Below are positions 1 through 40,026 of a stretch of DNA of 40,026 nucleotides, piece by piece; position 1 is the stretch's first letter; each line of letters begins with the position of its first letter. The stretch covers positions 1 through 40,026 of the forward strand of contig JAFGEX010000306.1 in NCBI GenBank assembly GCA_016931355.1, written 5' to 3'. This stretch comes from a bacterium (GTDB lineage: Bacteria; Zhuqueibacterota; QNDG01; JABMRT01). The notes below the pieces were generated by a model, which worked only from the letters and a program-made list of their open reading frames with translations, did no database searches and was not told where the DNA came from. A program made the position numbers and the translations under genes.

Positions 1-1
1 A

Positions 2-1447
2 AAACTGGTCAGCCTCTGGAACCTGATCATGAATCTGATACACAGCAGGCACCGGGGCGTGCCCGTCTCCTTCGCCAACACCATGATCGGCGATTTTATC
101 GACATGGATCTGTTCGATATGACTGCATACAACGCCTATATCTACAATCCGGTCACGCTCAGCCATTCGCACGGATACGCCGGTTTCCTGCGTTTTCTGA
201 AATCGCGGCGTTCGCCGGAAATGCCCATGGTCATCACAGAGTTCGGGCTCTCCGTTTCCCCGGGGAACACGGGCGGGCAGTATGGATACGGAGGCAACAC
301 GGAGGAAGAGCAGGCCGAAGGAGATCTCCTCATGTACCGCGGATTGATCGATGCCGGTGCCCAGGGGGGATGTATTTTCCAGTATCATGACGGCTGGTTC
401 AAGGCCGGGAACGAATGGAATCACGACTCGAGCCCTGAGGAATGGTTCGGGCTGATTGCGTTTTCGAACGCCTCGGACCATTACGGAACTCCCAGACCTG
501 CATGGAACGCATTCGCGGCATACAATAAAGCCGTCATTGTCAACCCGAAAAACGGAGGGATCTATTCCGATGCAGTCCCCGTGGAAATTTTCGCAGCGGA
601 CGGCGCAGCGTCATTCACCGTACAGCGGAACGGCATTCAGGTGTCCGCTTCATTGATTGAAGACGGCTATTATAAAGATGAAATGAATGGCGCGTCAGGT
701 CCGGATCCCGAGGATGCGGAACTGGTCTTCACCTTCCTGGATTCGGAAGGGCAGATCCTGAAGAACGAAACCATCACAGTCCTGCTTGCGGATGAAAATA
801 TGCAGCTTCCCCGCATCGACCTGGAAATCACACCGGCAGTCCTCGCTCCCGGACAGAATCATACTCTGAATATGGAGGTGCTCGTCAATCCGGTGTTTTC
901 CGTTGAACCGGCGAGACTGGATTACGTCATGCATCCGCATATCGGTTGGGATCCGGGCATCGCACGCTCGAAAACCCTGTCCTTCCAGAACAACAGTTGG
1001 TCCGGACAGGACAACTTTTTCATCCCATCGGATTGCCGCGTTGCCACATTCGGCGCGGGCATGACCATCCGGTACGGAAAATTTTCCAAAAGGATTTTTA
1101 ATCAGAGAATCCTGACAGCAGGAGACTGGGCCGGAAGCCTCGCTGCTGAAGAATCGTCGTCATCCATATCCGGCGCACCTGTCCCCGGAATGCAGGACCT
1201 GGCGATCTATCCGAACCCGTTTAATTCCACGACACGCGTCCGGTTCATGCTGGCCGTACCGGGAGAACCGGAACTGACCCTTTATGATGCGATCGGCAGA
1301 TGTCTGAAAACCATCCGGCCGGGAAGGCTGGCCGCCGGCTTCCATTCCGTCACTCTGGACGGCTCAGAACTGGCTACCGGCGTCTACGTCATCCGTATCC
1401 ATTTGGAAGGCCGGTCGGAAATCCGGAAGATGGTACTGATCCGGTAA
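2..1447 (+). CDS. Clan GH-A glycoside hydrolase, C-terminal part, with T9SS sorting domain (5' truncated by window edge)
   Basis: The reading frame is open to the left edge, so the true start lies outside the window; the first ATG at 29 is probably internal. The first ~165 residues look like the last strands of a TIM-barrel glycosidase. They contain a D-x-x-x-x-N-x-Y segment and then VITEFGLS, whose Glu (codon 239-241) fits the catalytic nucleophile at the end of strand 7 in GH5/GH2-like enzymes. Beta-rich linker domains follow. The last ~80 residues form a T9SS type A sorting domain: IYPNPFN near 1207-1227, a GxxxxTI strand, an 'ATGVYVIRI' strand and the terminal KMVLIR. The protein is therefore probably exported and surface-attached or released, acting on a polysaccharide. 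The substrate cannot be told because the N-terminal half is missing. The next gene on the same strand is a secreted esterase. Confident on glycosidase and T9SS; the GH family number is uncertain. Confidence 0.8.
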   Translation, partial: KLVSLWNLIMNLIHSRHRGVPVSFANTMIGDFIDMDLFDMTAYNAYIYNPVTLSHSHGYAGFLRFLKSRRSPEMPMVITEFGLSVSPGNTGGQYGYGGNTEEEQAEGDLLMYRGLIDAGAQGGCIFQYHDGWFKAGNEWNHDSSPEEWFGLIAFSNASDHYGTPRPAWNAFAAYNKAVIVNPKNGGIYSDAVPVEIFAADGAASFTVQRNGIQVSASLIEDGYYKDEMNGASGPDPEDAELVFTFLDSEGQILKNETITVLLADENMQLPRIDLEITPAVLAPGQNHTLNMEVLVNPVFSVEPARLDYVMHPHIGWDPGIARSKTLSFQNNSWSGQDNFFIPSDCRVATFGAGMTIRYGKFSKRIFNQRILTAGDWAGSLAAEESSSSISGAPVPGMQDLAIYPNPFNSTTRVRFMLAVPGEPELTLYDAIGRCLKTIRPGRLAAGFHSVTLDGSELATGVYVIRIHLEGRSEIRKMVLIR

Positions 1448-1480
1448 AGGCTTTATTGGGAAAATACGCCCGCCCCTTCC

Positions 1481-1583
1481 CCTGGATTCCCGCTGAAAGA
1501 TCGCGGGGATGACGTTTTTAAGGTATTGGAAGCAGCGTCCGGCAGATGGTGTCGTTTCCGAAATGTTTGATCGGGAATCCAGG
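1481..1583. repeat. Intergenic inverted repeat with perfect 12-bp arms
   Basis: The arms CCTGGATTCCCG (1481-1492) and CGGGAATCCAGG (1572-1583) are perfect reverse complements 79 bp apart. The left arm continues as CGC...CGCGGGGATGACG, which resembles the common 'GGATTCCCGC...GCGGGAATGACG' intergenic repeat of many bacteria. No ORF is supported inside. It looks like a small palindromic or MITE/REP-like element between the glycosidase and the esterase gene. Confidence 0.6.
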
Positions 1584-1611
1584 AGCGGGTTGATGTCCCG
1601 GCAGAGCGGGA

Positions 1612-1644
1612 TTCTTGGGTGCAATCCCGGTGTCATCCCAAGAA
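1612..1644 (+). promoter_or_regulatory. Stem-loop in the leader of the esterase gene
   Basis: TTCTTGGG (1612-1619) pairs with CCCAAGAA (1637-1644), leaving a 17-nt loop. It ends 24 nt before the AAGGAG ribosome binding site (1669-1674) of the esterase gene at 1681. It could be the tail of the preceding repeat, or a leader hairpin affecting expression or mRNA stability. The pairing is seen directly; a function is only inferred. Confidence 0.35.
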
Positions 1645-1680
1645 AGAACGTAATGAAAGTCCAAATAGAAGGAGCGACAA

Positions 1681-4600
1681 ATGTCCAAATGCCGTGCTTT
1701 TATGTTTTTCACAGCGATGTTCTGCCTTTTGATGTGGAATGCCGCCTCGTTTTCCCAGACCATCAATCTGCTGGACAACGCCGGTTTCGAGAAGGAATCC
1801 CTCGAAGGCTGGAGCGAAGCGGACTCCTGCAGATTTGAATGGTTCAGGACAGCGTCTCATCAGGGGAAACAGTCCCTCATCTTCCGTCCTTTGAAGGAAG
1901 GCGATGGAATACTGCTCGATGTTTCCGCAATGACTCGGCCCGGCCACACCTATCTTTTTGAGGCCTGGTTCCGCAACGCAGAGCTCGGCTGGGGCCAGGC
2001 GGACGTCCTGTTCCGATGCCTGCAGGGAGACAGGAAGCAGGAAATCCCGATCGGCCGCGTGGACTGCGACAAGAGCGACTGGAAGGAGCTGTCGGATTTT
2101 TTTACGGTTCCGCCGGATGCCGACCCGTCCTCAATGCAACTCGTCCTGAAAACAGCCTGGGGGACCAATGCATTCCTCGTGGATGATATCGTCCTCCGTC
2201 CCGCGCTGCAGATCCGTACCCGCCCTGCAGCGGGCAGGGATGCGCCTGACCTGCTGCCGGACCTGGGGCCTGAGGATGCGCTGCGGAAAAACCTGCGCGT
2301 CCGAATCGTCGTCTCGGACAGCCGCGGCCGCAGGGTCGAGGCTTCGGACCGCCCGCTCGATGCGCCGGTATCCCTATCCCTTGAGCCCGGATTCTACAAG
2401 GCTGCAGCAATACTGACCGACCTTGACGGCAGGAAATTCAATGCGGAGAAAACGTTCATCAGCGGCGCACCGGCCGCGCTGGAAGGATCCCTTTTCGAAA
2501 ACGCGCATGCCCTGATCTCCGACCGTTCATTCCTGGATTACAAGGGATGGATACAGTACCTGCGGTTTCTCGCATCCTGGTACAGGGAGCGGGAAGGCAG
2601 GGACTCCGACCGCTTCCTTCAGTCTGCGCTCAGGCTCGACCGGTGGACGCGGACGGTTCGCGAAAATCCGAAGGCCCTGGACTCCCTCTCCGGAGTCCAT
2701 GAGTGGGCCTATTCCTCACGCGCAGACGATACGGGCCAGCCTTTTAAAATCGCCATCCCGACGCGATATGATCGGAGGAAATCCTATCCCCTTGTTGTGG
2801 TCATGCACGGATACGGGGGAAATCACATGGGATATTCAGGCGGCGTAATCAGCAACCCGGATTACTTCGAACTGCATGTCTTGGGCCGCGCCAGGGGCGG
2901 AGGATACAGCAGCCTTTCCGAAGCCGACGTGCTCGACGCGGTCGATTATGTCTGCGGCCATTGGAGCATAGACACGAGGAAAATTCACCTGACCGGCGGC
3001 AGCATGGGAGGCGGGGGCACGTTCAAGCTCTCTTCCCGCTACCCGGACCGCTGGGCGTCCGGCAGACCTGTGTGCGGATACGGCTCGGATCAGCCGGTGT
3101 TGAATGCGCTGCACGTGCCCCTTTATTCCACGCACAGCCAGGACGACCCGACTGTACCCGTACTCGCATCCCGGGCTCCTCTCCGGAGGCTGCTGGAAGC
3201 AGGCGGCCGCGTGGTGCTCGACGAAACGAACGGATTACAGCATGCGGCGTGGAATTACGCGGACGGAAACAGACGCGGCCAGGAATGGTTCATCAGCCAG
3301 GTCAGGCCTGATTTCAGAAATGTCCGGCGTATCGATTACACGGCTGTTGACAGAAAGGCCAGCCGGGCCTACTGGCTTGAAATCGCGGAATGGGGGTCTC
3401 AGCCGGGCTCCGCACGGTTCAGGGCTGAACTCGGGGATGGGAACGAATTGTATCTGGTTCTGGAAAACATACAGACATTGAAAATCAACCTGCCGGCCTC
3501 CCCGATCGACGCAGGGAAAACCCTGCGCGTATGCGTGAACGGCGGGCTTCTGATCGACACTCCGGCTCCGCTTCCGGAAAACCTGTTCGTAAACTGGGAA
3601 AAAGGAATCTGGTCCGTCAAGAACGAAATGACGCATCCGGCTGAATTCGCCCTGCGCACCCCCGGAGGCGTGTTCAACCTGTACGCAGGCGAGCCGCTGC
3701 TCATCGTGTACGGCACGTCCGGAAGCGATTCCTCGAACAGGGCCATGGCAAGAGCCGCAGCAGCAGCAAGCAAGAGCATGAACCCCATGTGGGCCGGGGA
3801 TCAGGGGGACATCAAGGACGGCGTGCCGAGCCATCACATCCTGTACGGGCGGTTGCGGACAAAGCCCGACACCTCCGTCACGGACGTGGATCTGGCGGAA
3901 TGCAATCTGGTCCTCATCGGCAGGGCTTCAGAGAACCGGCTGGTGGAAAAAATGGCGGACCGGCTGCCTGTCCGGTTCGCTGAGGAAATCATCTGCTCGG
4001 ACGGCATGCGCATCCCGCGGGCCAATGCCATGGCCGGGCTGTATCATTACAATCCCCTGTCTCCAGGCAGGCTCATCTACTGGGTGGCTGCGGACCAGCC
4101 CGCTTTTTACAGGCCCAATCCATTCCTCCTGCAGTTCCAGGGGGAACAACCCAACGTCCTTGACCTGTTCATCGTGCAGGATGATCCGCCCAAAATCATG
4201 AGGGCCCGGAGCTTCGACAGCAGGTGGAAATGGAACACGGCCTGCGAAGAGTCCGCTGTGATCGGGGCAAAGGATGCGGCATATGGATCCATGATGGCCC
4301 GAATCGCGGAATCCATGCGCAGGGCGCTGGGTTCTGATTTTGCGATGATGCTGCAGGGAGCGCCGCTTCAGTTGGAACTGGCGGCCGCAGGATTGACCCG
4401 CTGGTCCGATATCGCGTCTCTGGACATGAATACGAAACTGGCTGTACTGGAATTGAAGGGAACGGATCTGGATCTTCTCAGGAAGGAGACTCTGAAGGAA
4501 GGATCCTGGGCCCATTTGATGCCCGGCGCAAAGGACATCGCCTTCGACCCGGAGAAAAATTATCGCCTTGTCATGAATGCCTCGTTCAGAGAGATGCAGC

Positions 4601-4689
4601 AGGTCATCCGCATCCTGAACCGCGCTCCGGAGCGTTTTGAGATGACGGACATCACGCTGTATGAGGCTATGAAGTGGTGTTTATTTTGA
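1681..4689 (+). CDS. Secreted multidomain esterase/peptidase-like alpha/beta hydrolase with N-terminal CBM-like and C-terminal 5'-nucleotidase-C-like domains
   Basis: AAGGAG six bases before ATG 1681 fixes the start. Residues 1-25 are a signal peptide. About 27-160 is a jelly-roll CBM4/9-like domain (NLLDNAGFE ... GWSE). About 330-560 is an alpha/beta hydrolase of the polyhydroxybutyrate-depolymerase/acetyl-xylan-esterase type: VVVMHGYGG oxyanion strand, nucleophile S441 in GGSMGGGG, D489 in DDPTVP, and H521 in LQHAAW complete a triad. The stretch at ~880-1000 (MMLQGAP, VLELKGTDLDLL, YRLVMNASF) resembles the C-terminal domain of secreted 5'-nucleotidases, although no metallophosphatase domain is present. 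No T9SS tail is seen, so it is probably periplasmic or secreted another way. Beside the upstream glycosidase it may deacylate plant polysaccharides. The esterase call is good; the substrate is unknown and the last domain is tentative. Confidence 0.8.
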   Translation: MSKCRAFMFFTAMFCLLMWNAASFSQTINLLDNAGFEKESLEGWSEADSCRFEWFRTASHQGKQSLIFRPLKEGDGILLDVSAMTRPGHTYLFEAWFRNAELGWGQADVLFRCLQGDRKQEIPIGRVDCDKSDWKELSDFFTVPPDADPSSMQLVLKTAWGTNAFLVDDIVLRPALQIRTRPAAGRDAPDLLPDLGPEDALRKNLRVRIVVSDSRGRRVEASDRPLDAPVSLSLEPGFYKAAAILTDLDGRKFNAEKTFISGAPAALEGSLFENAHALISDRSFLDYKGWIQYLRFLASWYREREGRDSDRFLQSALRLDRWTRTVRENPKALDSLSGVHEWAYSSRADDTGQPFKIAIPTRYDRRKSYPLVVVMHGYGGNHMGYSGGVISNPDYFELHVLGRARGGGYSSLSEADVLDAVDYVCGHWSIDTRKIHLTGGSMGGGGTFKLSSRYPDRWASGRPVCGYGSDQPVLNALHVPLYSTHSQDDPTVPVLASRAPLRRLLEAGGRVVLDETNGLQHAAWNYADGNRRGQEWFISQVRPDFRNVRRIDYTAVDRKASRAYWLEIAEWGSQPGSARFRAELGDGNELYLVLENIQTLKINLPASPIDAGKTLRVCVNGGLLIDTPAPLPENLFVNWEKGIWSVKNEMTHPAEFALRTPGGVFNLYAGEPLLIVYGTSGSDSSNRAMARAAAAASKSMNPMWAGDQGDIKDGVPSHHILYGRLRTKPDTSVTDVDLAECNLVLIGRASENRLVEKMADRLPVRFAEEIICSDGMRIPRANAMAGLYHYNPLSPGRLIYWVAADQPAFYRPNPFLLQFQGEQPNVLDLFIVQDDPPKIMRARSFDSRWKWNTACEESAVIGAKDAAYGSMMARIAESMRRALGSDFAMMLQGAPLQLELAAAGLTRWSDIASLDMNTKLAVLELKGTDLDLLRKETLKEGSWAHLMPGAKDIAFDPEKNYRLVMNASFREMQQVIRILNRAPERFEMTDITLYEAMKWCLF

Positions 4690-4696
4690 TTTGTAG

Positions 4697-4718
4697 GGGC
4701 GGACCCCCGTGTCCGCCC
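4697..4718. terminator. GC-rich hairpin after the esterase gene, terminator- or REP-like
   Basis: GGGCGGAC (4697-4704) and GTCCGCCC (4711-4718) form a perfect 8-bp stem with loop CCCCGT, starting 7 bp after the TGA at 4687-4689. ATTTGG follows rather than a T-run, so it may be a REP-type palindrome that stabilises the 3' end rather than a classical intrinsic terminator. Very similar GTAGGGGCGGAC...GTCCGCCC palindromes are dispersed in many environmental bacterial genomes. Confidence 0.5.
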
Positions 4719-4889
4719 ATTTGGGGGGCGGTGTCGTTCCCGAAATATTCGAATCGCTACGGAGCTGTGCCCTCCGGGCCGGGCGAAATCCGCTCAAGTC
4801 TGACTGTATCGTGCAAACACAGGGCTGTGAAGAATTTTGCTGCCTATGCAGCTCCCGGAAGCAAGCCACAGGATATGCGCTCACGGACA

Positions 4890-5036
4890 GATTGAAGCTC
4901 CCCGGCTGCGAGCTGCCGGTGAATCTTCGATCTAGAGAGAAAATTTTGTTTGTATTCGCTCGCTTACCCCGGGTCAAGGCCCGGGGCATTCCCCTCAGTA
5001 AGCCTCGGGGAGAATGCGCCCGCTGTCAGATTCAAT
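4890..5036 (+). repeat. Dispersed intergenic repeat, copy A (longest)
   Basis: It begins GATTGAAGCTCCCCGG and ends GCGCCCGCTGTCAGATTCAA, so the ends form a short imperfect terminal inverted repeat (TTGAAGCT / AGATTCAA). Shared internal blocks are AGCTGCCGG-GAATCTTCGATC, TTCGCTCGCT-ACCC and GTAAGCCT. Inside lies a perfect hairpin CCCCGGG (4967-4973) / CCCGGGG (4980-4986). The same blocks recur at 32779-32893, 36656-36775 and, shortened, at 34825-34900 and 22188-22232. Just to the left, 4874-4895 is a further degenerate end. Confidence 0.75.
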
Positions 5037-5150
5037 ACGGCATTTCACGAAAAACCGGCTTCATGCGCTTGCAGACCGCGGGATTGAATGGTAAAACAAC
5101 ATACTGAACAACAACGGTGGCCCCGCTTCGACAACGGCTTGACCGGTTCT

Positions 5151-5999
5151 CTACACTTCGATGCGGCTGCCTGTCGGAAAAAGTTCCAGTTGATCTCCCA
5201 TGACACGCTTCAAAATCCGATAAGCCTTCATACCCGTACAATGTCCCGTGTATAACTTGTCGATGGGATATTTCAACATTTCCTTCCCAAGTTCTTCCAC
5301 TTCTTTCCTGCTGCCGGCCATTGTGTTCAAAATCGGCAGGCCGATCATATGAAATCCGCCAAAAACAGCCTTGATCCGAACTTTCGGAAATTGCTTCACG
5401 ACCGTTTCGATCATGTTCCGTATGCCGCTGTGAGAACAACCCGTGAATACGACCAATCCCTTTTCCTCCCTGATCACCATGATCAATTCATGATCAAAAT
5501 CGTCCAATCGGCGTATGTTGCCTTTCTGTGCAAAAAGGTGCCGATTGCCTTTGGGAAGAGGATATGGTTTTTCTATCTGGGTGAGGATGAACACTCCAGG
5601 CGATATCTCTGTAAATGGGTCAATCAAATCAAACCGGTCCGCATGATTTTCGAACAAACTCCTGTCCAATCCAATATCTTTCCTGAGGATGCCCATTGCC
5701 CTGAAGGTGTACTGCCTCTGATCACATCGCCGCAGGTATATCCTGGCCCTTTGATTCACTTCCAGGAACCTGACCAGTCCGCCGCCATGATCAAAATGAT
5801 GATGGGAAATGACCACCCTATCCACTTGCCGGATATCGACTCCCAATTTCACTGCATTATCCTCGAACGCGCCTGTTGCGCCGATATCAAACAGAATTTG
5901 TTGGTTGCCGCGATAAACATGAAGGGATAATCCATGTTCAGCTTTCAAGTCTTTTCTGTCTTTTAAGCGGGTGTTCTCAATCAAAGACGTTATTCTCAT
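5151..5999 (-). CDS. MBL-fold metallohydrolase (COG1237-like)
   Basis: The 282-residue protein is read from the ATG at 5999, which follows a GGGGGAGGG ribosome binding site; an upstream in-frame start at 6038 lacks one. The N-terminal half has the metallo-beta-lactamase fold signature: LLFDIGATG-like strand and ISHHHFDHGGG, the H-x-H-x-D-H metal motif with an extra GGG typical of the COG1237 group named after 7,8-dihydropterin-6-methyl-4-(ribofuranosyl)aminobenzene-phosphate synthase. Later metal/active-site strands are FTGCSHSGIRNMIE and LYTGHCTG. There is no signal peptide, so it is cytoplasmic. It starts 59 bp after the TIGR03545-like gene and may be the last gene of that operon. The fold and metal binding are secure; the substrate is not, since many bacterial members of this family have no assigned reaction. 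Confidence 0.85.
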   Translation of the reverse strand: MRITSLIENTRLKDRKDLKAEHGLSLHVYRGNQQILFDIGATGAFEDNAVKLGVDIRQVDRVVISHHHFDHGGGLVRFLEVNQRARIYLRRCDQRQYTFRAMGILRKDIGLDRSLFENHADRFDLIDPFTEISPGVFILTQIEKPYPLPKGNRHLFAQKGNIRRLDDFDHELIMVIREEKGLVVFTGCSHSGIRNMIETVVKQFPKVRIKAVFGGFHMIGLPILNTMAGSRKEVEELGKEMLKYPIDKLYTGHCTGMKAYRILKRVMGDQLELFPTGSRIEV

Positions 6000-6058
6000 C
6001 TTTCCCTCCCCCTGGTCGCAGTCAGCCGGGTTGAACATGAGGACGCCGGGGTCAACCC

Positions 6059-7945
6059 CTATTTCAACATACCGTCCAGTAAATTCTTCGCGCCTTTTTT
6101 CAGTTTGTCCTCCTCCTGCTTCTTCCTGGCCTCGATGTCCGCCTTGATCTTCTCGATCTTGGCGTCAACGGCCATGCGCAACTCGTCCGCCTTCTTTTCA
6201 TATTCCTGGATTTTTCCTTCAATCAGGCCGCGCTTCTCGCCATACAGGCCGTTCAATTCGGTTCTCTTTCCAGAGACCATGCCGTCCAGCCTGCCCCTGA
6301 TCTTTCCCTCCGCCTCTGCCAGGGCCTGTGATCCCATGGCCTTCAGCTCAGCCGAAATCCGTTCATCCAGGTTCGAATCCATACGGAAATCGGACTTTCC
6401 GCCTTCCTCGATCAGACGCGTGTCCAGCGTGATGAGATCCATTCTGCGCATCACGTCCCGGGTGATGTCCACGAACTTGTTTGCTGAAGCCTGCTCCGGA
6501 AAATCGAAATCCAAACCCCTGGCGGCAACCGCAAGGCGCACAGCCGTCCTGCCGCCTGTGAAATCCGCGTTGACGTTCACGTCCGCCAGGCCTTTTTTGA
6601 TCGTCTTCGGGAGATAATCCGATTCAGCCAGACCGAAATTGTTCAGGCTGACCCGGTCCATTTTAAAATGGAATTGATCCGATTCGATGTCCTTTGTATG
6701 ATCCAGATTCCCGGTCAGGCTCAGAGACCGGCCGTCGCCCTTTTTCCCGTTCAGCGACAGCTTTGTCGGCCTGCCGATCACCCAGGGCTGCGATGTGATG
6801 TCTGAGGCTTCGCCTGTCAGCATGAGGCCCTGCGCTTCATCCGTCTCTCCGGTCTGCCCGGAAACGTTAACTTTCCTGATGAGAAATTTGGGCCACGCAT
6901 GGCGGCTCGGGAACAGGATGTCCTGTCCCTTCATCCGCTGCGGCTTTTCTTTTTCGGGAATTCCGCTCTTCTTTGGCATGTAGCTCCGCACAGCTTGAAC
7001 GATACCCAAAATCCTGTCGATTTCATGCACCATGCTTTTCCCGAACAGCATCATGCCGATGTTTCTCACGCTCAGGTCCGGCAGTTTTGCCAGGGCCATG
7101 ACGGAATGGAAATCCTCCTTGTACCAGTCATCCAGGGATGCGGCGTATCCTTTCAACTGGTCGAAATCCGTTTTGATACGGTCCCTGCGCGTCCTGATCG
7201 TGTCCTGAATGGCCTTCAACGTTTTCTGGCCGGCCTGCACCTTGTCGAGGGCGGACATCAGTTCAGGTACTGTTTTCAGTTTTCCAGGATCAATGGAATT
7301 GAAATCATTCCGTATCTTCTCGAGATCATTGTCCGGCCTGAACCCCTTGTAGAAATTTTCCCAATCCGCGGACACGGCCATGACCCTGTGCTTCGACGAA
7401 TCCAGTCGCGCGGGCATTTTCAGATCCGCGACGGCGATCAGGGAATCCAGGTTCAGTTTTCGTTTTATGGAGGAGGGATCGAACTGCAGTACAGGGAGCT
7501 TCGCCACGCGTTCGGCCATCTGCGCCTTGAGCTTGTCGAAGGGGCCGGGCCTGGAATCCGCCTTCGGTTTTTCCGGCTTCCTGGGCAGGGCGCCGTCCGT
7601 TTTCCGCTGCGTGCCCGTGCGCAGATTGGAAAGCGTCATCTCCTCGATGACCGTCCTTTTTCTCAGCATGGCGGCGGTGTTCATGCGGAACGCCGTGCGG
7701 TCCGTCTCGATGATGTTCTGCATCGTGCTGCGCGGATCAGCAACCTGCAGCCTGTCCCATTTCAGGGTCATCTTGAACAAATTGAAATGAAATCCATCCA
7801 TCTCCACCCTGGCTCCTGTCACGGCCTCCATTGTTTTTTCGATGCCGGTTTCCATCCATTTGTCCATGAAAAACAGGGAAACCACAACGACCAGGGCGAT
7901 GATGACGAGCAGGGGAATGAGTCCCTTCCACCGGATCCATCTCAT
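6059..7945 (-). CDS. TIGR03545-like membrane-anchored AsmA-style protein
   Basis: 628 residues. One N-terminal membrane anchor (~10-28: LIPLLVIIALVVVVSLFF) is followed by an AsmA-like start (MEAVTGARVEMDGFHFNLFKMTLKWDRL, given here in part), where sequences of the type 'G-a-x-v-x-i-x-x-l-x-l-x-l-x-x-x-x-l' open the periplasmic groove of bridge-like lipid-transfer proteins. A helical middle (~130-330) with charged heptads, a beta-rich block (~350-480) and a long C-terminal coiled coil (~560-628, rich in K/E) follow. The order, size and partner gene match the uncharacterised TIGR03545 family, which travels with TIGR03546. ATG follows GGAGGGAT, and only 4 bp separate it from the stop of the partner gene. 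It is probably an inner-membrane protein facing the periplasm with a role in envelope maintenance; that role is inference. Confidence 0.75.
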   Translation of the reverse strand: MRWIRWKGLIPLLVIIALVVVVSLFFMDKWMETGIEKTMEAVTGARVEMDGFHFNLFKMTLKWDRLQVADPRSTMQNIIETDRTAFRMNTAAMLRKRTVIEEMTLSNLRTGTQRKTDGALPRKPEKPKADSRPGPFDKLKAQMAERVAKLPVLQFDPSSIKRKLNLDSLIAVADLKMPARLDSSKHRVMAVSADWENFYKGFRPDNDLEKIRNDFNSIDPGKLKTVPELMSALDKVQAGQKTLKAIQDTIRTRRDRIKTDFDQLKGYAASLDDWYKEDFHSVMALAKLPDLSVRNIGMMLFGKSMVHEIDRILGIVQAVRSYMPKKSGIPEKEKPQRMKGQDILFPSRHAWPKFLIRKVNVSGQTGETDEAQGLMLTGEASDITSQPWVIGRPTKLSLNGKKGDGRSLSLTGNLDHTKDIESDQFHFKMDRVSLNNFGLAESDYLPKTIKKGLADVNVNADFTGGRTAVRLAVAARGLDFDFPEQASANKFVDITRDVMRRMDLITLDTRLIEEGGKSDFRMDSNLDERISAELKAMGSQALAEAEGKIRGRLDGMVSGKRTELNGLYGEKRGLIEGKIQEYEKKADELRMAVDAKIEKIKADIEARKKQEEDKLKKGAKNLLDGMLK

Positions 7946-7949
7946 GGCT

Positions 7950-8474
7950 CTATCCCTCCAATCCTTTGACTTTCATGTAGAGATCATAGAATTTGCTCGC
8001 CTTGACCGCCTTGACGATTTTCCATTTCTCGATCTTGTCATCCCAGGAATTCCTGTACTTCAGCACGAGTGCTCGAAAAAGGAAAAAGACGGGCAACAGC
8101 AGGACCAGGGACACCAGGAAGCTTCCCATCACCACCGTGTTGTTGAACCGGGTCAGCGGTGCGACTGGGGCGTTGTAAAGGGATGTCCACAAAGGCTGCA
8201 GGGCGGGGATCTGCGCGAGCGCCCAGTATCCGACGGCATGGAACATGGGATCCAGAAGCCAGGCGAAAAGGCTGAACACAGCCAGGGCCAGCAGGGCGGC
8301 GCCGAAATTGACATTGAGGACCAGCAGGAGAAACAGCACGGCTGCATTGTGCAGGCAGAAAAGCGGCGTCAGGCCCGGTATGGATCCGAGCGCGAATCCC
8401 CAGGCGATCTGCGAGGGGGAATCGCCGGATTTGAGAATCTTGATCAGTTTGGAAAAAAGTTTTATGAAAATCAT
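7950..8474 (-). CDS. TIGR03546-like (DUF2062-related) integral membrane protein
   Basis: 174 residues from the ATG at 8474, which has GGAGGAGG eight bases upstream; the earlier ATG at 8492 has no such site. After a short amphipathic helix (KLFSKLIKILKSGDSP) the protein reads 'QIAWGFALGSIPGLTPL', the glycine/proline-rich entry typical of DUF2062/TIGR03546. Membrane segments are at about 45-65, 70-95 and 125-150, and the C-terminus is charged. It is 4 bp from the TIGR03545-like gene, the pairing that defines the two families. The function is unknown; the fused spacing argues that the two proteins form one membrane unit. Confidence 0.8.
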   Translation of the reverse strand: MIFIKLFSKLIKILKSGDSPSQIAWGFALGSIPGLTPLFCLHNAAVLFLLLVLNVNFGAALLALAVFSLFAWLLDPMFHAVGYWALAQIPALQPLWTSLYNAPVAPLTRFNNTVVMGSFLVSLVLLLPVFFLFRALVLKYRNSWDDKIEKWKIVKAVKASKFYDLYMKVKGLEG

Positions 8475-8547
8475 GGCGCTGCCCTCCTCCATGCTTGATA
8501 GGGGCTCTGCATTGCGGCGAGCGGGACGGTTGCTGCCGAAAAAGTCT

Positions 8548-9786
8548 TCACGAACGGCTGGATTTCCTGCTTTTCCTTTCGAGCCTCGCCAGCCTGTATT
8601 CCAGATCCTTCCGGTCCTCCAGGTATTGTTCGGGCCGCAATTCCGACAGCACGGAAATGCGCGCCAGCGCCCGCCTGACGATGTCCGCTGCAGCCTGATA
8701 ATTTGCTGCGCGGTGCTCGTAGTACTTGGCCAATTCCTCGTAGGGCGTGATGGAAAATGCCTGGCTCTGAGCCAGTTGCTCCCAGACCTCGACCGCGCGG
8801 GTCCAGTCCGCGGAGCGCTTGAACGCGAAACCCAGCAGGGACAGTATTTCCGCCCTCTGGTCCGAGGCGGGAGACAGATCCAGGGCCTGTCTGTAACAGA
8901 CGGACGCCTGCTCGATCCTCAATTCCTGTTCATAGCTCCTGCCCAGGCTGATCCAGTCAGGGGCATGCCGGACATGCGCCTCAGGTTCCATGTGGATCAG
9001 CCCCATTAATCCGGACAGGGCGGCCAGTGCGACGATATCCCAGCGATTGTGGCGGAAAACAGGGGCCAGATTCCCGGCGCGGCCCGTGCGGACATATTCA
9101 AAGTACAGGGACGGGATCAGGAAGCCGGGTATGTCGCCCGCTCGCTCGAACCCGAGAACCGACTTCTCGATGGAAGTCAGGCTGCAGTCGCCCAGCCTGC
9201 GCCTCCACATGCGGCGCGCCGGATAGAGCAGGTCGAGATGGGGCAGGTTGAGGGCGGGATTGCGCATGCGGCTGAGCAGGAAACGCGTATGGATCAGGCT
9301 CATATCAAAGGCGCGTCCGTTGTAGCTGACCAGGCATTCCGCCTTCTCGAACCTGGACCGCAATTCCTCGAGCACGGCCTGCTCTTCGTCCCAGTCGCGC
9401 ATGAAGAGCTGTTCGACCCGGAAGCCGTTGTCCGCATAAGTCCCCAGGCCGATGAGGAACGGAAGCGTGCCCGTACCGCCTGCCAGGCCGGTCGTTTCCG
9501 TGTCCAGGAAAAGCGCCCGGCGCATGTCCAGCCCACCCAGGGCAGGATCCCTGCCGATGATCCCGAAAACAGACGGATCGACTTCGAGCAGCCGCCCGAC
9601 CGGAACTTCGCCGTGGCAATGGTCAAAGGGATAAACCTCCACGGCATGGAAAAACGCACCCCTCTCGTTTTCCATCATCTCGCCGCATACATGGACATGA
9701 ATGTCGGAACGGATGCGCGGCCTCGAATCCATGCTGCGCTGCGGAAAGGCGGGACCCATGCGGGACAGTTTTTCACGGAGATCCAT
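8548..9786 (-). CDS. YprB-type RNase H-like exonuclease domain protein with C-terminal TPR
   Basis: 412 residues from the ATG at 9786. About 90-260 is a DEDD-type RNase H-like fold: D95 and E97 in ALFLDTETTGLAGG, D161 in SYNGRAFDMSLI, and H246/D250 in FRHNRWDIVAL. This spacing and the LAGGTGT loop match the ribonuclease-H-like family of Bacillus YprB (PF13482). About 275-400 is made of helix pairs reading as TPR units (LGRSYEQELRIEQASVCYRQAL; LLGFAFKRSADWTRAVEVW). It is a cytoplasmic, probable 3'-5' exonuclease on nucleic acid, of unknown target. Its start overlaps the end of the upstream CMD gene by 14 bp, implying coupled translation; an upstream in-frame start at 9861 would overlap it more and has no clear binding site. 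Confidence 0.8.
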   Translation of the reverse strand: MDLREKLSRMGPAFPQRSMDSRPRIRSDIHVHVCGEMMENERGAFFHAVEVYPFDHCHGEVPVGRLLEVDPSVFGIIGRDPALGGLDMRRALFLDTETTGLAGGTGTLPFLIGLGTYADNGFRVEQLFMRDWDEEQAVLEELRSRFEKAECLVSYNGRAFDMSLIHTRFLLSRMRNPALNLPHLDLLYPARRMWRRRLGDCSLTSIEKSVLGFERAGDIPGFLIPSLYFEYVRTGRAGNLAPVFRHNRWDIVALAALSGLMGLIHMEPEAHVRHAPDWISLGRSYEQELRIEQASVCYRQALDLSPASDQRAEILSLLGFAFKRSADWTRAVEVWEQLAQSQAFSITPYEELAKYYEHRAANYQAAADIVRRALARISVLSELRPEQYLEDRKDLEYRLARLERKSRKSSRS

Positions 9787-10129
9787 GATTCCCTGCGATA
9801 TCCTCGTACATCTGGAAGGCATAGCGGATATGGGGGATGGTGATGGATCCTCCCACCACAAGCGCTATGGCCATGATCTCTTGAAACTCCGCCCTTTTCA
9901 TCCCCTCCTCTACGCAGCGGTCGATGTGATACAGGATGCAGTCGTTGCAGCGCAGCACGGTGGAGGCGACAAGGCCCATCAGTTCCTTGGTCTTGACATC
10001 CAGCACACCTTCCCGGTAAACGGAGGAATCCAGTCCGAAGAACCGCTTGATGTCCAGATTCCCGGATTCTAAAATCCTGTTGTTCATCGCCTCGCGGAAG
10101 GCCTGGAATTCCTTCAGGCTTTTCGTCAT
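9773..10129 (-). CDS. Carboxymuconolactone decarboxylase / AhpD-like protein
   Basis: 118 residues, the normal size for the family, from the ATG at 10129; the longer frame would need a TTG at 10162 without a binding site. The all-helical CMD fold is shown by 'LDVKTKELMGLVASTVLRC' with E49, then C61-N-D-C64 and H68 in CNDCILYHI, the CxxC...H redox centre of AhpD-like proteins, followed by GMKRAEFQEIMAIALVVGG. Members with both cysteines act as alkylhydroperoxidase or thiol oxidoreductases, so a redox role is more likely than true decarboxylation. It is the first gene of the leftward cluster reaching to 5151 and is divergent from the M19 peptidase gene. Confidence 0.85.
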   Translation of the reverse strand: MTKSLKEFQAFREAMNNRILESGNLDIKRFFGLDSSVYREGVLDVKTKELMGLVASTVLRCNDCILYHIDRCVEEGMKRAEFQEIMAIALVVGGSITIPHIRYAFQMYEDIAGNHGSP

Positions 10130-10220
10130 GTCGGAGTCCGCCTTTTTTAAGGTTAAATACAAAAAAATCGCGTTAGAATCAATGAAAATATTGAGGCTGC
10201 GAGCCAGGCACCGAATTCCC

Positions 10221-10249
10221 TTGATAAAAAGGATTCAAGTCTGTATTTT
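10221..10249 (+). promoter_or_regulatory. Possible sigma70-type promoter for the M19-PLP protein pair
   Basis: TTGATA (10221-10226) and TATTTT (10244-10249) are separated by 17 bp in the AT-rich part of the 244-bp divergent intergenic region, about 120 bp before the ATG at 10374. Promoters in FCB-group bacteria often deviate from this consensus, so this is only a candidate. Confidence 0.25.
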
Positions 10250-10373
10250 TGGATGATTAACACTGTTTCTGAGTGCAGGCGGATGCGGCCAAGGAACTGC
10301 ATGCGGCACGCCTGCATCGCCCCTGCACGGTCAAGCGATTTGAAAACATTTTCGGTTTTGCCGGAGACAAATC

Positions 10374-11666
10374 ATGAAACCGTTTCTTATCCGTCTTGCC
10401 GCCGGTCTCTCGACCGCAACGTTGCTCCTCGCTGCCTGTTCCCGGGAGACCCCGGAGCAGCGTCTGGAAAGGAAAGCCAGGAAACTGCACGCCTCCATTT
10501 TGAACCTGGACTCGCATGTGGATACGCCCCTGAACCTCTCGCGAAAGGGATGGAAAATCGGAGAACGGCATGACTGGGATCAGCCCGGCGGCGGCAGGCT
10601 GGACCTGCCGCGCCTGGAGGAGGCCGGGCTGGATGCCGTCTTTTTCGCGGCATTCATAAGCCAGGGCAGGACGGATCCGGCCGGATTCCGGGGGGCCAGG
10701 CTGAAGGCGGATGAGCTGATACGTCTGATACGGTTTGTGGCTATAGAGCATCCGGAAAAAGTCCGTATCGCCTTCACGCCGCAGGATGTCGAAGAATGCA
10801 TGAAAATGAAAAAAGCCGCCATTCTGATCGGACTCGAAAACGGATATCCGCTCGGGGAGGACATATCGCTTCTGTCCCATTATCACCAGCGGGGCGTCCG
10901 GTACGTCACCCTGTGCCATACGGAAAACAACCAGATCTGCGATTCCTCGACGGATCCCGGGAAACCGCGTTGGCAGGGCCTCAGCCCGTTCGGCTACCAG
11001 GTCGTCCAGGTCATGAACAGGCTGGGGATGCTCATCGATCTGTCCCATGTGTCGGATTCGACCTTTTACGATGTGTTGAAAACCACCCGGACGCCTGTGA
11101 TCGCCTCTCATTCCTGCTGCCGCGGCGTATATGATCACCCGCGAAATCTGAGCGACGACATGCTTCTGGCTCTCGCCCGCAAAGGCGGCGTCGTACAGAT
11201 CAACCTCTGCTCCTTTTATCTCAAGGAAACGGCTGAAAATCCGGAGCGCGAGGCGGCCCTGAAAGCGCTGCGCGCCAGATACGGCAGATATATGTCCATA
11301 ACGGATGATTTAAAGCGGGAACAATACCTGACCCGCTATGAGAAAATCAACAGGCAGTTCCCGGAGGATCTGGCGTCCGTGGAGGACCTCGTCAACCACA
11401 TCGACCATGCGGTCCGGGTGGCGGGCATCGACCACGTGGGCATCGGTTCGGATTTCGACGGAGGGGCTGAACTGTCCGACTGCAGGGACGTGTCCCAGAT
11501 GCACCGCATCACCCTGGAGCTCATGAAAAGGGGGTACAAGAACAGCGCGATCCGGAAGATCTGGGGGGACAATTTCATGCGCGTATTCCGAGAGGTTCAG
11601 GATTATCCCCAGAAAGTGCAGAAGGCCGCCCTGCCCCAGGACGATCCGAAGAGGAAAAATCCTTGA
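10374..11666 (+). CDS. Lipoprotein membrane dipeptidase, peptidase family M19
   Basis: 430 residues; ATG 10374 is preceded by GGAG with good spacing. The signal sequence ends in a lipobox LLLAAC with lipidated C22, so the enzyme is anchored to the inner or outer membrane. The amidohydrolase barrel has all binuclear zinc positions of renal-dipeptidase-type enzymes: H48 and D50 in DSHVDT, the bridging E155 in GLENGYPL, H225 in IDLSHVSD, H246 in VIASHS and D360 in HVGIGSDFDGG. It should hydrolyse dipeptides, possibly including D-amino acids from cell-wall or scavenged peptides. Its TGA overlaps the TTG start of the next gene, so the two are translated together. Confidence 0.92.
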   Translation: MKPFLIRLAAGLSTATLLLAACSRETPEQRLERKARKLHASILNLDSHVDTPLNLSRKGWKIGERHDWDQPGGGRLDLPRLEEAGLDAVFFAAFISQGRTDPAGFRGARLKADELIRLIRFVAIEHPEKVRIAFTPQDVEECMKMKKAAILIGLENGYPLGEDISLLSHYHQRGVRYVTLCHTENNQICDSSTDPGKPRWQGLSPFGYQVVQVMNRLGMLIDLSHVSDSTFYDVLKTTRTPVIASHSCCRGVYDHPRNLSDDMLLALARKGGVVQINLCSFYLKETAENPEREAALKALRARYGRYMSITDDLKREQYLTRYEKINRQFPEDLASVEDLVNHIDHAVRVAGIDHVGIGSDFDGGAELSDCRDVSQMHRITLELMKRGYKNSAIRKIWGDNFMRVFREVQDYPQKVQKAALPQDDPKRKNP

Positions 11667-12328
11667 GCATACGGGAGAACATTCGGGGCATTCTCTCCGG
11701 CCTGCCCCCGGGCGTGAATCTCGAGGCTGCAGCCAAGAGCCGCACTCCGGATGAAGTCCTGGAAGCCGTTGACGCGGGCATATCCATCATCGGGGAGAAT
11801 TACCTGCAGGAGGCTGAACCGCTCGCGCCCCTCTTGGCAGGCCGTGCGCGCCTGCATTTCATCGGCCATCTGCAAACCAACAAGGCCAAAAAAGCGGTCG
11901 CCCTCTTCGACCTGATCGAGACCGTGGATTCCCTGCGCCTGGCCCGGGAAATAGAGAAACAGGCCTCCGCGCTGGGCAAAACAATGCCTGTCCTGATCGA
12001 GGTAAACAGCGGCCGCGAGCCCCAGAAATTCGGCGTCCTGCCTGAAGACCTGGAAACCCTGCTGCAGGGCATGGCCGGCCTGCCTCATGTCAGAGTGTCC
12101 GGATTGATGACCATGGGCCCTTTTTCGGATGACGCGGAAACCGTGCGCCCCTATTTCCGCGAAACGCGCAGATGCTTTGAATCCATCCGGATGAAGAACA
12201 TACCCGGCGTGGACATGACCATCCTGTCCATGGGGATGAGCGGATCCTATCGGACAGCCATAGAGGAAGGGGCCAATCTGGTGCGCATCGGGACCCTGAT
12301 TTTCGGGGAAAGGAAAACGGTGCGGTAA
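11663..12328 (+). CDS. Pyridoxal-phosphate homeostasis protein (YggS/PLPBP family)
   Basis: 221 residues, close to the family size of about 230. It starts at TTG 11663, overlapping the preceding stop as TTGA, with GAGG about ten bases upstream. The N-terminus is shorter than usual, but the PLP-binding lysine is present as K25 in EAAAKSRTPDEV (the family normally reads 'AVSKtk'). Further family signatures are IIGENYLQE, FIGHLQTNKAKK, VLIEVNSGREPQKFG, SGLMTMGPF, LSMGMSGSY and LVRIGTLIFGER. The protein binds PLP without a known catalytic activity and buffers vitamin B6 and amino-acid metabolism in the cytoplasm. Coupling to a dipeptidase gene is unusual. Confidence 0.93.
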   Translation: MSIRENIRGILSGLPPGVNLEAAAKSRTPDEVLEAVDAGISIIGENYLQEAEPLAPLLAGRARLHFIGHLQTNKAKKAVALFDLIETVDSLRLAREIEKQASALGKTMPVLIEVNSGREPQKFGVLPEDLETLLQGMAGLPHVRVSGLMTMGPFSDDAETVRPYFRETRRCFESIRMKNIPGVDMTILSMGMSGSYRTAIEEGANLVRIGTLIFGERKTVR

Positions 12329-12407
12329 ATACCGTTATCCCCGCATACCCAATCGATCGGCTTCTCCGCGCGATGCGGACTGAACTTTAGAAATGCGTAC
12401 AGGATGA

Positions 12408-12423
12408 CCGGGCTGAAGCCCGG
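12408..12423 (+). other. Short perfect hairpin in the amylase leader
   Basis: CCGGGC (12408-12413), loop TGAA, GCCCGG (12418-12423). It lies 33 bp before the amylase ATG and follows GATGA, a context like REP-type intergenic palindromes. It could also reduce read-through from the upstream pair. No T-run follows. Confidence 0.4.
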
Positions 12424-12456
12424 AGAATATCCGGACAGACTCAAAAGGCGGCGGTC

Positions 12457-15400
12457 ATGAAAAACAAGATACCTCCCCCTCTGTTTGAATTCCACATCTC
12501 CCGCAAGGCCCGCGACCGGTACGCATTCGAAGACGCGCTGTTTGCCTCAAGCGGCAACGTCATTCTGGCCGATTTCCACGCGGCCAGGCGTTTTGCCCAT
12601 CAGATGAACAATCAGCGCGATCTCCTGCGATTCCCCGAGCAGACGGTGCGCGCAGGCCAGATCAATGCCATGGGCCTCATCGACGAGATCCTCCATGTCG
12701 TTGTCCATCTCTACCGCGAGCAGGTCAATCCCTCCATCATGATCGAGGCCCTCGCCCAACTGGACGAGGCGCTCGGCCGCGAAAAGGTGGACGATGCCCT
12801 GAGGCGTTTCACGGACGCCTTCCCGACAGTGGCTGTTTACAGAAACCGGGACAGCGCGGAAAGCTGGCTGGCAGGCGAAACAGGCGGCTTCCCGAACCGG
12901 GCCATTGCCCTGGAGGAGATGCTGCTGCTCTGGCTCGCAAACATGAATCCGGCCTTCTCGCCTTTTTTGGAACTGTTCGACCATTCGGACCTGGCCGGCG
13001 AAACCGTTTACACGGCAATCCTGAAGACCCTGAAGTCTTTTTTCGACGCACGCCCCTTCTTCGGCCCCGATCATCAGAACCTGATCGACATGCTCAGAAG
13101 CCCGGCTGTCGTAATCCCCCATTCGCTGCCCGGCCAGCTGGAGTACATCCGGACGCGCTGGGGTTTTCTGCTCGGCAAATACCTGTACCGGCTGCTCGGA
13201 GCGCAGGATCTTCTGCGGGAGGAGGAGAAGGCGTTTCTCTGGGGAGGAGGCGGCCCGGGCCCGAGCCGGGCATATGATTTCAGGCATCTCGGCATGGAAC
13301 CCGAACGGTTCAGCCCGGACCGCGAATGGATGCCGCAGCTGGTGCTCATGGCCAAGAATACCTATGTCTGGCTTTACCAGCTCTCCCGACAGTACGGCCG
13401 GGATATCCTGCGGCTCGACCAGATACCGGACGAGGAACTGGACATCCTGGCCCGTAGAGGTTTCACCGGCCTCTGGCTCATCGGTCTCTGGGAGCGCAGC
13501 AAGGCCTCGCAGAAAATCAAGCAGCTGTGCGGAAATCCGGAGGCCGTAGCTTCCGCCTACTCCTTATATGATTACAGGATCGCGGACGATTTGGGCGGCG
13601 AGCCGGCCTACCAAAACCTGAAGGAAAGGGCCTGGCAGAGGGGCATCCGGCTTGCGAGCGACATGGTTCCCAATCACATGAGCATCGATTCCAGATGGGT
13701 CGTGGAGCATCCAGACTGGTTTATCGGCCTGGATGACAGCCCATTCCCGTCCTACTCATTCAGCGGCCAGGACGTTTCCACAGACTCCCGCGTAGGCGTT
13801 TTCATCGAAGATCACTATTACAGCCGCTCCGACGCCGCGGTCGTGTTCAAACGGCTCGACCGTTACACCGGGAGTGTACGCTACATCTATCATGGGAACG
13901 ACGGGACCAGCATGCCCTGGAACGACACGGCACAGCTCAACTACCTGAATCCCGAGGTCCGTGAGGCGGTCATCCGGACGATCCTGCACGTGGCGCGCCG
14001 GTTCCCGGTCATCCGGTTTGACGCGGCCATGACATTGGCGAAAAAACACTATCACAGGCTCTGGGTTCCGGAGCCCGGATCCGGCGGCGCCATCCCTTCG
14101 CGCGCCGAGCACGGCATGACACGCGAGCGCTTCGACGGGGCCATGCCCGAGGAATTCTGGCGGGAGGTCGTGGACCGGGTCGCGAAGGAAGCGCCGGACA
14201 CCCTCCTCCTCGCTGAGGCTTTCTGGCTTATGGAGGGGTATTTCGTGCGCACGCTCGGCATGCACCGCGTGTACAACAGCGCCTTCATGAACATGCTGCG
14301 CGACGAGGACAATGCCAAGTACAGACTGGTGATCAAAAACACGCTGGAATTCGATCCTGAAATACTCAAGCGATACGTGAATTTCATGAACAACCCGGAC
14401 GAGCGCACAGCGGTGGACCAGTTCGGCGACGGAGACAAATATTTCGGCATCTGCGTGCTCATGTCCACGCTCCCCGGCCTGCCCATGTTCGGGCACGGGC
14501 AAATCGAGGGCTTCCGGGAGAAGTACGGGATGGAATACCGCAGGCCCTACATGGACGAACATCCGGACGGTCATCTCGTGTGGCGGCATGAAAAGGAGAT
14601 TTCTCCCCTGCTGCATAAGCGGCCTCTCTTTGCAGGCGTCGAGCATTTCCTTCTCTATGACTTCACAACGCCGGAGGGGCCTGTCAACGAGGATGTATTC
14701 GCCTATTCCAACCGCATGGGCGAGGACAGGGGTCTGGTGATCTTCCACAACCGTTACGCCCGGACGAGCGGCTGGATTAAAATGTCTGCGGCGTATCTTT
14801 CAAAATCCGCCAGAGGCAGGCGGCATCTGGCGCGGAAATCGCTGTCCGAGGGGCTGGAACTGAAAACGGGAAACGGGGATTTCATCATTTTCAGGGATCA
14901 GGCAGCCGGGCTGGAATACATCCGGAACGGCAGGGAGCTCTGGGAAAAGGGGCTGTACATCGAGCTTGCAGCCTATCAGTACCACGTATTCACGGATTTT
15001 CGTCAGGTCCGGGATTCCGAATGGCATCCCTACAGCCATCTGGCCGATTATCTCAGCGGCAGAGGCGTGCCCAGCATCGATGAGGCGATGAAGGAAATCG
15101 TGCTGCAGCCGCTGCATCAGGCGTTCAAGGAGCTGGCCGATCCGGACCTCATGCGCAGGCTGTTCGCGGCCCGTGTCACAAGATCCAAACAGGCCTTGAA
15201 TCAGGGGCTGATGGATGAAACAAAGGCAAAAGTCGCCGGATTTTTAGGCCGTGTCCGCAGCACGGTCGGCTCAGGGGACGCGGAAAGCCTGACCCGCGAA
15301 ATCCTGGCGAAATTGGAGGCGATCTTGAATCTTCCGGTTTTCGGATCCCGAACCCCGATCCCCGCTCCCGTTGCTGCGAGGCTGAAGAAGCACCTGAGCC

Positions 15401-15963
15401 ATGCTAAAAACTTCCAGGCGCTCCTGGGTTACTGCTGGACCCACCTTCTCGGCAAAATGCTCCTGCAGGACGGCTGGAAGGAACAGAGCTATTCCTGGAT
15501 CGATGAATGGCTTCTGGGTAAAATCCTGACTGGATCCTTCAGGGATTCGGGCCTCTCCGAACCGGACGCCTGGAAATCCCTTGCCGTGATCAAGATCCTG
15601 ATCCGGAACAACCGCTGGTTCGAAATGACTGCGGATCCGGACAAGCCCGGCCGCATCCTGGAACTTTTATTGTCCGATCCGGGTATACAACAGTTCATCC
15701 GGGTCAACCGTTACCAGGATGAACTCTGGTTCAACAAGGAGGCGTTCGAGGAACTTTTAAACTGGCTGCTCTGCATCGCTGCGGTCGAATCCGGCAGCGG
15801 GGAAATTTTTATCGGATCTTACCGGATACTGCAGCAATTCGAGCGGGCCGAACGAAAGTCCGGATACCGGTTGGAAAAACTGCTCGAGGCAGCGGCCGGG
15901 AGCCGAATAAAGAAAGAGCCCTCAAAGAAAAGACCGGGGAAAAAGCCTGTTCCCAAAAAATGA
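12457..15963 (+). CDS. Very long cytoplasmic GH13 alpha-amylase-family protein
   Basis: 1168 residues, about twice the usual GH13 length, with AAGGCGG before ATG 12457 and no signal peptide. Residues 1-~300 are a mostly helical N-terminal region that I do not recognise. The (beta/alpha)8 barrel spans roughly 310-720: region I D402-MVPN-H407, region II nucleophile D522 in VIRFDAAMT, region III acid/base E587 in LLLAEAFW and region IV D648 in NFMNNPDERT. The histidine that normally precedes the last Asp is a proline here, which should weaken substrate contact at subsite -1. A long helical C-terminal part (~850-1150) and a lysine-rich tail (KKRPGKKPVPKK) follow. It probably hydrolyses or transfers alpha-glucans such as glycogen inside the cell. 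The fold is certain, the exact reaction is not. Confidence 0.85.
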   Translation: MKNKIPPPLFEFHISRKARDRYAFEDALFASSGNVILADFHAARRFAHQMNNQRDLLRFPEQTVRAGQINAMGLIDEILHVVVHLYREQVNPSIMIEALAQLDEALGREKVDDALRRFTDAFPTVAVYRNRDSAESWLAGETGGFPNRAIALEEMLLLWLANMNPAFSPFLELFDHSDLAGETVYTAILKTLKSFFDARPFFGPDHQNLIDMLRSPAVVIPHSLPGQLEYIRTRWGFLLGKYLYRLLGAQDLLREEEKAFLWGGGGPGPSRAYDFRHLGMEPERFSPDREWMPQLVLMAKNTYVWLYQLSRQYGRDILRLDQIPDEELDILARRGFTGLWLIGLWERSKASQKIKQLCGNPEAVASAYSLYDYRIADDLGGEPAYQNLKERAWQRGIRLASDMVPNHMSIDSRWVVEHPDWFIGLDDSPFPSYSFSGQDVSTDSRVGVFIEDHYYSRSDAAVVFKRLDRYTGSVRYIYHGNDGTSMPWNDTAQLNYLNPEVREAVIRTILHVARRFPVIRFDAAMTLAKKHYHRLWVPEPGSGGAIPSRAEHGMTRERFDGAMPEEFWREVVDRVAKEAPDTLLLAEAFWLMEGYFVRTLGMHRVYNSAFMNMLRDEDNAKYRLVIKNTLEFDPEILKRYVNFMNNPDERTAVDQFGDGDKYFGICVLMSTLPGLPMFGHGQIEGFREKYGMEYRRPYMDEHPDGHLVWRHEKEISPLLHKRPLFAGVEHFLLYDFTTPEGPVNEDVFAYSNRMGEDRGLVIFHNRYARTSGWIKMSAAYLSKSARGRRHLARKSLSEGLELKTGNGDFIIFRDQAAGLEYIRNGRELWEKGLYIELAAYQYHVFTDFRQVRDSEWHPYSHLADYLSGRGVPSIDEAMKEIVLQPLHQAFKELADPDLMRRLFAARVTRSKQALNQGLMDETKAKVAGFLGRVRSTVGSGDAESLTREILAKLEAILNLPVFGSRTPIPAPVAARLKKHLSHAKNFQALLGYCWTHLLGKMLLQDGWKEQSYSWIDEWLLGKILTGSFRDSGLSEPDAWKSLAVIKILIRNNRWFEMTADPDKPGRILELLLSDPGIQQFIRVNRYQDELWFNKEAFEELLNWLLCIAAVESGSGEIFIGSYRILQQFERAERKSGYRLEKLLEAAAGSRIKKEPSKKRPGKKPVPKK

Positions 15964-16167
15964 GAACGGATCCAATGAGCCGTGTCAAGCCGGATCTGTC
16001 CGGGGGATAGCACCAGGACATGCAAAAATATGGATCCGCTTCACTGGGAGATCGGGTGACATCGGGCCAGAGCTTCGCTCCGGATTCTCCCGGAATGCAG
16101 CGCACAACCCCCCGACGCCTGAATGAAGAAAACTCCGGTCGTGAAAAATTCTGCTGAAGGAACAGAA

Positions 16168-17412
16168 ATGAACAGTTCCTCTTTGTCTCTGCCGCGGATA
16201 TCCCGGATGATCCTGTTGATCCTCGCGGTTTTTTGGCCTGCCTTCCGTTCCCATGCCGCAGGCCGTCCGGCGGAGGCGTGGGTTGCGCTCGTGAACGCGG
16301 ATTCCCTGTCCCGCACGGTGGAGGATCTCTGCGGTTTCGAAACGCGGTATGAATTCACCGAGCAAAGGCAGACTGCCGCAAAATACCTGCTCCAACGCTT
16401 CCAGGCCTATTGCGGGGAAGCTGAATACGACAATTACATATTCTGGAAAAATTCCAATTCTTTTGGGAGCGCCAACGTCATCGGCATCATCCGCGGCGCC
16501 GAATACCCGGATTCAGTGATCGTGATCGGCGCGCATTATGATTCCATATCCGAAGACGATCCCATGAACGTCGCGCCGGGCGCGGACGACAACGCCAGCG
16601 GCGTCGCGGGTCTGGTCGAGATGGCGAGGCTGCTCAGCGGAACGATCCCCAAAATGACGCTGGAATTTGTGTCGTTTTCAGCGGAGGAAATCGGCTTTTG
16701 CGGGAGCCGGCATTATGCCCAGGCAGCGGTTGAAAAGGGGAAAAAGATCAAGGCCATGATCAACATGGACATGATCGCTTATCCCCAGCCCGGAGAATGG
16801 ACCGTGCGAATCGACGGAGACTCCGCTTCCCAATGGCTGACCGGGATTGCCGGGCGGATGGCGGAGACCTATACAAATCTGACCGCTTACCGCAGAATCA
16901 ACTCGGACCGGTACAGCGACCACGCATCCTTCCGGGAACAGGGTTTCCCGGCGCTCTGCATCATCGAAAACAATCCGCTGAAGAATCCTCATTACCACAC
17001 GCCTTCGGATGTCTTTTCAACCCTGGATTTCGCCTTCGCAGCGGAGATAGTCAAAACCGCTCTGGCCACAGTCATCGAACTGGGCGGTGCCATGACGAGC
17101 CGGAAGGAAGAGCCTGCATCCTTCGTCGGGCCGGACTGCCTGATCCTGTATGGCAATTACCCCAATCCTTTCAATACAGCCACCTTCTGCACCTACAGCC
17201 TGCCTGAAGCATCGCATGTCACACTGAAAATCTTCGACTCGAGCGGACGGGAAATCAGATCCCTGTTGGATGAATATCAGCCTGCAGGCGTGCGCACTGT
17301 GATCTGGGACGGCTGCGACGGAAACGCGCGGCCTGTTGATTCGGGCATTTATATTCTCCGCCTGCGTACAAATCGGGAGATGCAGGCTCAGAAAATGCTG
17401 CTCGTCAAATAG
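16168..17412 (+). CDS. Secreted M28 family aminopeptidase with T9SS sorting domain
   Basis: 414 residues from the ATG at 16168 behind GAAGGA; an earlier in-frame ATG at 16123 has no binding site and would spoil the signal peptide (~12-31). The di-zinc aminopeptidase core has H123 in IGAHYDS, D140/D141 in GADDNASG, the catalytic/metal pair E173-E174 in FSAEEIGFCGS, D201 in INMDMIAY and H277 in NPHYHTPSD. The last ~85 residues are a T9SS tail: NYPNPFNTATF, LKIFDSSGREI, VIWDG, DSGIYILRLR and KMLLVK. The enzyme is thus probably exported to the surface or medium to release amino acids from peptides. It follows the amylase gene after 204 bp and ends convergently to a small membrane gene. Confidence 0.92.
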   Translation: MNSSSLSLPRISRMILLILAVFWPAFRSHAAGRPAEAWVALVNADSLSRTVEDLCGFETRYEFTEQRQTAAKYLLQRFQAYCGEAEYDNYIFWKNSNSFGSANVIGIIRGAEYPDSVIVIGAHYDSISEDDPMNVAPGADDNASGVAGLVEMARLLSGTIPKMTLEFVSFSAEEIGFCGSRHYAQAAVEKGKKIKAMINMDMIAYPQPGEWTVRIDGDSASQWLTGIAGRMAETYTNLTAYRRINSDRYSDHASFREQGFPALCIIENNPLKNPHYHTPSDVFSTLDFAFAAEIVKTALATVIELGGAMTSRKEEPASFVGPDCLILYGNYPNPFNTATFCTYSLPEASHVTLKIFDSSGREIRSLLDEYQPAGVRTVIWDGCDGNARPVDSGIYILRLRTNREMQAQKMLLVK

Positions 17413-17508
17413 GGCAGCCCTTTCTTTGAATCTGACTCAAGAGGGCGCGGGTCCGGCAATAACCGGGCATTCTCCTGAACAGTAGAACCTCCTTGAGAGC
17501 AGATCCGT

Positions 17509-17757
17509 TCAGGCCTTCTTCACGGACAGAAACGTACCCACACCTCCGCCTCCGGCATATGCCAGGATATTGAATAAACCGTCCCCCATACCTTCCTTCA
17601 GGAGCAGGGTCAGGAAGACAAAATTGGCGATGGTGACCAAGACGCTCAAACAGGCGGCCATGCCCCGTTTTTTCGAGGCGATGTAACCTGTATACTTCGC
17701 CACGAGCAGGTCGATGATCAGGCCTGCAATAAAAATGAGTATGATTTTGAGGGCCAT
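17509..17757 (-). CDS. Small predicted membrane protein
   Basis: 82 residues; a strong GGGAGGTG lies six bases before the ATG, which supports translation. Three hydrophobic helices are predicted at about 3-23, 34-54 and 60-77, with a basic loop (SKKRG) after the first and a glycine run (AGGGGVGTFL) in the last. The C-terminus ends SVKKA. The pattern recalls short paralogues of the DUF5698/UPF0316-type membrane domain, but I cannot assign it. It stands alone, 97 bp from the convergent M28 gene. Confidence 0.65.
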   Translation of the reverse strand: MALKIILIFIAGLIIDLLVAKYTGYIASKKRGMAACLSVLVTIANFVFLTLLLKEGMGDGLFNILAYAGGGGVGTFLSVKKA

Positions 17758-18275
17758 GGCCGCACCTCCCTTTCTTGATCAAAAAGCGCTAAAAACAAGA
17801 CAAAAAGAAACAGGCCGCATACGACGGTATCATGACAGGACTGCATGATCTGTTCCGCCTTGCGGTAGTACCGGACAATGACAAGATAGCGCCTCGCTTT
17901 TCGCGGGTGCTACGCTTCGTATGTGTTTAAAAACGAATGGATTTTTGAATTACAGGCGGGGGAAGAATCATCGATTAAAAAGGGGGGACGTAAAAATCGT
18001 GAGCCTTCATCGCCTGCAATCCGTAGGAGTACTGCAGGTCTCCATGGTCGTGAAAATCCTCCAATTGCTGATCGCAATATGATCTATATCTAAATATACG
18101 AAATTTTTCGGCAATAATCAAGAAGGGCAACGGATAAAAAACCATTGGGTGCAGTGTTTTCAGGCATCCCTGCCGGATTCCTCTCCGTTCCCCATTGCAT
18201 TGCCTCGCTGCAATCCATCCTGGAAGGTACGTCTCCATTGAAAATCATGACCGCTCCCGTCCGCTTTTTTTGTCT
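17758..18275. other. 518-bp region without a supported gene
   Basis: Between the small membrane gene and the end of the CotH-like gene. A leftward open frame at 17975-18238 (87 codons) has no ribosome binding site and an atypical composition; it might be the remnant of a lost gene. The centre (18075-18115) is AT-rich. Two hairpins are visible: ATCATG (17829-17834)/CATGAT (17844-17849), about 75 bp upstream of the small membrane gene and possibly an operator, and a larger one at 17887-17912. Confidence 0.5.
17887..17912. other. Hairpin in the region downstream of the CotH-like gene
   Basis: TAGCGCC (17887-17893) pairs with GGTGCTA (17906-17912) with one G-U pair, and the inside adds CGC/GCG around a TTTTC loop. 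It is the strongest secondary structure in this gap, but it lies over 360 bp past the CotH-like stop and has no T-run on either strand. Confidence 0.35.
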
Positions 18276-21200
18276 TTATCGCAGCAGGAGCATTTTTCTG
18301 ACTTCGACATGATTCGCTGCCTGCATCCTGCAGAAATAAACGCCGCTCGGCATCCGCATGCCGGAATCATCCCTGCCATCCCACTGGATTTGATGATCGC
18401 CCGGAGCCTGCCCGGTTTGGTTCAGGGTCCGGATTTCCTGGCCTTTCGTGTTCAGTAGGGTCAGCCGAACATCTCCGGATTGCCCGATCGAATAGCGGAT
18501 CACGGTGCAGGGATTGAACGGATTGGGCGTGTTGGCGTACAGGGCGTATTTCAATGGTACGGGATTCCCGTCATCGGGTAAAACATCCGACGCGATGTAA
18601 GGCCTTCCCGGCGTGCCGTACAGACGGACCGCGGCCCAGTTTTCGCCCGCATTGTTGTCCGACCCCAGATCCTTCAATTCGATCGTGTAGCCTGTGCCGG
18701 ACGCATTCCCCGGCCAGGGAGTCTCAGCCCTGTAATCCACCTCATCGATCAGCCGGTTTTCAGGGTCGAAGATACGGATGCGCTCTCCGCCGCTGTCCAA
18801 TCCGAAACCGAGATCGCCGATCGCATTCCGGACCGACGGATGAACATCCAGGAAACGGCCGGCATCCCTGCACAGGACCAGATATTCTCCGGGCGCGAAC
18901 AGGATCCCGTCAGGGAATAAATAGGTGTTCGTGTCCGAGTCCGTCAATTTCCAGCCGGTCAGGTCCAGGACGGTTCCGGAAGGATTGCAGATTTCAAGCC
19001 AGTCTTCCGTGTTTTTTGCGGAAGCGGAGCTGTAATTGATCTCGCTGATCACGACCGGATTTTTCGGCCTTGCCGTGTCCGGTTCAAAACAAGCGGTCAG
19101 GGAGATATCCCCGCTCAGGATCATCTGGATGACGGATCCCTCATGCGTTCGATATCCGGCCTGCGGGATAAACGAAGCGGTCATGGTACAATCGAAACTC
19201 AGGTCGGATCCATACGGGCTGTTCTTGTGTATTTCCACCTCAAGGGTGTTGGGACCCGGGTTGAGCAATTCCACAGGCACCGCGTACCGCCGGAAAATAT
19301 TCTCATACGGATTATATATCGGCGTGGTCGTCGAGTAGCGGATCTCCCCCTCCGGCAGGTTGATGCGCACGATCTCCTGTCCGTTCAGATACACAACGGC
19401 GCCGTCGTCCACAAGCAGGCTGATGTAACACGAGACAGTCCGGTCGCCGGCCGGGACATCGAACGTTTTCCGGAAATAGGTCGTGATGTGCTTATCCCCG
19501 GGATTCCCCCCGAAATCCACGACCGTGGACTCATCGCCATCGCCGTAACCGAACTGCGCCCGTCCGGAGGCCCAGGATCCGTCATCATAATCATTCCGGG
19601 TCCACGTCGTCCCGAGATCAACGCCGCGGTCATGGTATTTCCACACATCGCCGGCTGGAAGGATCACCCGATTCTGAACGGCATTGGAGCGCTCCTCCCA
19701 GTGTGAAAACCGGTAGCCGGACAGGGGCGCAGCGCTGAACGGCACAGGCACGTCGTTGAAAAAGATCCCCTGAAAATCCTCGGGTATTTTTCTGCCCAGC
19801 ATTTTCAACAATCCGGATCCGGGCCTATTCAGACTGACACGGACGATAGAAGTCCCGCTCAACCCGAAATGATCCTTCACATGCTTCACCGCGTACGGAC
19901 TGCGTCTGCGCGCAAAGTCCCGCATATTCTCCACATGGGCTTCCCATGACTCGACGGACCTGAAAGTGGGCGGGATCCAGGATTCCGCGGCCTTTCCGGT
20001 CAGATCCACGCGGCCTCCCCACTTTTCGATGTGATGCGGGATCTCGGGCCGCAACCGGTCGGCCAGGCTGTCGATGACGGCGATGACGCGCGCCGAGTCG
20101 AAGGTAGTGCTGACATGCCAGGCGAACAGATTGATGAACCGGTTTCTGAATTCCCGGTTTTCCAGAAGGTTCCTGAACAGGCGCGTGGACCATTCGGGAT
20201 TCGGCCATCCGGGACCCTGATCCGTGGTGCATTTCCGGATCATGTTTTCCGAAAGCCATCCCAATGTCAACGTCTGATCCATATCATAATGGATCCAGCG
20301 CCATTGCGTATACTCGCCGGTGCCTGTCTTCCAGAACTTGATGTTGTTACCCGGCCAGTCCCTCTCCGCCAGGTAGATCTGCCCGATCATGTATTCGATG
20401 TATTGATCCGCATCCATCATGGTCTTGACGATTTCGTAGTTGTCCTGATCCGCCATGTTTTCCGAGGTGACGAAGTCCATCAGGGTCAGATAGTCCTCAT
20501 TGTCGCCGTGGGCCGTGTTCCAGTCGCTGCCGTCCCTCTCCAGCAGGTCCACGTCATCCGGATCCACACCGAAATTTCCCGCCACAAAATGTTCGTTTAC
20601 CTTTTCACGGATGTTGTGAATGCCCCAGTATTCGCCGTTCAGATAAACCACGACCGGCTGATAGGCCTGATAGTCGGCGTCCATGGTCTTTGCCAGGACC
20701 TGCTGCGCAGCCGCATCGCGAAACATCGTATACACCTGATCGTCCGCCGAGCTCCGCAAAATGAAGGATTCAAATTCATCAATGGTTTTTTCCTCGAAAA
20801 GCCGGACCTTGAAGGAGCCCTTGCCGTAGCCGCTGCGTGCGAACAATGACAGCGATTTCTGCGGGTAGCGGTGGCGTGAACATCCGCCGAAGATCTGGAC
20901 GCCCGCCTGCTGGTTCAGGAGCCGGCCGCCGTCCGTCCCAAAAAGTTCGATGTTGACGGGCCGTTCCCAGTCCTGGTTCACGTTGCTGATCACGCCTGCG
21001 CAGTATCCGCCCTTTCCGTTTGTACCGGTCACATAGATGCCGGTCTCGTCGTCAAAGAAATTTTCCGGATCCGTGGCAAGGGAAATGACGGGCAGGTTGA
21101 CCGGTATATCGATGAAATAGGTTTGGGTGACGACCGCGCTGGGCGGCCTCCCCTCCTGATACGCCACTGCGCGGACCGGGGTTGTCTTTTCGATGATCAC

Positions 21201-21890
21201 AGGACCGTCGTACGGGATCGAAGCGTCGTCCGGAGTTGTACCCTCCAGAGAGAAAAAAATCTCGACTTCGCCGTCATTGAGAAAAGCGACGCTTTGCCCG
21301 CCCCTGTAAAAACCTCCCGGGATCGAAAAAACAGGCTCCGGCGTCATTTCCACAATGCCTGAGGCGTCATTGGGATCGCCCGGAGTCGGCGGCGAGAAAA
21401 ATGCCCATGAATCAGGATTGTCCGGATGACGGCCGTATGAGATGTCATCCGCCTGCGCTCCGAACCGGATGGAATCGATACACACCGTATCTGTATCTGA
21501 AAGCCTGATTTCCTCGGCGCTGCGGTCCAGCTTGAAGTTGGCATGCAAGCCTGCATCTTCATCATCCAGCCAGATCAGGAGATTGTCTCCTGCCCGGATG
21601 ACCGTATTCGGCGGGAACCGCCACTTCGACGGATGATCCGCATTATCCGTCAAAAAATATCCACCGAGATCAGCGTCTGCGCCCGTGTGGTTGGCCAGTT
21701 CCACCCAGTCCGAGAAACGCAAAAAATCCGGATCCCGGTTGACGGACCGGTTGGCTGCGAGAAATTCGTTGATGGCGATTCCGGGGGTCTGCGCAAAAAG
21801 AGCGTTTTCATGAAATGACAGTGCGATTACTGCAAGAGGCAGGAGAATCATTCGCCTGATTAAGGGACTGTTGTGAATCGATGCCCGCAA
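18276..21890 (-). CDS. Giant secreted CotH-kinase-like protein with lamin-tail domains and T9SS sorting domain
   Basis: 1204 residues. The frame starts at TTG 21890 behind GAAGGG; an ATG at 21851 is the alternative and would keep most of the signal peptide, which ends near residue 34 (ALFAQT). Order of domains: lamin-tail domain (~37-170, INEFLAANRS ... DWVELANHTG), a chitobiase-C/FN3-like domain (~195-250), CotH-like kinase fold (~265-620, with GEYWGIHNIREKV and RWIHYDMDQTL), a jelly-roll domain of the beta-galactosidase type (~750-880, YLNGQEIVRINLP), second lamin-tail domain (~950-1090, VISEINYSS ... DWLEICNPSG) and a T9SS tail (~1130-1204, NTPNPFNPCTVIRYS ... KMLLLR). CotH proteins phosphorylate secreted proteins in spore formers; similar large surface proteins in environmental bacteria are uncharacterised. 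Kinase activity here is inferred from fold only. Confidence 0.87.
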   Translation of the reverse strand: MRASIHNSPLIRRMILLPLAVIALSFHENALFAQTPGIAINEFLAANRSVNRDPDFLRFSDWVELANHTGADADLGGYFLTDNADHPSKWRFPPNTVIRAGDNLLIWLDDEDAGLHANFKLDRSAEEIRLSDTDTVCIDSIRFGAQADDISYGRHPDNPDSWAFFSPPTPGDPNDASGIVEMTPEPVFSIPGGFYRGGQSVAFLNDGEVEIFFSLEGTTPDDASIPYDGPVIIEKTTPVRAVAYQEGRPPSAVVTQTYFIDIPVNLPVISLATDPENFFDDETGIYVTGTNGKGGYCAGVISNVNQDWERPVNIELFGTDGGRLLNQQAGVQIFGGCSRHRYPQKSLSLFARSGYGKGSFKVRLFEEKTIDEFESFILRSSADDQVYTMFRDAAAQQVLAKTMDADYQAYQPVVVYLNGEYWGIHNIREKVNEHFVAGNFGVDPDDVDLLERDGSDWNTAHGDNEDYLTLMDFVTSENMADQDNYEIVKTMMDADQYIEYMIGQIYLAERDWPGNNIKFWKTGTGEYTQWRWIHYDMDQTLTLGWLSENMIRKCTTDQGPGWPNPEWSTRLFRNLLENREFRNRFINLFAWHVSTTFDSARVIAVIDSLADRLRPEIPHHIEKWGGRVDLTGKAAESWIPPTFRSVESWEAHVENMRDFARRRSPYAVKHVKDHFGLSGTSIVRVSLNRPGSGLLKMLGRKIPEDFQGIFFNDVPVPFSAAPLSGYRFSHWEERSNAVQNRVILPAGDVWKYHDRGVDLGTTWTRNDYDDGSWASGRAQFGYGDGDESTVVDFGGNPGDKHITTYFRKTFDVPAGDRTVSCYISLLVDDGAVVYLNGQEIVRINLPEGEIRYSTTTPIYNPYENIFRRYAVPVELLNPGPNTLEVEIHKNSPYGSDLSFDCTMTASFIPQAGYRTHEGSVIQMILSGDISLTACFEPDTARPKNPVVISEINYSSASAKNTEDWLEICNPSGTVLDLTGWKLTDSDTNTYLFPDGILFAPGEYLVLCRDAGRFLDVHPSVRNAIGDLGFGLDSGGERIRIFDPENRLIDEVDYRAETPWPGNASGTGYTIELKDLGSDNNAGENWAAVRLYGTPGRPYIASDVLPDDGNPVPLKYALYANTPNPFNPCTVIRYSIGQSGDVRLTLLNTKGQEIRTLNQTGQAPGDHQIQWDGRDDSGMRMPSGVYFCRMQAANHVEVRKMLLLR

Positions 21891-21900
21891 TACCCTTCCC

Positions 21901-21924
21901 CTGAATCTGTCAGCGCCCGATTAC
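21901..21924 (-). repeat. Dispersed repeat, inverted end fragment (copy F)
   Basis: CTGAATCTGTCAGCGCCCGATT is the reverse complement of the shared repeat end (…CGCTGTCAGATTCA) with few mismatches. About 10 bp further right is GCCGCGGAGCATGGGAGCG, matching GCCGCGGAGCATGCGGGCG at the same distance from copy G (28988-29010). Confidence 0.5.
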
Positions 21925-22187
21925 GCCGCATGTTGCCGCGGAGCATGGGAGCGTGTATGCATGTCATCATCCCTGCAGATTGAAGCCTGCCCGCAGCGGG
22001 CCGCCGGGGAGATGGAATCAAAAAAGACAGGCGTCAATACCGGCTGTTGTTCCGCACACGGTCCGGACAGGCGTTCACGCATCCTCCTGCATTTCCAAGA
22101 TAAGAAATTTTTCCTTTTGAGGGTAATGGATTCTTGGCAGCGTGGAATCCGGCAGCGGGCGCATCCACCGCATCCTGCCGCAGGGCC

Positions 22188-22232
22188 TGCCCCGGCTTTG
22201 ACCCGGGGAATGTGCCCGCTGTCAGATTCAAT
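22188..22232 (+). repeat. Dispersed repeat, short copy E
   Basis: It carries only the right part of the element: a hairpin CCCCGG...CCGGGG like that inside copy A, then GAATGTGCCCGCTGTCAGATTCAATA in two joined blocks. The final 17 bases are identical to copy A. Confidence 0.65.
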
Positions 22233-22287
22233 ACAGGCCGGGGAAACAGCCGGAATGCCTGTCCTGGGATCGCCGCAGGGGCAGGCA

Positions 22288-22319
22288 AGGCTCCCGGCCC
22301 TGAAAGGAGCAGGGAGCCT
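22288..22319 (-). terminator. Stem-loop after the barrel gene, possible terminator
   Basis: AGGCTCCC (22288-22295) and GGGAGCCT (22312-22319) form an 8-bp stem with a 16-nt loop, 27 bp past the stop of the leftward barrel gene. No T-run follows on that strand, so termination would have to be factor-assisted or the stem only protects the 3' end. Confidence 0.35.
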
Positions 22320-22345
22320 ATTTGAAGCCGCCTGATGAGGATCCG

Positions 22346-23068
22346 TTAAAACTTGAAATTCAGACTGACCGCAGCATACGACAGGCGGAATTTACCCTTT
22401 AATTCACTCTCCAATTCGTATCTCATCTTCGCAACGCTGAAATACGAATCCTCATACTCCTCCGAATCGTCGTATTTTGCCAAGGCATTCATCCATCTCA
22501 GGCCGTACTCTCCGCCGATGCTGAAATGATCCGACAGAGGATATTCGACGCCGAATCCGAAATTGACGCCCCAGAATCCCAGGATGTCCTTGATGAATTC
22601 ATTCAGATCCTCGTCCGTATCCGATTCGTCGGCCGGATCCATGTATTCGCCGAAGATCCCATAATCATTTTCTGTCTCCTTCGATTTCAGATCGAACGAC
22701 GAAAATGATTTGAACAGTTCCACGAATCCGTATGGAATCAGCCTGGATTTCCTGAAATCGACCTTGACGCCGATGTGCGGGATGAGCAAACCCGCGGATA
22801 TTTCTGTGCTGCTCCTGCTGTCGTACATTTTTTCCTGAACGCGGGTCGCGGGATCGAAAAAATAGACGGAAGCGGAGGATGAACTTTCCACTGAAAGGGC
22901 CAGATGGTCCAGCCCGATATACGGCTGCACGGAACCGATCTGAAGGCCGGCATGAGCGGTTTGCAGCGATTGATTCGGCTTGATGCTGAAAACAAAAGAC
23001 TGTGCGGAAGCCAGAAGCGGCACAAGTACAATCACCGCCGCAATCGCACGGGCAATGATGTTCTGCAT
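22346..23068 (-). CDS. Putative outer-membrane beta-barrel protein
   Basis: 240 residues, with AAAGGAGG before the ATG. A signal peptide (1-22, ending LLASAQ) is followed by alternating hydrophobic/polar strands (VQPYIGLDHLALSVE, ISAGLLIPHIGVKVDF, LIPYGFVELFKSFSSF, NFGFGVEYPLSDHFSIGGEY, given in part) and the C-terminus FRLSYAAVSLNFKF ends in an aromatic residue, the usual sign of BAM-assembled barrels. A long acidic loop (DPADESDTDEDLNEF) is probably extracellular. About 8-10 strands fit the length. I do not recognise a specific family. A 317-bp gap separates it from the HEEGH gene, with its own candidate promoter there. Confidence 0.7.
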   Translation of the reverse strand: MQNIIARAIAAVIVLVPLLASAQSFVFSIKPNQSLQTAHAGLQIGSVQPYIGLDHLALSVESSSSASVYFFDPATRVQEKMYDSRSSTEISAGLLIPHIGVKVDFRKSRLIPYGFVELFKSFSSFDLKSKETENDYGIFGEYMDPADESDTDEDLNEFIKDILGFWGVNFGFGVEYPLSDHFSIGGEYGLRWMNALAKYDDSEEYEDSYFSVAKMRYELESELKGKFRLSYAAVSLNFKF

Positions 23069-23385
23069 GGGTAACCTCCTTTTTGAAATTTCGATGAGTG
23101 ATTGTCCGAATCATGATCCGCTGCCCGTTTCGGCATTCAATACTCGTGCCGGAATGATACGCGGACGGATCTCATGCACCTATTTTGTTCTTTATCAGGG
23201 GATTAGAGATGGATATGAAAAAGATGGCCGGGTATGAACAAAGCAGAAAATGTTATGATTTATTATACATCTATTATAATTCTGTGGAAATTCGTCAACA
23301 AACTGGCAGGCTGGAGGGAAATCCGGCCTGCGGGCTCAGGAAACGGATGAAAAATTCCGGGCCGCCGGAAAACAATGATCCCCGA
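23069..23385. other. 317-bp upstream region of the barrel gene
   Basis: AT-rich between about 23190 and 23300, unlike the surrounding GC-rich DNA, with two TATAAT-like boxes on the minus strand. No gene is supported; short open frames here have no binding sites. Confidence 0.6.
23271..23298 (-). promoter_or_regulatory. Candidate promoter for the barrel gene
   Basis: On the minus strand TTGACG (23293-23298) is followed after 16 bp by TAATAG (23271-23276), which overlaps a TATAAT (23273-23278); a second TATAAT lies at 23262-23267. This would give a leader of about 190 nt for the gene starting at 23068. The bases are clear; promoter activity is inferred. Confidence 0.4.
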
Positions 23386-24807
23386 TTATAAAATCGAAAA
23401 CATCACGCCGGTCCGGGCCTGGAAAGCGGGCTCCAGGTACACATTGCCCGGCATCCAGCCCGCAGTCTTGGCGTCGCATTCCAGATATCCTGACAGAACC
23501 CGGCTGAACGGCAAAGCGGCTCTGAACAACAAGCCGCACCCTGCCTGAGCTTTTCGGGAATCGAATCTCTGCGCCTGAGGCTGAAGCCAGAACGACGCTG
23601 ATGCGGACACCGGGATGATCTTTCCGCTGATCTGCAGAGGATACCGCAGCAACTCGGCCGAAAGGCCCGGCCAGTACCTGTACCTGGAAATATAGGAGTC
23701 CCAGGTCAACACCAGATTCACATCGCCCTGCTGATAGAAGACATGAAGCCGGGTGGCGGTTCCGAACGAGGCGGGATGATGCACCAGGGCGATGTTCCAC
23801 CAGCACGGTTCATGCGTAAACGGATTGGATCCGCGGAAACGGTCGAGACCGAACATCTGCGGGGACAGAAAATTGAGGAGGATCAGCCCGCCCTGCAGCC
23901 TGAGATAGCGCAGCTCCTCTCCGCGCAGCTCGGACGGCTGAATGTAACGGTCCACGCCGGCTCCCGAAGGGTGGGGCCTGCCGCGGACGCCCGACAGGTA
24001 GGGCTCGTCCGGCCTGAACAGGTCGTACACCCATGAGAGGTAATCCCCTCCCACGATGTCCCGCTTCAGTTCATCGGCATCCTCCTTCAGCGTCTCCTCT
24101 TCGATGATCCGGTTTGCCTCGTCGCTCCCGCAGAGCATCACATAATAAGCCAGCGTCCCGATGTTGATCCACCAGTCCGGCAGGTCGAGCCAGGAGGATC
24201 TTCCGCCGAAGAAGTTTTCCTTGCGAATGCGCTGCACAAGCTCGATCTGAACTTCTCCGCCCGCCTCCGCCAGCCGCACCATGTCCGCCGGATGCCTGTC
24301 CTTGAGCATCGCCAGGTCGCCGTCCCGCACATGGCTGACACTCACCATTTCCGCAAAGGGGTTCCGGTAAATTTCATCCAGGCTGGAAATCCCGCGGCGC
24401 GTCAAGACAGCCCTGTGACCCTCCTCATGCGTCCATCCGCGGAAGGGCGACAACGCGTCGAAAATCAAAATCGACGAGCACAGCCCTCCCAGCCTCCGGT
24501 TGGACATCAGACCTTTCAGACTCCTGTCGGGGAAATCCGGATTCCACAATGATTTCAGCGCTTGATGCACACCCTGTGTCACGCCTGCCGTCACGGCAAT
24601 GGATTGCTGCATGCTGGGAAATGGGAAGCCGTGAGCTGTATTGAACGGGATATCCAGCAAAGGAAACTCAAGCTGTAACGGCTTTTTGATAACGGACGGT
24701 TTCGCATCTGTGGAGTCTGATTGCCTGTCGGCAAAAACGGACAGCGCCGTGACGAATACGATCGCAATACCGGACCGGATACTGATTTTTTGAACGAACG
24801 TCCGCAT
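23386..24807 (-). CDS. Secreted protein with HEEGH motif and beta-rich C-terminal half; possible metallopeptidase
   Basis: 473 residues with a signal peptide (~1-26, ALSVFA). The ATG lies 3 bp after the stop of the papain-like gene, and its AGGGA binding site overlaps that gene's end, so the two are translated together. Residues 122-140 read 'FRGWTHEEGHRAVLTRRGI': H127-E-E-G-H131 fits the HExxH zinc motif followed by R-R-G-I, as in some membrane-linked peptidases. A helical region (~145-260) follows. From ~300 on, the sequence alternates as amphipathic strands (TRLHVFYQQGDVNLVLTWDS in part; LSAELLRYPLQISGKI; YLEPAFQARTGVMFSIL) up to an aliphatic C-terminus, so it may be an outer-membrane barrel. 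I do not recognise a named family. Peptidase activity is inference. Confidence 0.6.
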   Translation of the reverse strand: MRTFVQKISIRSGIAIVFVTALSVFADRQSDSTDAKPSVIKKPLQLEFPLLDIPFNTAHGFPFPSMQQSIAVTAGVTQGVHQALKSLWNPDFPDRSLKGLMSNRRLGGLCSSILIFDALSPFRGWTHEEGHRAVLTRRGISSLDEIYRNPFAEMVSVSHVRDGDLAMLKDRHPADMVRLAEAGGEVQIELVQRIRKENFFGGRSSWLDLPDWWINIGTLAYYVMLCGSDEANRIIEEETLKEDADELKRDIVGGDYLSWVYDLFRPDEPYLSGVRGRPHPSGAGVDRYIQPSELRGEELRYLRLQGGLILLNFLSPQMFGLDRFRGSNPFTHEPCWWNIALVHHPASFGTATRLHVFYQQGDVNLVLTWDSYISRYRYWPGLSAELLRYPLQISGKIIPVSASASFWLQPQAQRFDSRKAQAGCGLLFRAALPFSRVLSGYLECDAKTAGWMPGNVYLEPAFQARTGVMFSIL

Positions 24808-24810
24808 GCT

Positions 24811-26163
24811 TCATTCCCTCAACTTCAGAGAACGGTACACCTCCTGTTGAACCAGTGTAAAAGGCAGTCCCTGATCCGCAATGATAAAACCCTCTTCCGT
24901 ATCCAGAATCTCGAACTCCCTGATGATGACGGGCTTCTCCCCGCTGTTCGTGATTCTGAAGTACCAGTAATCCCCCGAACCGTCCGCATCCAGATCGGTC
25001 AAATCAAACGTGAAACTCCCGTCGCCGGGTTCCTTCCCGCCGCCGAACGAAAGATCACCGCCCGCGATCAGCGACACTCCGGCCGTGCAGGGTTCATAGC
25101 CGAGCCCGTACGGATCAAAAACGGATTTTAGCCCGGCTGGGAGAGGAGGCTCCGCCTTGGGAGACCGGCCGAACTGAAACCGGATCTTGTCCCTCTCCTG
25201 TGCGTTCAGGGTGAGCTTCGCGAGAATACGCGGCACATAGCGGTCCCGGATGATCATCCGGTTGACCCTGTGCTGAAAGATCGACGGCCCTGCCGCGGAA
25301 TAGGCCATCCAGAGAAATCCCCTGTTGTGATCCGGTGCGTCCGGCCCGATACTGTCCGCGATTTTCAGCGCGCCTTTCTCTGCCGCCTGAGCGACCCCGT
25401 CCCTGTTCAGGTCCGCCCAGACGTGGTCGTTATAACCCACAACTGCGACCGTATGCTCCGGGCCGTTCTTCCCTTTGATCAGAATGCTTTCGCCGATAAA
25501 AGGGTCGTCCTCGCCTGTCGCCGGATCATCCGCAATCCTGGAAAAGAACCCTGCGAATGTCTCGGACTGGATGACCAGGACCTCGCCTGCGCTCAACAGG
25601 CTTTTCATCTCATGAAGAAAGGCCTCCTCGCTGCCGAATGAATCATCAGCGCCGGGCGACTCATCCCGGAAGGTGAAGAAACTGTAACCGGCCGTGCGGT
25701 ACTGAAGCGCATTCCGCCATACAGCCGCGTCCGTGCACCAGGGGAGGTAATTCCGGTCGTACGGGGATTCGGTCAGCACGGCGCAGCCGTGCCTCTCTAC
25801 GAATTTGTACACGTCGTCCACGCGGATGTTGTAGGGAAAACTACCCGCATTATTCAGGATGTTGTATCCGAACTGGGGTGAAAAGGTATTCTCCGGGGCG
25901 ACCGGGCGCTGATATTGCCGATTATACAGGAAAGTCATTTGATAATAAACAACCGCGAACCAGTCGCAGGAGCCGATTTCCCCCTGGTCCATGACCGGAG
26001 GGAAAAAGGGAGTATTGCTCAGGTCCACGGAATGCGGCAGTTGATCCCGGGTCCGGCAATCACCCGCATAAAAAGCGGAAACGCAAAGGCCGGCGAGCAG
26101 CAGTATCCGCGGGCTTTTCAGGAATGTGATGAGGCCTGAGACGAAAAAGGGACGCATGGTCAT
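24811..26163 (-). CDS. Secreted papain-like (C1) cysteine peptidase
   Basis: 450 residues from the ATG at 26163 (GGAG upstream); longer starts up to 26295 would run over a hairpin and push the signal peptide 44 residues inward. A signal peptide covers ~1-33. The mature protein begins 'LPHSVDLSN...FPPVMDQGEIGSC' with oxyanion Q60 and nucleophile C66, H237 in GPEHTVAVVGYND, and D270 in LKIADSIG where papains have Asn (vkNSWG). The Trp after the Cys is Asp (GSCDWFA). There is no propeptide of normal length. A Ca-binding-like loop (DLNRDG) follows the His. From ~300 on is a beta-rich domain with FDLTDLDADGSGDYWYF. Probably degrades proteins in the periplasm or outside. It is followed, 3 bp on, by the HEEGH gene. 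Confidence 0.82.
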   Translation of the reverse strand: MTMRPFFVSGLITFLKSPRILLLAGLCVSAFYAGDCRTRDQLPHSVDLSNTPFFPPVMDQGEIGSCDWFAVVYYQMTFLYNRQYQRPVAPENTFSPQFGYNILNNAGSFPYNIRVDDVYKFVERHGCAVLTESPYDRNYLPWCTDAAVWRNALQYRTAGYSFFTFRDESPGADDSFGSEEAFLHEMKSLLSAGEVLVIQSETFAGFFSRIADDPATGEDDPFIGESILIKGKNGPEHTVAVVGYNDHVWADLNRDGVAQAAEKGALKIADSIGPDAPDHNRGFLWMAYSAAGPSIFQHRVNRMIIRDRYVPRILAKLTLNAQERDKIRFQFGRSPKAEPPLPAGLKSVFDPYGLGYEPCTAGVSLIAGGDLSFGGGKEPGDGSFTFDLTDLDADGSGDYWYFRITNSGEKPVIIREFEILDTEEGFIIADQGLPFTLVQQEVYRSLKLRE

Positions 26164-26241
26164 GACTCTGGTCTCCATTGAATCTCTACGGGTGAAATTC
26201 CCCGCACCTTGGGGCGCATTTTGTTTTAGGTTTTCCTTTGA

Positions 26242-26265
26242 TACCCCGCTGCTTGCGGCGGGGTA
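26242..26265. repeat. REP-like hairpin upstream of the papain-like gene
   Basis: TACCCCGC (26242-26249), an 8-nt loop, GCGGGGTA (26258-26265), within TTTGATACCCCGCTGCTTGC. This is a perfect 8-bp stem of a type found dispersed between genes in many bacteria. It lies between the DUF488 gene and the papain-like gene, both leftward, and may end or protect the upstream transcript. Confidence 0.55.
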
Positions 26266-26358
26266 GTTCATTGGCAGCAGTTTGTCGTTATCCATGCTGC
26301 CGCGCTAAAATTGCGGCCTCAGCCGGCGAAAGGTTGAAAGGCGGCCGCGATGAGAAAG

Positions 26359-26745
26359 TCATTCCACCCGCGCCCCTCGCTCCTTGAGCAGCGCCTTCAG
26401 GATCGAGCGGTGGCATCTGGACTCGTCCGCGCAGTAGCATCCCATGGAAAAGGAGGTTTGCCGGGACAGGGCTGCGAGGAGATCGATGAGCCGGGACGCG
26501 GGCGGGCGGTTCATCTCGGATCTGTAGCGCCTGACGAAACGCTTCCAATCCGCCTCGGTCCTGCTGTGCAGCCCGGCCTTGACAAGCTCCTCGGACGGTG
26601 CCAGCTCCGGCACCCAGACGTCATAGAAGTCGCGCGACGCGTATTCGGTTTTCGGCACGCCGCGCGGGGGCCGCCTGACCGTTCCCAGGCGCAGCCCCTC
26701 TCCCGTGATCCTCGGATCGCCGAGCCGGACGATTCGGATCGACAT
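26359..26745 (-). CDS. DUF488 (YeaO-like) family protein
   Basis: 128 residues with AAGGGGAAG before ATG 26745. The family is shown by its ends and core: IRIVRLGDPR at the start, YDVWVPELAPSEELVK, WKRFVRRYRSEM and the cysteine strand 'SMGCYCADESRCHRSIL' near the C-terminus, where family members carry the C-x-C...CHR pattern. DUF488 proteins are cytoplasmic and of unknown function. It follows the hemerythrin gene after 65 bp on the same strand. Confidence 0.85.
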   Translation of the reverse strand: MSIRIVRLGDPRITGEGLRLGTVRRPPRGVPKTEYASRDFYDVWVPELAPSEELVKAGLHSRTEADWKRFVRRYRSEMNRPPASRLIDLLAALSRQTSFSMGCYCADESRCHRSILKALLKERGARVE

Positions 26746-26810
26746 GGGCTTCCCCTTTCCTGCGTGAACGGCTTATCCGGGCTGTTCGCCGGCATGACGA
26801 ACGCGGCCGG

Positions 26811-27350
26811 TCATCTCCGTTTTTCAAATCCCGCCACCACGGATCTGTACTTCTCGTGAATCATTTTCCGGTCGAACTCCCGGAATTCCGCCAGCATGGA
26901 CTGGTCTTCTTCCTCCGTAAAATAAGTCCTGGACGACGGGAAGAACCGTTTGTCCTCTTTTTCAATATGTTTGGGATAAAACCCGGCGAGTGTTTTCAAA
27001 TGGACGGCAATTTCAGCAAGGGCGGCCTGGTCGCCGTTCCGGTAGCGCGTGTTGGCATCGACCAGGGCGGCTGTCGTCTTTCGGCCGAACACATGTTCTT
27101 CGACCAGCTCATTCATGATCTTCCTGTCTTCTGCGGACAATGTTTTTTTCTCCATCTCCCGGAAAAGGATGTCCTCCTCCTTGCCGTGATGCGTCCTGTC
27201 CGCGTAGATCCGGATGAAATCGACTGCCGCATCGATGAACAACGGATCCACCCGACGTGTTTGTTCAATTCCGGAAAGCACAGATTCAACGACCGCGAGC
27301 ATCCGTTCAATCAGCCGGTGCTCAATCATCAGCGGACCGCGTGCCTGCAT
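26811..27350 (-). CDS. Hemerythrin HHE-domain protein
   Basis: 179 residues from ATG 27350 behind AAAGGAGG; the in-frame start at 27401 lacks a site. A four-helix bundle carries the di-iron ligands in the expected order: H11 in MIEHRLIERM, H-H in DRTHHGKEEDILF, E/H in LVEEHVFGRK and H-x-x-x-E in YPKHIEKEDKRFF. Such single-domain HHE proteins bind oxygen or NO, or protect and repair iron centres in the cytoplasm. The next gene downstream is DUF488, and DUF488 proteins are often found near stress or redox genes. Confidence 0.9.
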   Translation of the reverse strand: MQARGPLMIEHRLIERMLAVVESVLSGIEQTRRVDPLFIDAAVDFIRIYADRTHHGKEEDILFREMEKKTLSAEDRKIMNELVEEHVFGRKTTAALVDANTRYRNGDQAALAEIAVHLKTLAGFYPKHIEKEDKRFFPSSRTYFTEEEDQSMLAEFREFDRKMIHEKYRSVVAGFEKRR

Positions 27351-27434
27351 GATGCCATCCTCCTTTCTGCTAGCCAAAAAGTCCGGATTTCGCGGCTTCA
27401 TCTCTGCTGCCCTGAAATTCCGGATTTCACAGCG

Positions 27435-28937
27435 TCATCCGTCCGCAGCCACGGCCCTCACCGCCATCCAGGGCGTACCCGGCAGCCGGATCTCCGCATT
27501 GCCTGAAAAAAGACCTTCCACGGGTGTGAGGGTCATGTTCCAGGTGTCGATGACCTCGACTTTGAATTTTACATCCTCAGGCAGGCGGAGCCGGGCGGCC
27601 TTCTGCTGCGTATATCCATAATAGTACAAATAGTACTCCTTGTCCTTGATCAGGATCATCTCCTTGTTCCAGAGATTATGAAACGGGTAAACCCCCTCTT
27701 CCGGGCGCTTTTCCATGATGAGCCTCAGAAAACCGATGCGGTCCGGACTTTGTCCGTGCAGGACTCCGCCCTTGGACCACCAGAGCACGTTTTCCGGATG
27801 CAGGTATGTCTCCCCGTGCGTGCAGTATCCGCCGCGACAGGTCACCTGCCAGAACCGGCCGGTCATCTCCTCCGCGCTCAGGTTGCCCCAGTCTGTGGGG
27901 ATGTCCCCTTCGTACACGCATTCGTCGATCAGCACCGGTTTCTGAAATGCCTTTCTCCAGTCCTGGATGTGGAAGAAGTCTGTTGTCTGCACGCTCAGAT
28001 GGGTGATGTACGGTTTCGAGTGATCATACCATTTCATGCCGTTGTGCATGGAACAGGGATGACCGTAGGGATCCTTTTTCGCAAGGATTCTGAACAACCG
28101 GTCCCAGTCCTTGACGGTCTTGCTGCCGACACAATCCCATTCATTGGCCATGCTCCACCAGACATTGCGGTATGCTGCGATGCGGGCGACCAGGTATCGC
28201 AGATATCTCTCGTTCACCTCAGCGGGCATGGAATCGAAACCCCATTTCCCCCAATCATAGGGATGAAAGAGGATGACGTCCGCTTCTATGCCCAGATCCG
28301 CAAGACGGGCGATCTTATCCTCAAAATACCTGAAATAGACGGGATTAAACCGCGTGAAATCCCAGCCGTCTTCCTTCGAACCCTCGAAAGGATAGCAGAA
28401 AGGCTCGTTCTGTATGTAAACGTCGTACTGCTTGGGAAATACGCACATCCGTATCTTGTTGAAAGGGGATTCCTCGAGGGTTTCGAGGGTCTGGTTCACC
28501 CTTTCGTCGCCCTGCCACACCCAGGCATAACAGGTCGTGCCGACAGGATAAAAAGGCGTCCCATCCGCATAGCCGAAATCGAAGGTGTTCCGGACCCTCA
28601 CGGGGCCGTGATTGTCCCCCCCGGCAGGGGTGCAGGTGAACCGGCCGGTCTTGCCGTTCAATTCCCGGGCATTGCTTTTCGTGGTGAAGGTCCATCCCCC
28701 GGCCGCATCCGGCATGAACCGGATTTTGAATCCGCTCTCTCCGTCGTAAAATCCGTTGACTGTGACGGTGCGGCCGTTATGCGCGAATTGCGCTGAAAGA
28801 TCGACGGATGTGAACGGATTCCCGGACACGGAGGCGTTCATGCTCCATTCAAAAACGCCCCATTGCATGCATTCGGTTTGGGCGAATGAATGGAGGGCGA
28901 TCAGTATCTGCCCCCAAAAAATAATGGACTTGGCCAT
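27435..28937 (-). CDS. Secreted apiosidase-like glycoside hydrolase (DUF5060-DUF4038-DUF5605)
   Basis: 500 residues; AAAGGAGG precedes the ATG. Signal peptide 1-20 (ALHSFAQ). About 24-100 is the DUF5060 beta-domain (VFEWSMNAS...NPFTSVDLSAQF), about 115-410 the DUF4038 TIM barrel, which begins FDFGYADGTPFYPVGTTCY, and about 425-498 a DUF5605-like C-terminal beta-domain. Probable catalytic acids are E266 in WWSMANEWD and E339 in VLIDECVYEGD, in the positions used by retaining clan GH-A enzymes. The characterised relatives are GH140 apiosidases that act on rhamnogalacturonan II. No T9SS tail is seen, so it is probably periplasmic. It is downstream of pectin-active genes (PL1, GH39, GH28), which fits a role on plant cell-wall side chains. 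Confidence 0.85.
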   Translation of the reverse strand: MAKSIIFWGQILIALHSFAQTECMQWGVFEWSMNASVSGNPFTSVDLSAQFAHNGRTVTVNGFYDGESGFKIRFMPDAAGGWTFTTKSNARELNGKTGRFTCTPAGGDNHGPVRVRNTFDFGYADGTPFYPVGTTCYAWVWQGDERVNQTLETLEESPFNKIRMCVFPKQYDVYIQNEPFCYPFEGSKEDGWDFTRFNPVYFRYFEDKIARLADLGIEADVILFHPYDWGKWGFDSMPAEVNERYLRYLVARIAAYRNVWWSMANEWDCVGSKTVKDWDRLFRILAKKDPYGHPCSMHNGMKWYDHSKPYITHLSVQTTDFFHIQDWRKAFQKPVLIDECVYEGDIPTDWGNLSAEEMTGRFWQVTCRGGYCTHGETYLHPENVLWWSKGGVLHGQSPDRIGFLRLIMEKRPEEGVYPFHNLWNKEMILIKDKEYYLYYYGYTQQKAARLRLPEDVKFKVEVIDTWNMTLTPVEGLFSGNAEIRLPGTPWMAVRAVAADG

Positions 28938-28987
28938 TCAAATCCTCCTTTGATTCAGATCCTATTGGACGCTGTGAAACTTGACAC

Positions 28988-29010
28988 TCTGAATCTCACA
29001 GCGAGCACAT
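28988..29010 (-). repeat. Dispersed repeat, inverted end fragment (copy G)
   Basis: TCTGAATCTCACAGCGAGCAC is the reverse complement of the repeat end GTGCTCGCTGTGAGATTCAGA. It lies in the 143-bp gap between the HDAC-fusion stop and the apiosidase start, and shares the right-hand GCCGCGGAGCATG block (~29022-29034) with copy F. Confidence 0.5.
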
Positions 29011-29080
29011 GTCCCACGTCATGCCGCGGAGCATGCGGGCGAAACCAGACGATTCATCCCGGGGCCGGGCATCGTTTCCC

Positions 29081-30820
29081 TCATTCAAACGACCCCTTCC
29101 ACACGCCCTCGAAAAAAGCCTGCACGTTTTTTCCGATGGTCCTTGTCTTGTAGCCCCCTTCCTGAACAAAAAGCGTTGAACAGGGCAGGTCGCCGATCAG
29201 CCGTCCGATCTTCAGAAAGTCGGAGGAGATCAGCGGCCAGGTTCCCGTCGGATCGCCGCGGGCCGTGTCGAAGCCCAGCGCGACCACGAAAAATGTGGGA
29301 TTGTATTTTTTGATTTTGTTGACGGCCTGCAACAACGCATCGAGGTATCTCTCCGCTGTGATCTGTTCCGGCAGGGGAATGTTGATATTGTGATTCATCC
29401 CCCTGCCCGCGCCGCTCTCCCCGCTGAATCCGCAGAAGAAAGGATACGCGAAGCTCGGATGGCCATGGATGGAGATCGTCAGCACGTCATCCCGCTCGTA
29501 GAAGAGGGTCTGCTGCCCGTTACCATGATGGTAATCGATGTCCAGGATCGCGACGTTGCCGTACCGGCTCAGGTAATGGGCGGCGATTGCCGTCGAATTG
29601 AGGTAGCAGAACCCACCGAATACATTCCGCTCCGCGTGATGCCCCGGCGGCCGGATCAGGGCGTAGGAAAGGAAGGATCCTTCGAGAAGGGCCTGTGCCG
29701 CTGTCAGCGCGCAGTCGACCGCGTTGCGCGCGGCCAGAAACGCGTTCCGGTTCAGCGGCGTGAAGGTGTCGATGCAATAGTATCCCGCGCGCATCGGCAA
29801 GTCCTTCGGCGGGCGGGTGCTATTCCGAATGGGAAACACGTAGGGATAAACCGATTCGTCTTCCGGAAGGGACAGACAGACCTTCTGAAGATAATCGAAG
29901 AAACCGCGGCCATGAACAGCGGTGATGTGGTGTTCCGCGAAACGCCGGGAAGGAATGGGGTGGAAATAATCGGTCTTTCCGAGTGAGGCGAGAATCGTCT
30001 CGACCCGGACCGGTGATTCCACGTATCCGCGGTCCGGGACGTTGTGGATGGTGTGCCGGTCGCTGTACACCAGGCTGATGCGCCGGTCCGGCGGGATGTA
30101 AACATGCACGGGTTCAATCTGAGTCTCGACAATATATTTCAACGGACGCAGCCTCACCGGATCGTCTTGAATGGACTGGGTGACCATCGCGATATATTCC
30201 TGATTGCACACATCGGGGTACTTCCGTTCCAGGATGGCCCTGACGATCCGGCGCAGCTCTTCCTTGCCCACCGGTTTCTTCGAGTCGAGCGTGTCGAGCA
30301 TCAGATACGGCGGATTGTCCGTGCCTTCCCGGACGGGCGTCTCGTACAGGGTGTTGATGACCGGGCAGGCGCCGTACTTTTCATAAAACCGGAGGCGGGC
30401 CCTGTTCTGCTTCAATATCAGAGGATCCCGGCACAACTTTTCATCGTCGGGGAGGCACTCGAAAAACAGGCCGCTGACCCGGAGTGTGGCCGCCTCCATC
30501 CGGACACGCTCGTACAGCGCGCCTCCGATCCCCCGGCCGGATAGCAGTTTCGACGTCGAAATGAAATCCAGATAACAGAAATCGAGGTCCGGGGCGTGCA
30601 AAAGCATGGCAAAGCCGTTGATGTTTCCCTTCATGTCGTCCGCGATGAACAAAATGGATCTAAACCGGTATTTGAGCGGATTCATCAGCATATCCGGAAG
30701 CTTATCGATGTCGCTTGAACGAAGCAGGGAAAACTGCTCGCGCAGTATCTGCTGCGCCCGGACGACGGCCTTTTGATTGGCAGGACTGCTGACGTCGTAA
30801 ATCCGCCGTATTCTGAACAT
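29081..30820 (-). CDS. GNAT acetyltransferase fused to histone-deacetylase/acetylpolyamine-amidohydrolase domain
   Basis: 579 residues, GGAAAGGA before the ATG. Residues ~1-180 form a GNAT-like domain with acetyl-CoA pyrophosphate loop SGRGIGGALYERV (~94-106) and NRARLRFYEKYG. Residues ~245-575 are a class II HDAC/acetylpolyamine deacetylase: H394-H395 in RPPGHHAE, NGFCYLN-like GGFCYLNSTA, zinc ligands D429 and H431 in DIDYHHGNG, D518 in ALGFDTARGDPTG and the tyrosine in QEGGY. Both catalytic halves appear intact, so a single cytoplasmic polypeptide could add and remove acetyl groups on polyamines or proteins. It sits between pectin genes but has no evident carbohydrate role. The fold calls are firm; the substrate is open. 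Confidence 0.9.
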   Translation of the reverse strand: MFRIRRIYDVSSPANQKAVVRAQQILREQFSLLRSSDIDKLPDMLMNPLKYRFRSILFIADDMKGNINGFAMLLHAPDLDFCYLDFISTSKLLSGRGIGGALYERVRMEAATLRVSGLFFECLPDDEKLCRDPLILKQNRARLRFYEKYGACPVINTLYETPVREGTDNPPYLMLDTLDSKKPVGKEELRRIVRAILERKYPDVCNQEYIAMVTQSIQDDPVRLRPLKYIVETQIEPVHVYIPPDRRISLVYSDRHTIHNVPDRGYVESPVRVETILASLGKTDYFHPIPSRRFAEHHITAVHGRGFFDYLQKVCLSLPEDESVYPYVFPIRNSTRPPKDLPMRAGYYCIDTFTPLNRNAFLAARNAVDCALTAAQALLEGSFLSYALIRPPGHHAERNVFGGFCYLNSTAIAAHYLSRYGNVAILDIDYHHGNGQQTLFYERDDVLTISIHGHPSFAYPFFCGFSGESGAGRGMNHNINIPLPEQITAERYLDALLQAVNKIKKYNPTFFVVALGFDTARGDPTGTWPLISSDFLKIGRLIGDLPCSTLFVQEGGYKTRTIGKNVQAFFEGVWKGSFE

Positions 30821-30998
30821 ATCATCCTTTCCAATTTATGAATGGCGGGCGCCATGGCTTGCCGTTCCGGATGCAGTCCCGATCAAGGCATTCATCCCCT
30901 GGATCCTTCCGCGCGCCGGCGGGCGGCAGCGGCTCCGGATGATCAATACCGGGGATTCCGCTTTCACCCATCGTTTCAACCCTTTTCTGTCTCCGGTC

Positions 30999-32687
30999 CT
31001 ATTTGACCAGAAGCATCTTGACTGTTTTTGCTGTTCCGTCGAAGCGGGAAACGCAGAGATACAAGCCTGAAGGCAGCGCCATCCCCGTCTCGTCATTCCC
31101 GTCCCAATGGACAGAACAAAGACCGGCCGGCATCACGGCCCGGACAAGAATCCTTCGCGGGCAGCCGCAGAAATCATAGACGACAGCCTCCAAGAATCCG
31201 GATCGGGGAAGAGAGAAGGCGAGCATTGTCGTCTGATTGAAAGGATTGGGGGAATTGGGATGTAGCAGAAACCGCCCTGGAGCGGGTACTTTCCATTCGA
31301 CTCCGGAATCTTGAGGCGAAACCAGGCCGTTGAGATAATTCTCCAGCATGGTGTATCCATCCTCGTGCACCAGATTCCTGTCCGAATCGTCGCCGGGATT
31401 GAGGCCGTTCGCCAGTTCCCATTCATCCGGCATGCCGTCATGGTCGAAATCCTCAGGCGCCGGCAGGCCGGTGAGTTCCGGCCATCCGCCCACATCCGCC
31501 TGGGAATCGATGATGCCCCGGACAATGCTGGTGTCCGAAAACCCCTGGATGTTTTCGTATCCCTCTCCCTCAAAGGTCGCAGTGCCGCTCCGCACATCCC
31601 ACACGATGCGTTTATCCACCGTATCCCGGGAAGGGAAATTGGCGCCCGCATTCCCAAGGACCCGTTCATAGGCCTCTTCGGCGCTCTCGGCTGCGATCGG
31701 GACACAGGGAAAGGGCGTGTAGGCCCTGGAAACAGCCTCGGAAGCGTAGGCGCCCTGCACGCCGCCCTTCCAGTTGTCAGCCGTCACGCTCGGCGAACCT
31801 TCCATGACGTTGTCCTCGATATGCCATTTCCCGTTCGCGTCCGAGATCTGCACGATGCGGCTCCGGATGCCGCTTTTCGAAGCGGGCCCGGGCTTGAAAT
31901 AATTGGCCACCATGTTGATCCGGCCGCCCTCGCCGCCATAGGCGCTGTTGAATCCCCAATTGTAGATGACGTTGTTCCTGAAGTCCACGTTCTCGCAGGG
32001 CGCCGTCTCCCCCCCTGCAAAACGGGGTGTCCGGCTCGAATGATGGGCGATCAGGTTGTGGTGGAAGCTCGCATCGCGTCCGCCCCATATGCCCCCGTAT
32101 CCGTGCGCGCCCTTGGGATGGTTGGACAGGTAAAGGCTCTCGGAAAGGATGCACCATTGGACGGTCGTGCTGTCGTTCCCGTAGAAGGACATGGCCTCGT
32201 CCACGCTCCAGCTTGCGGAACAGTGGTCAATGATGAAATGCCTCCTCTCCCTTCCCCAGATGGCGTCCGTATCGACTCCGCTTTCGTCCCCCAGCCGGAA
32301 TCTCAGGTACCGGATGATGACATGGTCTGCCCGGATCACCACCTGACGGTCCCTGATACAGATGCCGTCTCCGGGCGCGGTCTGGCCCGCGATGGTGATG
32401 AAATCATTCCGGATATTCAAATCCGAGAGAAGCCGGATGGTCCCTGAAACGCGGAAGACAACCGTCCTCGGCCCGGCTGCCTCGACAGCGTCCCTCAGGC
32501 TGCCCGGCCCGCCGTCCTCCAGATTCGTCACCTCGTAAACAACGCCGCCCCTGCCGCCCAGTGTATGGCAGCCTGCTCCTCCGGCTCCCGGGAATGCAAG
32601 CATCTGGGACTGCAGCCTTTCCGCGTGTAAAAAGAGCCAGAGCCCAAAAACAATGCGACCGGAATTCGATAAATGAGGTCTTTTCAT
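30999..32687 (-). CDS. Secreted pectate lyase-like protein (PL1 type) with T9SS sorting domain
   Basis: 562 residues from ATG 32687, seven bases after GGGGGA; a GTG two codons earlier is too close to that site. Signal peptide ~1-28. A right-handed beta-helix begins LAFPGAGGAG...TLGGRGG and continues with repeated turns (VIIRYLRFRLGDE, FIIDHCSASWSVDEAMS, ASFHHNLIAHHSSRTPRF, VDFRNNVIYNWG). The SRTPRF arginine fits the PL1 catalytic base region and D/E in GDESGVDTDAI the calcium site. After it comes a thrombospondin-3-like calcium loop (DFDHDGMPDEWE, ~425) and a T9SS tail (NSPNPFNQTTM ... SGLYLCVSR ... KMLLVK). It should cleave homogalacturonan outside the cell. It is flanked by GH39 upstream and the HDAC fusion downstream. 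Confidence 0.92.
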   Translation of the reverse strand: MKRPHLSNSGRIVFGLWLFLHAERLQSQMLAFPGAGGAGCHTLGGRGGVVYEVTNLEDGGPGSLRDAVEAAGPRTVVFRVSGTIRLLSDLNIRNDFITIAGQTAPGDGICIRDRQVVIRADHVIIRYLRFRLGDESGVDTDAIWGRERRHFIIDHCSASWSVDEAMSFYGNDSTTVQWCILSESLYLSNHPKGAHGYGGIWGGRDASFHHNLIAHHSSRTPRFAGGETAPCENVDFRNNVIYNWGFNSAYGGEGGRINMVANYFKPGPASKSGIRSRIVQISDANGKWHIEDNVMEGSPSVTADNWKGGVQGAYASEAVSRAYTPFPCVPIAAESAEEAYERVLGNAGANFPSRDTVDKRIVWDVRSGTATFEGEGYENIQGFSDTSIVRGIIDSQADVGGWPELTGLPAPEDFDHDGMPDEWELANGLNPGDDSDRNLVHEDGYTMLENYLNGLVSPQDSGVEWKVPAPGRFLLHPNSPNPFNQTTMLAFSLPRSGFLEAVVYDFCGCPRRILVRAVMPAGLCSVHWDGNDETGMALPSGLYLCVSRFDGTAKTVKMLLVK

Positions 32688-32718
32688 GATCACATCCCCC
32701 GGATTTCATCCGTCCCGC

Positions 32719-32737
32719 GCGTTTGAAAGTGTCGCAT
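32719..32737 (-). other. Conserved loop motif upstream of the pectate lyase gene
   Basis: GCGTTTGAAAGTGTCGCA, read on the plus strand, resembles GCGACTTGAAGGTGCGTCGC at 34821-34840 and ACGCTTGAAAGTGCGTGGCA at 38131-38150. This copy ends 31 bp before the lyase ATG; its stem is weaker than in the other two. Confidence 0.3.
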
Positions 32738-32778
32738 CCCTTGAAAAAATCCCTTCACTTCGACTTGTCTGATCAAGA

Positions 32779-32893
32779 ATTGAAGGTTTATGGCAGAGAG
32801 CTGCCGGGGAATCTTCGATCCGCAAAAAACTTTTAGATTGGCTCGCTCACCCATCAGCAAGCCTAAGGTGAATGCGCTCGCTGTCAGATTCAA
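32779..32893 (+). repeat. Dispersed intergenic repeat, copy B
   Basis: Starts ATTGAAGG, contains GAGCTGCCGGGGAATCTTCG, GGCTCGCTCACCC, AGCAAGCCTAAG and ends GAATGCGCTCGCTGTCAGATTCAA in two joined blocks. It fills most of the gap between the GH39 stop (32966) and the lyase start (32687). Confidence 0.75.
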
Positions 32894-32965
32894 CAAAGGT
32901 CGATGCACAGACGGATGATCACGACAACCAAGTCCTCCGCGAGACGGTACACTTGATCCCCGGCA

Positions 32966-34579
32966 TTACAGCCTCTTCAGCTCCAACAAAATCACATCGT
33001 TTTCTGACATCGAAAACCGGCGCTCGTATGTCCCTCCCTTATCCACGCGTATCACTTCCTGTATTTCCGGATTCCCCGCGCTGATGCCGCGCAAGGTTTC
33101 CATCTGCCGCCTGCTGAGATGGGCCGGAGAACCCATGTCCAGATATGCGGTATAGACATCGTTGCTGCGGTACCCGGTGCGGGTGACGGCAAGCCCGTAA
33201 TGTCCCGGAGCAAGACCTTGTATCCGGATCAGGCATGGCTTTGCCGGACGGGCCGGGAGTTCGCGCCTATAGAATAATTGATTGTTCAGCGAATCGGGAT
33301 TGGGGGTGATCGTGAAATCCCAGAACAGGACCTGAACATTTCCGCAATCGTCGGTGCAGGCCCAGGACTCCGGATCGCTGTTCTCAAGTTCCACGTGTCC
33401 CAGACGGTTCATGAACCGGTACGCATGATAGGCCGGCTTCTTCAATCCCTGCAGGTTCATCAATCCGAAACCACCGTGGAACGGGGCGATCCGCGGCCCC
33501 GCCTCCTCGAAAATATCCGTGAAAACCCAGTACGACAGGGATGTCACATGATTTTCCGCGCCCTTGACCTTGTCGAGGATGTAGGCGGCCTCCTGATAGG
33601 TATCGTGTATGAAGTCCGTGGGCGTGTAGGAAGCGCTCCATTCCGTGTAATGCAGCTCCAGGCCCGGCAGGACCGATGCCTTGATGGTCTCTGCGGAACG
33701 GATCATGTTCCCCTTGACCGCGTTCTCGTCCGGATTCAGCACCGTCCCCCGGCTCCCCGTGTCGTCCAGATACCCTTCGAGCACGCCGTAATCATGCGTG
33801 GAAATGAAGTCTATGGGCACGTTGTTCTGCGTGCAGTAGTCGATGGTTTCCTGAATCCAGCCATTACCCGCCGTGGCCGGGCCTCCCACCTTGTATCCGG
33901 AGCATACGGACCGGACCGCTTCTGCCGATACGCGGTAAAGCTCGAAATACTCCTCCATGGAACCTGCCCAGAAGAAAGGAAGATTCGGCTCGTTCCAGAC
34001 CTCGAAGTACCAGCGCTTCACTTCTTCACGGCCATACCGGTCCGTCACATGCTCCACCAGCGCACGGACCAGGTCCCCCCATTGTTCATAGGATTTGGGT
34101 GGTTTGATGACGCCCTTCCACCAGAAAATGGTGTTCATGCCCGGATGGTCCCAGTCCGCCAGCATGGACGGCATGAACGACAGTTCCACGAACGGCCTCA
34201 TTCCGATGGAGAGCAGGAAGTCGAAGAGCACGTCGATGTACTGGAAATTGAAAACGGGATTCCCTTTTCCGCCGTCCAGGACCACGCCCATGTCGTCATG
34301 CAGCAGGCCGTGGAAACGGATGTACTCGAAATCGATCTCCTTCTTCGTCTCGACGAGCTGGGCCTGCCAGTCCGCCCGCAGCCCCTCATTGGCCCTGCCT
34401 GCGCCGATACATTTTTTGAAGGCGTCCGACCGGGGCCCCCTGATTTTTGATACATCGATCGAGAGGGTGCGGATCTGAGAGGGTGCGGTTTTCTTCGGGG
34501 CAGAAGCCCGGGCTCCTGCCGCACTTATGAGTACAACAGCCGAACCGAGCATGGCGCAGACATGAAAGATCGGATTCAT
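32966..34579 (-). CDS. Secreted GH39-like glycoside hydrolase (beta-xylosidase family)
   Basis: 537 residues from ATG 34579, seven bases after AGGAGG; the open frame extends 49 codons further up without a site. Signal peptide ~1-27 (AAGARASA). The TIM barrel has the GH39 order: YIRFHGLLHDDMGV (~87-99), the acid/base E197 in YFEVWNEPNLPFFW, IDFISTHDYGV (~256-266) and the nucleophile E313 in LHYTEWSASY, followed by YWVFTDIFEEAGP and HGGFGLMNLQGLKKPAY. The C-terminal ~120 residues are a beta-domain. Members act on xylosides and also on other pentosides and uronides. It lacks a T9SS tail. It lies between GH28 and PL1 genes on the same strand, which suggests a role on pectic or hemicellulosic oligosaccharides. 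Confidence 0.9.
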   Translation of the reverse strand: MNPIFHVCAMLGSAVVLISAAGARASAPKKTAPSQIRTLSIDVSKIRGPRSDAFKKCIGAGRANEGLRADWQAQLVETKKEIDFEYIRFHGLLHDDMGVVLDGGKGNPVFNFQYIDVLFDFLLSIGMRPFVELSFMPSMLADWDHPGMNTIFWWKGVIKPPKSYEQWGDLVRALVEHVTDRYGREEVKRWYFEVWNEPNLPFFWAGSMEEYFELYRVSAEAVRSVCSGYKVGGPATAGNGWIQETIDYCTQNNVPIDFISTHDYGVLEGYLDDTGSRGTVLNPDENAVKGNMIRSAETIKASVLPGLELHYTEWSASYTPTDFIHDTYQEAAYILDKVKGAENHVTSLSYWVFTDIFEEAGPRIAPFHGGFGLMNLQGLKKPAYHAYRFMNRLGHVELENSDPESWACTDDCGNVQVLFWDFTITPNPDSLNNQLFYRRELPARPAKPCLIRIQGLAPGHYGLAVTRTGYRSNDVYTAYLDMGSPAHLSRRQMETLRGISAGNPEIQEVIRVDKGGTYERRFSMSENDVILLELKRL

Positions 34580-34820
34580 TGAACCGCCTCCTGTTTGATG
34601 ATCAGAATGATGTTGAGTTCTTATGACCAGCCGGGGTTTCATCATCCACCTCGTTCCGTTGATCGCCCCGGATTCTGGATAACGGAATCTTGATCGCCCC
34701 TGACTCCACAATCCGGGTGGCAACACAGGCCCGGGGCTGTGATGTCCCGGCCCTTCAAGGGGCTTTCCGTCCCCCGTTCATGATGCGGTAAAAAGCGGCC
34801 GGGGTGTCCTGAACTGCAAC

Positions 34821-34840
34821 GCGACTTGAAGGTGCGTCGC
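34821..34840. other. Hairpin with TTGAAGGTG loop
   Basis: GCGAC (34821-34825) and GTCGC (34836-34840) pair around TTGAAGGTGC. The same loop sequence occurs at 38131-38150 on a different stem (CACGC/GCGTG), so pairing is kept although stem bases differ. It overlaps the left end of repeat copy D. Confidence 0.35.
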
Positions 34841-34900
34841 AGGGATGTCTCGCTTACCCCTCGGCAACCCGCGGGGAATGCGCTCGCTGTCCGATTCAAG
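34825..34900 (+). repeat. Dispersed intergenic repeat, short copy D
   Basis: CTTGAAGG at the left, TCTCGCTTACCCCTCGGCAA in the middle and GGGGAATGCGCTCGCTGTCC-GATTCAAG at the right. It lacks the AGCTGCCGG block of copies A-C. Its right end is 13 bp from the stop of the GH28 gene. Confidence 0.65.
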
Positions 34901-34912
34901 TCGAAAAGCCGT

Positions 34913-36592
34913 TCATTCCAGAAGCACAGCGCCGGCCTTCGCCCCTGCATCGAATTCGACAGGCTTTTGAAGCTGATCAAGATCGATGCCGGTCAGGCGG
35001 ATGTTGCCGGAAGCCTCTCCTGTGACCCTGAGAAACAGACCGGATTCCGGCTGAAAAAATCCGCCGCGCACAGTGACGTTCGTGCTCTGAATGACGTGGA
35101 ACACAGGCCGTGATTGGGGAAGGAATGTGCAATCCCTGAGTTCCACGCTGTCCGCGTCCGCGATGAATACGCCGCGCCCGGAAAAGACGGATACATTCTC
35201 AAGGACCATGTTCCGTATTTTCATCTCCGGCAGGCCGTTAATGACCACGGCCCGATCTGCGCCGTCGCATACGATGTTCCTGGCGTGGAAGTCCCTGAAC
35301 CGCGGGGTCAGGTCCGTCACAGCCTCCGCCTGCCTGACCGTCAGGTCCTTCACCGCTTCGGCCTCGGGGGCGCCGCCGGAATAGTACATATCGAAAAGGA
35401 TGGCGTCGGTTTTGATCCCGCGCATCTGTATGCCGTCGAAATAAACGTTTTCTACAAGCCCGCCCCTGCTGCGCGCGGACTTGAAACGGAGGCCCACGTC
35501 CGTACCGTTAAAAATGCAGTTGCGGACCAGGACATTCTGAACCCCCCCGTAGCTCTCGCTGCCTATGACGAATCCGCCGTGCGCCTTGAACACATGACAG
35601 TCCGCCACAACGATGTTTTTGCACGAAGGCCCCGGCTCCTGACCGTCCGCCAGGTCCGCGGGCTTGAGGCAGATGCCGTCGTCCCCCACATCCACCGTGC
35701 AATTGTATATCACCACGTTGCGGCAGGACCTCGGATCGATCCCGTCCGTGTTCTGCCCGTATTCCGGGGAGAACACGCTGACGTTTCGGATGATGACATT
35801 TTCGCAATGGGAGGGGACGATATGGAACTTGGGCGAGTTAATGAAGGACGGGCCGTCCAGCAGAACGCCCCGGCATTGTTCCAGATGAACCAGGTGCGGC
35901 CGGAGGTATTCCTTTGTTTTTTCAAAATCCTCCTTCGAAGGCGTCCCTTTGGCAATCCGGGCCTGTTCGAGGATGTCCATCCCGTCCAGCGCCTCCCGGG
36001 ACGGCCACCATTGCTCCCCGTCCCCGGTGACAACGCCACCCGATGCGACGAGAGCCTTCCACTGCTTTTCCGTCATGTCGATCTTCTTCACATAACGCCA
36101 GTTTTCCCCGGCGCCGTCGAAAATGCCTCCGCCCGTGACCGCGATGTTTTCCGCCTTGTACGCGTAAAGCGGCGGCGTGATGATCCATCGCTTCGATTTG
36201 CCGTTGAATCCGGCAATCAAAGGGAAATCCGAAATGCGCCCGCTGAACTGGACGAGCGCCCCCCTCTCCACGCGCAGGTTGATGTTGCTCTCCAGCCTGA
36301 TCGGCCCGGTCAGCCAGGTCCCCGTGGGGATGACGATCGTGCCGCCGCCGGATTTGACACAGGATGAAATCGCTTCCGCAATCGCCTGTGTGTTCAGGGT
36401 GCGGCCGTCCGCAACAGCCCCGAATTCCGTGATGTTCACGGTGTTTTCAGGAAACCGCGGCTCCTCCAGTGCAGGCATGGGAAACGGTAGTTCCGCGATA
36501 ATGTCCTTCAGCTGTTTCGGCCCGGAATGCAGGTCCAGGGCGGCGCACAGCAACGATAAAATAAACGGGGCCATAATTCTTTTTCTTGTCAT
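34913..36592 (-). CDS. Secreted GH28 polygalacturonase-like hydrolase
   Basis: 559 residues from ATG 36592, just after AAAGGAAGAGGAAG. The frame is open 120 codons further upstream, but that part is repeat sequence and the signal peptide (~1-20, ILSLLCAALD) would be internal. A pectate-lyase-like N-terminal strand set (VNITEFGAVADG) leads into the beta-helix with the GH28 catalytic motifs: N281-T-D283-G, G-D304-D305-G, H338 in AHGGFVIGSE (G/S-H-G in the family) and R369-F-K371 (usually R-I-K). It hydrolyses alpha-galacturonides, perhaps from the chain end, in the periplasm or outside; no T9SS tail is present. The downstream gene is GH39. Confidence 0.92.
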   Translation of the reverse strand: MTRKRIMAPFILSLLCAALDLHSGPKQLKDIIAELPFPMPALEEPRFPENTVNITEFGAVADGRTLNTQAIAEAISSCVKSGGGTIVIPTGTWLTGPIRLESNINLRVERGALVQFSGRISDFPLIAGFNGKSKRWIITPPLYAYKAENIAVTGGGIFDGAGENWRYVKKIDMTEKQWKALVASGGVVTGDGEQWWPSREALDGMDILEQARIAKGTPSKEDFEKTKEYLRPHLVHLEQCRGVLLDGPSFINSPKFHIVPSHCENVIIRNVSVFSPEYGQNTDGIDPRSCRNVVIYNCTVDVGDDGICLKPADLADGQEPGPSCKNIVVADCHVFKAHGGFVIGSESYGGVQNVLVRNCIFNGTDVGLRFKSARSRGGLVENVYFDGIQMRGIKTDAILFDMYYSGGAPEAEAVKDLTVRQAEAVTDLTPRFRDFHARNIVCDGADRAVVINGLPEMKIRNMVLENVSVFSGRGVFIADADSVELRDCTFLPQSRPVFHVIQSTNVTVRGGFFQPESGLFLRVTGEASGNIRLTGIDLDQLQKPVEFDAGAKAGAVLLE

Positions 36593-36655
36593 CTTCCTCT
36601 TCCTTTGATACATACGGGCCGGGTCCATGCGGCGCATCTTCAGGCAAGAAGCTGC

Positions 36656-36775
36656 GATTGAAGCTGCCGGCAGCTCGCTGCCGGGGAATTTTCGATCTGC
36701 GAGGAAAAGACATTTGTGTCCGCTCGCTGATCCTGGGGCAAGCCTAAAAGGAATGCGCCCGCTGACAGATTCAAT
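36656..36775 (+). repeat. Dispersed intergenic repeat, copy C
   Basis: Starts GATTGAAGCTGCCGG, contains CTCGCTGCCGGGGAATTTTC, TCCGCTCGCTGATCC, GCAAGCCTAAAAG and ends GCGCCCGCTGACAGATTCAA. It occupies the gap between the C39-like gene and GH28. Its right end overlaps the last codons of the C39-like gene: the TCA of GATTCAAT (36771-36773) is that gene's TGA stop. Confidence 0.75.
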
Positions 36776-37307
36776 CCATATGCTCCGCAGTCCTTTCGGC
36801 GGGTTTCTTTCCCTGTAAAACCATGCCGAACTGTTCGTAATCCAGTTTCCGGATCGCATCGCGGTCATGCCATCGCGCCAGGAACTCGTATTCCCGGAGC
36901 CAGGTCCTTCGGAAAGACGAGGGATCTTCAAAAAGAAGGACGCCCTTGCCATGGCCGATCACAATGGCATAATGCCCGTCATCGTAATTGACCCGCCACT
37001 CCTTCAAAGTCAGAAACCGTTCCGCCCAGGCCTGCAACAGAACAATGACAGGATATCCCGCATCCACGCTCCGTTTGACCTCGCCGATGGTCCAGGGCTG
37101 CCGCGCTTCCACCTGGAATCCGTATTTCTTCGCCACCTGTATCATCCGGTCCACGCGGGTACCGTCCTTGCCCGTTCCCAGGTCCTTGATGAGTTCGCCC
37201 TCCCGCGTATCAATGCCGTAATACGCCATCACGGTTTGCAGGGCCTTGGCCCCGCAGTCGTAATCGAATGTCTGCCTGCCGATGTGCAGATCGATCAATG
37301 CGCCCAT
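36771..37307 (-). CDS. C39-like peptidase domain protein, cytoplasmic
   Basis: 178 residues; GGAGG lies ~10 bases before ATG 37307, which is inside the end of the upstream gene (13-bp overlap). The whole protein is a papain-fold C39-type domain: Q12 and C18 in RQTFDYDCGAKAL, then AYYGIDTREGELIKDLGTG, GYPVIVLLQAW, H112 in DDGHYAIVIG and D128 in LLFEDPSS. C39 domains cut double-glycine leaders when fused to ABC exporters; this one is free, has no signal peptide and no transporter beside it, so it may process or degrade another peptide. The stop codon is supplied by repeat copy C. Confidence 0.82.
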   Translation of the reverse strand: MGALIDLHIGRQTFDYDCGAKALQTVMAYYGIDTREGELIKDLGTGKDGTRVDRMIQVAKKYGFQVEARQPWTIGEVKRSVDAGYPVIVLLQAWAERFLTLKEWRVNYDDGHYAIVIGHGKGVLLFEDPSSFRRTWLREYEFLARWHDRDAIRKLDYEQFGMVLQGKKPAERTAEHMD

Positions 37308-38086
37308 GACGGATGATCCTCCCGGACCCTGCAGACAGCCGCGTAAACCGATTCCGCGAACGCGCGTCGCAGCCTGTTGAGGGCCTCCACGTTGGGGGTT
37401 CGATCGGGATTCATATACAAATGATCGTTGGTTTCCTGAAGGATGGCCGGAACCCGGCGGCCGACCCGGCCTGCGGCATTGACGGAGTGTTCGGAACAGA
37501 CGTGGCCGTACACCTTGAAATATTGCGACGCGTTCACCGTCACCCGGGCTTCGGGGAGTCTTTTCCGGAGTTCCACCGCATAGGCCTCCAGGTAACCATC
37601 AGGGCAGAATCGCCGCGGCTTTTCGTCCAGCGGTGAATCTTGGAAATTCATCAGGTCGATCTGTTTGTCCGATACGCCCCGGGCGGACACCGTGGAATGG
37701 CCCTCCAGCATGAATGTCATCCCGGAGGCGATGTCATTTCCGACGGATTGGTGAAACGAAGCAAGATATTTTCGGGACATCTCCTCCCGCAGCTCATGGC
37801 CCGGTTCCCGGTTTTCCCGGTACACCGGTTCGCCGAAAACATCCTTCAAGGGGACGCTGTCCTCGATCCTGTCCGGATGCCGGTTGGCTTCAAGAATGAG
37901 GCTGCAGTAAGGGAACACGACATGCCTGTTTCCCAGTATATCCCTGAAATCATACAGCCAGTCCGTGTACCAGTCCACGTTCCGGATCAATTCAGGGAAA
38001 CGCGCCGAAAGACTGTCCAGGGGGATTTCCGCGGGGATCACGATGCCGCTGTGCGGAATGACCACCAGCAGATCTTCAAGCCGCAT
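37295..38086 (-). CDS. N-formylglutamate amidohydrolase family protein
   Basis: 263 residues from ATG 38086, eight bases after GAGGTG; the longer frame has no site. Family features: LLVVIPHSG at the start, RHVVFPYCSLILEANRHP with the R-x-P-D substrate region, FMLEGHSTVS (metal/acid-like E-x-H), and the C-terminal YGHVCSEHS and ILQETNDHLYM. Such zinc-dependent hydrolases remove formyl from N-formyl-glutamate in histidine breakdown; no hut genes are in the window, so the role may be different. Overlaps the start of the C39-like gene. Confidence 0.85.
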   Translation of the reverse strand: MRLEDLLVVIPHSGIVIPAEIPLDSLSARFPELIRNVDWYTDWLYDFRDILGNRHVVFPYCSLILEANRHPDRIEDSVPLKDVFGEPVYRENREPGHELREEMSRKYLASFHQSVGNDIASGMTFMLEGHSTVSARGVSDKQIDLMNFQDSPLDEKPRRFCPDGYLEAYAVELRKRLPEARVTVNASQYFKVYGHVCSEHSVNAAGRVGRRVPAILQETNDHLYMNPDRTPNVEALNRLRRAFAESVYAAVCRVREDHPSWAH

Positions 38087-38130
38087 CACATTGACACCTC
38101 GCCGCGTGATTCCTGTTTTAACTTCCGTGC

Positions 38131-38150
38131 ACGCTTGAAAGTGCGTGGCA
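38131..38150. other. Hairpin motif upstream of the N-formylglutamate hydrolase gene
   Basis: CACGC (38130-38134) and GCGTG (38143-38147) flank TTGAAAGT; 44 bp upstream of ATG 38086 and directly after the subtilase stop. See the similar motif at 34821-34840. Confidence 0.3.
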
Positions 38151-38154
38151 GTTT

Positions 38155-40026
38155 TTAGTACCGGATGTACAAAGGTGTTACTGCAGCGGTCCGGCCGGTC
38201 GCATCGTCCCTGAACCGGATCTCCCCCCAAATGCCGCATCCGGCCGGCGGCACGCGCGGCGCCTTTTCCAGTTTGAACTCAAGCCCGGCCGGTACATCCG
38301 GAAAAATTTCGAATCCATCCTTGCCGCTGAATTCCACTGAAACCGGTATCGTTTCGTTCAGGAGATGGGTCATCGTCAGATCCATCTCCCAGAGTTCCCC
38401 GTCGTTCTCCGGCAATGCGAACCCGGCCCAGATCTCGAGCGTGTATTTACCCGGCTTCTTCGGAAAAAAGGAAAAGTTCAGGCTGCGGTTGGTCATGCTC
38501 TCGTCTTTCAGGATGACGTCATTTTCATCCAGGATATTGACGGCCAGATCGGTGAACAGGCCCCACGTCTCCCGGGATACGCTCATTTCAAAGTCAACAC
38601 GCCTGGTTCCTTCATCCACGCCGAAGGACACATGGTTTTTATCCGCCAGGAATTCCTGCTTCTCCGTTTTGCGGTACCCGGAGATGATCCCCTCAGCCGA
38701 TCCCGAAAAACAGCCGAACCGGCTCACCGCCGTAATCCGGCCCCTGGGTTTTTCCCCGCTCTCGTAGGTCCAGACGGTCACGGTATCCGGAACAGTCTCC
38801 AATCCGTCGAAACGGACCGAAAGATCGTAGGTGGAGGGTTTGGCGACATTGTGGAAAGCCAGCGGGATGAGTTCCCATATGCCGGGCTTCAGTCTTTTGC
38901 CTCCAATGGTCAGCCGTTTCGGCTCCCTGCTTTCCGGATCGAGGGCGGAAAGGTGCCCTTTCTCTACGCCTTCCGGATCGAATACGTAGCATTCAATTCC
39001 GCTGAACCGGCCGGAGGATGCCGCGATCTCGATGTGCATGGCCGATGCGCCTGGAGGGACCTGCACAAAATACCGGTGGTTCTGCCCGGACTTGAGCGTC
39101 TTGCCGTTCACGGCGAAAGAGTACGAATTGCTTTCTGAAGGCAGATGGGGGACGATCACGGTCACGGGGATCTGGAATTCCGCCACATGGACGCCGGGCC
39201 CGGACTTCGGAAAGGCGGATACAACGCCCGTGTAGAGGCCGGGCTGTTTCATCAAATCGCGCTTGAAATAAATGCCGATTCTCGCCTCGCCTTCTCCGCG
39301 GATGTAGGTGGAGGATTTGTCCGTTTTGATCCAGGGCTGGTCCGCTTTGAGATTAAACGCCCGGTAGAATACGGCCTTGTCATCCGCCTTGATATCCCTG
39401 GGAAAAATCGCCTTCACCGTGACGGTTTGCTTTTTGTAATCCGCAGGGAAATAGGTCCCCGTCCTCCAAAAAACGGCCGGGCCCTTCTGATCCAGGGCGT
39501 TCGGGCTCAATGTGCGGATTTCATAATCGAGGACTTTCTCCGCTTCCCTAAGGCTCGCGTACATTTTGAGTATTTCGAAAGCAGCGGGGATGTTGATGAC
39601 CCCGGTTCCCTGATCCAGCCGCGTATAACCCGGTATGGGCCTGGCGCTCTGTTTGAGGGCCCTCTTGATCAAGGCGCCGTTCCAGGGGATGTCCTGCTGA
39701 ATGCAGGCGCTGATCAGAACAGCCGCTGCTCCGGCTGCCTGGGGGCAGGCCATGGACGTGCCCCACATATTCTCTCCCTTTGCGTGCATGGGTACGGATG
39801 AGGACGCTGCGCCCGGCGCTGCACAGTCCGGCTTGTCCGCTTCCCCGCCGCGGGAGTTGAAATGAAAGACCCGGTCTCCGTCATTGGCGAATCCATATGA
39901 ATCCCGCGCGCTGCCCTCGGGGAGCATGGCTGCGACGGACAGGATGCGTTCGGCGCAGGAAGGATTTCCGGAGCTGGAAAGCCCCGGCCCCTCGTTGCCG
40001 CCCGAGACCACGACCAGAACGTTTTC
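38155..40026 (-). CDS. Subtilisin-like S8 peptidase, tripeptidyl-peptidase-II-like (5' part outside window)
   Basis: The frame is open to the right edge; the visible part begins ENVLVVVSGGNEGPG, the subtilase oxyanion-hole strand with its Asn. The catalytic Ser is in MWGTSMACPQAAGAAA, about 90 residues on. The Asp and His of the triad would lie upstream, outside the window. After the protease (LDQGTGVINIPAAFE) come ~450 residues of beta-sandwich domains, with RRYFVQVPPGAS-like 'HRYFVQVPPGASAMHIEI' and 'YIRGEGEARIGIYFKR' resembling the linker and C-terminal domains of tripeptidyl peptidase II. No T9SS tail: the end reads TPLYIRY. The other end gives no signal-peptide information. It is upstream of FGase on the same strand, with a 68-bp gap. 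Confidence 0.82.
   Translation of the reverse strand, partial: ENVLVVVSGGNEGPGLSSSGNPSCAERILSVAAMLPEGSARDSYGFANDGDRVFHFNSRGGEADKPDCAAPGAASSSVPMHAKGENMWGTSMACPQAAGAAAVLISACIQQDIPWNGALIKRALKQSARPIPGYTRLDQGTGVINIPAAFEILKMYASLREAEKVLDYEIRTLSPNALDQKGPAVFWRTGTYFPADYKKQTVTVKAIFPRDIKADDKAVFYRAFNLKADQPWIKTDKSSTYIRGEGEARIGIYFKRDLMKQPGLYTGVVSAFPKSGPGVHVAEFQIPVTVIVPHLPSESNSYSFAVNGKTLKSGQNHRYFVQVPPGASAMHIEIAASSGRFSGIECYVFDPEGVEKGHLSALDPESREPKRLTIGGKRLKPGIWELIPLAFHNVAKPSTYDLSVRFDGLETVPDTVTVWTYESGEKPRGRITAVSRFGCFSGSAEGIISGYRKTEKQEFLADKNHVSFGVDEGTRRVDFEMSVSRETWGLFTDLAVNILDENDVILKDESMTNRSLNFSFFPKKPGKYTLEIWAGFALPENDGELWEMDLTMTHLLNETIPVSVEFSGKDGFEIFPDVPAGLEFKLEKAPRVPPAGCGIWGEIRFRDDATGRTAAVTPLYIRY

Follow-up and report, generated by a model that had tools for sequence, protein, structure and literature searches.

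The 40,026-nucleotide stretch of bacterial DNA analysed here (the window; contig JAFGEX010000306.1 of assembly GCA_016931355.1) encodes an exported protein of 473 residues that belongs to an undescribed family whose HExxH motif is kept in distant homologues across three phyla. Our preferred reading, which we hold with about even confidence, is that this protein is an exported metallohydrolase, probably a zinc peptidase, whose catalytic domain is helical and whose anchor is a barrel. If that reading is true, bacterial groups of almost unknown envelope biology would contain uncatalogued membrane-tethered metalloproteases or metallohydrolases.

The gene for the HExxH protein (23386-24807) lies directly behind a gene for a papain-fold (C1) exported protein (24811-26163); all features of this locus between 22346 and 26273 are given on the minus strand. 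The ORF list and direct reading of the sequence confirmed the 3-bp spacing of two secreted proteins that a preliminary description had reported: the C1 stop codon TGA (24813-24811) is followed by AGC and then by the ATG of the 473-residue ORF (24807-24805). A Shine-Dalgarno-like GAGGGA within the end of the C1 gene, upstream of this ATG, could be the ribosome-binding site for the ORF, and both proteins have a hydrophobic signal-like segment at the N-terminus. The longest version of the C1 ORF (494 residues, start at 26295) is an artefact, because a dispersed intergenic repeat underlies its first ~45 codons and accounts for the added N-terminal stretch; the start is at 26163 (or 26157), and 26163 is the position that the preliminary description had assumed. 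The repeat upstream of the C1 gene (26176-26273) contains two G+C-rich palindromes (CCCCGC...GCGGGG and CGCCCCAAGG(G/T)GCG), is REP-like with a length of ~90-110 bp, and occurs in at least 10 copies in the genome, at least 9 of them (L006-L014) on further contigs with 76-90% identity over 85-113 bp. In so far as this dispersed repeat is present on it, the contig genuinely belongs to the window genome.

Downstream, an outer-membrane beta-barrel-like protein is encoded at 22346-23068, its match to OMP_b-brl (PF13505; E=1.8e-6, 28.7 bits) standing exactly at the Pfam cut-off. A barrel-like gene therefore does follow, as had been described, but it falls outside the tight cluster: it is separated from the HExxH gene by 317 bp with a terminator-like hairpin directly after the HExxH gene (23355-23370), and is probably a separate transcription unit. 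A sigma-70-like promoter match lies ahead of the barrel gene (23262-23290). Hairpin and promoter match are suggestive only as signs of separation, because the consensus scans return site counts near (hairpin) or at (promoter) those expected in shuffled sequence. Elsewhere in the window, a single minus-strand ORF (29081-30820) was observed to join a GNAT-like N-terminus (just below cut-off) to a domain of histone-deacetylase type (PF00850, E=2.6e-68), uniting opposite activities, acetyltransferase-like and deacetylase-type, in one chain.

The 473-residue protein had been described as unrecognised, and it stayed so: it had no match above cut-off in Pfam, NCBIfam or PHROGs, and a PDB search with its sequence alone returned chance matches only, while the profile of the HExxH family had no match in the PDB. 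No Pfam peptidase family was matched by any of the nine family members, and no NCBIfam peptidase family by the window protein. DUF6950 and phrog_2134 were considered over residues 116-170 and rejected as chance, the DUF6950 match being below cut-off and found in one of the nine members (the window protein). Open-access texts contained no paper with "HEEGH" and no description of a barrel-fused HExxH family.

Eight homologues were collected, from two genera of the window's phylum, from a candidate division WOR-3-type phylum and from two Spirosoma plasmids. They were found in three other genomes (G047, G064 and G073) among 82 of the window's phylum and in three of the four genomes of the WOR-3-type phylum, the fourth (G085) being without the gene; viral contigs and phages were searched and held no relative. 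The Spirosoma (Bacteroidota) proteins WP_232563897.1 and WP_169553517.1 are full-length, 33% identical and annotated "hypothetical protein"; they have the same conserved residues as the window protein, and differ from it in reading HEEYH for HEEGH and in being encoded by solitary plasmid genes. All members with a complete N-terminus have a hydrophobic one (the member on contig L030, as read, starts internally). For the homologue at 1363-2412 of contig L022 we observed that the last ~55 residues fail to align with the others, and this sequence is probably rearranged or frameshifted near its end.

The motif HEEGH was confirmed at residues 127-131, where the preliminary description had placed it (codons 24429-24415), with His127 and His131 as putative metal ligands and Glu128 as putative general base. 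Since an HExxH is expected by chance 0.022 times in a 473-residue protein of such composition, its occurrence would be weak evidence by itself; what decides is whether it is conserved across the nine proteins, and it is. In the alignment, His127, Glu128 and His131 are invariant in nine of nine proteins that are 23-34% identical between three groups, and the variants HEEGH, HEGGH and HEEYH differ at the x positions only (EG, GG, EY). The window protein has 11 histidines, of which just the two in the motif are invariant, and 23 glutamates, of which three are (E128, E185 and E298). Altogether 40 of 326 well-filled columns are invariant, including H127, E128, H131, R132, D162, R178, G183, E185, R249, D250, G253, D255, R265, P266, R287, Y288, E298 and N312. 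The H/E/H pattern looks like a metal site.

These counts bear on the possibility that the HExxH residues are structural and metal-free and the protein an outer-membrane scaffold or assembly factor. Against it, H, E and H stay invariant at 23-34% identity though their inner neighbours change, and no histidine besides the motif pair is invariant. The lack of a catalytic family match in Pfam and NCBIfam fits a scaffold, as do structure models too poor (pLDDT 39 and 44) to yield a metal geometry. In one report (PMC3650047), ~52% of HExxH occurrences fall inside known Pfam domains of any kind, so that, on those figures, many lie outside known domains, which also points this way. We judge a purely structural role improbable.

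The search for a third metal ligand yielded E185, D250, D255 and E298 as candidates, from their invariance in the alignment. Glu185, in the sequence AGxE (24253-24255), is the best candidate, being invariant in a region where the alignment is free of gaps; D250 and D255, which belong to the acidic motif R249-D250-x-x-G253-x-D255 (24043-24063, invariant in all nine proteins), and E298 are alternatives. The residues that follow E185 differ between the three groups (E185-VQIE, E-SDYM and E-GQYL), and the ExxxD of gluzincins is absent. The protein is zincin-like in its motif, yet we place it in no named peptidase family, because all tested family profiles failed and this ExxxD is absent. A diiron (ExxH) reading of EEGH was rejected, since a second ExxH is missing and the motif pair are the sole invariant histidines.

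The same residues could instead form the metal site of a barrel-anchored enzyme other than a peptidase, such as a metal-dependent oxygenase or an outer-membrane hydrolase that modifies lipids or glycans. Small barrels of eight strands are often the seat of lipid-modifying enzymes (PagP, PagL), which counts for this alternative, and the further invariant RDxxGxD and RP/RY residues suggest a special substrate. H-E-H with a downstream Glu, on the other hand, is a standard ligand set of zinc hydrolases, and counts against it. The helical topology predicted for the domain, which would differ from that of classical zincins, again favours an enzyme of another kind, and there is precedent in that HExxH also occurs in alpha-ketoglutarate-dependent iron enzymes with a zincin-like fold, some HExxH proteins being oxygenases (PMC12636437). 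The oxygenase version has the difficulty that a protein, once exported, would find no alpha-ketoglutarate. Overall we regard a non-peptidase enzyme as unlikely, with a zinc peptidase as the preferred reading.

Structures were predicted with AlphaFold in two runs, for the full-length window protein and for the helical domain of the G047 homologue (alignments of 5 and 7 sequences; the Spirosoma sequences were left out of the second input). Both models were poor (pLDDT 39.3 and 43.7) and were taken for secondary structure only. By DSSP of these low-confidence models, residues 48-315 (23863-24666) form a predicted helical domain. In the model of the G047 homologue (pLDDT 43.7), the equivalent of HEEGH opens a helix and E185 opens a further one; ahead of the motif are helices in place of the beta-sheet of classical zincins, and a short hairpin follows it. 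Residues 324-473 (23386-23838) are a strand-rich, barrel-like C-terminal part with 8-9 predicted strands, nine of them consecutive after the helical part in the window protein model (pLDDT 39). The strand-rich C-terminal half noted in the preliminary description is thus borne out at low model confidence, and also, independently of the models, by hydrophobicity: in each of the seven homologues whose C-terminus is intact, the C-terminal ~155 residues alternate with a two-residue period above composition-matched shuffles (z 1.2-2.8), and the helical part of the homologues has no such alternation above shuffles. This alternation signal is moderate, from weakly amphipathic strands. No barrel family profile in Pfam matched the C-terminal part of any of the nine members. 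The strands probably fit a small outer-membrane barrel of eight-strand size, which would be closed and inserted in the membrane.

The neighbouring protein (24811-26163) received no call from Pfam or NCBIfam profiles, and a PDB search with its sequence alone gave chance matches only. The C1 identity proposed for it in the preliminary description was nevertheless right: it shares 31% identity over 297 aa (E=6.7e-10) with a protein from another genome of the same phylum whose Pfam family is Peptidase_C1. A profile built from the small C1 family matches Lpg2622 (6a0n) and the clostridial cell-surface cysteine proteases 4ci7 and 4d59 (Cwp84 type), a signal of which two canonical relatives supply most. 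By homology and by its Gln60, Cys66 and His237, retained in the alignment with the two relatives, the protein can be placed in the C1 papain family. Its unusual active-site neighbours were also confirmed: the catalytic-Asn motif ANSWG of both relatives reads ADSIG, with Asp270 (codon 25354-25356, by alignment and direct read) replacing Asn and Ile replacing Trp. The dyad is thus present with the third catalytic residue altered, and Asp in place of the catalytic Asn may lower the activity. Like Lpg2622 and the Cwp84-type enzymes, the window C1 protein keeps Gln, Cys and His; unlike them, it has Asp270 at the position of the catalytic Asn and Ile at that of the next Trp, and taken alone it falls below Pfam C1 detection. 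A second C1-type protein of the same genome (L034, 1255-2490) was observed to have, by eye, KDSG where NSWG is expected, again Asn to Asp.

Two exported proteins encoded so closely could form a two-protease unit, in which the C1 and HExxH proteins cooperate at the outer membrane, either through maturation of one by the other or by cutting a common substrate, and an outer-membrane proteolytic unit is what the preliminary description had proposed. The 3-bp spacing on one strand, the Shine-Dalgarno-like GAGGGA inside the upstream gene and the signal peptides on both proteins speak for such a unit. It did not hold up in other genomes, where the neighbours do not co-occur: in the sequence available around each, no C1 gene adjoins the HExxH gene at any of the eight homologue loci (the L015, G064 and G073 contigs end near the HExxH gene, so that one flank is short there). 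Among nine genomes compared, G047, G064 and G073 have the HExxH protein and no relative of this C1 group, and the reverse holds for G036 and G039; the WOR-3-type genomes G082-G085 have only weaker C1 matches, on other contigs, and these include G085, which has no HExxH gene. In the genomes searched, having one of the two families shows no correlation with having the other. The Asp in the C1 protein, which may reduce its activity, also speaks against cooperation. We consider a two-protease unit highly improbable; as far as the searched collections show, the pair is local to the window genome, and two genes found 3 bp apart on a single occasion are no evidence that their products work as a unit.

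Other neighbours differ from locus to locus. In the WOR-3-type genomes G083 and G084, the HExxH gene lies between an upstream secreted-protein gene and a downstream overlapping gene of BPL_N type; these overlapping genes (L029, 5377-6294; L030, 5384-6211) encode secreted BPL_N (biotin-protein-ligase N-terminal, amidotransferase-like) proteins and are possibly a different conserved partner in that phylum, being present in both genomes. A cytidine-deaminase-like ORF lies directly upstream of the HExxH gene on L015, of the same phylum. In G047 the HExxH gene adjoins galT (named by eye), and in G064 it ends 3 bp before an LTD-domain gene (L021, 1-1494) that also encodes an ILEI domain. The window has an LTD plus CotH kinase gene (18276-21890) two genes downstream of the HExxH gene; a shared CotH/LTD partner was rejected, since G047 and the other homologue loci have no LTD gene nearby. 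A barrel partner shared with G073, where a barrel-like gene lies downstream of the L022 homologue, was likewise rejected, BLASTP showing the two barrels to be unrelated.

The HExxH family is present in 4 of the 82 genomes of the window's phylum. With the proteins of the WOR-3-type phylum the window protein shares 61-63% identity, with those of its own phylum 25-28%, and the tree groups it with the WOR-3-type proteins (support 99/99). From the 4 positive genomes among 82 and the two plasmid copies, we take the family to be spread patchily, probably with horizontal transfer as the simplest account.

What we infer beyond these observations concerns the metal, the peptidase chemistry, the insertion of the barrel, the side to which the domain faces and the substrate. 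A signal peptide would direct the 473-residue protein across the inner membrane, and the last ~150 residues would fold into a small (~8-strand) outer-membrane barrel. The helical domain would hold one zinc through His127, His131 and a downstream acidic residue (most likely Glu185), and Glu128 would activate water to cut a peptide bond in a protein of the envelope or the cell surface. The C1 gene would be a separately acquired, locally coupled neighbour and not an obligate partner. A further-reaching version, in which the family is a new peptidase clan with an all-helical zinc peptidase fused to its own small outer-membrane barrel and moved between phyla, plasmids included, is possible, and we put it forward tentatively as a doubtful one; if true, one short chain would suffice to hold a protease at the outer membrane. 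Since cultured Spirosoma strains have members of the family, the proposal is testable.

In the open-access texts searched, we could match a helical HExxH domain with a tiny barrel to no described architecture; the nearest known systems resemble its parts. With the gluzincins, including the periplasmic M48 peptidase BepA, the protein shares an HExxH on a predicted helix, an invariant downstream acid on another helix, export and a presumed envelope location. It differs from them in having no detectable sequence relation to any Pfam peptidase family and no ExxxD, and in its predicted all-helical surroundings in place of a sheet and its barrel-like C-terminal part in place of TPR. Patatin-like PlpD (PMC11116518) combines in a single chain a catalytic domain and, C-terminal to it, an outer-membrane barrel, an order that the window protein would have by prediction. 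PlpD, however, has another catalytic chemistry and a 16-strand Omp85 barrel with POTRA (PMC11116518), whereas the corresponding part of the window protein comprises ~155 residues with 8-9 predicted strands.
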